Assembly (NCBI GenBank): GCA_905339165.1
Contig: CAJPFH010000050.1
Coordinates: 1-64,000 of the forward strand
Direction: 5' to 3'
DNA length: 64,000 bases
Source: Flavobacteriales bacterium
GTDB taxonomy: Bacteria > Bacteroidota > Bacteroidia > Flavobacteriales_E > Vicingaceae
Below, in pieces: positions 1-64,000 of the stretch. The first letter of the stretch is position 1; each line of letters begins with the position of its first letter. The notes under the pieces were generated by a model that saw only the letters and a program-made list of their open reading frames with translations, was not told the DNA's origin and searched no databases. The translations under genes and the position numbers were made by a program.

Positions 1-10
1 GAAAAAAACA

Positions 11-146
11 ACCGCTAACACGGGTTTTGCGTCAGGCGGGGTGACGTGCAAACTTGGAGCTTTGTGCTTCTATTCAAGTTCAGTGCTGGTTGACAGTTTT
101 GTGCTCCGAAACCCACCCGAACGCAAAGCCCGAAAACGTTAGCGGT
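11..146 (+). repeat. attC-like palindromic repeat R1
   Basis: An imperfect palindrome of 136 bp. The outer 9-bp arms are perfect: ACCGCTAAC at 11-19 against GTTAGCGGT at 138-146. Inside them a second stem pairs CGGGTTTTGCGT with ACGCAAAGCCCG (one G-T type mismatch). The right arm carries an extra AAAAC, so the fold has a one-sided bulge. About 70 nt of variable centre holds the words TTTGTGCTTC and GTGCTCCGAA. Five more copies of almost the same length follow between genes up to 7470. The design resembles integron attC sites; calling it a recombination site is an inference. Confidence 0.75.
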
Positions 147-206
147 CATGCTATGACGACAGTGCGTAACCCGACCGACAGTGCATAAAACAAACATTTT
201 TGACAG

Positions 207-1541
207 ATGAACCATCACTTAAATATTTTTCGCTTCTTCAACGAAAGCACAGAAAAGGAGTTTATAGAAAACAACTTGAGCAGAGCATTTTCTCTTTGCT
301 TGACAAACAACAGTTTCTTTCTTAACGAGTATATTCAAGACATCGTAACGCCAGAGGACTATCAATATTTATTCAGTTCAATTAGCAGCGACACCAAGTA
401 TTTTATTGACCTTCAAATTGACACTGCAACTATTGAAAAGGAAAGCTACAAAACTGTTTATGCAGTCGCTATGACTTCAGACCGCAGCTTAAACATGGAC
501 GACTTTTTTACACAGCCCGAATATTCAGACAAGAAAAATATCACTGACATTCTCATAACAATCAAAGACATTGCGATTCTCATAGAAGTGAAGCGGACAG
601 GCGAAGATTGCAAAGCACAACTTTTCAATCAAGTTCTTCCTTTCATCAAAGAGAAGGATAAGTTTGAAGTGAAAGCCAAAAGATATTCGTGGCAAGAGGT
701 TGTCTTAATATTGGAGAAAGTTAAGCATGTTCAACAGTTGGTTTCTCAAAGCTCTGTTTTCATAAACGACTTTTTGGAACTTAGTGAAATAAAATATCCC
801 GAATGGTTTGAACCAAAATCATTCAATGTAATTCCGTTCACAGCACAAAGTAGAACACCGAACAACACACAACTAATGAAAAGGATGAGGCAAGCACTTG
901 CTGGTGTTTCCCAAATTGCTGGTGACGACTATCAACTATTGCCTTACAATGATAGGTTAGGAATTTCTGTTCCTTTCGGCTGGGCAAGTGAGGTTATTCC
1001 AGAGTTTGACAGCTATGATGATGCGATTAAAGATTATGTTGTGTTTTACATCTGGCCAGGCAATACAAAACAACAAGGGTATTATATCTTCAACAAGCCG
1101 CTTGACTGGACATCAAAGAGAACTCTTTCAGTTGACGGAACAGAATATGAGTTAGAAATTGTTTACAATGTAAAACTTTGCCACTTCAACAGATATGTGG
1201 CAGGCATCAATTTTTACAACAGTGACGTATCCAAACCCCTTCACACAGCAGACAACTTCTACAATCAATCGGGCAAATGGAACAGTGACAGTTGGAAGGA
1301 TTTTGAGCAGTTATTAGACGAACATTTCAAACCTGAATTTAATTGGCGGGACAAGTGCAAATGGGACGACAATTTCACGAACACAGACAGAAGTTATTTT
1401 ACAATGTCATTAGGTTTTGAGGTTTGTGTTTACATACCGTTTGCTAACTTCAAGTCCATTGACAAAACAGAAACAGACATCACGAAAGTTTCGGACTTGA
1501 TAAACAGAATTGTAATCGCATTTAAAGACCTTATCGCTTAA
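207..1541 (+). CDS. PD-(D/E)XK nuclease-like cassette protein
   Basis: A 444-aa soluble protein with no signal peptide. Residues 110-135 read like a PD-(D/E)XK nuclease core: Asp114 in NITDILIT, then Glu127 and Lys129 in LIEVKRT, twelve residues apart and followed by a predicted helix. The C-terminal ~250 residues are rich in Trp and Tyr and I do not recognise them. The gene sits alone between repeats R1 and R2, so it is a cassette cargo, and a role in restriction or phage defence is plausible but only inferred. The ATG at 207 is the first in frame after R1. Homology to a named family could not be checked. Confidence 0.6.
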   Translation: MNHHLNIFRFFNESTEKEFIENNLSRAFSLCLTNNSFFLNEYIQDIVTPEDYQYLFSSISSDTKYFIDLQIDTATIEKESYKTVYAVAMTSDRSLNMDDFFTQPEYSDKKNITDILITIKDIAILIEVKRTGEDCKAQLFNQVLPFIKEKDKFEVKAKRYSWQEVVLILEKVKHVQQLVSQSSVFINDFLELSEIKYPEWFEPKSFNVIPFTAQSRTPNNTQLMKRMRQALAGVSQIAGDDYQLLPYNDRLGISVPFGWASEVIPEFDSYDDAIKDYVVFYIWPGNTKQQGYYIFNKPLDWTSKRTLSVDGTEYELEIVYNVKLCHFNRYVAGINFYNSDVSKPLHTADNFYNQSGKWNSDSWKDFEQLLDEHFKPEFNWRDKCKWDDNFTNTDRSYFTMSLGFEVCVYIPFANFKSIDKTETDITKVSDLINRIVIAFKDLIA

Positions 1542-1578
1542 TATGGAACGACACATCTTCGGACAGACAGAAGCACGA

Positions 1579-1706
1579 ACCGCTAACAAGGGGTTTGCGA
1601 TAGCGGGGGTTCCGTGCTTCGCAGACACATTTGTGCAAGGTGGAAGTTCAGTTCTCCGAACAAAGTTTAGTGCTAAAACTCCCCGCCATCGCAAACCCCC
1701 GAAACG
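1579..1706 (+). repeat. attC-like repeat R2, right outer arm replaced
   Basis: The left arm ACCGCTAAC (1579-1587) is identical to that of R1. The inner stem is strong: GGGGTTTGCGATAGCGGGG pairs with the CCCCGCCATCGCAAACCCC segment at 1681-1699 with one mismatch. Where the right outer arm GTTAGCGGT should start, at 1706, the sequence keeps the G and then changes to ATAGAACGC. R2 is therefore joined to a different structured element exactly at the G where an integron-like crossover would fall. Confidence 0.65.
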
Positions 1707-1790
1707 ATAGAACGCAACCCTTACTCCGGAAAAGCAGACCCTCCCACCGGTCGGGTTCTCTTTTCCACCAACGCTTCGTTGCGTTCTATC
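1706..1790. repeat. Inverted repeat with 13-bp arms
   Basis: GATAGAACGCAAC (1706-1718) is the exact reverse complement of GTTGCGTTCTATC (1778-1790). Inside, GGAAAAG pairs with CTTTTCC, and ACCC with GGGT around CACCGGT. It follows R2 without a gap and runs directly into the next structured element. Its sequence does not match the R-type repeats, so it is a second element class. No protein-coding signal was seen: the frames open through it on both strands are low-complexity shadows of the palindromes. Confidence 0.6.
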
Positions 1791-1890
1791 GGTGGGGCTT
1801 GGATGTCCGTATATCCGCAACCCTGCGGGCTTCGTCTATCAATGGCTTGTCGCCATTGAAACGGACCGCCAAGCCCCACCGTTATGCGTC
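1791..1890. repeat. Branched, cloverleaf-like inverted repeat
   Basis: The outer 12-bp arms GGTGGGGCTTGG (1791-1802) and CCAAGCCCCACC (1869-1880) are perfectly complementary. Within them GTCCGT (1805-1810) pairs with ACGGAC (1861-1866), and two small hairpins follow: CCGCA/TGCGG (1815-1828) and CAATGGC/GCCATTG (1840-1858). The result is a multi-branched fold. It ends in GTTATGCGTC (1881-1890), the GTTA-type right end seen in R-repeats. Whether it acts as DNA (recombination site) or as RNA is unknown. Confidence 0.6.
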
Positions 1891-1911
1891 ATTTTATAAG
1901 ACACCGCAAAT

Positions 1912-2502
1912 ATGGAGAATAGGCCGAATTTAGACAGAAATATATCACTTGCCGACTTCAATGATTTCTATTGGTTGAAAGAGGAACTTGTAGTCTTTTG
2001 TAAACGAGTTGGTATTTCAACATCGGGTGGAAAAATCGAAATAACAGACAGAATTAGACATTATATTCTGACAGGTAAAACTGATAGAATTGAAGCAGCA
2101 AAGTCAAAAGGCAAATCAAAATTTGATTGGAGCAAAGAGAAATTAACTCTTAAAACTGAAATTACTGACAGCTATAAAAACGGAGAGAATGTTAGAAGAT
2201 TTTTTATACAGGAGATTGGTTCTCACTTTGCTTTTAATGTCATATTTATGAAATGGATAAAGGAAAATATTGGTAAGACACTTGGCGATGCAATCATTGA
2301 ATGGAACAGAATTAACGAATTAAAAAAGGACAAAGATTATGTCAGCGAAATTGACCCTCAATTTGAGTATAATCGATATATGCGAGCATTTTTGGTAGAC
2401 AATCCTGAACTATCAAGCAAAGACGCAATGAGACATTGGAAATTGAAACGTTCACAGAGAGGAACAAATGAATATGAACGGGCTGATTTAGAAATGAAAT
2501 AG
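1912..2502 (+). CDS. SAP domain / DUF6434-like protein
   Basis: A 196-aa protein. Residues ~12-50 look like a SAP DNA-binding helix-extension-helix (ADFNDFYWLKEELVVFCKRVG followed by GGKIEITDRIRHYI). Residues ~62-130 (FDWSKEKLTL, RRFFIQEIGSHFAF, WIKENIGKTLGDAI) match what I know as the DUF6434 region usually found with SAP. The C-terminal ~60 residues are charged, with an RHWKLKRSQRG-like tail. It lies 21 bp after the branched repeat and shares a segment with the next gene. Nucleic-acid binding is likely from the SAP fold; its role is unknown. Confidence 0.65.
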   Translation: MENRPNLDRNISLADFNDFYWLKEELVVFCKRVGISTSGGKIEITDRIRHYILTGKTDRIEAAKSKGKSKFDWSKEKLTLKTEITDSYKNGENVRRFFIQEIGSHFAFNVIFMKWIKENIGKTLGDAIIEWNRINELKKDKDYVSEIDPQFEYNRYMRAFLVDNPELSSKDAMRHWKLKRSQRGTNEYERADLEMK

Positions 2503-2506
2503 AAAA

Positions 2507-2528
2507 ACGAACGTACAACAGCATTTTG
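2507..2528 (+). repeat. Truncated left arm of an R-type repeat
   Basis: The 22 bp just after the SAP/DUF6434 stop codon match the left end of R3 (3379-3400) at 17 of 22 positions: both share ACGA, CG, AACAGC and TTTG in register. The rest of a 136-bp repeat is missing, and the next ATG follows 20 bp later. This looks like the remnant of a repeat that once separated the two genes. Confidence 0.45.
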
Positions 2529-2548
2529 AGAAAGGAGAGCACAAAAGA

Positions 2549-3376
2549 ATGAGAAAACTTAAGACAATAATTCTATTTTTAGTTTTTACTGTATTTACGG
2601 TGGAAACTTTTGCCTGTTCTATTTTTTATTACATAGACAGCAAAACGGGTAAAATCTATTTCGTAAATAATGAAGATTATTGGTATGATGTAAAACCTTA
2701 CATTCAAATAATTCCGGGTTCAAAAAATGAATTTGGAAGGATTTGGTATGGTTGGAATAATTTTGGACAGGGCGGAGTGAATGAAAAAGGTTTGGTCATA
2801 GACGGTGCGGTTACACCTGAACAGAAATTACCAAAAGGTTATAGCGACCCTAAGAAGGTCAATATAACAGACAAAATATTATCGGAATGCGAATCTGTAC
2901 AACAAGCAATTGATTTGTTGGAGACCAAGAAAATAGCCCTAAAGAATGCACATATCTTCATAGGGGACCGTAACGGAAGGGCTGTATTAGTAGAATGGGT
3001 AAAAGGAAATAAGAACATTGTTGAAATTAAAAACAATAGACTGGTGGCAACAAATTTTAATATTTCAGACACAAGCCAAAATGTAATGACTTGTTGGAGA
3101 TATTCAATAATTCAAAAGGGTTTAGACGAATTAGACGCAAGAGATTCGAAAGATACAATTTACTTAAAAGACGTAGGTAATGTAATTGGAAAGGCAGTTC
3201 AGATACCAAGTGCGGACTCATCAGGCAAAGTTGGTGGTACTCTTTACACTACATTTATAGACTTGACAGAAATGAAATTCATTTTAGTTTATAAACTTGA
3301 CAACTCAAAAATTCAGAAATTGGATATAATAACAGAACTGCATAAAGGAAATAAAAGGAAAATTAAACTTGAATAA
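2549..3376 (+). CDS. Exported Ntn-hydrolase (choloylglycine hydrolase / AAT-like)
   Basis: A 275-aa protein with an N-terminal hydrophobic signal peptide (residues ~3-18) ending TFA before Cys23. In linear amide C-N hydrolases (bile salt hydrolase, acyl-CoA:6-APA acyltransferase-like, peptidase C45/C59 families) the mature N-terminal Cys is the nucleophile, and Cys23 in this position followed by FVNNEDY (NxD-like) fits that. GQGGVNEKGLVIDG is also typical of the fold. The enzyme should cleave a linear amide outside the cytoplasm; the substrate is unknown. It lies between the truncated arm at 2507 and R3, so it probably forms a cassette segment with the SAP/DUF6434 gene. Confidence 0.65.
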   Translation: MRKLKTIILFLVFTVFTVETFACSIFYYIDSKTGKIYFVNNEDYWYDVKPYIQIIPGSKNEFGRIWYGWNNFGQGGVNEKGLVIDGAVTPEQKLPKGYSDPKKVNITDKILSECESVQQAIDLLETKKIALKNAHIFIGDRNGRAVLVEWVKGNKNIVEIKNNRLVATNFNISDTSQNVMTCWRYSIIQKGLDELDARDSKDTIYLKDVGNVIGKAVQIPSADSSGKVGGTLYTTFIDLTEMKFILVYKLDNSKIQKLDIITELHKGNKRKIKLE

Positions 3377-3382
3377 AAACGA

Positions 3383-3518
3383 CCGCATAACAGCCGTTTG
3401 CCGCAATGGGGGCTGAAGTGGTTAAATCAAGTGCAGTACTTCTATCAACATTTGTGCTTGGTTGACAGTGAAGTGATCCTAAATCCCCCACTGCGGCAAG
3501 CGGCAAACCGTTAGTGGC
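3383..3518 (+). repeat. attC-like palindromic repeat R3
   Basis: A 136-bp copy. The inner stem CCGTTTGCCGC pairs with GCGGCAAACC-type sequence near 3494-3509, and GGGGG pairs with CCCCC. The outer arms do not match each other well: CCGCATAAC (3383-3391) against GTTAGTGGC (3510-3518), 5 of 9 complementary. The left arm pairs far better with the right end of the branched repeat at 1881 (GTTATGCGT, 8 of 9). The centre contains CATTTGTGCTTGGTTGACAG, also present in R6. Confidence 0.75.
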
Positions 3519-3542
3519 AAGTGTAATGACAGAATTTATCCT

Positions 3543-4034
3543 ATGACTAAACAAAAACCATTTAGCAAACTAAAAAAAGTTATTGACAGTTTATTTGACG
3601 AAAAACTAAAAATGGAGTTTTGTTGTAATTCATATCCAATTCGTGGACAATGGGGACATCATAATTCTATTCCGAGATACTATGTTAAAATTGGCAAGGA
3701 AATTATTTGGGACTTTCCAAAGGACTTTGATATGAAAGAGTTGCCTTTTTACTATTGGGCAGAAAATAATTACATTAATGAACTTGTTCGTGAGTATATA
3801 GACACGCCAATTGAAAAACTATTAAATAAAAAATTCAAAAATGATAAGAACGGCTTTATTATGCAATATTTGTATTCTAATCATCAAGACATCTTTGAAA
3901 TTGAATATAAGTTAACAGAATTATTTAAAGCAGCCGACAGACGAATAGGGAAAGATAACCTTTTAAAATGGGCAAAAAAGGTTAATAATCCCAAAGTTGA
4001 TAGAATTTTAGCAATAAGATTTAATAACAAATAA
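3543..4034 (+). CDS. Small uncharacterised protein, possibly SF0329-like
   Basis: A 163-aa soluble protein starting 24 bp after R3. The N-terminal pattern SKLKKVIDSLF, followed by a Trp/His/Gly-rich stretch (RGQWGHHN) and then VKIGKEIIWDFP, recalls the SF0329 family, but I cannot confirm this. The C-terminal ~60 residues look helical (LTELFKAADRRIGKDNLLKWAKK). There is no signal peptide or membrane segment. Its position between R3 and R4 makes it a cassette cargo. Function unknown. Confidence 0.5.
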   Translation: MTKQKPFSKLKKVIDSLFDEKLKMEFCCNSYPIRGQWGHHNSIPRYYVKIGKEIIWDFPKDFDMKELPFYYWAENNYINELVREYIDTPIEKLLNKKFKNDKNGFIMQYLYSNHQDIFEIEYKLTELFKAADRRIGKDNLLKWAKKVNNPKVDRILAIRFNNK

Positions 4035-4089
4035 CGTAACATCAGATAAAAAAATAGTAGAAGTAGTTAAATTAGAAACTTGAAATTAA

Positions 4090-4350
4090 CACCACTTTAT
4101 CAATGAGACAGACCTTGACACCTTGCAAGACAAAGCGAATGTAATAGATTCATTTTTCGTATTTGTCCAAAACAAGCAGAAAGCGGAAGCACAGGAATTA
4201 ATCAAAAGTCCACGCATTTGCAGGCACATTTGCTTTTTTTCCAACGCTTGGACCAACTCAAAAAAAATCAAAAGAGCCTACAAGCCAACCCACCACGACA
4301 GACATTGTGAAAGGACAAACGACAACCGAAGAAGAACAACGAAGGCATAA
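4090..4350 (+). pseudogene. Decayed gene fragment before R4
   Basis: The 308 bp between the 163-aa gene and R4 hold no intact gene. The frame open from 4090 lacks an ATG but reads protein-like at first (HFINETDLDTLQDKAN, then VQNKQKAEAQELI), after which the quality collapses into low-complexity residues and the frame runs into R4. This looks like the C-terminal end of a larger lost gene, perhaps from an enzyme of the restriction/helicase type, but the parent cannot be identified. The tail (4223-4297) also holds the word pair GGCACATTTG and CAAGCCAAC seen again at 7602 and 25981. Confidence 0.35.
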
Positions 4351-4478
4351 CACGGGTTTGGCAAAAGTGGCGGTTCAGTGCTTCGTATGACAGTTTTTGC
4401 TAAATTTGAACTTTGGTGCTTCGTATGAAATTTAGTGGTAAAAACGCCACCTTCGCCAAGCCCGAAACCGTTATGCCT
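4343..4478 (+). repeat. attC-like palindromic repeat R4
   Basis: A 136-bp copy with perfect 9-bp outer arms AGGCATAAC (4343-4351) and GTTATGCCT (4470-4478). The inner stems are CGGGTTTGGC against GCCAAGCCCG and AGTGGCG against CGCCACC, with the same extra AAACC in the right arm as other copies. The centre carries a direct repeat of GTGCTTCGTATGA. Confidence 0.75.
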
Positions 4479-4546
4479 AATGCTCAAATAAAGTTGAACT
4501 CACCTAAAATATCTACAATAAAAATTGATAATATGAAAATTTAACA

Positions 4547-5920
4547 ATGTTTGTAAGAACTAAAAATTATTTTATTGGCCATCGCCTCATTGCAACAGAG
4601 GATGTGTTTGAAAAAGCAAAAATTAATTTGGTATTTAACTTTACCCTATTTATGACTTTGCTTGCTATACCGTTTGTAATTCAATTGTACATAAACGGAT
4701 TTTGGTATCATTTTTCAATTAATATTTTTGAAATCCTTTCTTTAATTTTCATTTACATTTTATTTAAGACAAATATTTCACTTAAATACATAGGAATTTC
4801 GTTTGTTATTATGGACTCCATTATGTCAGCCGGAAGCCTAGTCTTTCAAAATGGATATTTTGAAATACAAGCTGGGCTCTGGAGTATGCTACTGATTATT
4901 TATACATTTTTTGTTCTTGGAAAAAAATGGGGCTTATCTATCGTATTGTTTATTACTTTCCTTTATTTGGGTTGTGTCCCATTTGAAAATGGCACATCAA
5001 TGTTAAATTTTGGAATACCTGAAAATCAAATATTACCCACTGCATCCGCATTTATAGTATTTCCGTTTTTACTTAACATTTACATTATTACAGTTTTTAT
5101 AAACACCAATATTGCCGCTGAAAACTTGATGCGTAAACAAAAACAAAAATTGGAAACACAGAAAAATGAAATAGTCTCGTCAATTACCTACGCAAGGCGA
5201 ATACAACAAGCGAAGTTACCGAAGAAAGAAGATGTTTATTCATATTTCCCAAACAGCTTCATTCTTTTCAAACCAAAAGATATTGTTAGTGGAGATTTTT
5301 ATTTCTTTCAAAAGACTGAAGAATCTATTATTATCGCTTCTGCCGACTGTACAGGCCATGGAGTCCCTGGAGCACTTATAAGTATAATTGGCTCTGAAAA
5401 ATTAGAAGACGCTGTTTCACAAAAAAGAGACCTTTCTGATATTTTGAAAATGCTTAACAGGGGAATTAAAACGTCCCTCAAACAATCAGACAGCGATGAA
5501 TCCACGAGAGATGGTATGGACATTGCAATTTGCTCAATAGACAGAGAAAATCGAATTGTAAAATACGCTGGTGCAAACAGACCACTTTGGGTTATTCGCA
5601 ACGGACAGAACATAGTTGAAGAAACAAAAGCAACTAAAAAGGCAATTGGTGGCCTCACCGAGGACGGCCAGCACTTCGATACACACAAAATAACCTTAGA
5701 GCAAGGCGACACATTTTACATTTTCACGGATGGATACGCAGATCAGTTTAACGGACAAAATGGAAAAAAAATAATGACAAAAAAATTAAAAGAAATTTTG
5801 CTCGATATTCAACACAAACCAATGCGAGACCAAGAGAAATATTTGGACAATTTTCTTGAAACTTGGAAAGCAGGGGAAGAACAAATTGACGACATCCTAA
5901 TTATTGGAATTCGACTATGA
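4547..5920 (+). CDS. Membrane-anchored SpoIIE-family PP2C phosphatase
   Basis: A 457-aa protein. Residues ~28-195 hold about six hydrophobic helices. A charged linker (RKQKQKLETQKNEI) leads into a SpoIIE/PP2C domain from ~215 to the end, with metal-binding motifs VSGDFYFF (Asp250), ADCTGHGVPGALIS, DGMDIAIC and FTDGYADQ. Proteins of this build dephosphorylate anti-sigma antagonists or other Ser/Thr-phosphoproteins in response to membrane signals. It lies alone between R4 and R5, a large cargo for a cassette. No partner kinase or STAS protein is nearby. Its input and target are unknown. Confidence 0.85.
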   Translation: MFVRTKNYFIGHRLIATEDVFEKAKINLVFNFTLFMTLLAIPFVIQLYINGFWYHFSINIFEILSLIFIYILFKTNISLKYIGISFVIMDSIMSAGSLVFQNGYFEIQAGLWSMLLIIYTFFVLGKKWGLSIVLFITFLYLGCVPFENGTSMLNFGIPENQILPTASAFIVFPFLLNIYIITVFINTNIAAENLMRKQKQKLETQKNEIVSSITYARRIQQAKLPKKEDVYSYFPNSFILFKPKDIVSGDFYFFQKTEESIIIASADCTGHGVPGALISIIGSEKLEDAVSQKRDLSDILKMLNRGIKTSLKQSDSDESTRDGMDIAICSIDRENRIVKYAGANRPLWVIRNGQNIVEETKATKKAIGGLTEDGQHFDTHKITLEQGDTFYIFTDGYADQFNGQNGKKIMTKKLKEILLDIQHKPMRDQEKYLDNFLETWKAGEEQIDDILIIGIRL

Positions 5921-5942
5921 CAGCAACAAATGCAACAGCACA

Positions 5943-6077
5943 AGGCATAACAGCACATTTGCAATAGGCGGGGCTTCGTGCTCCGTAGACAGTTTAGCGG
6001 TAGTCGAAAGTTTTGTACTCCGCATCAACATTGGTGGTAAAAATCACGCCTTCGCAAAGCGGCAAACCGTTACAAGC
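5943..6077 (+). repeat. attC-like palindromic repeat R5
   Basis: A 135-bp copy. The left arm AGGCATAAC (5943-5951) and right end GTTACAAGC (6069-6077) pair at only 4 of 9 positions, but the left arm pairs perfectly with the right end of the previous repeat R4. The inner stem around TTTGC/GCAAA and GGCGGGG/CACGCC is weaker than in R1 and R4. The centre contains GTGCTCCGTAGAC and GTACTCCGCATCAAC. Confidence 0.7.
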
Positions 6078-6131
6078 AACCCTGCCGGACGACACAGCGG
6101 ACGATGAACTAAAGAGAAACAGAAAAAAATT

Positions 6132-7316
6132 TTGAAATATATCACACGGACAGTTTGGATTTTATCAGTTGTAAGTTTACTAACCGATACAGCAAGCGAA
6201 ATGCTGTATCCAATTATGCCCATTTACTTAAAGACAATTGGTTTTTCAATTTTGCTTATCGGAATACTTGAAGGCGTTGCAGAAGCAACGGCTGGACTTA
6301 GCAAGGGTTATTTCGGTAAACTCTCCGACACATCAGGGAGACGTGTTCCATTTGTCCAAATTGGTTATGCTTTCAGCACCATTTCAAAGCCGATAATGGC
6401 AATTTTTACTTTTCCGCTTTGGGTATTTTTTGCACGGACAATTGACCGTTTTGGCAAAGGGATTCGAACAGGTGCAAGGGACGCAATTCTTTCGGACGAA
6501 GCAACACCACAGACAAAAGGAAAAGTTTTTGGCTTCCATCGTTCAATGGACACATTAGGTGCTGTAATTGGACCGTCATTGGCATTGCTCTATTTATATT
6601 ACTATCCGCAAGACTACAAAACGCTTTTTTTTGTTGCATTCATTCCTGGACTTTTTGCGGTTCTTTCATCATTCTACCTGAAAGACAAAAAAGCAACCGA
6701 GCATAATCCAAAAGTAAAAACACTATTTTTTTCGTTTCTAAATTATTGGAAAGTAAGCCCAACAGAATACAGAAAATTAGTAATCGGACTTTTACTATTT
6801 ACGCTGTTTAACAGTTCTGACATTTTTTTATTGCTTCAAGCAAAGCAATCGGGGCTTGACGATACAATGGTTATCGGAGTTTACATTTTTTACAATCTTA
6901 TTTATGCTTTGTTTGCTTTCCCAATTGGCGTTCTTGCCGACAATTTTGGACTGAAAACAATTTTTATAATTGGACTTGTATTGTTTGCGATAGTCTATTT
7001 TGGTATGGCTTTAAACACAAACCTTTATATCTTCTTCGGACTGTTTTTTCTTTACGGTATTTATGCCTCAGCGACAGAAGGAATTTCAAAAGCGTGGATT
7101 TCAAACATCACTGACAAAAAGGACACGGCAACTGCAATCGGGACGTTTTCAGGACTGCAAAGCATTTGCACTATGTTGGCAAGTTCATTGACAGGACTTA
7201 TTTGGTTTCGGTTTGGTGCGACAACTGCATTTATAACAACAGCGACAGTAACTTTAATTGTAATAACTTACTTCTTGACAATTCCTAAACCGACAAATGA
7301 CATTATCAAATCATAA
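6132..7316 (+). CDS. MFS transporter (TTG start)
   Basis: A 394-aa integral membrane protein with about twelve hydrophobic helices and typical major facilitator features: TDTASEMLYPIMPIYL in helix 1, GRRVPF and RTIDRFGKGIRTGARD in the cytoplasmic loops between helices 2-3 and 4-5. This subgroup is often labelled simply MFS permease; the substrate is unknown. The start is taken as TTG at 6132 because the only nearby in-frame ATG upstream is followed at once by a stop, and the next Met would remove most of helix 1. It is the cargo between R5 and R6. Confidence 0.8.
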   Translation: MKYITRTVWILSVVSLLTDTASEMLYPIMPIYLKTIGFSILLIGILEGVAEATAGLSKGYFGKLSDTSGRRVPFVQIGYAFSTISKPIMAIFTFPLWVFFARTIDRFGKGIRTGARDAILSDEATPQTKGKVFGFHRSMDTLGAVIGPSLALLYLYYYPQDYKTLFFVAFIPGLFAVLSSFYLKDKKATEHNPKVKTLFFSFLNYWKVSPTEYRKLVIGLLLFTLFNSSDIFLLLQAKQSGLDDTMVIGVYIFYNLIYALFAFPIGVLADNFGLKTIFIIGLVLFAIVYFGMALNTNLYIFFGLFFLYGIYASATEGISKAWISNITDKKDTATAIGTFSGLQSICTMLASSLTGLIWFRFGATTAFITTATVTLIVITYFLTIPKPTNDIIKS

Positions 7317-7334
7317 AGACAAAAGAAGGGCAGT

Positions 7335-7470
7335 GTCTATAACAGCACCTTGCCGAAAGTGGGGCTGACTTGGTAAAATGAACATTGGAACTTTAAATAA
7401 ACATTTGTGCTTGGTTGACAGTTAAGTGCTCCGAAATCTCCACTTAGCCAAACTGCAAAACGTTATAACC
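7335..7470 (+). repeat. attC-like palindromic repeat R6
   Basis: A 136-bp copy with outer arms GTCTATAAC (7335-7343) and GTTATAACC (7462-7470), 7 of 9 complementary. Inner stems: ACCTTGCC against GCCAAACTG, and AAGTGGGG against CTCCACTT. The centre shares CATTTGTGCTTGGTTGACAG with R3. It is the last well-formed copy; the segment after it has no cassette-like single gene. Confidence 0.7.
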
Positions 7471-7607
7471 AATAGTTAAAAACGGAACACATATCAAAAC
7501 GGCAGACAGTAGCACATCAAAACTTCGGTGTATAAAATTATTTGTGTATCGGCTGACAACACACCGCAAATTTTAAAAAATAATTTTAGTCTGCCAGCAT
7601 TGGCACA

Positions 7608-7655
7608 TTTGGGGTTTGCCCCTTCACACAAGCCAACACACAAGCAAACCCCAAA
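7608..7655. repeat. 12-bp inverted repeat in gene-free stretch
   Basis: TTTGGGGTTTGC (7608-7619) is the exact reverse complement of GCAAACCCCAAA (7644-7655), enclosing a 24-nt loop with CACAAGCCAACAC. It lies in the ~250-bp gene-free stretch after R6 (7471-7719), where I see no other feature. Similar loop words occur at 4223-4297 and 25981-26010. Confidence 0.5.
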
Positions 7656-7719
7656 AGAACTCATTACCCATTGCACTAAGTTGATTTACGTCACATTTTA
7701 AAGTTTCCCTCAAAAAAGC

Positions 7720-7751
7720 TTGCATGTATAAATAAAATAGACTTATCTTTG
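7720..7751 (+). promoter_or_regulatory. Bacteroidota-type promoter
   Basis: A -33 TTG (7720-7722) and a -7 TATCTTTG (7744-7751, consensus TAnnTTTG) are spaced by 21 bp. It stands upstream of the membrane protein/TetR/MOSC run. The transcript would start near 7758, inside the palindromic site that overlaps its end. Confidence 0.7.
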
Positions 7752-7770
7752 TGTGCGAATGCTCACTTAC
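7751..7770 (+). promoter_or_regulatory. Putative TetR operator 1
   Basis: A 20-bp partly palindromic site beginning at the last base of the -7 box. Its right half GAATGCTCACTTAC matches the site at 19914-19933 closely; over 20 positions 15 are identical, and both sites have the same placement relative to the -7 box. A repressor here would block the start site. The likely binder is the TetR protein encoded by the second gene of this operon. Confidence 0.6.
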
Positions 7771-7787
7771 TTAAAAATATAAACAAG

Positions 7788-8201
7788 ATGAACGGAAAAA
7801 ATAATATTGCAATAGGCTTCCTGACAATGGGTCTTTTTATGGCTTACGGGTTTCTTTTAATTTATCTTCGCGACTTTGCCCCAGGTAAAGAAGAATGGAT
7901 AAACTCTTATAGTATAGGCAAACATTTTGAAAGCAGATTAGCTCATGTTCATGGAAACTTATTTGCGTTTTTAAATATTGTTGTTGGTTATTTGTTGTTG
8001 CAATTTAGTGATAGACTCAAAAATGTGAAAACTATTTCTTATTTAGCATTGACAGGATTGTTAATGCCAATGGGTATTTTAGCAGAAATTTATTTGGGAG
8101 CACCTCCTGTTTTTGTGTTAATTGGTGCAATTGCAATGACAGTTTCAGTAATTTGGTTGGGATTTTCGTTTATTATTTTAAAACTAAACAATGACAAATA
8201 A
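7788..8201 (+). CDS. Four-helix membrane protein of unknown function
   Basis: A 137-aa protein with four hydrophobic segments (IAIGFLTMGLFMAYGFLLIYL; HGNLFAFLNIVVGYLLL; ISYLALTGLLMPMGILAEIYL; PPVFVLIGAIAMTVSVIWLG). The short His motif AHVHG at the start of helix 2 is the only polar feature of note. I chose the ATG at 7788: an in-frame TTG at 7749 overlaps the -7 box and cannot be transcribed from this promoter. The end overlaps the TetR start by 11 bp, implying coupled translation. Family not recognised. Confidence 0.65.
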   Translation: MNGKNNIAIGFLTMGLFMAYGFLLIYLRDFAPGKEEWINSYSIGKHFESRLAHVHGNLFAFLNIVVGYLLLQFSDRLKNVKTISYLALTGLLMPMGILAEIYLGAPPVFVLIGAIAMTVSVIWLGFSFIILKLNNDK

Positions 8202-8784
8202 AGATTTTACCGAAAGGCAAATTGAAATAATGGAAGCTGCTACGCTTCGCATTGATAAATTCGGAATACAAGAATTAACGATAAAAAACTTAGCCTCCGA
8301 CCTGAGCTTATCTGAAGCTGCATTGTATCGCCATTTTAAAAGTAAAAATGAAATTTTGTTGGGGTTAATTACCTTTTTTATGATTGAAATGAAAGAAAGG
8401 GTTAGTGGCATATTAACACAAAATGATAAAAAATCGGGAGAAATATTACGACAAATTTTTTCGTCACAGCTCAATAATTTTGTTGCAAATCCGTCCATTT
8501 GTAGTGTAATTTTTTCAGAAGGTATTTTTCAATTCAATAAAGAGTTGAGTACAAAACTAAATGCAATGATGGATATGATGCACAATAACATTAGCTCGGT
8601 TGTAGCCAAAGGGCAAAGCGAAGGCGTTTTTAGTACTTTACTTAGTGCTGATGCAACCACTACAATAATTATGGGAAGCATGCGAATGGTTGTGTTAAAA
8701 TGGAAATTATCGGGCAACAAATCTAATTTAATTAAAGATGGTACTTCAGTTTTAAACGGATTGCTAAAAATGATTGAAAAATAA
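8191..8784 (+). CDS. TetR-family transcriptional regulator
   Basis: A 197-aa regulator. The N-terminal helix-turn-helix (residues ~10-50) has the family signature ELTIKNLASDLSLSEAALYRHFKSKNEIL; the rest is the helical ligand-binding and dimer domain. It overlaps the preceding membrane-protein gene by 11 bp and the next by one base. From the shared operators at 7751 and 19914, it probably represses its own operon and the TolC-RND efflux operon 11 kb downstream. The inducing ligand is unknown. Family assignment is firm; the regulon is inferred. Confidence 0.9.
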   Translation: MTNKDFTERQIEIMEAATLRIDKFGIQELTIKNLASDLSLSEAALYRHFKSKNEILLGLITFFMIEMKERVSGILTQNDKKSGEILRQIFSSQLNNFVANPSICSVIFSEGIFQFNKELSTKLNAMMDMMHNNISSVVAKGQSEGVFSTLLSADATTTIIMGSMRMVVLKWKLSGNKSNLIKDGTSVLNGLLKMIEK

Positions 8785-9419
8785 TGAAAGTATTATCAGT
8801 AAACATTAGCAAACCACAAACCATTACTGTTAATGGTAAAGAAGAACAAACCGGTTATTTTAAAAATCCAGTTAAAAGAATTTATTTAGGTAAAACCGAT
8901 GTAAAAGATGATAGTGTAACTGACAGAGAGCATCATGGAGGCGAAGATAAAGCATGTTATCTCTATGGATTTAATCATTACGAGTTTTGGAAAAGTAAAT
9001 ACCCACAAACAACTTTCAATTTTGGAATGTTTGGCGAAAACATTACTGTTGAATACATCGATGAATCAACATTAAGAATTGGCGATACATTTGAAATTGG
9101 TAAAGCAATAATTCAAATAACACAGCCTCGCCAACCATGCTATAAAATGGGAATTAAATTTAACAATCAAAAAGTGGTGAATGAGTTTAGGTTATCCAAT
9201 TTTCCAGGTATTTATGTAAGAGTTTTAAAAGAAGGAGAAGTTAAAACTAACGATGAATTAAAACTTATTGAAAGAGACAACACTTCGCCAACGGTTTTAG
9301 AAGTGTATCGTTTAATTTATGAATCAAAACCCAATCAGGAAAAATTATATCAACTTGTTGAAAATAAATTTATTGCAGACAGTTTAAAAAAATATATTGT
9401 AAAAAAATATTCATTATGA
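8784..9419 (+). CDS. MOSC domain protein (YiiM-like)
   Basis: A 211-aa protein of the MOSC superfamily, which binds molybdenum cofactor and takes part in sulfur or N-hydroxylated base detoxification. The N-terminal KTDVKDDSVTDREHHGGEDKA is the YiiM hallmark (residues ~37-57), as is GMFGENITVE, and the Cys in PRQPCYKM (about residue 117) is the expected catalytic or ligand Cys. The length is close to E. coli YiiM, slightly short at the C-terminus. It is translationally coupled to TetR (one-base overlap). Confidence 0.88.
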   Translation: MKVLSVNISKPQTITVNGKEEQTGYFKNPVKRIYLGKTDVKDDSVTDREHHGGEDKACYLYGFNHYEFWKSKYPQTTFNFGMFGENITVEYIDESTLRIGDTFEIGKAIIQITQPRQPCYKMGIKFNNQKVVNEFRLSNFPGIYVRVLKEGEVKTNDELKLIERDNTSPTVLEVYRLIYESKPNQEKLYQLVENKFIADSLKKYIVKKYSL

Positions 9420-9814
9420 AGGCTATTAAAATAATATCATCAATACTCCTTACTTTTTTTGGAGGTCTATCGGTTTTTATGACACTGTCGATTATTTTAG
9501 ATTGGTTTGATATTCGCGAAAAAGAAGGCAATTATGTATTGTTTATTGTTTATGCTAATTTGGTTTGTGGAATTATTTATTTGATATCGGCATGGTTAAT
9601 TTACAAAAAAATTGATTGGGCAAAAACACTTCTTGCTCTTTCAATTGCAATTTTATTAGTAGCTTTTGTTGCACTTCAGGTTTATATTAAAAATGAAGGT
9701 ATTTATGAAGAAAAAACCGTAAAAGCTATGATTTTTAGAATTGCTTTTACCATTATATTAACTCTTACAGCATTTTATTTATCATATAAAAATCAAAAAA
9801 ATAATAATTACTAA
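9416..9814 (+). CDS. Small four-helix membrane protein
   Basis: A 132-aa protein with four hydrophobic helices at roughly residues 5-25, 41-62, 70-90 and 105-125, and short polar loops (DWFDIREKEGN, YKKIDWAK). It overlaps the MOSC gene by 4 bp (ATGA). No family was recognised. Its place in the TetR-controlled run suggests a membrane accessory role, but there is no direct evidence. Confidence 0.65.
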   Translation: MKAIKIISSILLTFFGGLSVFMTLSIILDWFDIREKEGNYVLFIVYANLVCGIIYLISAWLIYKKIDWAKTLLALSIAILLVAFVALQVYIKNEGIYEEKTVKAMIFRIAFTIILTLTAFYLSYKNQKNNNY

Positions 9815-9826
9815 AAATTTAAAAAA

Positions 9827-10297
9827 ATGAAAAAAACGGCAATTTTAACTGCTTTATCAATTACACTATTTGCTTGCTCATCAACAACTAATGAGGAAGC
9901 AGTAAGTGAACAAACTTCTGCAGAAAATATTACCACAAATGAAGAAGAAACGCATCATCACGAACACGAAGAAATTGTTTTAAACAATGGCGAAAAATGG
10001 AAAGTAATTGAAAGCATGGCTGTTTATATTAAAAACATGGAAAAAGCGGTAAATGATTTTAATGGTAAAGAAAGTGCCGATTACGTTGCTTTAGCAAAAG
10101 TTATTGATGAAAATATAGAATCGCTAACATCAAATTGTACCATGACAGGACAAGCTCATGATGAGCTACATAAATGGTTAGTCCCTTTTATTGAACTATC
10201 AGAACAATTTGATGCAGCAACACAACAAACAGAACAAGAAAAAATTTATCAAGAAATAAAAAAAGCATTTATTGAATTTAATACCTATTTCGAATGA
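9827..10297 (+). CDS. His-rich lipoprotein
   Basis: A 156-aa lipoprotein: signal peptide with lipobox LFAC and lipidated Cys17. A low-complexity Ser/Thr/Glu linker carries a His cluster (HHHEH, residues ~44-48), probably metal-binding. The remaining ~90 residues look like a four-helix bundle, with Cys and His in SNCTMTGQAHDELHKW. It overlaps the next heme protein by ATGA, so the two are probably made together in the periplasm. Role unknown; a metal or heme helper is a fair guess. Confidence 0.65.
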   Translation: MKKTAILTALSITLFACSSTTNEEAVSEQTSAENITTNEEETHHHEHEEIVLNNGEKWKVIESMAVYIKNMEKAVNDFNGKESADYVALAKVIDENIESLTSNCTMTGQAHDELHKWLVPFIELSEQFDAATQQTEQEKIYQEIKKAFIEFNTYFE

Positions 10298-11259
10298 AAA
10301 ATACAACCATAGCGGCAATTTTATTACTTCCAGTTATTTGGAGCATTAGTTCATGCACAAACAATTCGGCACAAGAAATTACCGAAAAAATTGTTGATGA
10401 AAAGTTAAACACCGATGATAAAGCATTATCTCTACTAAAAACAAATTGTTTTACTTGCCACAACCCAAATTTGGAAACAGAAAATAGAGTTGCACCGCCT
10501 TTATTTAAGATAAGAGAACATTATTTAGATGATAAAACTACAGAGGAAGAGTTTGTAAAAAACATGGTTCATTTTATTAATAATCCTTCCGAAGAAAACT
10601 CTATTATGCCTGGAGCCGTAAGAAATTTTGGTATTATGCCCAAAATGAGTTTTAAAGATGATGATTTAAAATTAATGGCTTCCTATTTGTTTAACAATGA
10701 TGTTTCGACAGATGAATGGTATGCCAAATGGGAAAAATTTGAGAAAGAACAAGCCGACAAACCTCAAGAAATAAACTATGAAGATTTAGGCAGAAACATA
10801 GCTAACGAAACCAAAGCTAATTTAGGAAAAAAACTAATGGCCGCTGTAAAAGAAAAAGGTGCTGCTGGAGCAATCGAATTTTGTAACACTCAAGCAATTC
10901 CTATTACCGATAGTATGTCGGTAGTTTTAAATGCTAATGTAAAACGGGTTTCCGATAAACCAAGAAACCCAAACAACCAAGCTAATGCCGATGAATTGGC
11001 TTATATTGAAGGTTGGAAAAAAGCGAAGCAAAAAGGAGAAAAATTTGAAGCAAAGGTTTTTGAAAGCAACAGCAAAATGATTGGATATTATCCGATTGAA
11101 ACTAACGACATGTGCATGAAATGCCATGGAACACCAGAAAAACAAATAACATCAGAAACGTTGAGTAAGATTAAAAAACTTTATCCAACCGATAAAGCAT
11201 TTGGCTACTCCGAAAATGAAATTAGAGGAATTTTTGTTGTTGAAATGAATAAGAAATAG
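10294..11259 (+). CDS. Diheme lipoprotein: cytochrome c domain + DUF3365
   Basis: A 321-aa lipoprotein (lipobox SISSC, Cys21). The first domain (~40-145) is a class I cytochrome c with heme site CFTCH (Cys52-His56) and axial Met in MPKM (Met115 or Met118). The second (~165-320) is a DUF3365/Tll0287-like sensor fold with its own heme site CMKCH (Cys274-His278). Such proteins act in periplasmic electron transfer or redox sensing. Coupled by ATGA to the His-rich lipoprotein. Both heme motifs are directly visible; the electron partner is not. Confidence 0.85.
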   Translation: MKNTTIAAILLLPVIWSISSCTNNSAQEITEKIVDEKLNTDDKALSLLKTNCFTCHNPNLETENRVAPPLFKIREHYLDDKTTEEEFVKNMVHFINNPSEENSIMPGAVRNFGIMPKMSFKDDDLKLMASYLFNNDVSTDEWYAKWEKFEKEQADKPQEINYEDLGRNIANETKANLGKKLMAAVKEKGAAGAIEFCNTQAIPITDSMSVVLNANVKRVSDKPRNPNNQANADELAYIEGWKKAKQKGEKFEAKVFESNSKMIGYYPIETNDMCMKCHGTPEKQITSETLSKIKKLYPTDKAFGYSENEIRGIFVVEMNKK

Positions 11260-11287
11260 AATTAAGATCCTTAAATTAAAAAAAATC

Positions 11288-11677
11288 ATGAAGTATTATA
11301 GTGCAAAAACAATTAAAGCAACCACTATTGAGGCAATACGACCAAAAGTGGAAGAAGAATTAAAAAAAGAAGGCTTTGGTGTACTCACCGAAATTGATAT
11401 TCAGGCAACCATGAAAAAAAAATTAAATAAAGATTACTTGCCTCATGTAATTTTAGGAGCTTGTAACCCAGTGTATGCCGACAAAGTATTGAGTTTAGAA
11501 CCAACAATTAGTACAATGTTACCTTGTAATGTTACACTTCGTCAATTACAAAATGGTGATTTAGAAATTGCCATTATCGACCCCTTTGCAGCCATGGGTG
11601 CAGTTGGTAATTCAGCATTAGAAGTACATGCTAAAGAAGTAAACGACAAATTAATTAGAGTTTTAGCTAATATTTAA
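11288..11677 (+). CDS. DUF302 domain protein
   Basis: A 129-aa cytoplasmic protein of the DUF302 family (KEEGFGVLTEIDIQATMKKKL and PHVILGACNPVYADKVL are the usual core). Structures of the family show a small alpha/beta dimer; biochemical role unknown. DUF302 genes often sit beside redox or thiol-stress genes, as here with the diheme protein upstream and OsmC downstream. The start ATG at 11288 is 28 bp after the preceding stop. Confidence 0.85.
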   Translation: MKYYSAKTIKATTIEAIRPKVEEELKKEGFGVLTEIDIQATMKKKLNKDYLPHVILGACNPVYADKVLSLEPTISTMLPCNVTLRQLQNGDLEIAIIDPFAAMGAVGNSALEVHAKEVNDKLIRVLANI

Positions 11678-11722
11678 TTCGTAAACCACAGATAAATTAG
11701 CTACTAAAATCAGTTAATTCAG

Positions 11723-11743
11723 TGTTATAGGTGCTCTATAACA
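11723..11743. promoter_or_regulatory. Short 8-bp inverted repeat
   Basis: TGTTATAG and CTATAACA are perfect reverse complements around a 5-nt loop, in the 95-bp gap between DUF302 and OsmC. There is no T-run after it, so a regulator site or an RNA-stabilising hairpin is as likely as a terminator. Confidence 0.3.
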
Positions 11744-11772
11744 GTAAAACATAATTCATAAATCTACAAATC

Positions 11773-12204
11773 ATGGATAAACACAGTTATAATGTTTCCC
11801 TAAAATGGGAAGAAGGTCGAAAAGGAGTAATGAACTCGCCAGAATTACCAACTAAAATTGAAGTTGCAACACCTCCCGAATTTGATAAAGGCATACCTGG
11901 TATTTGGAGTCCTGAACACCTTTTTACTGCATCAGTTTTAAGTTGTTTTATGACAACCTTTTTGGCAATTTCAGAATTTTCTAAACTCGAATTTAAAAGC
12001 TTCGATTGCGATGCAGAAGGAGTTTTAGATAAAGTAGATGGTAAATTTTTAATGACCGAAATAAATCTTAAAGTCCTTCTGGTTATTGATGATGAATCGA
12101 AAAAAGAACGTGCCATACGTATTTTGGAAAAATCGGAAGCAGCTTGTTTAATTTCTAATTCCATAAAAACTAAAGTAAATTTGATTAGCGATATTCGAAT
12201 TTAA
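11773..12204 (+). CDS. OsmC/Ohr-family protein
   Basis: A 143-aa OsmC-like protein, a family of thiol peroxidases that reduce organic or fatty-acid hydroperoxides. SPEHLFTASVLSCFMTTFLAI holds the first reactive Cys (about residue 58) and EKSEAACLISNSI the second (about residue 117), both in expected places. It ends next to the AraC start (adjacent codons), so the two form an operon. It belongs to the YhfA-like rather than the inducible Ohr subgroup by eye, which is uncertain. Confidence 0.85.
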   Translation: MDKHSYNVSLKWEEGRKGVMNSPELPTKIEVATPPEFDKGIPGIWSPEHLFTASVLSCFMTTFLAISEFSKLEFKSFDCDAEGVLDKVDGKFLMTEINLKVLLVIDDESKKERAIRILEKSEAACLISNSIKTKVNLISDIRI

Positions 12205-12783
12205 ATGATAAAAATAATCCACCTCAAGAACATGTTTTCAAAAAGTTGTATTCAACTTCTTGATGTGGTTTTTTCAAAAGAAGAAGAGTTTAAAATTCAT
12301 AAAATTTCATTGGGCGAATTGGTTATAGAATTTGATGAAACTAAAACAACCGAAAAAAAAATAATTACGCTGCTTAAAAAATATGGATTTGAGCCCGTAC
12401 AAAATTCCAACGATAAAATTGTGGAACTTACCAAACAGGCGGCTGTAGAATTAATTTTTTATAGTTTCAACTCCAATTCATTAATCAGAAACTCCGATTA
12501 TATTAGCCAAAAACTTCAATTACCCTACGATAAAATTGCTAAAATATTTAAAAAGCAAACCAAAACAACACTCGAAAAATACATCATTGCACTTAAAATT
12601 GAAAAAGCTAAGGACATGATCATTAGTGCCGAATTTAATGTGAGTGAAATTGCTTTTATGTTGGGATACAGTAGTGTTCATTACTTAAGCAACCAGTTTA
12701 AAAAATCAACAGGAGTTACCATTTCTGGATTCAAACAAAATCCAACAAAATATAGGGTTGCTATTGAAGATTTGTTGATTTAA
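12205..12783 (+). CDS. AraC-family regulator with HMA-like N-terminus
   Basis: A 192-aa protein. Residues ~1-70 look like a heavy-metal-associated ferredoxin-like fold (IIHLKNMFSKSCIQLLD, then LLKKYGFEP) but without a CxxC pair, so metal binding is doubtful. The C-terminal ~100 residues are an AraC helix-turn-helix pair (NVSEIAFMLGYSSVHYLSNQFKKSTG). This HMA-AraC build is common in Bacteroidota. It starts directly after the OsmC stop, so it probably controls the OsmC/DUF302 genes. Confidence 0.85.
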   Translation: MIKIIHLKNMFSKSCIQLLDVVFSKEEEFKIHKISLGELVIEFDETKTTEKKIITLLKKYGFEPVQNSNDKIVELTKQAAVELIFYSFNSNSLIRNSDYISQKLQLPYDKIAKIFKKQTKTTLEKYIIALKIEKAKDMIISAEFNVSEIAFMLGYSSVHYLSNQFKKSTGVTISGFKQNPTKYRVAIEDLLI

Positions 12784-12847
12784 TTATCAATCAAAATTTT
12801 ATACATTTTAGCTAATATTTTACAACAAACCAACTTAAAATGGAGCG

Positions 12848-12855
12848 TAAGTTTG
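12848..12855 (+). promoter_or_regulatory. Possible -7 box of the pqqD cluster
   Basis: TAAGTTTG matches the Bacteroidota -7 consensus TAnnTTTG in the 186-bp gap before the PqqD-like gene. No clear TTG stands 19-22 bp upstream, so confidence is limited. A start near 12862 would leave a leader of about 107 nt containing a 19-codon reading frame. Confidence 0.35.
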
Positions 12856-12913
12856 TAAAATCAATAATTCCAAAAAATATGAAATAGCCCATGTTCTGAA
12901 GCACAAAATTACC

Positions 12914-12973
12914 ATGAAGATAACTTGGCATATTCCATATGACAAAGAAAAAACAATAAATATTTACATATGA
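12914..12973 (+). CDS. Possible 19-aa leader or precursor peptide
   Basis: A short frame beginning ATG at 12914 reads MKITWHIPYDKEKTINIYI and stops at TGA 12971-12973, overlapping the PqqD-like start (ATGA at 12970). The exact four-base overlap suggests translational coupling. It could be a regulatory leader or, because PqqD domains bind peptide leaders, a substrate; it could equally be chance. There is no known family. Confidence 0.25.
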   Translation: MKITWHIPYDKEKTINIYI

Positions 12974-13212
12974 AACTAAAAAAAGATTTAGCCATTAGCG
13001 ATTCAGGGTTCCTATTTAACCCATCATCTGGCGACAGCTTCAGTTTAAATCCAATTGGTGTAGAAATTTTTAAACTGCTACAAAAGGGAGAATCAGACGA
13101 TGCTATTATTACCCTACTTTTAAACGATTATGCGGTCGACAAAAACACTATTGATAAAGATTTGAATGATTTTAAAATAATGTTGACTAATCATAAACTA
13201 ATCAATGCTTAG
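12970..13212 (+). CDS. PqqD-family peptide-recognition protein
   Basis: An 80-aa protein with the PqqD/RRE winged-helix pattern: a beta start (DSGFLFNPSSGDSFSLNPIG) then helices (VEIFKLLQKGESDDAIITLLL). PqqD-like proteins deliver precursor peptides to modifying enzymes, or recur in HPr-rel-A type systems. It is first of a six-gene run and overlaps the ATP-grasp gene by up to 8 bp. No radical SAM enzyme is present, so the usual PQQ setting is excluded. Confidence 0.8.
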   Translation: MKLKKDLAISDSGFLFNPSSGDSFSLNPIGVEIFKLLQKGESDDAIITLLLNDYAVDKNTIDKDLNDFKIMLTNHKLINA

Positions 13213-14275
13213 CATGAAATCAGTTAAAGAAAAACCAACTTATACCATTGCTGTAACAGGCTTAAATGCAATTGATAGCCCTGGTCCTGGAGTGCCTGTT
13301 ATTCGTGCATTACGCGATGCAACAAGTTTTAATGTGCGAATTATCGGATTAAGTTATGAAAGCTTAGAGCCCGGAATATATATGCACGATTTGGTAGATA
13401 AAGTATATCAAGTTCCATATCCTGCAGCAGGAACTCAGGTAATGTATGAACGATTTGAATACATCAATAATATTGAAAACATTGATTTTTTATTCCCAAA
13501 TTTTGATGCCGAACTTTTTAACTTTATTAAGCTAGAAGAACGATTAAAAAAAGAACTAAATATTCACATGCTAATTCCCACCATGGAACAGTTTGAGGCA
13601 AGAAATAAGACAAATTTATACGAGTACGGAAAAAAACATGGCATTAAAGTTCCTTTTGCAAAAATGATTTATGCTGCACATGAAATACCTCCTTTGGTTG
13701 CCGAATTTGGATTTCCCTTAGTTATAAAAGGAAAATTTTATGATGCAAAAATTGCATACACTGCCGAACAAGCCATGCAACATTTTAATAAAATTAGTGC
13801 TCAGTGGGGTTTACCTATAATTATTCAGGAATTTATTCATGGTACAGAAGTAAATGTTTGTGGAGTGAGTGATGGAAAAGGAAAACTAATGGGGGCAGTT
13901 CCAATGCGTAAACTATATATTACCGATAAAGGAAAAGCTTGGGCTGGAGTAACCATATCCGATAAAAAACTCATTGATATGACTCAAAAACTAGTTAAAG
14001 AAACCAAATGGAATGGACCATTTGAGCTGGAAGTAATGAAAACAGCAGATGATGAATACTACTTAATAGAAATAAATCCTAGGTTTCCAGCATGGTGTTA
14101 TTTACCAGTTGGTGCTGGTCAAAACCAAGTTGAAAGCACAGTAAACTTAGTGATGAAAAATAATCCGGTATATTTTACAAAATATGAAGTAGGTAAAATG
14201 TTTATCCGTTATTCTTACGATTTAATTGTAAACATGAATGAATTTGAACAAATATCAACTTTTGGAGAATTATAA
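13205..14275 (+). CDS. ATP-grasp ligase-like protein
   Basis: A 356-aa enzyme of the ATP-grasp superfamily (carbamoyl-phosphate synthase large-chain-like). An N-terminal Rossmann-like domain (YTIAVTGLNAI, residues ~13-110) precedes the ATP-grasp core (FPLVIKGKFYDAK, IIQEFIHGTEVNVCGV, FELEVMK, YLIEINPRFPAW, the last giving the Mg-binding Glu/Asn). It should join a carboxylate to an amine or thiol using ATP. The ATG at 13205 overlaps pqqD; ATG at 13214 is equally possible. The substrate may come from the neighbouring decarboxylase, which is an inference. Confidence 0.8.
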   Translation: MLSMKSVKEKPTYTIAVTGLNAIDSPGPGVPVIRALRDATSFNVRIIGLSYESLEPGIYMHDLVDKVYQVPYPAAGTQVMYERFEYINNIENIDFLFPNFDAELFNFIKLEERLKKELNIHMLIPTMEQFEARNKTNLYEYGKKHGIKVPFAKMIYAAHEIPPLVAEFGFPLVIKGKFYDAKIAYTAEQAMQHFNKISAQWGLPIIIQEFIHGTEVNVCGVSDGKGKLMGAVPMRKLYITDKGKAWAGVTISDKKLIDMTQKLVKETKWNGPFELEVMKTADDEYYLIEINPRFPAWCYLPVGAGQNQVESTVNLVMKNNPVYFTKYEVGKMFIRYSYDLIVNMNEFEQISTFGEL

Positions 14276-14344
14276 AATAAAAGCCACAAATACAAAAAAT
14301 AAACTTAGCGACTTAGTGTCATAGTGACAAAATAAAATTAACCT

Positions 14345-15706
14345 ATGAAAACAAAAAAAACATACGAAAGACCCTTGATTAAATCATTAAATTCAGGGTT
14401 GATGAACAAATTTGGAAAACGAACCGAGTGGACTCCTTTAACTGAAATTGATGGTGTAAAAGTGGTAGATTTACTCAATGAATATGGTTCGCCACTATTT
14501 GTATATTCGGAAAAAAAGATTCGTGAAAACTATCAACATGCTAAACGAGTTTTTGAAACTCGTTATCCAAAAGTACAGTTTGCATGGTCGTATAAAACAT
14601 GTTATTTAAACGCAGTTTGCGATGTGTATCATCAAGAAGGTTCGTGGGCAGAAGTAGTATCGCGTTTTGAATATGAAAAAGCACTAAAAAATGGAGTGCC
14701 TGGCGATAAAATTATTTTTAACGGTCCAGATAAAACTGATGATGATTTGATGCTAGCAATCAAAAATAACTCGCCCATACACATCGACCACCTTGATGAA
14801 CTTTATCGATTACATGAGTTAGCTTCAGGTTTAACCAAAAAACCAAAAGTGGCTATTCGAGTAAACATGGATACTGGTATTTACCCCATGTGGGATAGGT
14901 TTGGATTTAACTACGAAAATGGACAAGCTTGGGATGCAATTAATAAAATTATTACGTTAAACAAATTAGATTTGGTGGGTTTACATACACATATCGGAAC
15001 TTTTATGTTAACACCTTCAGCTTACGCTGTGGCTGCAAGCAAAATGGCAGATTTAGCTATTAACATAAAAAAGAAATACAAAAAAAGCATTTCTTACATT
15101 GATATGGGTGGAGGTTTTGCTTCCAAAAATACACTCAAAGGTTCTTACTATATGGGAAGCGATACCGTTCCTGATATTGAAGAATATGCCGAAGCCATTA
15201 CATCAACATTGATAAATGCAGGTTTTGATAAAGACGAAATGCCTTATTTGTATCTCGAAACCGGACGAGCATTGGTAGATGATGCAGGTTTTTTAATGGG
15301 AACCGTAATTGCCAACAAACGCTTATCTGATGGAAGAAGAGCAACAATTTTAGATTTTGGAGTAAACGTAATGTTTACTTCATTTTGGTACGACCATAAA
15401 ATTTCACCAGTTGAAGAATTGGGTTATCATACCGAAGACACCACTTTATACGGACCAATGTGTATGAATATTGATGTGGTTCGTGAAAACATTTCGATGC
15501 CCCCACTTAGTCCAGGTAATCATGTTGTAGCTCATTTTGTAGGAGCATACAATGTAACTCAATCCATGCAGTTTATTTCGCTTCGTCCGGCAATTGTAAT
15601 GATTGATTTGCATGGAAAACCACATTTAATAAAAACCAAAGAAACATTAGAAGGAATTCAAAGAGATGAATTGGTTCCACAGCATTTAAAAACATTTAAG
15701 TTGTAA
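14345..15706 (+). CDS. Fold-III PLP decarboxylase (DAP/ornithine decarboxylase-like)
   Basis: A 453-aa group IV PLP-dependent decarboxylase with TIM-barrel and beta domains, resembling diaminopimelate or arginine/ornithine decarboxylases. The PLP Lys is probably Lys84 in FAWSYKTCYL, where family members usually show YAxKAN. Other motifs: GLHTHIGT (PLP phosphate side), YIDMGGGFAS, YLETGRALV and, near the C-terminus, GPMCMNIDV in place of the usual GPxCDSxD. The altered motifs suggest a substrate other than DAP. It is the third gene of the pqqD-ATP-grasp cluster, 69 bp after the ligase. Confidence 0.82.
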   Translation: MKTKKTYERPLIKSLNSGLMNKFGKRTEWTPLTEIDGVKVVDLLNEYGSPLFVYSEKKIRENYQHAKRVFETRYPKVQFAWSYKTCYLNAVCDVYHQEGSWAEVVSRFEYEKALKNGVPGDKIIFNGPDKTDDDLMLAIKNNSPIHIDHLDELYRLHELASGLTKKPKVAIRVNMDTGIYPMWDRFGFNYENGQAWDAINKIITLNKLDLVGLHTHIGTFMLTPSAYAVAASKMADLAINIKKKYKKSISYIDMGGGFASKNTLKGSYYMGSDTVPDIEEYAEAITSTLINAGFDKDEMPYLYLETGRALVDDAGFLMGTVIANKRLSDGRRATILDFGVNVMFTSFWYDHKISPVEELGYHTEDTTLYGPMCMNIDVVRENISMPPLSPGNHVVAHFVGAYNVTQSMQFISLRPAIVMIDLHGKPHLIKTKETLEGIQRDELVPQHLKTFKL

Positions 15707-15712
15707 AAAAGA

Positions 15713-17902
15713 ATGGTGAAAGTAGCTACTGTAAAATATTACGCACAACTTCTTTTTGAAGGCTTTTTAAATAGCTTTTCTCAAATTTATTTCAGTAATG
15801 GAAAGTTGTTGGCAGCTTTGCTAATTTTGGTTACTTTTTTCGATTTAGGTGCAAGTTTTGCAGGATTAATAGCCATACTAACTAACCAAATAACTGCACT
15901 TGTTTTTCATTTCGATCATAAAAACATACGAGAAGGAACATACTCCTACAATGCCGCAATGGTTGGAGTTGCCATTGGTATTTTCTATCAGTTCAACCTC
16001 TCACTGTTAGTTTTATTAGTTATTGCATCGGTACTTACGTTTTTTATTACCATTTGGTTTTTTAATCAGTTAGCTGCAAAAGGATTGCCTTTTTTAAGCA
16101 TTCCGTTTTTGTTGGTTACTTGGTTAATAATTATAGGAGGAAAAAACTTTTCAGCACTCGAATTGCAAGAAAAAGCAGAATTAACTTTAGTGGCATTTTA
16201 TCCACTACTTTTTGAAAACACAACCAACTTTATTGCTACACTTCCGTTTGCTGATGTGTTGTTTTTGTATTTCCGTTCGTTGGGAGCTATACTTTTTCAG
16301 TACAACGATTTAGCTGGTGTAATTATCGCTATTGGTATTTTGCTTAATTCACGAATTTCATTTTTACTTTCTATCTATGGTTTTGTGCTAGGTTTTCTGT
16401 TCTATCGTTTTATGGAAGCCGATTTTTCTCATCTTATTTATTCATACATCGGTTTTAATTTTATTTTAACTGCAATTGCATTGGGAGGTTTTTTTATCGT
16501 TGCTTCTAATAGGTCGTTTTTACTGTTGTTGTTTGTAATTCCGCTTATTGCTTTAATTATTAGTGGAACGCACGGTTTGTTCCAGTTTTTTGGGTTGCCT
16601 TTGTATTCCTTACCGTTTAATATTATTGTGCTGATGGTACTTTATGCACTAAATCAGCGAGTTGCGGTCTCGAAACTTCACAAAGTATTTTTTCAGCATT
16701 TTTCTCCCGAAAAAAATCATTATAAACATTTCAATAGTGTTGAACGATTTAGTAGCCAAACCTATTTTAATATTTCGCTTCCTGTGATGGGATTTTGGCG
16801 TGTTTCGCAAGGAAATAATGGCAATATTACCCATAAAGATGATTACCGTTATGCCCTTGATTTTGATGTGGTAAACACCGAAAATAAAACATTTAAAGGC
16901 AATGGGCAAGAGTTGAAAGATTATTACTGTTTTAATTTACCAGTTATTGCTCCAGCATCGGGTTGGGTTGTTACCTTAATTGACGGAATAGAGGATAATG
17001 ATATAAATGAAGTAAACCTTCAGCAAAATTGGGGAAATACAGTGGTTTTAAAACATGGCGATTTTTTATTTTCAAAACTTAGTCATTTAAAAAACGGAAG
17101 CATTTTAGTAAAACAGGGTGAGTACATTCATAAAGGTCAGGTAATTGCTAATTGTGGTAGTTCGGGGCGTTCACCAGAACCACATCTGCATTTTCAAATG
17201 CAGTTATCACCTTTTGTTGGTGCTAAAACCTTGTTGCATCCAATTGATTATTATCTCATCAAAACAAACGATTCTTTTCAATTCCATTCGTTTGATGTCC
17301 CAAAAGAGCAAGATGTGGTTTGCAATATTATCCCAACGCCATTATTAATTAAAGCATTTCATTTTATTCCCGGACAAGAAATTATTGTAATCACAAACGA
17401 AAACAAAACCATAAAATGGGAAGTGTTTGTAAATTCGTTAAACCAAGCCTACCTCTATTGCCATGAAACCAATGCTGTGGCTTATTTTGTAAACAACGGA
17501 ACTATTTTTTATTTTACTGATTATTATGGAGCAAAAAACACGATGCTGCATCATTTTTACAAAGCTGCTCATAAAGTTTTGTTGGGTTATTATGCTGGTG
17601 TTGAATTAAACGACAAACTTTTAATTTCAGATACGTTTAACAAACCACTCAACATGCTACACGATTTTACCGCACCTTTTTTTCATTACCTAACCAGTAA
17701 ATATCATTTTAGTTTTACTTCAATTGATAACGAACACAGCCCTTCCGAAATACAATTTGCAACTTCGGTTAAAGGAAATTTTATGCAAAAAACAATTGTT
17801 TCTTCAACTTATCAAATTAAGATAAATGATAAAAACGAAGTAGAGTTTTCACTAATTAATCATCCTCAATCATTTAAAACTATTTTATGCAAAAGTATTT
17901 GA
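15713..17902 (+). CDS. Urea transporter fused to M23 peptidase-like domain
   Basis: A 729-aa fusion. Residues ~1-330 form a UT-type urea transporter with about ten helices (GLIAILTNQITALVFHF, YSYNAAMVGVAIG, then a second half with SLPFNIIVLMVLYAL). Residues ~340-520 are an M23/lysostaphin-like fold: YALDFD (Asp383), GQVIANCGSSGRSPEPHLHF (His491 and His493). The first zinc His appears to be Tyr380, so the domain may lack peptidase activity. Residues ~520-729 are an unrecognised C-terminal region. It starts 6 bp after the decarboxylase and overlaps the barrel gene by 16 bp. Confidence 0.85.
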   Translation: MVKVATVKYYAQLLFEGFLNSFSQIYFSNGKLLAALLILVTFFDLGASFAGLIAILTNQITALVFHFDHKNIREGTYSYNAAMVGVAIGIFYQFNLSLLVLLVIASVLTFFITIWFFNQLAAKGLPFLSIPFLLVTWLIIIGGKNFSALELQEKAELTLVAFYPLLFENTTNFIATLPFADVLFLYFRSLGAILFQYNDLAGVIIAIGILLNSRISFLLSIYGFVLGFLFYRFMEADFSHLIYSYIGFNFILTAIALGGFFIVASNRSFLLLLFVIPLIALIISGTHGLFQFFGLPLYSLPFNIIVLMVLYALNQRVAVSKLHKVFFQHFSPEKNHYKHFNSVERFSSQTYFNISLPVMGFWRVSQGNNGNITHKDDYRYALDFDVVNTENKTFKGNGQELKDYYCFNLPVIAPASGWVVTLIDGIEDNDINEVNLQQNWGNTVVLKHGDFLFSKLSHLKNGSILVKQGEYIHKGQVIANCGSSGRSPEPHLHFQMQLSPFVGAKTLLHPIDYYLIKTNDSFQFHSFDVPKEQDVVCNIIPTPLLIKAFHFIPGQEIIVITNENKTIKWEVFVNSLNQAYLYCHETNAVAYFVNNGTIFYFTDYYGAKNTMLHHFYKAAHKVLLGYYAGVELNDKLLISDTFNKPLNMLHDFTAPFFHYLTSKYHFSFTSIDNEHSPSEIQFATSVKGNFMQKTIVSSTYQIKINDKNEVEFSLINHPQSFKTILCKSI

Positions 17903-19239
17903 TAGTTTTTTTAATGTTGTTGAGTTTATCGGCTGTAGCCCAAAAAACTTCTTACCAAACAGTAGATAGTGTTTCGTATTATTTGTACGAACAAAAAATG
18001 TGGGATAATTTGAAAGATTATGGAAAACTTGCCAAAAAAATGGGTTACAATTATCATTATTTAAACCTCAGAACTGGAATTGCTTATTACCAATCAAAAC
18101 AATACTTTAAAGCAGAAAAATACCTCAATAAAGCTTATAAACAAAATCCATCGAGCAAAGTAGCAGCCGAATATTTGTATGTTGCTGCACTAAAAAATCA
18201 AAATATTTTTTTAGCTGGAAAATTACATTCAGCAGTTACCAACGATACGGTTAAATTTACTCAACTTATCAGCAATATTATTTTAGAAAGTGGTATAAAA
18301 ATTTCGACAGATAAAAGTGTAGCAGGCAATGTAAATTACTACTCGGTTGGTTTGGGGCATTTGCCATCAAAAAAAATAGCGGTATTTCAAAGTTATTTAT
18401 TTCAAAACCAAAAAAACAACAATTGGGGAGAATACGAACAACATCAGTATTATGTGGGTGCATCTGTTTATTTAGGCAATAATTGGTCGCTCGATTTAGG
18501 AACTCATTTGCATCAATATCAATCGGTTGTTAATTTTAAATACGATACCACCGAAACAAGTTCTACTCCACCAAAATTTGCTGGCGATTATAAAGTTGAT
18601 TCTACTATAATCAAACATTATTTATTAATGGGAGATTATAAGCAGCAAGGAGCCTATTTTTATGCAGGATTTACCAAACGAAAAGGTGGGTTTAAATTTT
18701 CTCCGTTTTTTCAACTGAATACCGAATCCAATACTTCATTAATACAAGAAACTAAATGGATAGAAGAAAAGTTGGATAAATTTAAACCTGGGGTTAAAGA
18801 ACAGCATATTTTTAATAAAGATACCGTAATAAGCGATTTCGATGTTCCATCAAATGTGCTAAACAAATTAATAGGATTTAATGCCGAATTTGTTACACGT
18901 GGTGAAAAATTTAAAACTGGTTTAACCTTTTATCAGCCCATTGGCAAAGAAAAAATAAGAGGCTCATTGTCGCCTTACGTAAAACTCGATTTAAAACGCA
19001 TCAACTTTTATCTTTCATACTTTAAAAAAGCGAATGTTGGTTTTACAGAACATTACGGCTCGGTTTTGGTTAATACTTACGATAACATTCGACACCGAAT
19101 TAATTTTAAAACAACGTATCATTTTACACCAAAATTAAATTTAGGTTTATTGTATCAATATGAAAATAAAACCGATGCATTGTCACTTTATCGTTATTCA
19201 TCAAACATGTTATCATTATCATTTCAATTTAAATTTTAA
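17887..19239 (+). CDS. TPR + outer-membrane beta-barrel protein (YaiO-like)
   Basis: A 450-aa exported protein: signal peptide to AVAQ (residue ~19), a short TPR-like helical part (~25-120, with YFKAEKYLNKAYKQNP), then a ~320-residue region of alternating aromatic strands ending in LSFQFKF, a typical C-terminal barrel Phe. This resembles the YaiO family in layout. It overlaps the urea-transporter fusion by 16 bp, so it is likely its outer-membrane partner. Confidence 0.65.
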   Translation: MQKYLIVFLMLLSLSAVAQKTSYQTVDSVSYYLYEQKMWDNLKDYGKLAKKMGYNYHYLNLRTGIAYYQSKQYFKAEKYLNKAYKQNPSSKVAAEYLYVAALKNQNIFLAGKLHSAVTNDTVKFTQLISNIILESGIKISTDKSVAGNVNYYSVGLGHLPSKKIAVFQSYLFQNQKNNNWGEYEQHQYYVGASVYLGNNWSLDLGTHLHQYQSVVNFKYDTTETSSTPPKFAGDYKVDSTIIKHYLLMGDYKQQGAYFYAGFTKRKGGFKFSPFFQLNTESNTSLIQETKWIEEKLDKFKPGVKEQHIFNKDTVISDFDVPSNVLNKLIGFNAEFVTRGEKFKTGLTFYQPIGKEKIRGSLSPYVKLDLKRINFYLSYFKKANVGFTEHYGSVLVNTYDNIRHRINFKTTYHFTPKLNLGLLYQYENKTDALSLYRYSSNMLSLSFQFKF

Positions 19240-19243
19240 ACTC

Positions 19244-19867
19244 ATGAAAAAATCTGTTTCATCAAAAATTGCATTTGTTCTTCTTTTACTTTTAACAGTT
19301 AATTCTTTTGCTCAAGATTCCAATAAAGATATTCAGAGTGCTTTTAGCAAAAGTTATGAATATGAATATACTTATAAGTATGATGAAGCCATAAAGGTTT
19401 TGCAAACAGTTGCAACCTCCTCGCCTTATGAAGTAAATATTAGATTAGGTTGGCTAAATTATTTGAAAGGTGAGCATACACAATCGGTTGCTTTCTACAA
19501 AAAAGCAATAGTATCAAATCCTGCATCGATAGAAGCGAGGATTGGTATTGCAAATCCACTTTCGTATTTGGGTAATTGGGATGAAATTATAGTTCAATAC
19601 GATGCAATATTAAAAGCAGATTCCAAAAATTATACAGCCAATTATCGTTTGGCATTAATTTATTATAACAGTAAAAAAAGCACAAAAGCAATTACTTACA
19701 TCAATACCATCAGTGCGTTATATCCTTTCGATTATGATGTAAATTTGTTAGCTTCAAAAATCAATATTGTTTTAGGAAACATCACCCAAGCTAAAAATAC
19801 ACTGAACAAATGCCTGCTTTACAATCCTTCAGCTACAGAGGCACTAGAGCTATACAATAAATTGTAA
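19244..19867 (+). CDS. Exported TPR protein
   Basis: A 207-aa periplasmic protein. The start is taken at ATG 19244, which gives a signal peptide (KIAFVLLLLLTVNSFAQ); the longer frame from 19160 overlaps the barrel gene and has no signal. About four TPR repeats follow (YKYDEAIKVLQT, GEHTQSVAFYKKAI, LGNWDEIIVQYDAIL, NYRLALIYYNSKKS). It closes the six-gene cluster and probably holds the barrel or M23 module together. Confidence 0.75.
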   Translation: MKKSVSSKIAFVLLLLLTVNSFAQDSNKDIQSAFSKSYEYEYTYKYDEAIKVLQTVATSSPYEVNIRLGWLNYLKGEHTQSVAFYKKAIVSNPASIEARIGIANPLSYLGNWDEIIVQYDAILKADSKNYTANYRLALIYYNSKKSTKAITYINTISALYPFDYDVNLLASKINIVLGNITQAKNTLNKCLLYNPSATEALELYNKL

Positions 19868-19906
19868 AATAATTGTTTAAAAATGATGAGGTAAAAATAT
19901 TTTATC

Positions 19907-19933
19907 TAACTTTGTAAGTGAATACTAACTTAC
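19907..19933 (+). promoter_or_regulatory. Efflux promoter -7 box with TetR operator 2
   Basis: TAACTTTG (19907-19914) is a TAnnTTTG -7 box; no good -33 TTG lies at the right distance. Beginning at its last base is the 20-bp site GTAAGTGAATACTAACTTAC (19914-19933), in which GTAAGT and ACTTAC are inverted arms. It matches 15 of 20 positions of the site at 7751-7770 in the same placement. It stands 56 bp before the tolC-like gene. Confidence 0.6.
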
Positions 19934-19989
19934 ATTATCATTAAAAAATTCATTTAATAAAAATAGCACTAATAAAAATTCAAAATATC

Positions 19990-21321
19990 ATGTTAGTAAA
20001 TACTCACATACTAAAAAAACTTCTTCTAATTTTAGTTTTGATTTTAGGTATAGAAATGAATGCCCAAACCTACACGTTGCAGCAGTGTATTGATACCGCT
20101 TTGGTAAACAATAAAAAGTTGCAAATTAGCCGCAACAACCAACAAATTAGCGAACAAAAAAGAAAAGAAGTACAAACAAATCTTTTTCCTAGAATTGATG
20201 CTAACGGAGAATACAAATATTATATGGATTTGCCTTATCAACTAATGCCTTTATCTACGTTTAATCCTCAAGCACCCGAAGGTCTATTTAAAGAAGCCCA
20301 ATTTGGTGTTCCTCATAACATTAACGCTAATCTTCAGTTATCTGTGCCGTTGTATAATCCACAGCTATATACCAACATTTCTGCTACCAAAATTGCTATT
20401 GAAATGAGCAGTTTGCAATACAAAAAAACCGAAGAAGAAGTATTTTTTGATGTTAGTAATTTGTACTACAATGCTCAAATTATTGAAAACCAATTGGCGT
20501 TTATCGATAGCAACACCAACAACAACAGAGTGTTGCTAAATAATATGCAATTATTACACAGTCAGTTGCTTGCTAAACAAACCGATGTTACCAAAATAGA
20601 ATTGCAGCTGCAACATTTAATTACCCAACAAGAATTGCTTTTGAGCAAACAAGAACAAGTTCTAAATATGTTAAAAATAATGATGGGAATAGATTTGGCA
20701 AGCAACATTAATGTGGAACAGCAAGTTGTATTTGAAACGCAATCCGAACAAACAGCTAATAATAACATTGATATTGCTTTGGTTCAACAAAAAACCAGGT
20801 TGTTGGATATGGAATTAAAAAGCATAAAAAGAAGCCGATTACCAACACTGGCTTTATTTGGGATGTACGGAACAACAGGCTTTGGCTACAACCAGCAACC
20901 GAACGAATTTTTAAATTTTTATCCCATAAGTTTTGGAGGAATAAAATTGCAATATCCACTTTTTCAAGGGTTTTCTACCCTACGAAAAATAAACCAAAAA
21001 AAGTTGGAGTTAACCAATGCCAATCTGCAGTTAGAAATGCTCAACGACCAAACCAACATGCAAACAATAAATGCTCGTCAGCAAAAAAATATCACACAAA
21101 AATCAGTTGAAAACACAAAAAAACAAACTGAATTGGCTTCAAAAATTTACCAACAAATCTTGTTGCAACAAAAACAAGGAACAGCCAATTTAACCGAAGT
21201 TTTAATGGCAGACAATGCCTTAAGAGATGCACAACAACAATACCTTTCATCTATAATTGAATATTTAAAAGCAGATTTAGAATTAAAAAAACTAACAGGA
21301 AACTTGTCAACCAAAAATTAA
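19990..21321 (+). CDS. TolC-family outer-membrane efflux protein
   Basis: A 443-aa protein with signal peptide (to NAQ, about residue 25) and two TolC-type helical/strand repeats: YTLQQCIDTALVNNKKL at the first, and SKIYQQILLQQKQGTANLTEVLMA near residues 385-410. Gln- and Asn-rich long coiled-coil helices fit the periplasmic tunnel. It is the first gene of a three-part RND pump (outer channel, adaptor, pump) with 9-12 bp gaps, controlled by the operator at 19914. Confidence 0.92.
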   Translation: MLVNTHILKKLLLILVLILGIEMNAQTYTLQQCIDTALVNNKKLQISRNNQQISEQKRKEVQTNLFPRIDANGEYKYYMDLPYQLMPLSTFNPQAPEGLFKEAQFGVPHNINANLQLSVPLYNPQLYTNISATKIAIEMSSLQYKKTEEEVFFDVSNLYYNAQIIENQLAFIDSNTNNNRVLLNNMQLLHSQLLAKQTDVTKIELQLQHLITQQELLLSKQEQVLNMLKIMMGIDLASNINVEQQVVFETQSEQTANNNIDIALVQQKTRLLDMELKSIKRSRLPTLALFGMYGTTGFGYNQQPNEFLNFYPISFGGIKLQYPLFQGFSTLRKINQKKLELTNANLQLEMLNDQTNMQTINARQQKNITQKSVENTKKQTELASKIYQQILLQQKQGTANLTEVLMADNALRDAQQQYLSSIIEYLKADLELKKLTGNLSTKN

Positions 21322-21330
21322 GAATCATCA

Positions 21331-22398
21331 ATGAAGAATATTATGAACTGGAAAAAAATAATTGGAATTGTTGCAGGTATTGCAATCCTTGCACTTGTTG
21401 TTTTTAAGCTTAAAACCAACAAAGAAATTACACAAGGCAAAGTTTATCAATACGATAAAGAACAGGCTATAAATGTTCAGGCAGACACGTTACAAATTGA
21501 AAATGTGAATACCGAATTTTCTTATTCAGGAACATTTGAACCAAATAAGGAAACGAAAATAAGTGCCGAATTACAAGGGAAAATCAACTCTATTTTAGTT
21601 GATGTTGGAAGCGTGGTAAGTAAAGGTCAAACGTTAATTCAGCTAGACAATTCATTGCTGAAATTGCAATTGCAAACTATTGACGTGCAAATTGAAGGTT
21701 TGGAAGCCGATGTAAATCGCTATACCATTTTGGCTAAAGCCGATGCCATTCAAGGAGTTCAATTAGAAAAAGCGGAATTAGGTTTAAAATCTGCAAAAGT
21801 TCAGAAAGCAACCTTGTTGGAGCAGATAAACAAAACCTCAATTAAAGCTCCTTTTAGCGGAATAGTTACGGCAAAACTAAGTGAAGAAGGAGCTTTTGCT
21901 GCACCAGGAGTTCCATTGCTTCAGATAACTGACATTACTACTTTGAAATTTACCATAAATGTTCCCGAAAAAGATTTAAGCCAATTCAAAATCAATCAAA
22001 GCTATTCTCTTTCTGCAGATGCTTATTCTGAAATTCTATTGACTGGAAAAAATACTATGATTGGTAGTAAAGCCAATATGGGAAGTAGTTTTCCAGTTCA
22101 GTTTATGGTAAATAACACATCCGACTTGAAAATAAAATCAGGGATGTTTGGTAAAGTAATTTTGAAAAGCGACAACCAAGAAAAGGGAATTATCATTCCA
22201 TCATCAGCTATTCAAGGAACTGAAAGTCAACCGCAAGTTTACTTTATAAAAAATGGTAAAGCTATTTTGCTAAACATCACTATATCAAATAAGATACAAA
22301 ACAAAGCAGTTGTTTCAAAAGGATTAAATGAAGGCGATGTAATTATTACCAATGGCTTCATCAATCTTTTTGATGGTGCAAATGTAATCGTCAAATAA
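21331..22398 (+). CDS. RND efflux periplasmic adaptor
   Basis: A 355-aa membrane fusion protein: an N-terminal anchor helix (IIGIVAGIAILALVVF), a biotinyl-lipoyl-like domain (AELQGKINSILVDVGSVVSKGQTLIQLDN), a coiled-coil hairpin (~105-165), the second lipoyl half (TSIKAPFSGIVTAKLSEEGAFA) and beta-barrel plus C-terminal domains. It joins the TolC-like channel to the pump. An alternative start lies at 21343. Confidence 0.92.
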   Translation: MKNIMNWKKIIGIVAGIAILALVVFKLKTNKEITQGKVYQYDKEQAINVQADTLQIENVNTEFSYSGTFEPNKETKISAELQGKINSILVDVGSVVSKGQTLIQLDNSLLKLQLQTIDVQIEGLEADVNRYTILAKADAIQGVQLEKAELGLKSAKVQKATLLEQINKTSIKAPFSGIVTAKLSEEGAFAAPGVPLLQITDITTLKFTINVPEKDLSQFKINQSYSLSADAYSEILLTGKNTMIGSKANMGSSFPVQFMVNNTSDLKIKSGMFGKVILKSDNQEKGIIIPSSAIQGTESQPQVYFIKNGKAILLNITISNKIQNKAVVSKGLNEGDVIITNGFINLFDGANVIVK

Positions 22399-22410
22399 AA
22401 TCAGCGAAAA

Positions 22411-25400
22411 ATGAATATTACGGAAATTTCAATCAAACGCCCTTCGCTGATCATAGTGCTTTTCAGCGTATTTACGTTATTAGGATTAATCGGGTATAAA
22501 AATTTGAGTTACGAGTTAATGCCCGACTTTAATCAGCCAGTAGTTGTAATAAAAACAGTTTATCCGGGTGCTGAACCAAACGAAGTAGAAACATCCGTTT
22601 CACGAAAAATCGAAGATGCTTTATCGAATTTAGAAGGTGTAGATTACTTGGTTACAAAGTCTTTACCTAATGCTTCTATCATCATAGCCAATCTGAAATA
22701 CGGGACAGATTTGGATAAGTCAATGCAAGACGCTCAACGATACATTGACAACATTCGCAAAGATTTACCACAGGATATTTTAAGTCCTGTAATGAGTAAA
22801 GTTTCTCCAAATGATTTGCCGATAATGTCCATCAGTGCAACAAGCGATATGTCAGCCACCGAGTTTTATCAAAAAATGAAAGATGATTATCTGCCACAAA
22901 TTCAACAAATAAAAGGCGTTGCAGAGATTATCGTTTTAGGAGGAGAAGAAAGAGAAATACAAGTAAAAATAAATCAGGACAAACTGAAATTGTATAAAAT
23001 TTCAATGGTTCAGGTTGTTGAAGCAATTAATCGTTCTGGCTTAGACTTACCTGCCGGAAAAGTGCAAACCGAAAAAGAAAATAATTCCGTTCGATTGACT
23101 GGAAAATTTAGATCATTAGAAGACATTAAAAATGTTCAGGTGGCAATGCCTGTTTTAGGAAGTCCAGTTTATGTAAAAGATGTGGCAGATGTTATCGATG
23201 GTATTAAGGAAACAACTTCCATCAGTCGTTACAATGGTAAAAGTGGAATTGGCTTAATGTTGAAAAAACAAGGCGATGCAAACGCTGTTGATGTTTCAAA
23301 ATTAGTTCGAGAAAAATTCAAATCCATTGAACAACAAAATTCAAATGCAGGTGTGAAATTTATTATTGCAGACGATAGCACAGACAACACGATAGCGGCC
23401 GTTAATTCAGTGGTATTTGATTTAATCTTAGCAGTAGTACTAGTTTCACTGGTAATGCTTTTATTCCTGAGAAGTTTTAGAAATTCATTAATCGTATTGG
23501 TAGCTATTCCTACTTCATTGGTTACAGCCTTTGCCGTGATGTGGCTCTTAGGTTACACCTTAAACCTAATGACCTTACTTGCGATGTCTTTAATCATTGG
23601 TATTTTGGTAGATGATGCTACTGTAGTTTTAGAAAACATTCAAAAGCACTTAGATAAAGGAAAAGATAAACGAAGCGCTGCAATGGATGGCCGAATGGAA
23701 ATTGGCTTTGCTGCATTATCCATAACCTTAGTTGATGTAGTGGTATTTTTACCCATTCTGTTTTTACAAGTGTTTGTTGCGGATATGCTCAAACAGTTTT
23801 CGGTAGTTGTAGTAACTTCAACACTCACCAGTTTATTGGTTGGTTTTACTTTAACACCTTGGATGGCTTCTCGTATCGGTAAAAAAGAAGACTTACAACC
23901 TACTAATTTTTTCAATCGCTTTTTGCTATGGTTTGAACACCAATTAGAAAATTTCACCAATTGGTATGGCAGACAATTAGAATGGGTTTTAAACCATAAA
24001 ATCATTTTCACAGGAATTGTTTTGTTGCTTTTTGTAATGACAGCAGGCATTATGAAACAAGGAATTATTGGAAAAGAACTTATCTCAACAGGCGACCAGG
24101 GAAAATTTAGAATGGCATTAGAGTTTGATAAATCCACATCTATACAACAGAACAACTTAATTGCTCAACAAATTGAAACATACATTATTCAACAACCCGA
24201 AGTTGCAACAGTGTTCAGCAATATTGGCGGACCAAGCACAGGCATTGGAAGTTTGGGTGTAGGTTCGGCAAATAAAACTGAATTTACTATTCAATTAAAA
24301 TCCAAAAAGGAACTGCATAATTTGCCTACCGAGACATTTATGAAAAATCTTCGGGAAGAACTGAAATCAAAATTTCCGAGTATCAATTATTCGATGGCAG
24401 CATTGGGTTTAATACCTCGTTCAGCACCTATTGAAATTACTTTAAGTGGCAGCAATTTGGATTTAGTGATGAAAACAGGTGATGAATTGAAAACGGTAAT
24501 TGAAAAAATTCCCGGAGCAGATAATGTTCGCTTATCCGTTGAAGCAGGTAGCCCTGAATACAAAATAATTCCCGACAAAGATAAAATGCAACGGTTAGGA
24601 TTAACAACCGCTTATGTTGGATTGAACCTAAGAACAGCCTTTACAGGCAATGACGATGCAACGCTTACAGAAAACGGAACAGAATATTCTGTGAGAATCT
24701 GGTTAGATGAATTTAGCCGAAAAAACTACAAAGATGTGCAACAACTTTCCATCATCAACCCTTCGGGTTTGTCAATGGAAATTTCTCAGTTTGCAACAGT
24801 TGAACAAGATAATTCTCCTTCATTATTGGAGCGAAAAGACCGCCAACCAGCAGTTACTTTAACAGCAGACGCATTAGGCAGACCATCAGGTACAGTGGCA
24901 GACGATGTTGTAGCATATCTCAAAGAAAATCCGCTGCCAAACGGAATACAAATGACTTGGGGTAGCGACATCAAAAGACAGAATGATAGTTTTGGAGCAT
25001 TGGGTTCCGTATTGCTGATTTCGTTTTTGCTGATTTACTTGATTATGGTAGCACTTTATGACAACTTTATTTACCCATTTGTAGTATTGTTTTCTATTCC
25101 GGTAGCAGCGATTGGTGCCTTTTTCGCATTGAATTTGTCGTTAAGCAATTTAAGTTTATTCGCCTTATTGGGTTTAATTATGCTAATGGGATTAGTGGTG
25201 AAAAACGCTATTCTAATTGTGGACTTTACCAATCAATTAAAGGCCGAAGGCAAACATTTCAAAGAAGCCTTAATCATTGCAGGAAAAGGTCGTATGCGTC
25301 CAATCTTAATGACAACACTTTCAATGGTTGTCGGTATGCTTCCCATTGCAATGGCAACAGGAACAGCAGCAGAATGGAAAAACGGTTTGGCTTGGGTAAT

Positions 25401-25503
25401 CATTGGCGGACTTCTTTCCTCATTAATTTTGACCGTATTTTTAGTGCCGATGGTCTATTATTTAGTGGACACAGCGAAGGAGAAATTAAGAAATAAAAAT
25501 TAA
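22411..25503 (+). CDS. RND efflux pump (AcrB/HAE family)
   Basis: A 1030-aa inner-membrane pump with twelve predicted helices and two large periplasmic loops. The N-terminus ISIKRPSLIIVLFSVFTLLG is typical, and helix 4 carries the proton-relay pair Asp401-Asp402 in GILVDDATVVLENI. The second half has the matching LMGLVVKNAILIVDF. It exports hydrophobic compounds using the proton gradient; the substrate range is unknown. Third gene of the operon. Confidence 0.95.
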   Translation: MNITEISIKRPSLIIVLFSVFTLLGLIGYKNLSYELMPDFNQPVVVIKTVYPGAEPNEVETSVSRKIEDALSNLEGVDYLVTKSLPNASIIIANLKYGTDLDKSMQDAQRYIDNIRKDLPQDILSPVMSKVSPNDLPIMSISATSDMSATEFYQKMKDDYLPQIQQIKGVAEIIVLGGEEREIQVKINQDKLKLYKISMVQVVEAINRSGLDLPAGKVQTEKENNSVRLTGKFRSLEDIKNVQVAMPVLGSPVYVKDVADVIDGIKETTSISRYNGKSGIGLMLKKQGDANAVDVSKLVREKFKSIEQQNSNAGVKFIIADDSTDNTIAAVNSVVFDLILAVVLVSLVMLLFLRSFRNSLIVLVAIPTSLVTAFAVMWLLGYTLNLMTLLAMSLIIGILVDDATVVLENIQKHLDKGKDKRSAAMDGRMEIGFAALSITLVDVVVFLPILFLQVFVADMLKQFSVVVVTSTLTSLLVGFTLTPWMASRIGKKEDLQPTNFFNRFLLWFEHQLENFTNWYGRQLEWVLNHKIIFTGIVLLLFVMTAGIMKQGIIGKELISTGDQGKFRMALEFDKSTSIQQNNLIAQQIETYIIQQPEVATVFSNIGGPSTGIGSLGVGSANKTEFTIQLKSKKELHNLPTETFMKNLREELKSKFPSINYSMAALGLIPRSAPIEITLSGSNLDLVMKTGDELKTVIEKIPGADNVRLSVEAGSPEYKIIPDKDKMQRLGLTTAYVGLNLRTAFTGNDDATLTENGTEYSVRIWLDEFSRKNYKDVQQLSIINPSGLSMEISQFATVEQDNSPSLLERKDRQPAVTLTADALGRPSGTVADDVVAYLKENPLPNGIQMTWGSDIKRQNDSFGALGSVLLISFLLIYLIMVALYDNFIYPFVVLFSIPVAAIGAFFALNLSLSNLSLFALLGLIMLMGLVVKNAILIVDFTNQLKAEGKHFKEALIIAGKGRMRPILMTTLSMVVGMLPIAMATGTAAEWKNGLAWVIIGGLLSSLILTVFLVPMVYYLVDTAKEKLRNKN

Positions 25504-25515
25504 GAATTAAAAATT

Positions 25516-25953
25516 ATGAATTTGATTATGCTTATGCTTTTTAATTTACTTCTAAACCTCAGTAATTATAATTTAGAAAACACATACCAATTAACTGTTC
25601 AGGTTAATGATTTAAAAAACAACAAAGGAGTAGTTCAATTTGCATTGTATAACAAAGACGGCTCAATTCCTGACGAGGATTATGAAAATTATTACAAAAT
25701 TGTAAAGGGTGAAATTGTGAATGGTTCATCAACAATAACTTTTAAAAATATTCCAACAGGAAAATATGCAGTTAACATTTTACACGATGAAAACAAAAAT
25801 GGAAAAATCGACAAAGGATTTATTTTACCGATTGAAGGTGTTGGGTTCTCAAATTTTCAAACCATTGGTTTTTCAAACCGACCAAACTTTTCTAAAGCAA
25901 GTTTTGAGGTAAAAGAAAACAAGTCAATTAATGTAAAGGTGATTTATATGTAA
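25516..25953 (+). CDS. DUF2141 domain exported protein
   Basis: A 145-aa protein with a hydrophobic N-terminal segment and one DUF2141 beta-sandwich (YQLTVQVNDLKNNKGVVQFALYN, then KNIPTGKYAVNILHDENKNGKID). DUF2141 proteins are periplasmic, of unknown role. It follows the RND gene by 12 bp and probably belongs to its transcript. The acidic DENKNGKID stretch could bind a divalent ion. Confidence 0.82.
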   Translation: MNLIMLMLFNLLLNLSNYNLENTYQLTVQVNDLKNNKGVVQFALYNKDGSIPDEDYENYYKIVKGEIVNGSSTITFKNIPTGKYAVNILHDENKNGKIDKGFILPIEGVGFSNFQTIGFSNRPNFSKASFEVKENKSINVKVIYM

Positions 25954-25954
25954 G

Positions 25955-26184
25955 ACAGTTAAGCCATCACACAGGTGTAAGCACATTTGCAATTCGCACA
26001 AGCCACCGCACGACCAAAGGCTTGCAAAAGAGCCGCAATATCCCACCCACCACCCTTGTACAGTTTTTCTCCTTGTAAGCATCCCCTCAAACAGTACAGT
26101 TCATGCAGTAGCAGAAAGTTTTGTGCTCTGCATAAACATTTGTGGTAAAAATATCCCATCATAAATCAGCAAACTGTTGACTGT
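25955..26184 (+). repeat. Diverged R-type repeat R7
   Basis: In the 370-bp gap after the DUF2141 gene, outer arms ACAGTTAAG (25955-25963) and GTTGACTGT (26176-26184) pair at 7 of 9 positions. The segment near 26110-26150 (AGAAAGTTTTGTGCTCTGCAT, then TTTGTGGTAAAAAT) closely follows the centre of R5. The whole is ~230 bp, longer than R1-R6, with added sequence holding GCACATTTGC and CACAAGCCACC. It looks like an old or compound copy. The remaining stretch to 26323 shows no other feature. Confidence 0.45.
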
Positions 26185-26323
26185 AAAGCCAACAGGTAAC
26201 GAAATGACACAACGTGCGGTAAAACATCTTTCTATTCTGCATAATTTAAAAACAAGACTACTTGACAACTAAACCAAGCAGAAAAAGTAATTTCGTGCAG
26301 ACTGAAATAAGAGATAAAAAAGA

Positions 26324-27799
26324 ATGAATTTAACAATTGAAAACATACTATTAGTTGGCTCTCTATTACTCTTTGTAAGCATCATTGTAGGTAAGACATC
26401 ATACAAATTTGGTGTTCCGACCTTATTACTCTTTTTGGCAATCGGAATGTTGGCTGGGTCTGATGGAATTGGCGACATTCATTTTGACAATCCACAAATA
26501 GCACAATTTATTGGCATCGTAGCACTCAATTTTATACTATTTTCAGGCGGTCTTGACACCAACTGGACTTCTGTAAAGCCAATTTTAAAGGAAGGACTTG
26601 TTTTATCCACGTTAGGAGTTTTGCTGACAGCCATTTCTCTTGGAACATTTGTGTGGTATGTAACCGACTTTACAATTTATGAAAGTATGCTCTTAGGTTC
26701 TATTGTTTCATCTACAGACGCAGCTGCAGTATTTTCAATTTTACGTTCAAAAAGTCTTGCGTTAAAGACCAATTTACGTCCGACTTTAGAATTGGAAAGC
26801 GGTAGTAACGACCCAATGGCTTATGTTCTGACAATTGCTTTTTTGACATTGGTAATTAATCAAGACCAAAGCATCGCTTCAATCATTCCTCTATTCTTTC
26901 AACAAATGATTTTGGGCGGTATTGCAGGTTTTGCCTTTGGTAAACTAAGCAAATTCATCATTAACAAAATCAAACTCGACTTTGAAGGGCTTTACCCTGT
27001 CCTTGTTATCGCCTTAATGTTTATTACATTTTCAGCAACCAACTTTGTTGGTGGAAATGGTTTTCTTGCCATATACATTTGTGCTGTTTACTTAGGTAAT
27101 CAAGACCTGATACACAAGAAAACAATATTTAAAATGTATGACGGTTTGGCTTGGCTAATGCAAATTGTACTCTTTCTAACTTTGGGTTTATTAGTTTTCC
27201 CTACTCAAATCGTACCCTACATCGGAATAGGGCTATTGATTTCTCTTTTTTTAATTCTTGTTGCAAGACCAATTGGTGTATTTCTTAGTTTAATTTTTTT
27301 CAAAATGAAACTGAGAAGAAGATTTTATATTTCTTGGGTTGGTTTGCGTGGTGCAGTTCCTATTGTATTTGCCACTTATCCGCTTTTAGCAGGAATTGAA
27401 AAAGCCAATATGATTTTCAATATTGTGTTTTTTATATCTGTTACATCAGTTCTCATTCAAGGGACGACTTTATCAATCGTTGCAAAATGGCTCAATGTTG
27501 CACTACCTGAAAAAGTAAAGCCAATTTCAGAAATAGACAAACTCATATTAGACCTACCAAAATCCTCTTTACAGGAATTTGAAATTTTGTCCGATTTTCA
27601 TGCAGTAAACAAAAGAATTGTGGATTTGAATTTTCCTAAATCTGCATTTATCGTGATGATAAAAAGAAACGGAGAATACATTCGTCCGGGCGGCTCAACA
27701 GTGTTAGAAGCAAAAGACATTTTAATGGTTCTTGCTGATAGCCAAGACGATTTTAATAAAATAAATGAATGCTTATACAAAAGTGTAAACTCCTATTAG
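26324..27799 (+). CDS. CPA1-type K+/H+ or Na+/H+ antiporter (NhaP2-like)
   Basis: A 491-aa protein with about twelve membrane helices up to residue ~395 and a C-terminal TrkA-C-like domain (~400-490, with FPKSAFIVMIKRNGEYIRPGGSTVLEAKDILMVL). Ion-binding residues are visible in SSTDAAAV (Asp132) and SGSNDPMA (Asn162-Asp163). The layout matches NhaP2/CvrA potassium/proton antiporters. It stands alone after R7 and ends before the bidirectional terminator. Salt or potassium balance is the likely role. Confidence 0.88.
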   Translation: MNLTIENILLVGSLLLFVSIIVGKTSYKFGVPTLLLFLAIGMLAGSDGIGDIHFDNPQIAQFIGIVALNFILFSGGLDTNWTSVKPILKEGLVLSTLGVLLTAISLGTFVWYVTDFTIYESMLLGSIVSSTDAAAVFSILRSKSLALKTNLRPTLELESGSNDPMAYVLTIAFLTLVINQDQSIASIIPLFFQQMILGGIAGFAFGKLSKFIINKIKLDFEGLYPVLVIALMFITFSATNFVGGNGFLAIYICAVYLGNQDLIHKKTIFKMYDGLAWLMQIVLFLTLGLLVFPTQIVPYIGIGLLISLFLILVARPIGVFLSLIFFKMKLRRRFYISWVGLRGAVPIVFATYPLLAGIEKANMIFNIVFFISVTSVLIQGTTLSIVAKWLNVALPEKVKPISEIDKLILDLPKSSLQEFEILSDFHAVNKRIVDLNFPKSAFIVMIKRNGEYIRPGGSTVLEAKDILMVLADSQDDFNKINECLYKSVNSY

Positions 27800-27850
27800 A
27801 ATTGAAATTGTGTAAACATTTTTTAGGGCAAGTAATTAGAATAAAATGAA

Positions 27851-27879
27851 CAAAGGGATTCAGAACCTGAACCCCTTTG
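27851..27879. terminator. Bidirectional terminator
   Basis: CAAAGGGATTCAG (27851-27863) and CTGAACCCCTTTG (27867-27879) pair with one mismatch around a 3-nt loop, followed by TTTATT on + and TTCATTTTAT on the minus strand. It separates the antiporter gene from the converging tRNA-Arg. Confidence 0.8.
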
Positions 27880-27888
27880 TTTATTAAG

Positions 27889-27962
27889 TGACTCCGCAGG
27901 GAGTCGAACCCCGAACCTCCTGATCCGTAGTCAGGTGCTCTATCCAATTAAGCTACGGAGCC
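27889..27962 (-). tRNA. tRNA-Arg (ACG)
   Basis: Read on the minus strand, 74 nt fold as a complete tRNA. The acceptor stem is GGCTCCG with CGGAGTC (one G-U pair), and the T-arm GGTTCGACTCC is normal. The anticodon stem CCTGA/TCAGG encloses loop CTACGGA, giving anticodon ACG, read as tRNA-Arg. The 3' CCA is not encoded. It lies 26 bp after the M48 gene on the same strand, with its 3' end facing the accessory region. Confidence 0.95.
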
Positions 27963-27988
27963 AAAAATTGGCTGCAAATATAATAAAA

Positions 27989-28801
27989 TTATTCTCCGGA
28001 ATTTGCTTCAAAATAACTTAAAGCTACGGGCATAAATTCGGTTAAATCGTTTATACGCTTATCGTGGCTTGGATGCGTACTGATAAACTGAGGTATATTA
28101 GACCCTCCTGCTCCTTTCATTCTTTCCCAAAAAGGCACTGCAGACTCTGGATTGTACCCAGCCTTAGCCATAAAACAAAGTCCTAGTTTATCGGCTTCTG
28201 TTTCGTGCTGACGGGAATAGGCTAAAATGGTAAGCCCCGCACCTACACCGTATGCCGCTAAAAATAAAAGTTGTGTTTCTTGTGGTTTATCTCGCAAAGC
28301 TACCGCTAGAGATACTCCTCCCATCACTGCCAAAAGGCGTTGGCTCATTCTTTCGTTTCCGTGGCGGGCAATGGCATGGGCAATTTCATGGCTCATTACA
28401 ACTGCCAGGCCATCTTCGTCTGAAGTAACGGGCAACAACCCTGTGTACACACACACTTTACCTCCTGGCATACACCATGCATTTACCACTGGTTGATCTA
28501 CCACATTAAACTCCCAACGAAAGTTTTTTATTCGCTTTGTTTTGCCTTCAATTTTTAAAAATTTTTCGCAAGCTACGGCTATTCGGTTTCCTACTTTTCG
28601 CACCATTTTTACTTCCTCCCTATTGTCAGGCAAACGGGGGTTTTGGTCGAAAAACTGGTTATAATTGGTAAGACTTAAACTCATTAGAGTCATTTCCGGC
28701 AACATGTTTAACTGCCTACGATTCGATATAGGTACCTTCGAACAGGAAACTACACTAAGAAAGAGCAATGCAATGATTGATTTAAAAAAAATTCTTTTCA
28801 T
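27989..28801 (-). CDS. M48-family metallopeptidase lipoprotein
   Basis: A 270-aa lipoprotein (signal ending SVVSC, Cys20). The zinc site HEIAHAIARHGNERM carries HExxH, and the downstream Glu ligand is in HETEADKLGLCFM. The build matches the small LoiP/YcaL-like periplasmic M48 proteases that clear misfolded outer-membrane proteins. It is the last gene of the long minus-strand run, 8 bp after clpS. Confidence 0.92.
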   Translation of the reverse strand: MKRIFFKSIIALLFLSVVSCSKVPISNRRQLNMLPEMTLMSLSLTNYNQFFDQNPRLPDNREEVKMVRKVGNRIAVACEKFLKIEGKTKRIKNFRWEFNVVDQPVVNAWCMPGGKVCVYTGLLPVTSDEDGLAVVMSHEIAHAIARHGNERMSQRLLAVMGGVSLAVALRDKPQETQLLFLAAYGVGAGLTILAYSRQHETEADKLGLCFMAKAGYNPESAVPFWERMKGAGGSNIPQFISTHPSHDKRINDLTEFMPVALSYFEANSGE

Positions 28802-28809
28802 ACTTTTTA

Positions 28810-29079
28810 CTATTTAATTTCGAGTGTTAATCCTTTATCAGATAATATGCCAAATAACTTCTTTATATCCGTTAATTTGCCTTGTTTTATTATACATTTT
28901 TTGTTAAAATGAGCAATTAATGCACATTGCTCTGCCTGCAATTCATCGTGATGACAGAACTCTATTAACTGTTCTATTACATAATCGAATGTATTTACTT
29001 CATCGTTAAACAAAATTAAGGCGGAAGTTAATTCTTCTTTATTTTTTGTTTTTATATGTTCTGTTGTTTGAATATTCAT
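28810..29079 (-). CDS. clpS: ClpS, ClpA/C adaptor for N-degron proteins
   Basis: An 89-aa protein with the ClpS core: LILFNDEVNTFDYVIEQLIEF at residues ~21-41 (the NDxxN/TF motif binds N-terminal degron residues), then AEQCALIAHFNKKCIIKQG. It hands substrates with destabilising N-termini to the Clp ATPase. The length is normal for the Bacteroidota form. It is 5 bp after the 1,997-aa gene. Confidence 0.88.
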   Translation of the reverse strand: MNIQTTEHIKTKNKEELTSALILFNDEVNTFDYVIEQLIEFCHHDELQAEQCALIAHFNKKCIIKQGKLTDIKKLFGILSDKGLTLEIK

Positions 29080-29084
29080 TATTT

Positions 29085-32000
29085 CTATTTTGAGTCGGTT
29101 TCTTTGTCGTTAACGTATGTTACTACTTTAGCTCCTTTTATACCCATTTCCTGCATTTCCTTTTTCAATTTTTCTGCGTCTTCAAAATTATCAAAAGAAC
29201 CAATAAGATATACTGTTTTGTCTCCTTTCTCGTATGATTTTATTCCTCTTCCGGTTAACTGCAAATATACACCGGCCACATCGTTAGGTATATCATCGGC
29301 ATATTCTCCAATGTTTACCCTATACTCTTTCACTTCGGCTGTGCCTGAAGAAATGTTATTGTTAACAGAATTATTTGATGTATTTGATGTATTTGAAACA
29401 GAGGAAGAAGTATTGTTGGCGGAGTTATTTGTATTTAGGGAAGAATTTGTTCTGTTCTGCTCTAACATTCGTCTTGCCTGGTCAACCGTATAGCGTTGTC
29501 CATCTATATAAGCTGTTACAAAAGCATCAGTAATTCCTTTGGCTATAATTTGCTGACGTATAGCCATTGCTTCTTCGGGTGTTTTGTATTGTCCGGAAGA
29601 ATATCGTACCAGGTTATTGGGTAACCTATCGCTGTTTATATTTTCGATGTTATTTAAAATAGCCGGTTTAATAATACCGGAATATACGCCCACCTGAACG
29701 GTGTAAAAAAAACCTTTTATAGATTGTACATTGGTAGAAAACCCATCGTTTATATTATTTGCGTTGGGTTGCGGACGGTTGGTATTGGTCGATGCAGAAT
29801 TATTGGCATTTGCACCGATATTTGTGGCATTTGAGTTTGTTCTGTTATTTTCGGGGGCTTGTGTGTTAGCTGCTAATGTTTGGTTTCTTGTAAGCATAGC
29901 CCTCGCCTGATCTATATTTATTCTTTTTCCGTTTAAAAAGGCCACCACAAAAGCATCGGAATAACCTAAACCTCTGATATCGATTTTGGCATTATCGGCC
30001 ACTGAAAAGTCTTTGAAATACCCTGCCGTGTAGCGTGTTATTCCATTAGGGCCTGGTTCGGTAACTATAGGCGCAAAGCCTTTAAAGTGATCCTGAGGTA
30101 TAGGGTTTCGGAATGCTCCTACCTGCACCTTAAATACAAGCCCTTCGGGTTCTACCGTGTTTGCCGGAATAGGATTGGTATTGTTATATGCCGCCTGATT
30201 AGAATTTGATTTTGCAAAAATATTCGTTTCTAATTTTTGTGGTATTTTTATTTTAGCTATTTCGCTAAGAGTACCCGATACTACTAGGTTTGTATTGGTT
30301 GAATTAGTGGCATTGAGTTGTGAAGAGGTTGAGGTATTTTCGTTGGTGGTTTGACTTTGATTGGTAGAAGAATTATTCTCTGTAATGATTGTTTGTACTT
30401 CGGCTATTTTTTCCAGTCTGTTTTTAAATGCAACATCGGAAAATGCTGTTTTTTCTACCGCTTCAATTTTATCGGCTTGTTCCGGAGCTAAATCGGCTAT
30501 GGCAAATTGTGCCTGATTTTCATGAAAAACGATTTGTTTTTCTTTGACTTTGGCATTTTCTGCAATTTTTGTGGATTCTTTTTCTTTTTCTATTACGATA
30601 TTTTCCTGCTTATCAGCCTCGTTTAGCAACTCTTCTTTTTTGACATCATCGGATTCATCTTCGGCTTTACGTTTTAGCTCATCGGCTTTAAGTTGTGATT
30701 CATTTGCTTCGTTCATTAAACGAAGCGATTGGAGATATTCCACTTCGGCCTCCTTGGCTAACCTTCGGGCTTCCTGTTTTTCTTTTGCATACTGCGTATA
30801 TGAGCTGTTATTGTTAATGGCACGGAGCTCTGAGTCGGATAAACCGGACGCCATCTGCCTTTCGTTATTTGATGCCAGCGCATCAGAATTCTTCTGTTGC
30901 AATATTTTGGAAGCTGCAATAAGCGATTCGCTCTCTTTCACTTTTTCTTCAGAACTTTCTTTTAATTCGGCTGCCTCCGAGCGTTTTGCATTAGCCTCGG
31001 CACTGGCTTTTTGTGCTTCTAAAACCAACGCTTCCTTTTCTTTCTTTTTACGGGTAGTAGAGGCTTGTGTGGTAAGGGTGGTAGATTTTTGTTCTAGCTC
31101 TTCAGCCTCTTTCAGTAAGCGTTCGGCTCGTTTGTTTTCGGCTGTTTCGGGGGTTGTAATCGCATATTTTTCAATATCTGCTTTACTTGTATTTTCAATT
31201 ATATTTTTCTGTTCTTCATTATTTGCTTGTAAGGTATTTTCTTTATTTAGAGGAACTGTTTGTTCTTCGAATTCTGTTTTAACTTCACTTAAGTTGTTTT
31301 GTGTGGAAGAGTTGTTATTTGCGTTTTCGTTTGTATCAACAGATGATGAGGATTGATTGTTTGTATTATTTTGCGATTCTGAGGCATTATTATTTGCCAA
31401 CTCTGTTTCACTTGCGTTATAATTTGCAATAGCAAAAGCTTGTTGTTGTTTTTGCAATGCTTTTGTTTCATAATCGTAAGCCTTTTGTAACGCTGTTTTC
31501 TTTGCGGCAAAGTACATATTGTCGTTTATTTCTTCTCTAATTTTTTGGGCTTCTATAAAATAAAAATCGGCCTCCTCTTTAAGCATATTTGCCAATGTTG
31601 CATCATCGGATTTGTTGGCGGCATTAATAAACGAATTACTATTTAATACATTTTTATTACGTTGGTATTCTTCTTGGTTGGCTTTAGCATATTTTTCTGC
31701 AATTTGCAATTGAGTGGTTTCCGATTTCTGTTCTAATTCATCGGCCTGAGTAATCAGATTATTTCTTTCTTGCGGATTATCGGTTTGATTACTTTTTTCA
31801 CGCAATACTTCTGACTGAACCATTAATGAAGAAGCCTCCTGTTTTAGAGTATTGGTTTCTGCTAACCATTGTTTTGCATTTTCATTTTTGTAGGTAAGGG
31901 TAGGATTGTATTTGATGGCCGATACCTCCTCAAAATTTGAAGTTTTTCCTTCTGTTTTCTGTTGGTTCTTCTCAACAAATGATTCGTTGTTGGCTTGGAC

Positions 32001-35000
32001 TATGGCATTTTCAGAATTCTCTATTTGTTGTTGGTTTTGCGTGTATTGTTCCTCCAGTTGTATTATTTTTCTTTCAGTTTCATTTTTTTCTTCTTCAGAT
32101 TTTTCAGTACCCACCAATGATTTTTTCTGCTTCAATTCTTCTTCTATTTTCTGATTCCATTCTTTTAAAACATTTATTTTATTTTTTTCTTTTTCGGTTG
32201 CACTTAGGTTTGCGTTGGCCTGAATTTCATTGAGTTTATTGTTGTATTCTTTAGAATAAATTTCTGTTTTATCTGTTTTGGCTGAAGAATTTTCATTCGA
32301 TGCAATAAGATTGGAGGTGGAGTTTGCATCTTTCTCTTTTTGTTCTTTAAAATCTATTAACTTATTCCGCTTAGAGGTTAATTGGGTTTTATCGTTTAGT
32401 GTTTCCGATGCCTCAATCTGCTTTTGTGTAATTTCTATTTCTTGTTGAATGGCATTCGCCCATTTTTTATTGATTTCGGCAATTTTATCGTTACGCAAAT
32501 TAGAATCGGCTATTTTATCGGCATCGGCCAATTGATTAGAAAAATCGTTATTATAATTTTTAATTTTTCCTTCATCGGTAATAATATCATAATCATTTTT
32601 TAAGGCTAGTAAATCAATCTTGTTTGATTTTGTTTCAGTTATTTTTTGCTCAGATTTCTGTTCTGCCGATGAGGTCGTTAAACCTTTTTCTTCTAATCGG
32701 GCAATGGTAGTTTCTGTTTCCGTTTTTTGTTGTAGCGTGGGTGGAGATACTATGGTTTTATTGTCCTCTACCTGCTTAGAAACAGTTTCGAATTGTGCTA
32801 ATTCGGCCTCTAAGTTATTAGACTCTTTTTTTAATGCACTCACTCTTTTTTGCTCATCTTCGTATTGGTATGCAATATCCTCTTTATCTATTTCCAAGGC
32901 TTTTAGTTTCGCTTCAATATTTTCTTTGTCTTTCTTTTTAGCTGTTGAAAGTTGCGAGTTTAACTGAGTTATTTCTTTTTCTATTTCGTTTTTACGTTCG
33001 GCTAATTCACTCAAATTATTTTCAGCTTTTTCAGTTTCTGCTTTAGATTGTTTTGCCTTTTCTGCCAACGAGTTTTTTTCTATGGTTTTAGAAGTAGGAG
33101 TTTGGTTTATTGAAGCAATTAGTTCTTGTTGTTTTTTTAACTTATCAATAGCCGCTATTCTATTGTTGGCCGAAATATCGTACTGTATGGCAGAAGCCAA
33201 CTGTGATACCGTATTAAACTCTGAGGTAAGCTCTGCAATATCGTTATCTAAGGAAGCGGCTATTTTTTTAGCAGCTAAAACTTCTCTGCTCAGTTTGCGA
33301 GCCTCTTCTTTTAAAAGCTGGGCTTCATTTTCTTTCACAGATCTGTCGGTGGCACTGTAGCTGGCTAATGAATTTAGTATTTTATCTGCCTTATCTGAAT
33401 TTTCTTTGGCTTGTCTGCTTTTTCCGTTAGAAACAGAATACGCATAGTTCGACTCGTTTTGCAGTGTATCAATTTTTTGTTTCAGTTCTTTTTCAATCGT
33501 TTTTGCTTTCTCTGCAATATCGTTGTTCGAAAAGTCTTTAAACTCATCCGCTCGAGGAATTTCTTTCGTTTCGGTATTTTTGTTTTTATCTTCTTGCAAT
33601 TCCTGTACCGATGCAAGCACTTGTGCTTCGGTAGCGTTAATATCGAGTTTGGCTTTTTGTCGAATAATGCTTTCTACCAATAATGGGTCGTTTATATCAA
33701 AGGCTTCTGTTTGGTCGAATAAGTTTTTAATAACTAATTTTTCATTGTCGCCTTTACCCACTAATCTTAGCTCTTGTTTAAGAGCTACCACCTCATCTTG
33801 CTGCCTAGGTACTTCAACCATTCCGCTGTGAATGGGTGCTGTTTCGGTGGTTTCAATGGCAAACTTATACTTTCCGCCTTTTCCAGGAAGCAAAATAGCG
33901 TATTTTCCGGAACTTGTATTGGTAAAATACTCGCCCATATTTTGGTTGTTCGATAAATCGGTAACGGTAACTTTAGCTGTACGCATGGGCGGGTTTCCTT
34001 CGTTTATAAATTCGCCTTTTATAATCACAAAATCGGCCGATTTGGGCTGAACCTTTACACGGTAAACGGTAATTTCTCCTTCTTTGCTGGCACGTGAAGA
34101 GGCAAAGTAGGCCAGCGTCATGTCTTCATCGGTAACGAAAAAAAAGTCGTCATCGGGAGAAGAGTAGGCAAAGTCTAAATTTTGAGGGGTAGACCAGGTA
34201 TTGGTATTTTCGTTAAATACGGTTTTAAAAATGTCATATCCTCCCATACTATTGTGCCCTTTGGAAGAGAAGTAGAGAGTTTTTCCATCGGGGTGCATAA
34301 ACGGAAAATCCTCATCGTAAGGTGTATTTATGGGAGCACCAATACTAACGGGCTTTCCCCATTCTCCATTGGGTAATCGCAGTACTTTATAAATGTCTTT
34401 TCCGCTTTTTCCATCTTCTCCGTAGCTGGCAAAAAAAACTTCATTTTTTAAATTTTGAGGTAAGTAGATTACAGAATAATCGTTTAGTTTTTTATCGAAT
34501 TTAGAACGAAAATCATCGGGCTTGGCCACTATTTTTCCGCCAATACCTTTTAAATCGTAAGTGCGGTAAAACTCGTCTTTGCGTGTTTCTTTTTTCCCTA
34601 CCACATCAACGTCTTTAATATCGCTTAGTAATTTAATCCCATTCCGGCACATTTCTATTTCTCGTTCTGCATTATAGTCTGCACGATTTTTAGCCGGAAC
34701 TTTTGCAATAAATTTTGAATAGCTTTCTATCGCATCTTTAAAATAATAATTCAGGTGCAATGCTTTACCCATAAAATAATGAGATAATGGATCTACCTCG
34801 GGTTTAGAAATGGCAAAACGTAAAAAACGTAAGGGTTTTTCTTTGTCTTTATCGCCAAAAATAAGGCATGCTCCGTACTTAAAATTGTAGTTGGCCTCTT
34901 TAGGATATAAACTGGCTAGTTGGCCAAAAAGTGGCATGGCTTCGGTGTACTTTTTTTCTGCAAATAGTTTTTCGGCTTCTTTTTTTAATTCTATTTCCGA

Positions 35001-35078
35001 GTTAAACTGAGCAATAGTGATTACGGGTACGCATAAGTACAAGAGAAAAATGAGTGCGTATGTTTTTTTAAGTACCAC
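29085..35078 (-). CDS. Giant exported TPR/PD40/coiled-coil/SPOR-like protein
   Basis: A 1,997-aa protein. In order: signal peptide (to IAQ, ~23); TPR helices (~28-140); PD40/WD40-like propeller blades (~195-345, FPFMHPDGKTLYFSSKG); a carboxypeptidase-regulatory-like beta domain (~355-430); a very long Glu/Lys/Gln/Ala-rich coiled coil with Asn/Ser-rich breaks (~450-1590); and three SPOR-like modules at ~1645-1730, 1788-1875 and 1915-1992 separated by Asn/Ser/Thr linkers. The first parts resemble T9SS/OmpA-associated PD40 proteins; the SPOR-like ends suggest peptidoglycan contact. Overall it could span the periplasm. Exact function unknown. Confidence 0.75.
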   Translation of the reverse strand: MVLKKTYALIFLLYLCVPVITIAQFNSEIELKKEAEKLFAEKKYTEAMPLFGQLASLYPKEANYNFKYGACLIFGDKDKEKPLRFLRFAISKPEVDPLSHYFMGKALHLNYYFKDAIESYSKFIAKVPAKNRADYNAEREIEMCRNGIKLLSDIKDVDVVGKKETRKDEFYRTYDLKGIGGKIVAKPDDFRSKFDKKLNDYSVIYLPQNLKNEVFFASYGEDGKSGKDIYKVLRLPNGEWGKPVSIGAPINTPYDEDFPFMHPDGKTLYFSSKGHNSMGGYDIFKTVFNENTNTWSTPQNLDFAYSSPDDDFFFVTDEDMTLAYFASSRASKEGEITVYRVKVQPKSADFVIIKGEFINEGNPPMRTAKVTVTDLSNNQNMGEYFTNTSSGKYAILLPGKGGKYKFAIETTETAPIHSGMVEVPRQQDEVVALKQELRLVGKGDNEKLVIKNLFDQTEAFDINDPLLVESIIRQKAKLDINATEAQVLASVQELQEDKNKNTETKEIPRADEFKDFSNNDIAEKAKTIEKELKQKIDTLQNESNYAYSVSNGKSRQAKENSDKADKILNSLASYSATDRSVKENEAQLLKEEARKLSREVLAAKKIAASLDNDIAELTSEFNTVSQLASAIQYDISANNRIAAIDKLKKQQELIASINQTPTSKTIEKNSLAEKAKQSKAETEKAENNLSELAERKNEIEKEITQLNSQLSTAKKKDKENIEAKLKALEIDKEDIAYQYEDEQKRVSALKKESNNLEAELAQFETVSKQVEDNKTIVSPPTLQQKTETETTIARLEEKGLTTSSAEQKSEQKITETKSNKIDLLALKNDYDIITDEGKIKNYNNDFSNQLADADKIADSNLRNDKIAEINKKWANAIQQEIEITQKQIEASETLNDKTQLTSKRNKLIDFKEQKEKDANSTSNLIASNENSSAKTDKTEIYSKEYNNKLNEIQANANLSATEKEKNKINVLKEWNQKIEEELKQKKSLVGTEKSEEEKNETERKIIQLEEQYTQNQQQIENSENAIVQANNESFVEKNQQKTEGKTSNFEEVSAIKYNPTLTYKNENAKQWLAETNTLKQEASSLMVQSEVLREKSNQTDNPQERNNLITQADELEQKSETTQLQIAEKYAKANQEEYQRNKNVLNSNSFINAANKSDDATLANMLKEEADFYFIEAQKIREEINDNMYFAAKKTALQKAYDYETKALQKQQQAFAIANYNASETELANNNASESQNNTNNQSSSSVDTNENANNNSSTQNNLSEVKTEFEEQTVPLNKENTLQANNEEQKNIIENTSKADIEKYAITTPETAENKRAERLLKEAEELEQKSTTLTTQASTTRKKKEKEALVLEAQKASAEANAKRSEAAELKESSEEKVKESESLIAASKILQQKNSDALASNNERQMASGLSDSELRAINNNSSYTQYAKEKQEARRLAKEAEVEYLQSLRLMNEANESQLKADELKRKAEDESDDVKKEELLNEADKQENIVIEKEKESTKIAENAKVKEKQIVFHENQAQFAIADLAPEQADKIEAVEKTAFSDVAFKNRLEKIAEVQTIITENNSSTNQSQTTNENTSTSSQLNATNSTNTNLVVSGTLSEIAKIKIPQKLETNIFAKSNSNQAAYNNTNPIPANTVEPEGLVFKVQVGAFRNPIPQDHFKGFAPIVTEPGPNGITRYTAGYFKDFSVADNAKIDIRGLGYSDAFVVAFLNGKRINIDQARAMLTRNQTLAANTQAPENNRTNSNATNIGANANNSASTNTNRPQPNANNINDGFSTNVQSIKGFFYTVQVGVYSGIIKPAILNNIENINSDRLPNNLVRYSSGQYKTPEEAMAIRQQIIAKGITDAFVTAYIDGQRYTVDQARRMLEQNRTNSSLNTNNSANNTSSSVSNTSNTSNNSVNNNISSGTAEVKEYRVNIGEYADDIPNDVAGVYLQLTGRGIKSYEKGDKTVYLIGSFDNFEDAEKLKKEMQEMGIKGAKVVTYVNDKETDSK

Positions 35079-35744
35079 TTATTTTTTACCTTTTTCGTTT
35101 TGCTCCTTTTTGCTATAACTAAAAACTTTTTTTTCCTCGTGTTTTAATAGTCTTTCTATATTTTTTTGGTGTGTAAACAATACCGCTATGGCAATAAAAA
35201 TAGAAAAAGCAATAAGAGAAGGCACGGTAGATTCTTGAATAAAGATGATGTATATTGGGTAAAATAAAGCACCAATCATACTACCCAAAGAAACATAGCG
35301 AAAAACCAGTAATACCATAAGGAATATAGCTAAAGAAATAAGAGCCGCCTCGCTGTTCATGGCCAGCATTGCCCCTAGCAGAGTTGCAATTCCTTTTCCT
35401 CCATTAAATTGTGCAAAAACAGGAAATATATGTCCGACAAGGGCTGCCAAACAAAGTAAAAGTTGCATATTTACAAAAGGAACTGTATAGGGCTGCAATG
35501 TATCGAAAAATCGAAGCATTTGGACAGCTAAAAAACCTTTTAATACATCAACAATTAACACAAATATTCCGGGCCTCTTACCAAGCACTCGCATAGTATT
35601 GGTTGCTCCGGCATTCTTGCTCCCGTGTTCTCTTATATCGATATTGTAAAAGCACTTTCCAACCCACACTGCCGTAGGTATAGAGCCCAACAAATAGGCT
35701 AGTAGCAGAAGCAAAAGGTTTTGTATGCTGAATATATCTTGCAT
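35079..35744 (-). CDS. plsY: Glycerol-3-phosphate acyltransferase PlsY
   Basis: A 221-aa membrane enzyme that transfers acyl groups from acyl-phosphate to glycerol-3-phosphate, the first step of phospholipid synthesis. The family motifs are clear: LGSIPTAVWVG, HGSKNAGATNTMRVLGKRPG and FNGGKGIATLLGA. About five membrane helices. It ends one base before the start of the 1,997-aa gene and begins 3 bp after the 1,482-aa gene, so all share one transcript. Confidence 0.96.
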   Translation of the reverse strand: MQDIFSIQNLLLLLLAYLLGSIPTAVWVGKCFYNIDIREHGSKNAGATNTMRVLGKRPGIFVLIVDVLKGFLAVQMLRFFDTLQPYTVPFVNMQLLLCLAALVGHIFPVFAQFNGGKGIATLLGAMLAMNSEAALISLAIFLMVLLVFRYVSLGSMIGALFYPIYIIFIQESTVPSLIAFSIFIAIAVLFTHQKNIERLLKHEEKKVFSYSKKEQNEKGKK

Positions 35745-35747
35745 CTT

Positions 35748-38700
35748 TTATTCGTTATCTATTCCTTTTAAAAAATCTGTTTTTTTACGCACCGTAGAAA
35801 GCATAAACTGATAGGGTTCCTGCCCTTTGGTTACTTCCATTTTTCGTTTATCGGGTTTAAGTTCCTGAATGTAATTGTTAAAAGGATCGTTTGAAGAAAT
35901 GGCCTGCATAACTCCTCTAGTATAAGAAAAGAAATACCAATTATTCGGATCAATTTCTAAATAAATATTTACAATATCTCCACTGCGTTTTTTTACTATT
36001 TCTATTGTTCCTTCTACGTATTTATTAACTTGTTCTTTTAAAATATTTGCCACACCAATTCGGCTTATTGATTTATAAGAATTTTTTTCTTTAATCCATT
36101 TAAATTTTACATCGGTAATTACAATGCTTTTGTTTAGAGCATCGGGAGTTCTTTTTAGGGTACCATTTAGACTTAACTGCGAAATGACTTTATCAGCTTC
36201 TTCTTTAGGCATCAGCTCTCTTAAAGCTCTCTCAAAAACAGGCCGTTCGTATTCCACAGGGTCTAACGATGTTTTTTCATTTATTTGAGAAGCCATCTTT
36301 TCCATAGCGTTGTTATGAAAGAAGAAATCGATTATCATAACCATATCAAAAACGGCTGTATTATCAAGCTGGCTGTGTACCACATTCCCTGAAGTTTCTA
36401 TTTTTAATTGTCCTGTTTTTACACCCAAATCCATTTTGCCCTCTCCATATATTTTACAGGTTTCTGTATTTAAGCTAAGATAGTTTCCCGGGTAGGAAAT
36501 TGAGTTTATTTTTAACTTATTAGATATTTTATATTCCTTTAATTCTTTATCGTAAAACATGTACCCAAATGCCGGCAACACTTTAGCATCGCTATATTTT
36601 AGTATTCTATTTGCAAAGGCCGAATAGATACCCACAGAGTCTTTGCTGAGCATCACACTGGTCGTAAGTTTGTTATCATCTTCATCGGTAAGAACGGAAT
36701 CTATGGGAATAAAAATTTCGTTTGGATTTATTTCCGAATTGAAATAGAACCAGTTTTTGCTTAGCAAATCACAATCATGCTTGATACGGGTAAACCCTCT
36801 GAAGGTCATAAACTCGTTGTTTGAATTGATAAAGACTCTTCCATGGTAATCGTACTGCGGACTTAATGAGAAATTAGTTTCTTTTTCAATAGCCCCAGAT
36901 GCGTAGGTTTGTCCTGTGGTATCTACCCCAATGGTAGCTAAATAGATGGTTTGTTTGCCTCCGGTTTCATCAACATAATCGATGTAACCGTTCCCAGCAA
37001 AGCTCCTTTTACCAAATACATCGGCAGTAACATTATACATTTTATGATTTTGCGTTACGTAACTCGCTACCACTCTGGCGTTGTTTAGAGTTTCCATTTT
37101 TGCTTTTTCGTAAATGGTTACTTTTCCACTATCGGGGTAAATCATAGCATCGCCTACTTGCATAAAACGTACTTTTTTGGCATAGATAATATGTTTACGC
37201 AAATCGTAACGAGCCGATGGAGCAAAGAAAGATAGAGAATCTTGTTTAGGGTGAGTAGATATAAATTGTGAGCCTTCAAGTTTTACACCGGAGGCATCTT
37301 CAGCCGATGCTTTAGAGGCGGATAATTCTATATCATCGTTATCCATAAACCATTTAAATTCTTCCATAAAGCAGATGTACTGGTTTTGCGGAAATTCTAT
37401 AAAAGAACCGCCCCCATTGGAACGAAACTGCCCGTAGCGTTCTTTAAAGGTAATGTACGCCTGAACATTTTTGGTGGCAAAAGTGATGGCATCGGTGCTC
37501 ACCTCGTCTTTCAATCTAAAATCAGCTGTATCCGATTCAAATTCTACATGTTTGAATTTGTACAAATCGGCTGTCATTTCAGCCTTATCGAAACTAAATA
37601 AACCTTTACCGGTTAAACCATTCGGGGCTAAACGCAATTTTCCTGAAAGATTCGATTTATTTTCATACATGGTAATCGGCTTATCTATGCTGAAAGTGTT
37701 CATATAGTCGTTTTTGGGGTACCAACGCACACTAACATCATCTCCTCTTACAGGAGGAAATTCCACTCCGGTTTGTTGCTCGGCAATATCAAATGCCTGT
37801 GCACGAGTAAACATTGAATCGGGATGAAAAACAAAATCGTTAGAGTACGTGGTGGAAGTGATGTATTCTAACTTTCCATCGCCTCTTAAACCTTTATTAC
37901 TAAGATTAATATTATTGTAAAATGTTCCTTTTCCTCCGTACATGGCATACCCATCGGGTGGTGTTTTTCTGATAAATCCGAGAGAATAGTCGGGTTGAAG
38001 GATTAATGTTTCTTCAAAATCGGGAAATACTCCGGCCGATGCAAACAACCCATTAAATCGTAGTTGCTCGTTGGTCATATTATCTAAGCTATCAATTTTA
38101 AAGGGGTACACTTTGAAGTAGAAATTATCTCTCTTGTACACTCCATTTTGTACATTTTTTTTATCGTAAAACACAAAGGATTCTTTGAAACTGTTTAACA
38201 CAGGGAACTCGGGATAATCTTTTTTGCCTGATTTATTGAAGGGGTTATCAATCAATAAATTTCCTTGTATTTTTTCAATAACGGTTCTTACCGGTGTTAA
38301 AATATTGTTTCCGTATTCATCTTTTTTGCCTGTGGTAGCCCACATCTTAAGTGAGTCAACATTGATGAGATCTATTTTAAAGTTGTCGTATTCAAAGGCA
38401 AATTCTTTTCCGTAAAAATCGAACTTACCTGCACGAATAATCCCTGCAAAGGTAAAATCTCTGTTTTTCTTTACTACAATTTTATCATTGAGCGGAAAAA
38501 TATAAACTTGTTGCGAATCACTTAAAAGAATGGATTTAATACCATAAATAGTTAAGTCGAAATTGAGCAGGTTTAGTTTGGCATTTTCGGTAGAAATATC
38601 GGAATTGAATTCAATTACATCGTAATCTACCTTAGCAGAGCGAGCCATTACGCTGTTATGTAGTTTATCTTTTACGGTAAACATTTTATTTTTATAATCG

Positions 38701-40196
38701 TACATTACGTAGCCTTTGTTGGAAAGCAGAATAAGAAATAATTCGGTTTGATTTTCGGATAAACGGAGGTGAGAAGAAAGTTGATCTACCGAAAGGGAAT
38801 TTGTTTTTAACTTGTTGGCCAAATCTCTTACTTTTACGAGAGGGTGTATATCGTCTAATGCTTGCAATTGTTCGTAGCGTTGTAATTTAAAGTAATTGGA
38901 AGATTCAAAATGTGCATCAGATTTTGTGCTGATGTGCCCGAAGCGAATAAAGGGTTCGTCTATTTTCCAAGATAGTTCTTCAAATTCCATATCGAGTTTA
39001 TGAAATGAATTGAAATAAGGTGAAATGGAAATGCCCTTATTATCTCGAAAAAGTGTTAATTCTTTTTTATCTATTAAATATTTAAAGTCTAATCCGGGGT
39101 GGTAAATAGAATCTCCTTCTAAGTAGATTGTTACCGAGGCTAAATCGGAGGCAAACTTTGTGTTTCTTATGCCTAAGGCTTTAGAGGCAATGGTAATGAA
39201 TTTCTTTTTGTCTCGATAGAAGTATAGGTAGGCATCTTGTTCGCTGCTGCCTCTACCCACAAACTTTGCTCCCTGCATGGAAAAACCGCCTTCATAATCT
39301 ACATTTTCTGCAATATTTTTAATTTGTATTCTTTTACTGTAGGAATCGAAACGTGGGTAGGTGGCACTTTCTTCAGTTACATTGGCCATTACTTTTTCGG
39401 TAAGTTTTCCGATAAGAGGTTTTTTAAAATAATGTGTGTTGAAGAACGTAACGGAATCTACGCTAAAGTCGGAAGATTTCATTCTGATTTTATACTTACC
39501 TATTTCTGCATACACTTCATTCGAATTAAGACCAGCTCTTCTCCAATCCACTTTCCCACCCTCGCCTACCCATAAGTTTTCGGTAGGATAAAAAACACCC
39601 TTTGTGTTGTAAATAACTGCACTATCGCCTTTGGCAAAGCAAATTAAATTGAGCGAAGGAAATATCATCACCGGAACGGTGTCGAACTCAAAAATGTAGT
39701 TGCTGTTACTGGCTGTCCAGGAAACAGCCTCCGATTTATACATTAAATTTTCGCTAAACAAATTATTGCACACCTCAATGTAGTCGGCATACATTTGTTT
39801 ACTCTTTCGGCTTTTTCCTCCAATCAGTTTTTCAACTATTTCTTGCCATACATCGAAACTTTCCTGATTTTGGTAGGGGCTAAGTACAAAACTCACTACA
39901 GTATTTAGGTAATTTACAAAATCAGGAAAAGGTCTCATTTTTTTTTCTAACATCACATTGGAAATATGGTAAACTCCCTTTCTTTGTTTTTCACTAAATT
40001 TTCCTCCATACCAACTTTTCTGGAATTCTTTCATAAAATCTTTTGCTTCGTCTTTTCTGGCTTCACTTAAAAAGATTTTCATTTCTTCGAAATATTTAAC
40101 CGAATCGCTCGAAAATATTTTAATAGAAGATTGTTGTGCCAAAGAATAGAGCGGAAGAAGAAACACAAACAACAGATATTTTTTAATGTTTTTCAT
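35748..40196 (-). CDS. Giant exported protein of unknown function
   Basis: A 1,482-aa protein with a signal peptide (IKKYLLFVFLLPLYSLAQQ). I start at ATG 40196, which follows prmA by 2 bp; the longer frame from 40259 lies inside prmA. After a helical N-terminal ~150 residues, the rest is strand-rich with repeated patterns of the kind ITFATKNVQAYITFKERYGQF, like a long beta-solenoid or lipid-transfer groove. No catalytic motif or barrel-ending is recognised. Its place just before plsY makes an envelope or lipid role plausible, but this is inference. Confidence 0.6.
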   Translation of the reverse strand: MKNIKKYLLFVFLLPLYSLAQQSSIKIFSSDSVKYFEEMKIFLSEARKDEAKDFMKEFQKSWYGGKFSEKQRKGVYHISNVMLEKKMRPFPDFVNYLNTVVSFVLSPYQNQESFDVWQEIVEKLIGGKSRKSKQMYADYIEVCNNLFSENLMYKSEAVSWTASNSNYIFEFDTVPVMIFPSLNLICFAKGDSAVIYNTKGVFYPTENLWVGEGGKVDWRRAGLNSNEVYAEIGKYKIRMKSSDFSVDSVTFFNTHYFKKPLIGKLTEKVMANVTEESATYPRFDSYSKRIQIKNIAENVDYEGGFSMQGAKFVGRGSSEQDAYLYFYRDKKKFITIASKALGIRNTKFASDLASVTIYLEGDSIYHPGLDFKYLIDKKELTLFRDNKGISISPYFNSFHKLDMEFEELSWKIDEPFIRFGHISTKSDAHFESSNYFKLQRYEQLQALDDIHPLVKVRDLANKLKTNSLSVDQLSSHLRLSENQTELFLILLSNKGYVMYDYKNKMFTVKDKLHNSVMARSAKVDYDVIEFNSDISTENAKLNLLNFDLTIYGIKSILLSDSQQVYIFPLNDKIVVKKNRDFTFAGIIRAGKFDFYGKEFAFEYDNFKIDLINVDSLKMWATTGKKDEYGNNILTPVRTVIEKIQGNLLIDNPFNKSGKKDYPEFPVLNSFKESFVFYDKKNVQNGVYKRDNFYFKVYPFKIDSLDNMTNEQLRFNGLFASAGVFPDFEETLILQPDYSLGFIRKTPPDGYAMYGGKGTFYNNINLSNKGLRGDGKLEYITSTTYSNDFVFHPDSMFTRAQAFDIAEQQTGVEFPPVRGDDVSVRWYPKNDYMNTFSIDKPITMYENKSNLSGKLRLAPNGLTGKGLFSFDKAEMTADLYKFKHVEFESDTADFRLKDEVSTDAITFATKNVQAYITFKERYGQFRSNGGGSFIEFPQNQYICFMEEFKWFMDNDDIELSASKASAEDASGVKLEGSQFISTHPKQDSLSFFAPSARYDLRKHIIYAKKVRFMQVGDAMIYPDSGKVTIYEKAKMETLNNARVVASYVTQNHKMYNVTADVFGKRSFAGNGYIDYVDETGGKQTIYLATIGVDTTGQTYASGAIEKETNFSLSPQYDYHGRVFINSNNEFMTFRGFTRIKHDCDLLSKNWFYFNSEINPNEIFIPIDSVLTDEDDNKLTTSVMLSKDSVGIYSAFANRILKYSDAKVLPAFGYMFYDKELKEYKISNKLKINSISYPGNYLSLNTETCKIYGEGKMDLGVKTGQLKIETSGNVVHSQLDNTAVFDMVMIIDFFFHNNAMEKMASQINEKTSLDPVEYERPVFERALRELMPKEEADKVISQLSLNGTLKRTPDALNKSIVITDVKFKWIKEKNSYKSISRIGVANILKEQVNKYVEGTIEIVKKRSGDIVNIYLEIDPNNWYFFSYTRGVMQAISSNDPFNNYIQELKPDKRKMEVTKGQEPYQFMLSTVRKKTDFLKGIDNE

Positions 40197-40198
40197 TT

Positions 40199-41032
40199 CT
40201 ATTCTTTTTTTAGTAATAAACAGGCCCACTCCTCTTGGTACGATGCATTTTGTATGCAAAATCCATATTCTTTTGCTTTTTCGATTAGCATAGGGCTATC
40301 GGTTTTAAAAAAACCGCTGATTAAAAGTTGGTCGTTTAATGTTAAACAGTTGGCATACAAATGCATATCCTCAATCAAGATGTTTCGGTTTATATTTGCT
40401 AATATCGTATTAAATGTTTTACCAATCAAATAAGCCGCATTTCCCAATTCGACTTGCACTTTCTCAGAATTATTTAACGCCTTATTATCCAAAGAGTTAT
40501 AGTATGCCCATTCATCATTATCAATAGCCATAATTTGTGCTGCCCCCATTTTCTCGGCCAAAAAAGCCAGTACTCCGGTACCACAACCCATATCGAGCAC
40601 TTTTTTATTTTTTAAGTTCATTCCTAACATTTGTTCTATCATTAACGCTGTGGTTTGGTGATGCCCTGTTCCGAATGACATTTTTGGCTCTATTATCAAC
40701 TCAATAGGATAACTTTTTCTTAATTGATGAAAAGGTGCTTTTATAACGCATCTTTCAGCTACCACAATAGGTTCAAAACTTTTCTCCCAAAGTTCGTTCC
40801 AGTTTTTATCGGGTATTTCTTCTATAGTATAATTTAGACCTAAAAAATAGGAATTGATATTCAATACTTCTGTTAAATTCTTTTCGTTAAAAAAGCTTTT
40901 ATTGATGTAAGCATTTAGTGTTTCTTGTGTTTCTTCAAAACTATCAAAATGTTGTTCGGATAGCTCTGCTATTAATATTTCTGAAAGAATTTTATTACTC
41001 TTTAATAAAAAAGATACTTTAAGATATGGCAT
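40199..41032 (-). CDS. prmA: Ribosomal protein L11 methyltransferase
   Basis: A 277-aa SAM-dependent methyltransferase. The motif I sequence VLDMGCGTGVLAFLAEKMGA and IMAIDNDEWAY, together with EPKMSFGTGHHQTT upstream, are diagnostic for PrmA, which trimethylates ribosomal protein L11. I start at ATG 41032 (MPYLKVSF), one base past the tpiA stop, rather than the frame's Met at 41050 inside tpiA. Confidence 0.92.
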   Translation of the reverse strand: MPYLKVSFLLKSNKILSEILIAELSEQHFDSFEETQETLNAYINKSFFNEKNLTEVLNINSYFLGLNYTIEEIPDKNWNELWEKSFEPIVVAERCVIKAPFHQLRKSYPIELIIEPKMSFGTGHHQTTALMIEQMLGMNLKNKKVLDMGCGTGVLAFLAEKMGAAQIMAIDNDEWAYYNSLDNKALNNSEKVQVELGNAAYLIGKTFNTILANINRNILIEDMHLYANCLTLNDQLLISGFFKTDSPMLIEKAKEYGFCIQNASYQEEWACLLLKKE

Positions 41033-41033
41033 T

Positions 41034-41777
41034 TTAAAAGGAATTGGCAATGGCTAAAAAGTCGCTTACATTCAACGAAGCCCCGCCAATAAGTCCTCCG
41101 TCTATATCCGGTTGTTTAAAAAGTTCCTTCGCATTTGCCGGAGTACAACTTCCGCCATATAAAATGCTTGTTTGATGGGCTACTGATGGGTGAATTTGTG
41201 AAAGAAGAGAACGTATAAAACGGTGCATGTCTTGTGCATCTGAGGCGGAGGCGGTTTTTCCTGTGCCTATAGCCCACACAGGTTCGTAGGCTATAATAAC
41301 TTTAGTAAATTGCTCTAAAGACAAATGAAACAACCCGTTTTTAAGTTGTTCTTCAACCACCTTAAAATGTTGTTGATTTTCTCTTTCGTTCAACATTTCG
41401 CCACAACAGAATATAAGGGTGAGACCGGATTGAACTACAGTACTTGCTTTTTTTGCTAAGATAGCATCGGTTTCATTGAAAAATTGTCTTCGTTCCGAAT
41501 GCCCAATAATTACAGCATTTGCACCAACCGAAGCAATCATTGATGAGGATATTTCTCCTGTAAACGCTCCTTTTGTTTCAAAATGACAGTTTTGTGCCCC
41601 TATTATCACTTTGTTATTTACAATACCCACTGCTTCGGTAAGATAAATTGCCGGAGGAAAGACCATTAATTGTACCTCTTTGGGTAAAACCGATTGCTGA
41701 ATCAGATTAAAAAAATCGCAGGCCTCATCCCTGCTCTTGTTCATTTTCCAATTTCCGGCAACTATTTTTTTTCTCAT
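41034..41777 (-). CDS. tpiA: Triosephosphate isomerase
   Basis: A 247-aa TIM-barrel enzyme of glycolysis interconverting DHAP and glyceraldehyde-3-phosphate. Substrate Asn-Lys in GNWKMN (residues 8-13), catalytic His in IGHSERRQFF and catalytic Glu in AYEPVWAIGTG are all present, as is the phosphate loop YGGSCTPANA. Full length. It lies between the permease gene (6 bp) and prmA. Confidence 0.98.
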   Translation of the reverse strand: MRKKIVAGNWKMNKSRDEACDFFNLIQQSVLPKEVQLMVFPPAIYLTEAVGIVNNKVIIGAQNCHFETKGAFTGEISSSMIASVGANAVIIGHSERRQFFNETDAILAKKASTVVQSGLTLIFCCGEMLNERENQQHFKVVEEQLKNGLFHLSLEQFTKVIIAYEPVWAIGTGKTASASDAQDMHRFIRSLLSQIHPSVAHQTSILYGGSCTPANAKELFKQPDIDGGLIGGASLNVSDFLAIANSF

Positions 41778-41783
41778 ATAAAT

Positions 41784-42863
41784 CTATCTGATTCTTACAC
41801 GAGGATCTAAAATGGCATACGATATATCTACTAATACATTAATTACCACAAAGGCGGTTGAGGTAATAAGCACACCACCCATTACAACCGGCAAATCGTA
41901 TTTTACCAACGCATTGTATAATTCCCATCCAACACCTTTCCAAGAAAAAATAATTTCTACAAATAAAGCTCCGGCTAATAAACTGGCAAACATACCGGAT
42001 AAAGCGGTAACCACTGGGTTTAATGCGTTTTTTAAGGCATGTTTAAATATTACGGTTCTAAAGCGAAGCCCTTTTGCATTAGCGGTTCTAATATAATCGG
42101 AAGATAGCACTTCTAATAAAGAATTTCGCATTAATTGTATCACCACTGCCAATGGCCTAATGCCTAATGCTACTGCAGGAAGTATGAGGTTTTTCAAGTC
42201 GAGGTATTCTCCATCTCCATAGTCGTCTATTGTGTATAAACTACCTATTGCATTTAAACCGGTGTATTCCGAAAGCATGTATCCAAAAACCCAAGATATA
42301 ATAACGCCAATGTAAAAAGAAGGGCCAGACATTCCTAATGATGCCAGAAAGAGCGATAAATGATCTACCCAAGTATTTTTATAAATGGCCGTAATGATAC
42401 CTCCAATAATACCTAAAAAAGCAGCGAGTATAATGGAGGCAAATGCCAACACTGCTGTTTCGGGAAGAGTTTCTATAATAATCTCCGATACCTTTCTTTT
42501 GGATTGGTATGATCGCCTTAGGTAGGGGTACTTAAGCACCATTACTTTTGACTTTGAGATATTGAATAATTTAATATAATCGTACTTGGCCGGGTCTAGA
42601 TACAAATAATGATTTTCGTTTTGCATTTCGTGTAAAGAAAGAGGCATTAAATCGTTGATATACATAATGTATTGTGCCGAAAGAGGTTTATCTAAGCCTA
42701 AATCGCGATTAATGGCATCGATAGAGGCTTGGTCGGCACGTTGGCCCAACATCATACGAGCCGGGTCGCCAGGTAGTACGTTAAACAATAAAAAAACCAC
42801 GGTAATCACTCCTGCTAATACTAACAGACCGTAAAATGCTCTTCGTAGAAAAAAGATAGTCAA
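41784..42863 (-). CDS. DppB/OppB-type ABC transporter permease
   Basis: A 359-aa inner-membrane permease of peptide/nickel ABC importers. The N-terminal FLLFNVLPGDPARMMLGQRA and the EAA-like loop VLSSDYIRTANAKGLRFRTVIFKHALKNAL are family signatures; about six helices. Unusually, no DppC, ATPase or binding protein is next to it; they must lie elsewhere. An inserted stretch of ~60 residues (EMQNENHYLYLDPAKYDYIK) after the first helix is longer than in standard DppB. Confidence 0.92.
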   Translation of the reverse strand: MTIFFLRRAFYGLLVLAGVITVVFLLFNVLPGDPARMMLGQRADQASIDAINRDLGLDKPLSAQYIMYINDLMPLSLHEMQNENHYLYLDPAKYDYIKLFNISKSKVMVLKYPYLRRSYQSKRKVSEIIIETLPETAVLAFASIILAAFLGIIGGIITAIYKNTWVDHLSLFLASLGMSGPSFYIGVIISWVFGYMLSEYTGLNAIGSLYTIDDYGDGEYLDLKNLILPAVALGIRPLAVVIQLMRNSLLEVLSSDYIRTANAKGLRFRTVIFKHALKNALNPVVTALSGMFASLLAGALFVEIIFSWKGVGWELYNALVKYDLPVVMGGVLITSTAFVVINVLVDISYAILDPRVRIR

Positions 42864-42875
42864 TTTAATTTATTT

Positions 42876-44405
42876 TTAGTTATTGTTTAAATATTTTTCT
42901 TTTACCGTTTTATAATCGGGAATATTCGCATCATTCCATTTTGCCAACACTGTTCCTTCTTTTAGAAGTAATAAACCGGGATTGGAACGAATAATGGTTT
43001 TCAGCGTAATTTCATCGCAGGTGTAAAAATCGTACATGGCTTGGGTATCATGCCGTAGTTTTTCTACCTCTTCGTAACCAGAAGCCGTGAGAGCTATAAA
43101 GGTTTTTCCTTCGGAATTGCAATCATTGGCAAGTTTATTAATTTTTTCAAAAGCGGCTTTATTGGTTTTTGATACATTGTAAACAATGAGCATAAAAACA
43201 GGCTCTGTATCAGATAAATAATCTTCGGCATAATCATTTCCATCATCGGCAATTATAGTAAAATCGGTTATTGTTGCTTTATCGCCTTGTTTAATGAGTT
43301 TATTATTTGTGCTTACCCATACCCAGGTACTATCGTCCCATGGATAGCTTTGTTGCGTAAATTCTTTTATCTCGCCCGTTTGTGTGTTTTTATAGGTAAG
43401 TAATGTTTCGTACACATCGGGCTGAGCTCCTTCGGGTAACTTCATTTGCTGTAGAATGTTTTTACCCACAGCATATGGTCTGAAATCTTTTATTGGCAAA
43501 TTTTTTAGGCAGTAAGTGGTAAAAATAATACAAACACTACCCAACACGATAGCTGTTAGCCACTCTTTATAAGCATTTATAAGGGGTAACAATTTAATAA
43601 TCGCATAAATTAGTAAGGAAACAAGGGTAAAATAAGAAGGGAAATCCCAATGAAATAATCCACCGGAAAAAGCAACAATTAAAATGAGCGAAACGGGTAA
43701 AATAATCAGATCGTCTTTAAGGGTATTTAGTTTTATTTTTTTGCTTTGTAATAGTAAAACCAATACAAAGAAAAGCAGTGTAATATCTTTGTAAAATGAT
43801 TCCCATGGAGTTAACGAACGACCTACCGAACCTTTTAAGGCATCGCCAAAACATCCGCAATCGTTTACGCATAATTTGTTAAATGAAATGCCTGCATTCA
43901 GGGCCTCTTGTTGTGCATCGTTACAAGAAGCTGTAAACCAAGTAAGCCACGCAAAAAAAAGTGTCATTGCCAATAAAATCCAATGGGTAATTTTTGCTTT
44001 TCCGCCAACCAGTACAGCAAGCCCTAATAATACTTCGGCTGAGGAAATGATGATGGCTAAGGGTAATGCCACTTCATGAAAAGAAGCAAAAAAAGCTCCG
44101 AGTGAGCGTTCATCGAAATACTCCTCGAGTTTATATGAAAAACCCAATGGGTCGTTCGATTTGATAAGACCTGATACAATAAATAATGAACCGGTGAAAA
44201 TTCTTGAAATATAGGTTGCAACCGTTATTCCGTTTGGGTGTATTAGAATAATAATGCCCAAAATTAATGCTGCCAATGTAAACATCCAGTAGATGGAAAA
44301 AGCATCTACCACACCGGGACTAAGTTTCGCTAAGACAATAAAAACGATACTCAGCATGATGTAGAGTAAACCCAAAATTCCGTGTAACGATTTAATCTGT
44401 TTCAT
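42876..44405 (-). CDS. BT_3928-like DoxX-type membrane protein with thioredoxin-like tail
   Basis: A 509-aa protein. The first ~330 residues hold about nine to ten hydrophobic helices, including a DoxX/MauE-like block and NDCGCFGDA, a Cys-rich motif seen in this family. The C-terminal ~150 residues look thioredoxin-like (PVFMLIVYNVSKTNKAAFEKINKLA) but show no CxxC. It matches the BT_3928 family of Bacteroidota. It overlaps DUF1599 by 4 bp (ATGA). Probably a redox or thiol membrane protein. Confidence 0.8.
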   Translation of the reverse strand: MKQIKSLHGILGLLYIMLSIVFIVLAKLSPGVVDAFSIYWMFTLAALILGIIILIHPNGITVATYISRIFTGSLFIVSGLIKSNDPLGFSYKLEEYFDERSLGAFFASFHEVALPLAIIISSAEVLLGLAVLVGGKAKITHWILLAMTLFFAWLTWFTASCNDAQQEALNAGISFNKLCVNDCGCFGDALKGSVGRSLTPWESFYKDITLLFFVLVLLLQSKKIKLNTLKDDLIILPVSLILIVAFSGGLFHWDFPSYFTLVSLLIYAIIKLLPLINAYKEWLTAIVLGSVCIIFTTYCLKNLPIKDFRPYAVGKNILQQMKLPEGAQPDVYETLLTYKNTQTGEIKEFTQQSYPWDDSTWVWVSTNNKLIKQGDKATITDFTIIADDGNDYAEDYLSDTEPVFMLIVYNVSKTNKAAFEKINKLANDCNSEGKTFIALTASGYEEVEKLRHDTQAMYDFYTCDEITLKTIIRSNPGLLLLKEGTVLAKWNDANIPDYKTVKEKYLNNN

Positions 44406-44947
44406 GTGTTTTCTTCAGCTAAACGTATTAGTGCAAAAACTGCATAATTAATAATGTCGTAGTAGTTTGAATCAATACCTTCAGAGACTATTGTTTTTCC
44501 TTGGTTGTTTTCTATTTGTTTTATTCGCTGCAATTTTACCAATATCATATCGGTTAATGAACTGATTCTCATTTCACGCCATGCTTCGTCATAATCATGG
44601 TTTTTATCTTCCATTAAACTTTTAGCCTTTTGTATAAATGTATCGTAGTAAAATTCGGCTTTATTCGCTTCCATACCCGATTCATCGGCATAACCCAATT
44701 CTAACTGTACTAAGGCCATTACAGAATAATTTACAATACCCATAAATTCGGGTTTAATACCCTCATCTACTTTTGAAAATCCGCGTTCCTGTATGCTTCG
44801 AATCCGTTTAGCTTTTATATAAATTTGATCGGTTAAGGAGCTGCTTCGGAACGTACGCCATGCGGTACCGTAATCTTTTAGTTTTTTAACAAAAATTTCG
44901 CGGCACTCTTTTATTGTGTTATTATATTGCTCAGAAGTAGTATTCAT
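44402..44947 (-). CDS. DUF1599 protein
   Basis: A 181-aa cytoplasmic protein with two copies of the DUF1599 motif: KKLKDYGTAWRTFRSSSLTDQI and DKNHDYDEAWREMRISSLTDMI, each followed by RIRSIQ / RIKQIE. The function is unknown; the all-alpha repeat recalls NTP pyrophosphohydrolases. I start at ATG 44947; the frame's earlier Met at 45010 lies inside the folP region and before the promoter. First gene of the long minus-strand run. Confidence 0.88.
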   Translation of the reverse strand: MNTTSEQYNNTIKECREIFVKKLKDYGTAWRTFRSSSLTDQIYIKAKRIRSIQERGFSKVDEGIKPEFMGIVNYSVMALVQLELGYADESGMEANKAEFYYDTFIQKAKSLMEDKNHDYDEAWREMRISSLTDMILVKLQRIKQIENNQGKTIVSEGIDSNYYDIINYAVFALIRLAEENT

Positions 44948-44972
44948 TTGTAACTTCACACCAAAAAATAAA

Positions 44973-45824
44973 GTGCCGAAAGATACATTTTTTTCAGAAA
45001 AAATTAGCATTTGCTGCAGGGGATCATTACTGAATTTAGACGAACCCCTGATTATGGGAATATTAAACCTTACGCCCGACTCATTTTATGACGGAGGGTT
45101 GCACACCGACAGCTATCTGCTGCAGGTTGAAAAAATGATGACAGAAGGGGCATCTATTATTGATGTGGGAGGGCAATCTACCCGACCGGGGGCCATACAA
45201 TTAAACCCTGATGAGGAAAAAAAACGCATCTTACCTGCCATTGAAAATATAGTAAAAAGATTTCCGGAATGCATCCTTTCTGTTGACACCTTTTGGTCTG
45301 ATGTTGCCGAAAGTGCCATTGAATCAGGAGTCGCGATAATCAACGACATTTCAGGAGGAGAATTTGACCACAAAATGCTTGACGTTGTGGCAAAACTAAA
45401 AGTGCCTTATATTGTTATGCACACGCAGGGCTCTCCCGAAAATATGCAGTTAAACCCTGTTTATACCGATGTGGTAAAAGAGGTGTGTTTTAGTTTGGCT
45501 TCTAAAACAGAAAAAATGAAATTACTCGGAATTAACGATGTGTTAATTGACCCCGGATTTGGATTTGGAAAAAACATTGAACACAATTATACTTTACTTA
45601 ATTACCTAGAGCATTTCAATCTACTTGAAAAACCTGTTTTAATCGGAGTTTCCAGAAAATCTATGATTAATAAGTTGCTGCACACTCAACCAAAAAATGC
45701 ACTAAACGGCACAAGTATTATACACACCTTAGCTCTTATAAAAGGAGCAAAAATATTAAGGGTACACGATGTTAAAGAAGCAGTTGAAGCCATAAAAATA
45801 GTCGAATACATGCAAAAGAATTAA
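44973..45824 (+). CDS. folP: Dihydropteroate synthase
   Basis: A 283-aa TIM-barrel enzyme joining 4-aminobenzoate and hydroxymethyldihydropterin in folate synthesis. GILNLTPDSFYDGG (pterin site), DVGGQSTRPGA, VDTF, NDISGG, DPGFGFGK and IGVSRKS are all present. There is no ATG near the expected start; I use GTG 44973, but ATT 45000 would better fit the usual N-terminus. It is transcribed away from DUF1599, only 25 bp apart, and leads into cdaA. Confidence 0.93.
   Translation: MPKDTFFSEKISICCRGSLLNLDEPLIMGILNLTPDSFYDGGLHTDSYLLQVEKMMTEGASIIDVGGQSTRPGAIQLNPDEEKKRILPAIENIVKRFPECILSVDTFWSDVAESAIESGVAIINDISGGEFDHKMLDVVAKLKVPYIVMHTQGSPENMQLNPVYTDVVKEVCFSLASKTEKMKLLGINDVLIDPGFGFGKNIEHNYTLLNYLEHFNLLEKPVLIGVSRKSMINKLLHTQPKNALNGTSIIHTLALIKGAKILRVHDVKEAVEAIKIVEYMQKN
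44978..44985 (-). promoter_or_regulatory. Possible -7 box for DUF1599 run
   Basis: On the minus strand this reads TATCTTTC, one base from TAnnTTTG, 31 bp before the DUF1599 ATG. No clear -33 element stands upstream. It lies inside the first codons of folP as called. Confidence 0.3.
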
Positions 45825-45833
45825 TATTGCTTT

Positions 45834-46643
45834 ATGATTTTATTTTTCGATATTTTCGGTTTTATTCCTTTCAGTTTTATAAAACTTGTAGATATATTGC
45901 TTGTAGCCTTGTTGCTATACCAGTTGTATATGCTCATAAAAGGCACTAATGCCATTCGTATTTTTATTGGAATTGCGGCCATTTACCTATTGTGGAAAGT
46001 GGTAGATCTGCTGCAAATGGAATTGCTTAGCGAAATTTTAGGAAAATTTATTGGGGTTGGAGTATTGGCATTAATAATTGTATTTCAACAAGAAATTCGC
46101 AGGTTTTTAATTATGATTGGCAATACCCGTTTGCTTCGCAGAGGAAAAGGAAAATGGAATATATTTAACTGGAAGATGCAAGTAAGAAATGTAGAAGCCA
46201 TTTACATAAAATCTATTTTGAAAGCCTGTAAAAACATGATGCAGTCTAAAACCGGAGCTTTAATCATTATTTCCAGAGAAGCCGATATATCTCAATATAC
46301 CCTAAGCGGACAGCAATTAGATGCTCGTTTAAGTTCTGCTCTGCTGGAGTCTATTTTTTTTAAAAACAGCCCGCTGCACGATGGAGCAGCAATCATAAGT
46401 GAAAATAGAATTGTGGCTGCTCGCTGCGTACTTCCTATAACCGAAAAAGAAGACTTACCGGGGCATTTTGGACTAAGGCACAGAGCGGCCATTGGAATTA
46501 GCGAAATATCCGATGCAATAAGCATTGTTGTTTCTGAAGAAACAGGTTCACTTTCTTTTGTAAAAGAGGGAGAAGCGTATTACGGTGTAGGAATTGATGA
46601 ACTGAAAAACTTTTTGGAGAAAGTTTTTGCCCAAAAAACGTAG
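45834..46643 (+). CDS. cdaA: Diadenylate cyclase CdaA
   Basis: A 269-aa membrane enzyme making c-di-AMP from two ATP. Three N-terminal helices (~12-100) are followed by a DAC domain with the catalytic LHDGAAIIS and RHRAAIGISE motifs. It matches the TIGR00159/CdaA family. It is 9 bp after folP, the usual Bacteroidota pairing. c-di-AMP controls potassium and osmotic balance. Confidence 0.95.
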   Translation: MILFFDIFGFIPFSFIKLVDILLVALLLYQLYMLIKGTNAIRIFIGIAAIYLLWKVVDLLQMELLSEILGKFIGVGVLALIIVFQQEIRRFLIMIGNTRLLRRGKGKWNIFNWKMQVRNVEAIYIKSILKACKNMMQSKTGALIIISREADISQYTLSGQQLDARLSSALLESIFFKNSPLHDGAAIISENRIVAARCVLPITEKEDLPGHFGLRHRAAIGISEISDAISIVVSEETGSLSFVKEGEAYYGVGIDELKNFLEKVFAQKT

Positions 46644-46671
46644 AATATTTTATTGGCTTATTCGCCCAGCC

Positions 46672-48216
46672 TTACTCTTTTATAAATTTCTTAAAGAACT
46701 CGTTTGTGTTGTTTTTTACTTTCAGCAAATACATTCCTCTTGAAAAAGCAGAAATATCAATAGAGTTGTTATTTTTATTAATCTTTTCAAATAAAATCAT
46801 TCTGCCGAAAGTATCGTAGATTTCTACAGGTGTTGGCTCTGTTATTATTTCATTGAATACTATATTCAGCACATCTCTTGCAGGATTTGGATAGATAGAA
46901 ATGTTATCTCTTAAATTAATTTCATCTACTTCGTTGGGTAACACCCCGCAGTATAATGTTTTTGTATAGGAGATTGTAGTAGAGGTAGTATATGTGGTTG
47001 TAGATGCTACTATATCTGTAACAGTGTAGGTAGATAAACTACCACTCAATAGATTTAACGAAGTGTTAGAGGCAGAAATGCTAAATGCAAGTGGAGCACA
47101 CAAGCCATCTCCATTAACATCCATGATACTAAAAAAAGGACCCTCATTATAACCATCCCCTACATTTACTATTTTGTTTCCCCATAACGCATGAGAATTA
47201 AACTGAACACCTTTGTAAGGTGTACTGTTTGCCGCCTGTGCCCTATGTTTCCATGCTATACTGGCATTTGTATTTACTTTACAAATAAATAGATTGTATA
47301 TACCTGTATATGTCATGCCATTCAAAAATACACTTTGTCCATTATCATTTGTACTAAAGGACATACCATAAATATCCTCGTTAGAAGTACTGACCACCTC
47401 GGTGTATGTATTTAAGTTTAAAGAATTATTGAAATAGCAAACGCCTATTCGTTTATTATCACTTCCGTTGTAGGCACACATCATAACATAACCATTACTT
47501 GTTTTTACTGCTTGGCCATTGACGAATTGTTTTGTAGGATGCTTGTATGTGGTGTATGATTGAATATTTCCGGTGGCATCAATACGAGTAGAAATAATAG
47601 AATTTATATTCATATTTGAGCCTAAAATATAATTTTGTCCATCATTCATTATATTCCACATTGTAGTAACTCCTTGTGCTAATGTATGCGGATATGCCTT
47701 TACCCACTCTATAGCTCCATTAGCATCACATTTTATAAGTGTATTTGAATAGCTGCAAGCCCCAGTACCCATAAGAAATCCATTATCACCGGGTGCTGCT
47801 TTTTGAAATGCATATGCTATAAGCGAACCTGAACCAGTATATTTTTTTTGCCATAATAAACTACCATTGCTTGACAATTTAAAAACTATCTGCTCGCCAG
47901 TAGTTGACATTGCTTTTACAAAAAAAGCACCATCATTTGCTTCTACAATTTCAGAATTACCACCAGCACTCATTATATTATTATCCGTTGTTTTAAAATT
48001 CCAAACCGGGTTAAAACTTTCGTCCCACTTGGTTATTTGCAAATCTTTTACCCCATCTTTACTATTAGTGCCAATTGTAACAAACCCTGAGGTTGTTTCT
48101 AATTTTTTAATATGTGTAAACAAACCATCGTTATTTACTTTAAAATATCCGTTAGATTGGGCATTTAAAAGAACTGATGTGCAAACAACAAGTGTTAAAA
48201 ATAAAATTTTTCTCAT
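46672..48216 (-). CDS. T9SS-secreted protein with type A sorting domain
   Basis: A 514-aa secreted protein: signal peptide to LNAQ (residue ~19), then ~400 residues of repeated strand motifs with Gly/Asn/Trp (like a WD or SBBP-type propeller), and a C-terminal sorting domain (~435-514; ISIYPNPARDVLNIVF, YDTFGRMILFE, GMYLLKVK) of type IX secretion type A. No enzymatic motif was seen. It converges on cdaA with a 28-bp gap. Confidence 0.85.
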   Translation of the reverse strand: MRKILFLTLVVCTSVLLNAQSNGYFKVNNDGLFTHIKKLETTSGFVTIGTNSKDGVKDLQITKWDESFNPVWNFKTTDNNIMSAGGNSEIVEANDGAFFVKAMSTTGEQIVFKLSSNGSLLWQKKYTGSGSLIAYAFQKAAPGDNGFLMGTGACSYSNTLIKCDANGAIEWVKAYPHTLAQGVTTMWNIMNDGQNYILGSNMNINSIISTRIDATGNIQSYTTYKHPTKQFVNGQAVKTSNGYVMMCAYNGSDNKRIGVCYFNNSLNLNTYTEVVSTSNEDIYGMSFSTNDNGQSVFLNGMTYTGIYNLFICKVNTNASIAWKHRAQAANSTPYKGVQFNSHALWGNKIVNVGDGYNEGPFFSIMDVNGDGLCAPLAFSISASNTSLNLLSGSLSTYTVTDIVASTTTYTTSTTISYTKTLYCGVLPNEVDEINLRDNISIYPNPARDVLNIVFNEIITEPTPVEIYDTFGRMILFEKINKNNNSIDISAFSRGMYLLKVKNNTNEFFKKFIKE

Positions 48217-48255
48217 AGTACCAATTATAAAAGTTTAGCACAATGACGACTCTTT

Positions 48256-48348
48256 GAAACATTAAGTTGCATTACTAAAATCTGGCACTCTTAATCAGAA
48301 TATATATATATATATATATATCAAAAGTTAAATGCAACTTAATTTTTC
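48256..48348. repeat. Long hairpin with (TA)10 tract in the loop
   Basis: The arms 48256-48273 and 48331-48348 are reverse complements at 17 of 18 positions (core ATTAAGTTGCAT). Between them lie 57 nt including ten TA repeats (48301-48320). The right arm overlaps the recN stop codon, so recN transcripts would end in this fold. It could be a terminator with slippery loop or a small mobile palindrome. Confidence 0.55.
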
Positions 48349-49994
48349 AACAATTGCTTTGCATTTTCAATAGCAGCTTTGCTAACTTTTTCTCCGCTCA
48401 ACATTTTAGCAATCTCTTCTACTCTTTCTTGGTTATTCAGTTTTCGGATTAATGAGCGTGTGCTGCTTTCTGTGGTTTCTTTGTAAACAAAAAGATGCGT
48501 ATTGCCTTTGGCTGCAATCTGAGCCTGGTGTGTAATGGCAATTACTTGAATATTTTTTGCCATCTCCTTTAAGATATTTCCGGTTTTATCGGCCGTTTCT
48601 CCAGAAATACCTGTGTCTATTTCATCGAAAATAATGGTAGGAAGCAAACTACTTTGTGCTATTACCGATTTTATAGCCAACATTACCCTGCTGAGTTCAC
48701 CACCCGATGCTACTTTTTGAAGTGGAGCCGTATCTACTCCTTTGTTGGCAGAAAAAAAGAAAGTTATTTTATCTAAACCGTTTGGCAAAAACACCGTACT
48801 TGCTTCCATATGAATGGTAAATGTTGCATTTACCAAGCCTATCTGTAAAAGAATTTTCGATATCGCATTTTCCAGTTCGTTAATAGCCTGCATACGGCTT
48901 TTACTTAAAGCATTGGCGATACTATTTAAGTCGGTGATACACTTATTCAAGGCTGTTTCTTTTTCAAAAATTTCATTCTCTAAGGAAGAAATACCGAGAA
49001 TATCGTTTTGTAATTTTTCTTTTAGTTGAATCAGTTCTTCTACTGTATTAAAGCGGTGCTTTTGTAAAAGCCCAAACAATAAACTAATGCGTTCGTTAAT
49101 TTCTTCTAATCGTTGAGGATTAAATTGTACTTTCTCTGAAAGTTTTTCGGTTTCGTAGGCTATGTCCTGTAATTCTACAATAACACTTTTTAAACGTTCG
49201 GAAAGTGCCGCAGTTTCTGATAGTTTATTTTCAATGGTAGAGAATATATTTTTTGATTGGGCTAAAACAGAAATAACATTATTTTCTGAATCTTGCAAGA
49301 TGTGGAGCACAGAAGCTAAAGCTTGTTTAATTTCTTCGGCATGGGTAAGAATTTTTTGTTCTACTTCCAACTCTTCCGTTTCGTTTTCTTTCAGATTAGC
49401 TTCATCTAATTCTGTAAACTGGAAACTCAGATAATCTATGTCTAACAATGCTTTTTGATTTCTTTGTTTAAGTTGTTCTAACTCTTCGACTAATTCTTTG
49501 TATTGAGCATAGTATTGTTTGTATTGAATAAGAAGCGTATTATTTTTTGCAAAAACATCGAGCGTTTTTAGTTGAAACAAATTTTCAGTAAGTAGTAATG
49601 TTTCGTGCTGAGAGTGGATATCTATTAATTTCTCACCCAACTCTTTTAAATCAGAAACACCCACAGGAGTATCGTTCACAAAGGCTCTCGATTTTCCGGT
49701 GGGTGCTATTTCCCTTCGTATAATGGAGTTTTTGGAATAATCCCAATCTTTTGTTTCAAAGAACGGAACTAAATCAAAACGGCTTAAATCAAATTCAGCT
49801 TCTACAATGCACTTGATTTCTTTGTTTTTAAGCGTATTTGAATCGGCACGCTGCCCCACCACCAAGCCTAATGCTCCCAGTAGAATAGACTTTCCGGCTC
49901 CTGTTTCTCCTGTAATGATGGTTAAACCTTTATCCCAAGTAATCTCTAGCGAATCAATTAAAGTGTAGTTGCTTACCAAAAGTTTTTTCAGCAT
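48339..49994 (-). CDS. recN: DNA repair ATPase RecN
   Basis: A 551-aa SMC-like protein of double-strand break repair. Walker A GETGAGKSILLGALGLVVG (~30-48), a central coiled coil (~150-400), signature VASGGELSRVMLAIK and Walker B TIIFDEIDTGISGETA. Full length. It follows the DUF4835 gene by 12 bp, the usual order in the phylum. Confidence 0.97.
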   Translation of the reverse strand: MLKKLLVSNYTLIDSLEITWDKGLTIITGETGAGKSILLGALGLVVGQRADSNTLKNKEIKCIVEAEFDLSRFDLVPFFETKDWDYSKNSIIRREIAPTGKSRAFVNDTPVGVSDLKELGEKLIDIHSQHETLLLTENLFQLKTLDVFAKNNTLLIQYKQYYAQYKELVEELEQLKQRNQKALLDIDYLSFQFTELDEANLKENETEELEVEQKILTHAEEIKQALASVLHILQDSENNVISVLAQSKNIFSTIENKLSETAALSERLKSVIVELQDIAYETEKLSEKVQFNPQRLEEINERISLLFGLLQKHRFNTVEELIQLKEKLQNDILGISSLENEIFEKETALNKCITDLNSIANALSKSRMQAINELENAISKILLQIGLVNATFTIHMEASTVFLPNGLDKITFFFSANKGVDTAPLQKVASGGELSRVMLAIKSVIAQSSLLPTIIFDEIDTGISGETADKTGNILKEMAKNIQVIAITHQAQIAAKGNTHLFVYKETTESSTRSLIRKLNNQERVEEIAKMLSGEKVSKAAIENAKQLLKN

Positions 49995-50006
49995 GCTGCA
50001 TTTTGA

Positions 50007-50909
50007 TTAATTGTTCTGTAAAATTTTTTGGTAACGGTTTATGTTCTGCGGATTAATCTTTCCTAAGAGTTGTAACACTTCCTGTTTTTCATTGGCATCG
50101 GTTGAACCTTGAAAAAGATTAATAATTTCATCTGCTTTTGCATTAAATAAAAAACTTAACTGAAAATTTCCGGGACGTTGAATGTGTACTTTTTCCAGTA
50201 GCTTTAATGCTTCAAAGGCCTCTTTTCTTCCCTTATCTACATCGGTAGCCATTATATCAAAAGCAAGCCGATGGTATTTGTACATGAATTCACGCAAGGG
50301 AGAAAAAATTTGATTGGTGTAGTTTTCTGCTATCCAGTAACGATTATTGATGTTTTCGAATGCTTTCCAACCTTGCTCCGGTGCCGACTGGGCTAAGTTT
50401 ACTATGGCTAATGCTTTTTGAAAATAAGGTGTACCTCCATTCTGAGAAAAGGTATCGTAATCGGCTCCCAAAATAATATATGCGTAATATCCAAGAACTG
50501 CTGTAAGGTTGCTAATAAATACATTGTCGGAAAATTCCAGCGGTTCGTATTCTACATATTTGAACTGAAAATCCTTATCAATATGATTAATAATGGTTGA
50601 AGAGTAAGAACTGGCATAAACAGAACGAGAGGATTGTACGCTAATGGTTGCTTTAAATTCATTTTGGCTCACCACTTCTGTAATATTTAAAAGAATATTA
50701 CACTGTATTCGCTCATCGTTTTTATAAATATCGGTAGTCCATTTGCGATTATTCATAAATTCAAATATTGCCTTTTGTAAAGTTTCAAAAACTCTTTTTT
50801 CTACATTGGCAACCTGAGTGGAATTTACTTGTACCACGCAATTTAACTCTTGAGCATACAAACTATTTACACAAATAAGTAGCAAGAAGTATGTTAATTT
50901 TTTTCTCAT
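50007..50909 (-). CDS. DUF4835 family protein (PorD-like)
   Basis: A 300-aa exported protein with signal peptide (YFLLLICVNSLYAQ). It matches the DUF4835 family, which I recall being labelled T9SS PorD in some annotations; I could not verify this. The start at ATG 50909 overlaps coaBC by 4 bp; the longer frame from 50939 lies inside coaBC. It is always near coaBC and recN in Bacteroidota as far as I know. Confidence 0.85.
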   Translation of the reverse strand: MRKKLTYFLLLICVNSLYAQELNCVVQVNSTQVANVEKRVFETLQKAIFEFMNNRKWTTDIYKNDERIQCNILLNITEVVSQNEFKATISVQSSRSVYASSYSSTIINHIDKDFQFKYVEYEPLEFSDNVFISNLTAVLGYYAYIILGADYDTFSQNGGTPYFQKALAIVNLAQSAPEQGWKAFENINNRYWIAENYTNQIFSPLREFMYKYHRLAFDIMATDVDKGRKEAFEALKLLEKVHIQRPGNFQLSFLFNAKADEIINLFQGSTDANEKQEVLQLLGKINPQNINRYQKILQNN

Positions 50910-52102
50910 TGTTTTACCAAATTTACTACTGTTTGCCAAATTTCTTTCGCTATTTCTCTTTTGTTTTTTAATTGAGTAGATACTTGCTCTCCGTTTTTTG
51001 TTAACATAACCACTTGATTGGTTGCCGTAGAAAACCCTGCTCCCGGGATATTTAACGAATTAAGCACAATCATATCGGCATTTTTTTCGATGCGTTTTTT
51101 CTCTGCATTTTCAAGTTCATTTTCGGTTTCTAGGGCAAAACCAACCAAAAGTTGATTGTTTCTTTTTCTTTTTCCCATTTCAAATAAAATATCGGTTGTA
51201 GGAACAAGAGTTAAAGATAAAGAGTTGGCTTTTTTCTTTATTTTGGTATTGCTTTTTTCTTTAACGGTATAATCGGCTACTGCCGCAGCCATAATAGTGA
51301 TGTCGGCTTCTTGATAATGTTCGAAACAGGCCTTTGCCATTTCTTCGGCCGATACTACGCTGATAACCCGAATGTGTTCGGGCTTTTCTAAGTGAGTGGG
51401 GCCACAAACAAGTGTTACTTCCGATCCTAAGGCTTTTGCTTCTTTTGCCAATTCTATTCCCATTAATCCCGATGAAAAGTTACCTACAAAACGGACAGGG
51501 TCTAACTTTTCGTATGTTGGTCCGGCCGTAACCAACACCTTTTTTCCGCTAAGCACTCCTTTGCTTTTGTAGTTTTTTAAAACTCTTATGATATCTTCGG
51601 GTTCAGCCATACGGCCCTCTCCAGCCAGTCCACTTGCCAAATCTCCGTTTGTTGGTTTTATGAATATATTTCCAAACCGATCAAGAGAGCTTATGTTTGC
51701 TAAGGTAGAAGGGTGTTTATACATATCCAAATCCATAGCCGGAGCAAAAAATACAGGGCAGCGGGCAGAAAGATAGGTGGTAATAAGCAGATTATCGGCT
51801 GCCCCGCAAGCCATTTTAGAAAGAGTAGAAGCGGTAACCGGGGCAATAAGCATCATATCTGCCCATAAACCAAGTTCTACATGGCTATTCCACTCCCCTG
51901 TTTCTGAATTGTAAAAATCGGAATATACGGGGTTTTGCGAAAGAGTAGATGCCGTTAAGGGAGTAACAAATTCTTTTGCAGAAGGGGTAAGCAATACCTT
52001 TACGTTAGCTCCTTCTTTAACTAAAAGCCTGATTAAAAAAAGTGATTTATAGGCGGCAATACTTCCCGTTATACCCAGCAGGATATTCTTGCCTTTTAGC
52101 AT
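50906..52102 (-). CDS. coaBC: Coenzyme A biosynthesis bifunctional protein CoaBC
   Basis: A 398-aa enzyme joining cysteine to 4'-phosphopantothenate and then decarboxylating it. The N-terminal flavin half has GITGSIAAYKSL, the active His in NSHVELGLWAD and PAMDLDMY; LASGLAGEGRMAEPE links the halves. The C-terminal CoaB half starts near residue 185 (VLVTAGPTYEKLDPVRFVGNFSSG). It lies 11 bp after rpoZ. Confidence 0.96.
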   Translation of the reverse strand: MLKGKNILLGITGSIAAYKSLFLIRLLVKEGANVKVLLTPSAKEFVTPLTASTLSQNPVYSDFYNSETGEWNSHVELGLWADMMLIAPVTASTLSKMACGAADNLLITTYLSARCPVFFAPAMDLDMYKHPSTLANISSLDRFGNIFIKPTNGDLASGLAGEGRMAEPEDIIRVLKNYKSKGVLSGKKVLVTAGPTYEKLDPVRFVGNFSSGLMGIELAKEAKALGSEVTLVCGPTHLEKPEHIRVISVVSAEEMAKACFEHYQEADITIMAAAVADYTVKEKSNTKIKKKANSLSLTLVPTTDILFEMGKRKRNNQLLVGFALETENELENAEKKRIEKNADMIVLNSLNIPGAGFSTATNQVVMLTKNGEQVSTQLKNKREIAKEIWQTVVNLVKQ

Positions 52103-52113
52103 TTTAGAAGTGC

Positions 52114-52446
52114 TTAAAGATTCTCAGCATCAGGATTTCTGTAATACACTTTTCCTTCTACAAACTCGTGCAAAGCAATGGCGGAAGGTTTTGGCATTCT
52201 TTCGTAAAACTTAGAAATTTCTATTTGCTCTCTGTTTTCGAATACTTCTTCAAGATTGTCGGTATGCGAAGCAAACTCGTTCAATTTCTGGGTTAATTCC
52301 TCTTTAATATCTGAAGAAATCTGATTAGCTCTTTTTGCAATAATTACGGTTGATTCGTAGATGTTATTGGTGTCAGTTATTAAACTGTTCAAATCCATCG
52401 TTACCGTGGTTGAATTTGCATTTGATTTTTTGTAGGTTTGAGACAT
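52114..52446 (-). CDS. rpoZ: RNA polymerase omega subunit (Bacteroidota form)
   Basis: A 110-aa protein of the diverged Bacteroidota omega type, which helps fold the beta' subunit. NIYESTVIIAKRANQISSDIKEEL is the conserved core (~27-50). It is 2 bp after bamD and 11 bp before coaBC, the known order in the phylum. Confidence 0.9.
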   Translation of the reverse strand: MSQTYKKSNANSTTVTMDLNSLITDTNNIYESTVIIAKRANQISSDIKEELTQKLNEFASHTDNLEEVFENREQIEISKFYERMPKPSAIALHEFVEGKVYYRNPDAENL

Positions 52447-52448
52447 TG

Positions 52449-53258
52449 CTATATTTTTTTTTGTTCAGTCTTTTGTTTCTCCAAAGTTAGGTTTTTATAA
52501 AGAGATTCTGCTTCTTTTATTTTTTTACTGTTTGGAAAAGCGTCCACAAAGTTATAATAAGCCTCGATAGTTTCTTTAATTCGCTCTGTTTTTTTTTCGG
52601 GCACACTATTTTTTGTTAAAAAATACCACGATTTAAAGGATAAAAACAAGGCTTCTTCTTTATAAGCAGAAACCGGAAAATCTTTTAAAAAATTTTGAAA
52701 GGATACTATCGCAGCCTTGTAGTTTTCGGTTTTATAATACAATTTAGCGTATTCCATATGCTTGGTTTCTATCTTATTTTCAAGTTCATCCAAGAGTTGA
52801 TTACAAGTATCGATACGTGTACTGTTAGGAAAAGCTGCTGTAAAAACCTGAAATTCTTCTATTGCTTTTACAGTTGATTCTTGATCTAAGCTATATGGAG
52901 GAGAAATAATATAATTGCAATAAGCGGCCATATACAAGCATTCCTCGGCATATTTACTCGTTGGGTATGTTTGGTAAAATTTTTTATAATGGTATGCCGC
53001 TACATAAAAGTCGTTTAAAAAATAATTGGCATTGCAGTAATAGTAATAAATTAATTCGCCCTTTTCCACTCCCCTGTACAATGGCATCAACTCCTCCAAC
53101 AGAGGAAAAGCCCGTTGATAATCCTTTTTCTCATAATACTTCACAGCCCCCTCGTATTTGGCGTTATTATCGTTACTTTTCAACAATTTTTGATACTTAC
53201 TGCAAGCTTGTAGCACAAAAATGGTAAAGAGCAGATGAATATATATACCTCTTTTCAC
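52449..53258 (-). CDS. bamD: Outer-membrane assembly lipoprotein BamD
   Basis: A 269-aa lipoprotein (lipobox LQAC, Cys19) with five TPR-like repeats (YYEKKDYQRAFPLLEEL, AAYHYKKFYQTYPTSKYAEECLYMAA, AAIVSFQNFLKDFPVSAYKEEAL). It is the lipoprotein partner of BamA in outer-membrane protein insertion. The promoter lies within ten bases of the ATG, so the transcript may be almost leaderless. Confidence 0.92.
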   Translation of the reverse strand: MKRGIYIHLLFTIFVLQACSKYQKLLKSNDNNAKYEGAVKYYEKKDYQRAFPLLEELMPLYRGVEKGELIYYYYCNANYFLNDFYVAAYHYKKFYQTYPTSKYAEECLYMAAYCNYIISPPYSLDQESTVKAIEEFQVFTAAFPNSTRIDTCNQLLDELENKIETKHMEYAKLYYKTENYKAAIVSFQNFLKDFPVSAYKEEALFLSFKSWYFLTKNSVPEKKTERIKETIEAYYNFVDAFPNSKKIKEAESLYKNLTLEKQKTEQKKI

Positions 53259-53262
53259 GACA

Positions 53263-53296
53263 CAAAAGTAACATTTAAATGATTAAGATATTCAAA
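53263..53296 (-). promoter_or_regulatory. bamD promoter
   Basis: On the minus strand the -7 TACTTTTG (53270 down to 53263) and the -33 TTTG (53296 down to 53293) are 22 bp apart. The predicted start falls at or next to the bamD ATG at 53258. Confidence 0.6.
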
Positions 53297-53354
53297 CATT
53301 AAAGCAAACAACCTACTGTTTAAAAATAGATTTATGGAAAGTAAATATTTAGTA

Positions 53355-53362
53355 TAAATTTG
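53355..53362 (+). promoter_or_regulatory. Promoter -7 box of the alpha-oxoamine synthase gene
   Basis: TAAATTTG matches TAnnTTTG 21 bp before the ATG at 53384. A TTTA at 53331-53334 is a weak -33 at 20 bp. It fixes the start: the in-frame TTG at 53360 lies inside this box. Confidence 0.6.
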
Positions 53363-53383
53363 CCGCTATTAAATAGAAAAACT

Positions 53384-54631
53384 ATGGCATTAGATTTATT
53401 TGACAAAATAGAAAAGAAACGTGGTCCGCTAGGACAATACGCAAAAATTGCACACGGATATTTTGCCTTTCCTAAATTAGAAGGCGAAATTGGATCTCAC
53501 ATGTATTTTAGAGGAAAAAAAGTGCTTCAATGGAGCTTAAATAACTACTTAGGCTTAGCCAATGAGCCTGAAATACGCAAAGTAGATGCAGAGGCCGCAA
53601 AAGAATGGGGATTGGCCTACCCGATGGGGGCCAGAATGATGACCGGAAACACTAATTATCACGAACAATTAGAAGCAGAACTTGCCGAGTTTGAACAAAA
53701 GCAAGATGCAATACTTTTTAACTACGGATACATGGGCATTATGTCCACGATTGATGCCTTAGTTGATAGAAAAGACGTCATCGTATATGATGCTGAATCG
53801 CACGCATGTATTATTGATGGAGTGAGACTACACCAAGGAAAACGCTTTGTGTATCTACACAACAATATGGAAAGTCTTGAAAAGCAACTAATACACGCAA
53901 CCAAAGTGGCCGATGAAACAGGGGGGTGCATTTTGGTTATTACCGAAGGGGTGTTTGGAATGAGTGGAAACCAAGGTAATCTTAAAGGAATTGTAGAATT
54001 AAAGAAAAAATACACTTTCCGATTGTTGGTTGATGATGCTCATGGATTTGGCATTATGGGGCCAAACGGCAGAGGAACAGGAGAACATCAGGGAGTACAA
54101 GATGGAGTGGATATATACTGCGCCACCTTCGCTAAATCTATGGCCCTTATTGGAGGGTTAGTGGCGAGTACTGAAAATATATGCCAGTATTTACGTTACA
54201 ATGTACGTTCGCAAATATACGCCAAAGCGTTGCCTATGCCTATCGTTATTGGAGCATTGAAAAGATTGGATATGATAAGAACCCGTACGGATTTAAGAGA
54301 AAAAACATGGACAATTGTAAATGCATTACAAAAAGGACTAAGAGAACATGGTTTTAACATCGGAAAAACAAACTCTCCTGTAACACCGGTAGTACTAAAC
54401 GGAGATGTTTCGGAAGGAAAAAACTTAGCCCTAGAATTAAGAGAGGGATATAACATATTCTGCTCTGTGGTAATCTATCCAGTGGTGCCCAAAGGTACTA
54501 TTATACTAAGACTGATACCCACTGCCATGCACTCGTTGGAAGATGTAAATTATACGGTTAATTCATTTGCAAAAATTAAAGATAAATTGGATAGGGGGGA
54601 ATTTAAAACAGATGAAGTACTTACTTGGTAA
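53384..54631 (+). CDS. Alpha-oxoamine synthase (serine palmitoyltransferase-like)
   Basis: A 415-aa PLP enzyme of the alpha-oxoamine synthase family (KBL, AONS, serine palmitoyltransferase). The PLP Lys is in ATFAKSMALIGG, with DAESHACIIDG, LLVDDAHGFGIMGPNGRG and TEGVFGMSGNQG. An N-terminal ~40-residue extension (FDKIEKKRGPLGQYAKIAHGYFAF) is common to the Bacteroidota branch. It should condense an amino acid with an acyl-CoA; sphingolipid-type synthesis is likely, but the substrate cannot be read from sequence. Confidence 0.85.
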   Translation: MALDLFDKIEKKRGPLGQYAKIAHGYFAFPKLEGEIGSHMYFRGKKVLQWSLNNYLGLANEPEIRKVDAEAAKEWGLAYPMGARMMTGNTNYHEQLEAELAEFEQKQDAILFNYGYMGIMSTIDALVDRKDVIVYDAESHACIIDGVRLHQGKRFVYLHNNMESLEKQLIHATKVADETGGCILVITEGVFGMSGNQGNLKGIVELKKKYTFRLLVDDAHGFGIMGPNGRGTGEHQGVQDGVDIYCATFAKSMALIGGLVASTENICQYLRYNVRSQIYAKALPMPIVIGALKRLDMIRTRTDLREKTWTIVNALQKGLREHGFNIGKTNSPVTPVVLNGDVSEGKNLALELREGYNIFCSVVIYPVVPKGTIILRLIPTAMHSLEDVNYTVNSFAKIKDKLDRGEFKTDEVLTW

Positions 54632-54653
54632 GAATATCGTTTTTTTTGCATCG

Positions 54654-54685
54654 TTTTGTTTCATCACTTTTTTATTATACTTTTA
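54654..54685 (+). promoter_or_regulatory. Promoter of the RRM gene
   Basis: A -33 TTTG (54654-54657) and -7 TACTTTTA (54678-54685, one base from consensus) with 20 bp between, 23 bp before the ATG at 54709. Confidence 0.6.
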
Positions 54686-54708
54686 CACCGTATTAAAATC
54701 AATTATTC

Positions 54709-54960
54709 ATGAATATTTATGTAGGTAACATTGCGTACTCTATGAGCGAACAAGAGTTGCAAAATGCGTTTGGGGCTTACGGAAACGTAATTTCAGCCAA
54801 AATTATTATTGACAAAAGAACAGGGCGTTCTAAAGGGTATGGTTTTGTGGAAATGAGTAAAGACGAAGAAGCCGAAAACGCCATTGCTGCTCTAAACGGT
54901 CAGGAAATTAAGGGTCGAGAACTTAGAGTAAATAAAGCTATTCCAAGAGAAGAAGATTAG
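54709..54960 (+). CDS. RRM-type RNA-binding protein
   Basis: An 83-aa single RNA-recognition motif protein. RNP2 is MNIYVGNIAY (1-10) and RNP1 is KGYGFVEM (residues ~44-51), with the RGRELRVNKA end. Such proteins in Bacteroidota bind mRNA with short U-rich sites and may affect translation or cold response. It stands alone with its own promoter and terminator. Confidence 0.93.
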   Translation: MNIYVGNIAYSMSEQELQNAFGAYGNVISAKIIIDKRTGRSKGYGFVEMSKDEEAENAIAALNGQEIKGRELRVNKAIPREED

Positions 54961-54967
54961 TTTTTTG

Positions 54968-54995
54968 TAGTAAAGAGATAATCTTCTCTTTACTA
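54968..54995. terminator. Bidirectional terminator
   Basis: Perfect 11-bp arms TAGTAAAGAGA and TCTCTTTACTA around a 6-nt loop, with T-runs on both sides. It separates the RRM gene from the converging meaB. Confidence 0.8.
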
Positions 54996-55002
54996 TTTTA
55001 TA

Positions 55003-55986
55003 CTATTCCTTTACTATTTGATTGAATATTTTATACGCAGCAGTATAAGGATCTTCTGCATTATCGGCAATGCGTTTTTCGTATTGATTTATCAGCAGTC
55101 TTGTATTTTTGTTTTCAAGAAAAAATTGAAGGATTTTTTTGCTTAAGAAATTCTGAAATACTTGAATGTCCTGCTTTTTTCTATTTTCCTGAAAGTACCC
55201 ATTAGACCGAGCAAGGGTTGCGTAGTTTTCGATTATTTCCCAAACAGTTTCTATACCTTTATTTTCTATTGAAGAACAAGTTATTACCTGAGGCTTCCAA
55301 GTCGAATTTCCTAATGGAAATAAGTGTAAAGCATTCTCTATTTCGCGGACTGTTTTTTCTGAATTTTCGATATTCAATCCATCGGCCTTATTTACTACTA
55401 TAGCATCAACCATTTCCATAATCCCGCGTTTTATTCCCTGTAATTCATCTCCGGCTCCGGCAATAGCCAATAGCAAAAAAAAGTCAACCATTTCCTTAAC
55501 CTCTATTTCGCTTTGACCCACGCCAACCGTTTCAATCAGTATTATTTCAAAGCCTGCCGCTTCGCATAAAATAAGAGTTTCGCGAGTGGTTTTGGCCACC
55601 CCACCCAACACTCCAGATGATGCCGTTGGCCGGATATAAACATCTTTCATGGTGGACAAATTACTCATTCGAGTTTTATCACCCAAAATGCTTCCTTTTG
55701 TGCGTTTACTGCTTGGATCAATGGCTAATACCGCAATTGTATATCCTTTCTCTTTAACTAAATAGGAGCCAAGGGCTTCTATGAATGTGCTCTTTCCTGC
55801 ACCCGGAACCCCTGTAATGCCTACTCGAATTGTATTTGATTTTACCTTGACGCATTCTGTTAAAATCTCTCTGGCTATGGCTTGATGTTCTTCCTTTTCA
55901 CTCTCAATGAGGGTTATTGCTTTACTTAATATGCCTATATCTCTGCCGAGTATTCCTTTTATGTAATCTCTACTTGTTAGTTTCAT
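55003..55986 (-). CDS. meaB: MeaB-type GTPase for methylmalonyl-CoA mutase
   Basis: A 327-aa G3E-family GTPase that protects and loads B12 onto methylmalonyl-CoA mutase. Walker A GVPGAGKSTFIEALG (~60), AVLAIDPSSKRTKGSILGDKTRM, IETVGVGQSE and VNKAD are clear. With the acyl-CoA carboxylase beta gene at 62327 it points to a propionate/methylmalonyl-CoA route in this organism. Confidence 0.95.
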   Translation of the reverse strand: MKLTSRDYIKGILGRDIGILSKAITLIESEKEEHQAIAREILTECVKVKSNTIRVGITGVPGAGKSTFIEALGSYLVKEKGYTIAVLAIDPSSKRTKGSILGDKTRMSNLSTMKDVYIRPTASSGVLGGVAKTTRETLILCEAAGFEIILIETVGVGQSEIEVKEMVDFFLLLAIAGAGDELQGIKRGIMEMVDAIVVNKADGLNIENSEKTVREIENALHLFPLGNSTWKPQVITCSSIENKGIETVWEIIENYATLARSNGYFQENRKKQDIQVFQNFLSKKILQFFLENKNTRLLINQYEKRIADNAEDPYTAAYKIFNQIVKE

Positions 55987-56137
55987 TGCAAATTATTTCT
56001 ATAATTATCGTTAAATAATAATATTTTTTCGACTAGAGGCAACTTTTTCCCGATATATACGTTTATATGTAGCAAAGTGTTCTTTAAAGAATGTAATTAA
56101 AGGGTTGAGGCGTAAAGTAAACAAAAAATATAAAGCC

Positions 56138-56266
56138 ATGCAATTTTCAACCGAGGATTTACTAAACGAAAATGTAATAGCCGCTTTTATTACTACGGTA
56201 TTATTAGCCGGTGTAGTAGTGTGGATTTTTGCTATAAGCAAAAGAAAATCTGCCGATAGAAAGTGA
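56138..56266 (+). CDS. Small single-span membrane protein
   Basis: A 42-aa frame: a polar N-terminus (FSTEDLLNENV), one hydrophobic helix of 20 residues (IAAFITTVLLAGVVVWIFAI) and a Lys/Arg tail (SKRKSADRK). The positive C-terminus predicts an N-out, C-in helix. The stop is 2 bp before the stop of the converging SPOR gene. The opposite-strand frame here has no such organisation. No family recognised. Confidence 0.45.
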   Translation: MQFSTEDLLNENVIAAFITTVLLAGVVVWIFAISKRKSADRK

Positions 56267-56268
56267 AG

Positions 56269-56994
56269 CTATTCATTGTCTGGAATTACTCTTACAAAAG
56301 CATCTTTCATATTGTGCTTTTCGGCTATTTTTTTTCTAAAAATTTCGGCATCTTCTAGTTCTTTAAACTTACCAATACAAAACTTGTACAACTCATTTTC
56401 TTTAAATGAAAATGCTTTTTCTTTAAGTCCATTTTGTTTTAAATAATTTTTAACCGCAGTTGGATTGTCTTCTCGTTTAGCAACAATCTGAATGGTGTAT
56501 TTGTCTGCTTTTGTTGTTAGTTTTACATCTTCTGCGGGCTTTTCAGCTATAACGGGCTCTACGTATGGCAAAATATACATTAAAAGAGGAGGTTGTTTTA
56601 GATGCACACTACTATCTTCATCGGCAAATGAAAAAATTGATTCAAAACTTTTTTCTCCCATAATGTTTTTGCTGGTGGCAAGAGTTACTTCCACTCTTTG
56701 TTCGGTTTCTCCAAAAGAAACCCAAATCCACTTGATGGTGTTTTTACTGTGTATAAATTGGGCAGAGCCCTTTTTATTATTTACCGGCACAAATCCTTCG
56801 GGTATATTTATCTGCAAACGGGCAAAACTGATTACTTCATTGCATTTAATAACAGCTCCCAATTTAATTTCATGACCGGCATAAGCAGAATCTGGATTTA
56901 CAAAATGCACCTCCACGTTATACTGCGAAAATGCGTTAGAGGACAAAAGAAAACAAAAAAAGAAAAAGGGAAGTAAATATTTTTTGGGGAGCAT
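56269..56994 (-). CDS. Exported cohesin-like / SPOR domain protein
   Basis: A 241-aa exported protein with signal peptide (LLPFFFFCFLLSSNAFSQ). Residues ~25-140 resemble a cohesin-like beta sandwich (VEVHFVNPDSAYAGHEIKLGAVI, FARLQINIPEGFVPV). The C-terminal ~70 residues are SPOR-like (YTIQIVAKREDNPTAVKNYLKQ, KFCIGKFKELEDAEIFRKKI), which binds denuded peptidoglycan. The pairing is unusual. Function unknown. Confidence 0.7.
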   Translation of the reverse strand: MLPKKYLLPFFFFCFLLSSNAFSQYNVEVHFVNPDSAYAGHEIKLGAVIKCNEVISFARLQINIPEGFVPVNNKKGSAQFIHSKNTIKWIWVSFGETEQRVEVTLATSKNIMGEKSFESIFSFADEDSSVHLKQPPLLMYILPYVEPVIAEKPAEDVKLTTKADKYTIQIVAKREDNPTAVKNYLKQNGLKEKAFSFKENELYKFCIGKFKELEDAEIFRKKIAEKHNMKDAFVRVIPDNE

Positions 56995-57057
56995 GATTTA
57001 CAAATTTCCTAAAAATAATTTTACCTAATATTTTGTATAATAATGTATTTCGTTAAA

Positions 57058-57531
57058 TCAACTAGAATGGTCGGCAACAATTAACCAATTTCCATTCATC
57101 TTTTTCCACCATAAACTGTAGTATCCTCCTATGGTATCTGTTTCTCTAAAAAGTGTCCAATTTCCAATTACATAAGCATTATTTCCTTCTAACAATTCTG
57201 TTTTTAAATTCTTGAATTTAAGCATGCCCATTTTGTTCCGATCTGGATATGACTTCTTGTAATTATTGAGGGTATTTTTCCAACCATATTTTACACCGCT
57301 TTTTCCTATAAAGATTAGCGAATCCGATTTCCAATATCCTTCCATAAACCCCTCTATATCTCCGCGATTCCACGCTTCTTCTTGCCGTTGCATTACAGCC
57401 TGTATTTTTTCGGAATCGTTGTTTGATATAGGCGAACTACAAGAAATTGAAAACAGCATCATTAGGAAAATTCCTGAATTATAAAAGATCTTTTCTATAA
57501 CAGCGTTTACGTTTATGTTGTATATTTTCAT
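57058..57531 (-). CDS. DUF4440/SnoaL-like lipoprotein
   Basis: A 157-aa lipoprotein with lipobox ISCSS. The mature ~120 residues have an NTF2-like cone fold of the DUF4440 type (VMQRQEEAWNRGDIEGFMEGYWKSDS, YVIGNWTLFRE, WLIVADHSS). Start at ATG 57531 overlaps the end of the GNAT-like gene by 53 bp; a start 69 bp later at 57462 would avoid this and still give a short lipoprotein signal. Confidence 0.7.
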   Translation of the reverse strand: MKIYNINVNAVIEKIFYNSGIFLMMLFSISCSSPISNNDSEKIQAVMQRQEEAWNRGDIEGFMEGYWKSDSLIFIGKSGVKYGWKNTLNNYKKSYPDRNKMGMLKFKNLKTELLEGNNAYVIGNWTLFRETDTIGGYYSLWWKKMNGNWLIVADHSS

Positions 57532-58606
57532 AGTTTTTCCAATTAGCAATGGCACTGGCATTGGTTTCAAAAATTCCGGTTGTTTCGATGTACTTCATTC
57601 CTTTCTGCAACATTGCATTCTGCAATTCAGCCATAAGAATTACGGCCGCTCCTGTTGCTTGGTGTTCTTTTTTTACACCGGTTAACATCTGATCTAGGGT
57701 ATCGTTATTTTTTCCGCTTCTTGCCTTTAAGATATGCCAAAAACCAAATGGGAATAAGCTTCCTTTTGCTTTTTGCATAGCTTTGGAAAGACTAGGCAAT
57801 CCAATTACAAAACCTATTACTTCCTCTTTCATTTTCACCAATTTTACAAACTCCGGATTTAAAAGTTTTATATACTTTTCTTTATAAAAATCCATCATGG
57901 GTTCTGTAAACTTGGTTACAAAAGGCAAATCGTCAAAAGAATCGTTTAGTATGGAAAAAATAGTTGCAGAATAGGGTAACAACTCCGCTGTAGATTTAAA
58001 ATGAAGCACACTGATGCCATACCTTTTTGCAATGAGTTGAGCCCCTCGTGATGCTTTACTTACAGCGGCTTCTCCTATGGTTAAACGAAACTCAACCCAG
58101 TCTATTTCTTTGGTATATCCCAACTGTTCTATTAATTTATGATAATAAGGCTGATGATAAACAGAAGCAATAGAGGGCAAGTATTCAAATCCTTCTACCA
58201 ACATTCCTTGCAAATCTAGATTAGAAAAGCCCAAAGGTCCTTGTACTTTGCTCATTCCTTGCTCTTTAAGCCATGCTTCGGCCGTATTAATAAGTAGTTT
58301 AAGAACTTCTATATCGTTCATAAATTCAACTCTTGTAATTCGGCCTGTTTTTTCTCCTGTTTTTTGGTTATGCAAGTGATTTACAATGGCTCCTATTCTG
58401 CCTACACACTGTCCGTTTTTAAATGCTATCCAAAACCTTGCGTTACAAAATTCAAATGCAGGATTTGTTTCGGGAAATAATGATTTTGCCTCATCACTTT
58501 TCATGGCAGGAGCCCAATACTTATTCCCTTTATATATCTTATAAACTACTTCTACAAATTCTTTTGCATCTTGTTTGGTTTTTACTTCTCTAATCTCTAC
58601 CGACAT
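57479..58606 (-). CDS. GNAT-like acyltransferase
   Basis: A 375-aa cytoplasmic protein of a GNAT-related family frequent in Bacteroidota. An N-terminal acetyltransferase-like part (~1-130, FWIAFKNGQCVGRIGAIVNHL) is followed by a conserved QGPLGFSNLDLQGMLVEGFEYLPSI block and a second GNAT-like half. Substrate unknown. Homologues are often labelled only as hypothetical. Confidence 0.7.
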   Translation of the reverse strand: MSVEIREVKTKQDAKEFVEVVYKIYKGNKYWAPAMKSDEAKSLFPETNPAFEFCNARFWIAFKNGQCVGRIGAIVNHLHNQKTGEKTGRITRVEFMNDIEVLKLLINTAEAWLKEQGMSKVQGPLGFSNLDLQGMLVEGFEYLPSIASVYHQPYYHKLIEQLGYTKEIDWVEFRLTIGEAAVSKASRGAQLIAKRYGISVLHFKSTAELLPYSATIFSILNDSFDDLPFVTKFTEPMMDFYKEKYIKLLNPEFVKLVKMKEEVIGFVIGLPSLSKAMQKAKGSLFPFGFWHILKARSGKNNDTLDQMLTGVKKEHQATGAAVILMAELQNAMLQKGMKYIETTGIFETNASAIANWKNYENIQHKRKRCYRKDLL

Positions 58607-58717
58607 ACATTGGTGTTTTTGTTTACTTTTTTTGTTTTACAAATTAAAGAAAGATTGTATGTTCTATATTTATTTTCCTGTTTTTATTCTATTTTATAAA
58701 AATTTAACATTTATTTG

Positions 58718-58748
58718 TTGTAACATATTTTGTTATTACATACTTTTG
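58718..58748 (+). promoter_or_regulatory. YceI-gene promoter
   Basis: A -33 TTG (58718-58720) and -7 TACTTTTG (58741-58748), 20 bp apart, 26 bp before the ATG at 58775. Confidence 0.75.
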
Positions 58749-58774
58749 TGATATTAAATTTAAAACTAAACACT

Positions 58775-59368
58775 ATGAAAAAAATGATTTTAATGGCTTC
58801 TTTAATAATAGCCACAGGTGTGCAGCTTTTTGCACAACAATTTAAGGCCGATACCAAAACCAGTAAAATAGAATGGGTAGGCAAAAAAGTTACCGGCCAG
58901 CATAATGGCGAAATAAATCTTAAAAAGGGCGAACTGACTTTAAAAAAAGGAAATATTGTGAAAGGTAACTTTACCATAGATATGTTAAGCATTGTAACAT
59001 TAGATTTGCAAGGCGAATGGAAAGAGAAACTAGAAGGTCATTTAAAGTCGGCTGATTTTTTTGACGTAGAAAAACATAACACCGCTTCTTTTACAATTAC
59101 AGGTAGCGAAGCAAAAGCAGACGAAAAAGGAAACACTCACATCATTAAAGGAAACCTTACTATTAAGGGAATAACCAAATCATTAAGTTTTCCGGCAAAA
59201 ATTACGGTTAAAGATAACAAACTCGTAGCCATAGCCGATATCACTATAAACAGAACAGACTATGACATAAAATATGGTTCCGGCAAATTTTTTGAAGGGT
59301 TAGGCGATAAAATGATTTACGATGATTTTGAAATTAAACTAAACTTTGGAGCTGTGGCCACCAAATAA
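58775..59368 (+). CDS. YceI-family periplasmic protein
   Basis: A 197-aa lipocalin-like YceI protein: signal peptide to LFAQ, then SKIEWVGKKVTGQHNGEINLKKG, HLKSADFFDVEKHNTASF and DYDIKYGSGKFFEGLGDKMIYDDFEI. The family binds isoprenoid lipids. I start at ATG 58775; the frame's earlier start at 58730 lies before the promoter. Confidence 0.93.
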   Translation: MKKMILMASLIIATGVQLFAQQFKADTKTSKIEWVGKKVTGQHNGEINLKKGELTLKKGNIVKGNFTIDMLSIVTLDLQGEWKEKLEGHLKSADFFDVEKHNTASFTITGSEAKADEKGNTHIIKGNLTIKGITKSLSFPAKITVKDNKLVAIADITINRTDYDIKYGSGKFFEGLGDKMIYDDFEIKLNFGAVATK

Positions 59369-59391
59369 ACTAAAATTAAAATAGATTTGTA

Positions 59392-59420
59392 AAAATCCCT
59401 TCCGTTATGGAGGGGATTTT
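59392..59420. terminator. Bidirectional terminator
   Basis: AAAATCCCTTCC and GGAGGGGATTTT pair with one T-G mismatch around a 5-nt loop, followed by TT on + and a T-rich tail on minus. It separates the YceI gene from the converging metF. Confidence 0.8.
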
Positions 59421-59446
59421 TTGTTTAAAAAATAACAAAAAACCAC

Positions 59447-60400
59447 TCAAAATGCCTGAGAGGCTATTTTCTTAACCGCTTCCGATTTACCCATGGTATA
59501 GTAGTGAATACAAGGAACCCCAAATTGAATTAACTCTTTGGACTGAGCTATTGTCCATTCGATACCAATCTGCCTTACCTCTTCTTCTGTTTTACACTTT
59601 TCAATTTCTTCTACCAATACTCCGGGTAAATCTACATGAAAAAACTTGGGCATAAAACTTAAATGATGTTTGGTAGTTATAGGTTTTAAACCCGGAATAA
59701 TAGGCACATGAATATCGTTATTGCGACATAATTTCACGAAGTCGAAAAACTTCTGATTATCGAAGAAAAGTTGGGTAACAATGTACTCCGCTCCTGCTTC
59801 AATTTTCTGTTTCAGGTATTTTATATCATTTAAAATATTGGGCGATTCGAAATGTTTTTCAGGATATCCGGCAACGCCTATACAAAAATCGGTTGGGTGT
59901 GGGCTCACAATTTCCTCGTCTAGATAAATCCCTTTGTTTAAATCTACAATTTGCTTTACTAGGTCTACCGCATGAGCATGCCCACCCTCTTCGGGAACAA
60001 AAGCAACTTCTGTTTTAATGGCATCACCTCGCAAAGCCAATACATTTTTTATTCCCAAAAAGTGTAAATCAATCAGGGCATTTTCAGTTTCTTCTTTATT
60101 AAATCCTCCGCAAATAAGATGAGGCACCGTTATTACATCATATTTGCTTTTAATGGCAGCACAAATACCAACTGTTCCAGGTCTTTTCTTTATTGCAATT
60201 TTTTCTAAATACCCTTTTTCTCTTTTTTTATATGCAAATTCTTCACGATGATAAGTTACATTAATGAAAGCCGGCTTAAATTCCATCAAAGGGTCTATTC
60301 CTTCATAAATATATTCGATACCCTTTCCTTTAAGGGGTGGAAGAATTTCAAAAGAGAAAAGAGTGCTTTTACTCTTGTTGATTCGGTCTATTACACGCAT
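59447..60400 (-). CDS. metF: Methylenetetrahydrofolate reductase
   Basis: A 317-aa FAD-dependent TIM-barrel enzyme reducing methylene-THF to methyl-THF for methionine synthesis. FSFEILPPLKGKG (catalytic Glu), NVTYHREE, ALRGD, GVAGYPEKH and EYIVTQLFFDNQ are all present. It has its own promoter. Confidence 0.95.
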   Translation of the reverse strand: MRVIDRINKSKSTLFSFEILPPLKGKGIEYIYEGIDPLMEFKPAFINVTYHREEFAYKKREKGYLEKIAIKKRPGTVGICAAIKSKYDVITVPHLICGGFNKEETENALIDLHFLGIKNVLALRGDAIKTEVAFVPEEGGHAHAVDLVKQIVDLNKGIYLDEEIVSPHPTDFCIGVAGYPEKHFESPNILNDIKYLKQKIEAGAEYIVTQLFFDNQKFFDFVKLCRNNDIHVPIIPGLKPITTKHHLSFMPKFFHVDLPGVLVEEIEKCKTEEEVRQIGIEWTIAQSKELIQFGVPCIHYYTMGKSEAVKKIASQAF

Positions 60401-60422
60401 CTAATTTATTAAAAATAAGGGG

Positions 60423-60453
60423 CAAAAGTAGAGCAATTGCATATATAAAACAA
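60423..60453 (-). promoter_or_regulatory. metF promoter
   Basis: On the minus strand, -33 TTG (60453-60451) and -7 TACTTTTG (60430-60423) with 20 bp between, 22 bp before the metF ATG. Confidence 0.75.
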
Positions 60454-60492
60454 CTATAAAAAGTGGGGGTTCTTTTAAATCTTTATTTACCC

Positions 60493-60500
60493 TAACTTTG
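60493..60500 (+). promoter_or_regulatory. lepA promoter -7 box
   Basis: TAACTTTG matches the -7 consensus 16 bp before the lepA ATG; no clear -33 was seen. Confidence 0.5.
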
Positions 60501-60516
60501 TTCTCTTTTTAAGAGT

Positions 60517-62304
60517 ATGGAGAATATTAGAAATTTTTGCATTATTGCACACATAGACCACGGTAAAAGCACGCTAGCAGATAGGCTTTTGCAATTTACC
60601 AATACGGTTTCCGTTAGGGAACTTACCGAGCAAACCTTAGATGACATGGATTTAGAACGAGAAAGAGGGATTACCATAAAAAGCCATGCCATACAAATGG
60701 ATTATGAACTGAACGGAAAAAAATATATTCTGAATTTAATAGATACACCGGGGCATGTCGATTTTTCTTACGAAGTTTCCCGTTCCATTGCTGCGTGCGA
60801 AGGAGCCCTGCTTATTGTAGATGCTGCACAAGGCATACAAGCACAAACTATCTCTAATTTGTACCTTGCATTAGAAAACAATTTGGAAATCATTCCGGTT
60901 CTCAATAAAATAGATTTGCCCAGTGCCATGCCCGAAGAAGTAAAAGATCAAATAGTAGATTTAGTAGGGTGTAAACACGAAGATATTATTTCTGCCAGTG
61001 GTAAAACAGGACTAGGCATTGAAGATATATTAAAAGCTATTATAGATAGAATTCCCCACCCGATTGGAAACGTAAATGCCCCCTTACAAGCTCTTATTTT
61101 CGATTCTGTATTTGACTCTTTTCGAGGAATTAAAGCTTACTTTAAAGTAATAAACGGAGAAATAAGAAAAGGAGATAAAGTAAAATTTATGGCTACCGAA
61201 AAGGAGTATAATGCCGATGAAATAGGCATTTTAAAACTACAAGACAGCCCCAAAGAGTTCGTTAGCACAGGGAATGTTGGTTATCTTTTTTCAGGAATAA
61301 AAAAAGCCTCAGAAGTAAAAGTAGGCGATACCATAACCCATGTAAAAAATCCGGCCGCTGCCCCTATTCAAGGATTTGAAGAAGTAAAACCCATGGTATG
61401 GGCGGGTATTTACCCTGTAGATACCGATGAATACGAAGAACTGCGTGCATCAATAGAAAAACTTCAATTAAACGATGCCTCTTTGGTTTTTGAACCTGAA
61501 TCATCAGCTGCATTAGGCTTTGGTTTCCGCTGCGGCTTTTTAGGGTTGTTGCACATGGAAATTGTACAGGAACGTTTAGAACGCGAATTTAATATGAGCG
61601 TAATTACTACAGTTCCCAACGTACTTTATAAAGCCTACTTAACCAAAGGAGATGTTCTAGACGTGCATAATCCTTCCGAACTACCCGGCCCCAATGTGCT
61701 TGAGCATGTTGAAGAACCCTACATTAAAGCACAAATCATAACAAAATCGGAATTTATTGGTCCGGTGATGACGTTGTGCATCAACAAACGAGGAATTGTA
61801 ACCTCCCAACATTTCCTTACCACAGACCGAATTGAATTGGTATTTGAAATGCCACTAGGAGAAATTGTTTTCGATTTTTACGATAAACTCAAAAGTATCT
61901 CTAAAGGATACGCATCTTTCGATTACCAACCCATTGGCTACCGCGAATCGGATTTAGTAAAAATGGATATCTTACTAAATGCCGAACAAGTAGATGCCTT
62001 ATCGGCATTAGTACACAGAAGTCATGCTTTTGAACTGGGAAAAAAAATGTGCGAAAAATTAAAAGAATTAATACCTCGTCAACAGTTTGAAGTTCCCATT
62101 CAGGCGGCCATTGGAGCAAAAATAATTGCCCGCGAAACCATACGTGCCCTACGCAAAGATGTTACCGCCAAATGTTATGGTGGAGATATTTCCAGAAAAA
62201 GAAAACTGCTAGAAAAACAAAAAGAAGGAAAAAAGAAAATGCGACAAGTAGGACGGGTAGAAATACCGCAACAAGCCTTTCTGGCCGTACTTAAATTAGA
62301 TTAA
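60517..62304 (+). CDS. lepA: Elongation factor 4 (LepA)
   Basis: A 595-aa ribosome-bound GTPase. G1 [15 protein letters not shown] (~11-25), G3 [13 protein letters not shown]4 NKIDLP and the LepA-specific C-terminal domain ([22 protein letters not shown]). Full length. It is 22 bp before the carboxylase gene and probably shares its transcript. Confidence 0.98.
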
Positions 62305-62326
62305 TCTATCAATAAACTTTTGGTAT

Positions 62327-63871
62327 ATGAGCGATAAAATAAAAATACTGGAACAAAAAATAAATGAAGCCAAACTCGGTGGCGGAAAAGATAAAATTGA
62401 GGCACAACACAAAAAATCAAAACTTACGGCACAGGAAAGAATTCATTTTTTATTAGACGAAGGTTCGTTTGAAGAGATTGGAATGTTGGTAACACACCGT
62501 TCCAAAAACTTTGGATTAGACAAGCAGCAATTTCTAGGCGATGGAGTGGTAACCGGTTATGGCACCATACACGGTCGCTTGGTATATGTATTTGCTCAAG
62601 ATTTTACCGTTATGGGAGGCTCGCTGGCCGAAGCTCATGCCGAAAAAATTTGCAAAATAATGGACATGGCTATGAAAAACGGAGCTCCGCTTATTGGTCT
62701 TAATGATTCGGGAGGGGCACGCATTCAGGAAGGCGTAGTTTCTTTGGGCGGATATGCCGATATTTTTTACAGAAATACATTAGCCAGTGGGGTAATTCCT
62801 CAAATTTCAGCTATTATGGGACCCTGTGCCGGTGGAGCCGTATATTCTCCTGCCCTTACCGATTTTATTATGATGGTAGAAAACACTTCGTATATGTTCG
62901 TTACCGGCCCTAACGTAGTTAAAACCGTAACACACGAAGAAGTAAATTCTGAAGAACTAGGAGGAGCCTCTACTCACGCCTCCAAATCGGGTGTTACACA
63001 CTTTACCTATGCCAACGAAATAGCCTGTATAGAAGGAATCAAAAAACTCCTTTCGTATATTCCGCAAAATTGCGAAGAAACTGCATTACCCACAGAGTAC
63101 AATACCGAAGCAGATGAGCTTAGGCCCATGTTAAATAACATTATACCCGACAATGCCAATCAACCATACGATATACGCGAGGTAATAAACAATGTAGCTG
63201 ACACCGATTCGTTTTTTGAAGTGCATAAAGACTATGCAGAAAACATTGTGGTAGGTTTTGCCCGCCTGGCAGGAAAAAACATCGGTATTGTAGCCAATCA
63301 ACCCGCATTTTTAGCAGGAGTACTCGATATCAATTCGTCTAAAAAAGGAGCTCGTTTTGTTCGTTTTTGCGATTGTTTTAATATTCCTCTGTTGGTATTT
63401 GAAGATGTTCCCGGCTTTTTACCCGGAACCGACCAGGAGTGGAATGCCATCATAACTAACGGAGCAAAATTACTTTATGCATTTAGCGAAGCTACTGTAC
63501 CTCGAATTACCGTTATTACACGTAAAGCATACGGAGGAGCTTATGACGTAATGAACTCAAAACACATTGGTGCCGACATGAATTTTGCGTGGCCCACAGC
63601 CGAAATTGCTGTAATGGGAGCAAAAGGAGCGGCTGAAATTATATTTAAAAAAGAAATTCAGGAAGCTAAAAACCCTAATGATAAATGGAAAGAAAAAGAA
63701 CAAGAATACGCCAACCTTTTTGCCAATCCGTACGAAGCCGCTTCCAGAGGGTACGTAGATGAAGTTATTAAACCTGAAAAAACTCGAATAAAACTAATAA
63801 GAGCTTTTAAAATGCTAGAAAACAAAGTAGACAAATTACCCAGAAAAAAACACGGAAATATTCCACTTTAA
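62327..63871 (+). CDS. Acyl-CoA carboxylase beta subunit (propionyl-CoA type)
   Basis: A 514-aa carboxyltransferase. Acyl-CoA site [16 protein letters not shown] and [15 protein letters not shown], carboxybiotin site [33 protein letters not shown] and [10 protein letters not shown]. It resembles propionyl-CoA carboxylase or methylmalonyl-CoA decarboxylase alpha; the biotin subunit is not in the window. With meaB it supports a methylmalonyl-CoA pathway. Confidence 0.93.
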
Positions 63872-63917
63872 AGCAACCAAATAGAAATAAATTAGTCTTG
63901 CTACAAACCCTTATTTT

Positions 63918-64000
63918 ATGAAAAAAATAGTTTTATTAAGTATTGCCACATTTTCACTTTTTGCATTTACCATTAACAATCCATTTAAAGGAATTAAAAC
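63918..64000 (+). CDS. Start of an exported protein (cut by window end)
   Basis: ATG at 63918 opens a frame with a signal peptide (KKIVLLSIATFSLFAFT) running off the window after 27 codons. The function cannot be told. Confidence 0.55.
   Translation, partial: MKKIVLLSIATFSLFAFTINNPFKGIK

What the first reader, a model, noticed from the sequence alone, without database searches (positions are those of the whole stretch)
11..7470. Array of six 136-bp attC-like repeats separating single genes
Six palindromes of 135-136 bp (R2 truncated at its right end) alternate with genes, all in one direction, with unrelated cargo (nuclease-like, SAP/DUF6434, Ntn hydrolase, phosphatase, MFS). Spacing, common length, GTTA right ends and one-sided bulge resemble integron attC sites, but sequences differ from classical RYYYAAC/GTTRRRY cores, and no integrase is present. 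This could be an integron-like cassette system of Bacteroidota with its own site type.
Basis: partly seen in the sequence, partly recalled or inferred. Interest (0 to 1): 0.85.

Follow-up and report, generated by a model that had tools for sequence, protein, structure and literature searches.

The report
Patch-less integron of Bacteroidota: cassette array
The six palindromes are recombination sites at the end of a very large integron-like gene-cassette array that an unusual recombinase family builds in many Bacteroidota, and the resistance gene blaVEB (probably also tet(X3)) appears to have spread to pathogens from this system.

Summary
In detail: six ~136-bp imperfect palindromes lie at 11-7471, same strand, with R2 interrupted exactly at its crossover G. 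A covariance model finds 61 sites in the genome, in same-strand arrays on at least ten contigs. Each site's right end (G|TTANNNN) is complementary not to its own left end but to the next site's: 39/47 adjacent pairs match over >=8 nt, 2.6 expected. That is the integron cassette signature. Assembly branch points fall exactly at G|TT. A tyrosine recombinase on contig C18 is followed, 112 nt past its stop, by an attI-like site; three genomes share the recombinase and this site, then diverge exactly at AAACAAG|TT. The recombinase lacks the IntI-specific patch (58-59 vs 100 residues between two catalytic motifs) and forms a clade apart from IntI. In 27 of 80 database loci with a homologue, 68/71 predicted sites lie downstream of it, co-oriented. 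Cassettes in class 1 integrons carrying blaVEB end in a site of this type; blaVEB-3 sits in such an attI beside a truncated homologue. Verdict: a second, patch-less lineage of integron-type systems. Recombination itself was not tested.

The parts
11..147 (+). attC-like site R1; crossover between G138 and T139. The contig begins just upstream, inside the preceding cassette
   Evidence: the same site occurs on contig C110, followed by a different cassette from GTTA on
139..1706 (+). cassette A (ORF 207-1541, 444 aa, no family hit) ending with site R2 (1579-1706); start TTAGCGG is complementary to R2 left end CCGCTAAC
1579..1706 (+). attC-like site R2, intact up to crossover G1706; followed by ATAGAAC instead of TTANNNN
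1707..1881 (+). gene-less minimal cassette with GAT/ATC core and its own hairpin site (stem 1787-1810/1861-1884); copies also on C82, at the start of C114, and in G005
1882..3510 (+). cassette B: SAP/DUF6434 protein (1912-2502) and C45-like Ntn hydrolase (2549-3376), ending with site R3; start TTATGCG complementary to R3 left end CGCATAAC
3383..3519 (+). attC-like site R3; crossover 3510|3511
3511..4470 (+). cassette C: SF0329-family protein (3543-4034), ending with R4. Its ends do not match (GTTAGTGG vs GGCATAAC): probable fusion of two cassettes after deletion
4343..4479 (+). attC-like site R4; crossover 4470|4471
4471..6069 (+). cassette D: SpoIIE-type phosphatase (4547-5920), ending with R5; start TTATGCC complementary to R5 left end GGCATAAC
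5943..6078 (+). attC-like site R5; crossover 6069|6070
6070..7462 (+). cassette E: MFS transporter (6132-7316), ending with R6; ends do not match, probable fusion
7335..7471 (+). attC-like site R6, last recognisable site; crossover 7462|7463. Ordinary chromosomal genes follow from 7749

Best explanation
The window holds the distal end of a chromosomal integron-type cassette array. Each unit is a gene or operon plus one ~136-bp hairpin-forming site (attC-like). Cassettes are exchanged at the right end of the site between G and TT, so the TTANNNN half travels with the downstream cassette and pairs with that cassette's own left arm (NNNNTAAC) in the excised circle. The likely recombinase is a tyrosine recombinase encoded at the other end of the array (C18:9038-10186, -), with an attI-like acceptor ~112 nt past its stop (...ATAAACAAG|TT), co-oriented with the array. 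It lacks the IntI-specific patch and carries an N-terminal ~100-residue domain instead, so this is a parallel integron lineage rather than an IntI integron. Shown by comparison: cassette boundaries, crossover, attI position, turnover, association with the recombinase. Inferred: that this enzyme does the recombination, that the folded single strand is the substrate, and that first cassettes are expressed from a promoter near attI.
For: 61 sites in same-strand arrays. Cassette signature 39/47 pairs vs mean 2.6, max 10 in 5000 shuffles; in other genomes 35/42 vs mean 2.45, max 8. Assembly tips branch exactly at G|TT: six contig ends share one site then diverge, five share one cassette start preceded by different sites. 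Three genomes share recombinase and attI then diverge at AAACAAG|TT, one of them syntenic over 11 kb. First-site left end matches an attI-like point downstream of the recombinase in 21 of 22 loci, 20 of them over 9-10 nt, 16 of them 70-155 nt after the end of the recombinase match. In 27 database loci 68/71 sites are downstream and co-oriented. Only four tyrosine recombinase genes in the genome. Cassette turnover between two species of the genus. Stem covariation 0.516 vs 0.139 shuffled. Catalytic residues R, K, H, R, H, Y conserved. Best fold match in the PDB is integron integrase IntI4 2a3v.
Against: The patch known to be needed for IntI activity is absent (Messier & Roy 2001 as cited in PMC9668308). 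8 of 47 adjacent pairs do not match, some of them in this window. Strand preference in folding is weak (bottom strand more stable in 34 of 59). The genome is a fragmented draft, so array and recombinase are joined by inference for the window itself. No experiment was possible.
Confidence: 0.92

Rival explanations
1. The arrays are clusters of attC sites without their own integrase (CALIN), moved in trans by a conventional IntI or by XerC/XerD of the host.
For: A site of this type (the blaVEB one) sits in class 1 integrons next to IntI1, so IntI1 has apparently used it. Xer enzymes are present in the genome.
Against: No patch-bearing IntI in the genome. The patch-less recombinase lies at the 5' end of the arrays with an attI-like point in genome after genome, and contigs often break right after it where a repetitive array would start.
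Confidence: 0.05
2. The palindromes are a dispersed repeat (REP/MITE-like) that happens to sit between genes.
For: Many similar palindromic copies in one genome; a few isolated copies (C12, C64).
Against: All copies in an array share one strand; right arm matches the next copy's left arm, not its own; junctions in different genomes coincide with G|TT. A MITE predicts own-arm complementarity and target duplications.
Confidence: 0.01
3. The sites are RNA elements (terminators, attenuators or riboswitches) conserved for transcript function.
For: Strong hairpins with compensatory changes.
Against: No Rfam family reaches threshold in the window except a tRNA; an RNA role does not explain cross-site complementarity, exact junctions or recombinase linkage.
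Confidence: 0.01

Closest known systems
Integron (IntI / attI / attC), including superintegrons such as that of Vibrio
   Same: Tandem, co-oriented cassettes; hairpin site at the end of each cassette; G|TT crossover; half-site travelling with the downstream cassette; tyrosine recombinase and attI at one end; tens of cassettes; gene-less cassettes
   Different: Recombinase lacks the IntI-specific patch and has an N-terminal extension; it is co-oriented with the array with attI after its 3' end instead of divergent; only AAC/GTT of the R consensus is kept; site internal loop is asymmetric (1 nt vs 5 nt); cassettes reach 10 kb and carry whole operons
Integron-like subgroup of simple tyrosine recombinases (Smyshlyaev et al. 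2021, PMC8138268)
   Same: That paper notes the catalytic-domain insertion is not fully conserved in its integron-like subgroup, so members without it were grouped there
   Different: No arrays, attI or site type were described there in the passages read; the extra N-terminal domain is not a feature named for it
Known Bacteroidetes integron (Salinibacter ruber M1; only In0 before, PMC9024848)
   Same: Integron in the Bacteroidetes group
   Different: Found by a tool that requires the IntI patch, so it is a conventional IntI integron
ISCR2-tpnF-tet(X3) and blaVEB regions of clinical plasmids
   Same: tpnF and the truncated recombinase upstream of blaVEB-3 fall inside the array-associated clade; attI-like junctions and sites of this type adjoin the genes
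   Different: Described in the literature as ISCR2- or class 1-integron-borne; integron and attC do not occur in the tet(X) paper read

Membership tests
Integron (IntI type) | Tandem array of cassettes, each ending in an attC-like palindrome, in one orientation | tested here: met
   61 sites in same-strand arrays
Integron (IntI type) | Crossover at G|TT; first bases of a cassette complementary to the left arm of its own attC | tested here: met
   39/47 pairs, 35/42 in other genomes, contig tips
Integron (IntI type) | attI next to the integrase gene where the first cassette inserts | tested here: met
   Three-genome divergence point; 21/22 loci. By comparison only, no assay
Integron (IntI type) | attC sites conserved in structure rather than sequence | tested here: met
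   All pairs of the two inner stems show compensatory changes; alignment was fitted to the structure, slid controls drop to 28-42% paired
Integron (IntI type) | Tyrosine recombinase with the IntI-specific additional domain (patch) | tested here: not met
   57-60 residues between K motif and HxLRHS in nearly all array-associated rows measured (63 in one) vs 100 in IntI1 and in a Calditrichia IntI; TIGR02249 below cut-off with positions 182-233 unmatched; separate clade
Integron (IntI type) | R''/R' consensus RYYYAAC / GTTRRRY | tested here: not met
   Only AAC and GTT invariant; next bases vary with the cassette
Integron (IntI type) | Extrahelical bases selecting the bottom strand | tested here: inconclusive
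   A T.G wobble (C.A mismatch on the bottom strand) recurs in the L stem, 35 of 58, and the internal loop is asymmetric; no clear energy bias
Integron (IntI type) | Recombination of the folded single strand catalysed by the integrase | not testable with these tools
   Needs an assay
XerC/XerD chromosome dimer resolution | One of a pair of Xer recombinases acting on a dif site | tested here: not met
   The genome has two other Xer-like genes (C14, C28) that group together apart from this clade; dif sites were not searched

The most novel reading that the evidence does not exclude
A second, patch-less lineage of integrons exists across Bacteroidota (and at least one Bacillota genome) with its own recombinase clade, attI after the recombinase gene, and several site classes (about 136, 106 and 77 bp). 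Present detection tools, which require the IntI patch, miss it, and it is the environmental source from which blaVEB and tet(X3) were picked up by class 1 integrons and ISCR elements of pathogens.
Probability: 0.75. Interest if true: 0.95.

Novelty: new variant of a known kind. Interest (0 to 1): 0.92.

Why it matters
Integrons are thought of as rare in Bacteroidota and as defined by IntI. A recombinase without the patch that serves arrays of 60 or more cassettes makes testable what the patch is really for, and whether cassette systems arose more than once. The arrays carry complete restriction-modification systems and efflux pumps in single cassettes, so they are reservoirs of defence and resistance genes in environmental, fish and soil bacteria. 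The blaVEB site and the blaVEB-3 and tet(X3) neighbourhoods give a concrete route from this reservoir to clinical plasmids.

Tried and rejected
C18 recombinase as an ordinary IntI: rejected, no patch. The 135-bp Re element flanking blaVEB (cited in PMC3668210) as our site: rejected, it lies upstream of a truncated blaVEB start and the model does not hit it; the blaVEB cassette's own end site does match. The model on the A. veronii blaVEB-3 region alone: no hit, because the site is cut off by an IS. R2 as a decayed site: rejected in favour of an inserted gene-less cassette. Window right flank as proof of a fixed array position: not usable; the homologous flank lies on G043 C6, a contig without a listed site, and G005 has only a short match. 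The CM-free chain test is too noisy for most loci (reversed controls reach 6), so it is used only where it clearly exceeds controls. Bottom-strand folding preference: not found. Whole-genome download was not available. Primary papers of Naas 2006 and Zong 2009 were not held.
Full report
WHAT WAS CHECKED. The six palindromes are real and at the stated places. They fold as long hairpins. A covariance model built from them finds 61 matches at E <= 0.001 in the genome that holds the window (G000, a 136-contig draft; the window is C50:1-64000). The matches are not scattered: they form same-strand series on C50, C54, C81, C82, C96, C11, C110, C121, C128, C18, C34 and C7, and many of these contigs begin or end inside a site, as expected when an assembler meets a repeated site.

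CASSETTE SIGNATURE. In integrons the crossover lies at the right end of the site (G|TT), so the bases after G belong to the next cassette and are complementary to the left arm of that next cassette's own site. This makes a prediction that no other repeat type makes: the right end of site n pairs with the left end of site n+1. It holds over at least 8 nt in 39 of 47 adjacent pairs against 2.6 expected (max 10 in 5000 shuffles); over positions 5-9 there are 212 of 235 matches against 94 +/- 8. Within one site the core AAC/GTT is invariant but about 40% of the outer arm pairs are broken, again as predicted, while all pairs of the two inner stems show compensatory changes (the alignment was fitted to the structure, so the slid controls of 28-42% paired against 88% are the fair comparison).

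JUNCTIONS. Contig tips give direct evidence of exchange. Six contig ends carry one identical site and diverge immediately after CGTT; five carry the start of one cassette preceded by five different sites. This is a ~480-bp cassette present in several copies or arrangements. R2 of the window is followed at its G by a ~175-bp gene-less cassette with an ATAGAAC start; the same element follows other sites on C82 and in G005.

RECOMBINASE AND attI. G000 has four tyrosine recombinase genes: two Xer-like (C14, C28), one weak match (C12), and C18:9038-10186(-), the one most like integron integrases. C18 also has two sites at its far end. The left arm of the first site (ACACACAAC) recurs exactly as GTTGTGTGT 112 nt past the recombinase stop, so a 7.7-kb segment with an ABC exporter and peptide-maturation genes would be the first cassette. 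In G005 (same genus, 91% identical over 11 kb of flank) and in G045 (other genus, identical over 1714 bp) the sequence is the same up to AAACAAG|TT and differs from there: an attI site seen by comparison.

OTHER GENOMES. In the family, 30 of 46 genomes have sites. On all eight fetched family contigs where a recombinase has sites on its downstream side, these are co-oriented; on the G045 contig, which ends ~600 bp past attI, the two sites found lie upstream. A scan with the recombinase alignment gave 80 named loci; 27 carry sites, and 68 of 71 sites lie downstream and co-oriented. They include Algoriphagus, Cyclobacterium, Flavobacterium, Arundinibacter, Zunongwangia, Winogradskyella, Algibacter, Mesonia, Lutibacter, Aquiflexum and Pontibacter, and a Chryseobacterium plasmid in addition. 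The cassette signature holds there in 35 of 42 pairs (mean 2.45 shuffled), and an attI-like point is found in 21 of 22 loci, 16 of them 70-155 nt after the end of the recombinase match. Without any model, chained arm matches show 14 successive cassettes in Rufibacter with ~77-bp sites, and three in Saccharibacillus (Bacillota) with 106-bp sites. So site length varies while the layout stays.

TURNOVER. Between G000 and G005 the same flanks (92-94% identical) enclose two sites in G000 and a ~36-kb array in G005; cassettes are shared but have other neighbours; one 3.6-kb stretch is 99.9% identical, far above the ~91% background, and ends exactly at a site's right end. That indicates recent cassette transfer.

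NOT AN IntI. Between the catalytic K motif and HxLRHS the array-associated family has 57-60 residues (63 in one row), IntI1 and a Calditrichia IntI 100, the Xers 64-66. In a 55-row tree the array-associated recombinases fall together (support 70/86), apart from patch-bearing IntI (100/100) and Xer (100/100). The model of the Algoriphagus enzyme matches IntI4 best in the PDB (model pTM 0.51, so only the overall fold is used). The Calditrichia IntI has its weak site-like hits upstream on the opposite strand, the classical layout. So the system works like an integron but its recombinase fails a defining feature of IntI.

CARGO. Of 96 ORFs counted in 45 cassette intervals of G000, 83 run with the array. 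Cassettes reach 10 kb. Matches include type I, II and IIG restriction-modification, RND and HlyD efflux parts and metal ATPases. Several large cassettes share their first ~250 bp and last ~220 bp with different interiors.

LINK TO RESISTANCE GENES. On five plasmids that carry blaVEB as a cassette (three in ordinary cassette rows with aadB, two with a shortened start near qacEdelta1) the only model hit is the site ending the blaVEB cassette (E 2e-6 to 2e-5); sites of neighbouring cassettes are not hit. On other plasmids blaVEB-3 starts at TTAGGGAG|TTAGCGG, 79 nt after a truncated recombinase of this clade. On pHH1107 tet(X3) follows a recombinase of the clade and is followed by the left part of a site (E 7.5e-5); there the arms do not match, so that case is weaker. 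These are readings of public sequences; nothing was tested.

CAVEATS. Draft genomes; rough E-values from short calibration; G045 C88 could be misbinned, given 100% identity across genera; the literature search covers open papers only, so prior description cannot be excluded. Recombination, strand choice and expression are inferred.

Noticed in passing
L246:2444-2582 (NZ_CP031802.1), also L247, L249, L250, L251: The site that ends the blaVEB cassette in class 1 integrons is of this type, while the sites of aadB, arr-2, dfrA14 and others are not hit.
   Followed up: yes
L245:5133-5855 (NZ_CP083462.1): A 5'-truncated recombinase of this clade lies just upstream of blaVEB-3, with an attI-like junction between them.
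   Followed up: yes
L253:3001-5431 (pHH1107, FJ012881.1): tpnF upstream of tet(X3) belongs to this recombinase clade; the left two thirds of a site follow tet(X3). Arms do not match the attI-side start.
   Followed up: partly
window 1707-1881; L048:5583-5756; L054 start; L227:4345-4514; L222 near 4028-5340: Gene-less ~175-bp cassette with a GAT/ATC core instead of GTT/AAC, found after different sites in two species.
   Followed up: partly
G000 C82:5093-5582 and tips of C54, C81, C96, C128, C8, C7, C110, C18: A ~480-bp cassette without an ORF of 80 aa occurs in several copies or arrangements in one genome.
   Followed up: partly
G000 C81, C121, C82, C54; G005 C18, C19: Large cassettes (5-11 kb) share ~250 bp at the start and ~220 bp at the end but differ inside; restriction-modification genes are frequent among the cassette ORFs.
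   Followed up: partly
G045:C88:9980-11693: Recombinase, tRNA genes and attI 100% identical to G000 in a different genus, with different upstream sequence: recent transfer, misbinning or chimera.
   Followed up: partly
L190 (Saccharibacillus kuerlensis) from 11160: A patch-less homologue in Bacillota with 106-bp sites and matching arms downstream: the system may extend beyond Bacteroidota.
   Followed up: partly
L174, L243, L244 (Rufibacter, Pontibacter): The same recombinase clade with short ~77-bp sites in arrays of small genes, partly on plasmids.
   Followed up: partly
L056:8075-11656 vs L226:1-3582: 3.6 kb at 99.9% identity between two species otherwise ~91% identical, ending exactly at a site: recent cassette transfer.
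   Followed up: partly
window 7793-9500 vs G043:C6:78895-80602: Right flank of the array is conserved (81%) in another genus, on a contig with no listed site.
   Followed up: no
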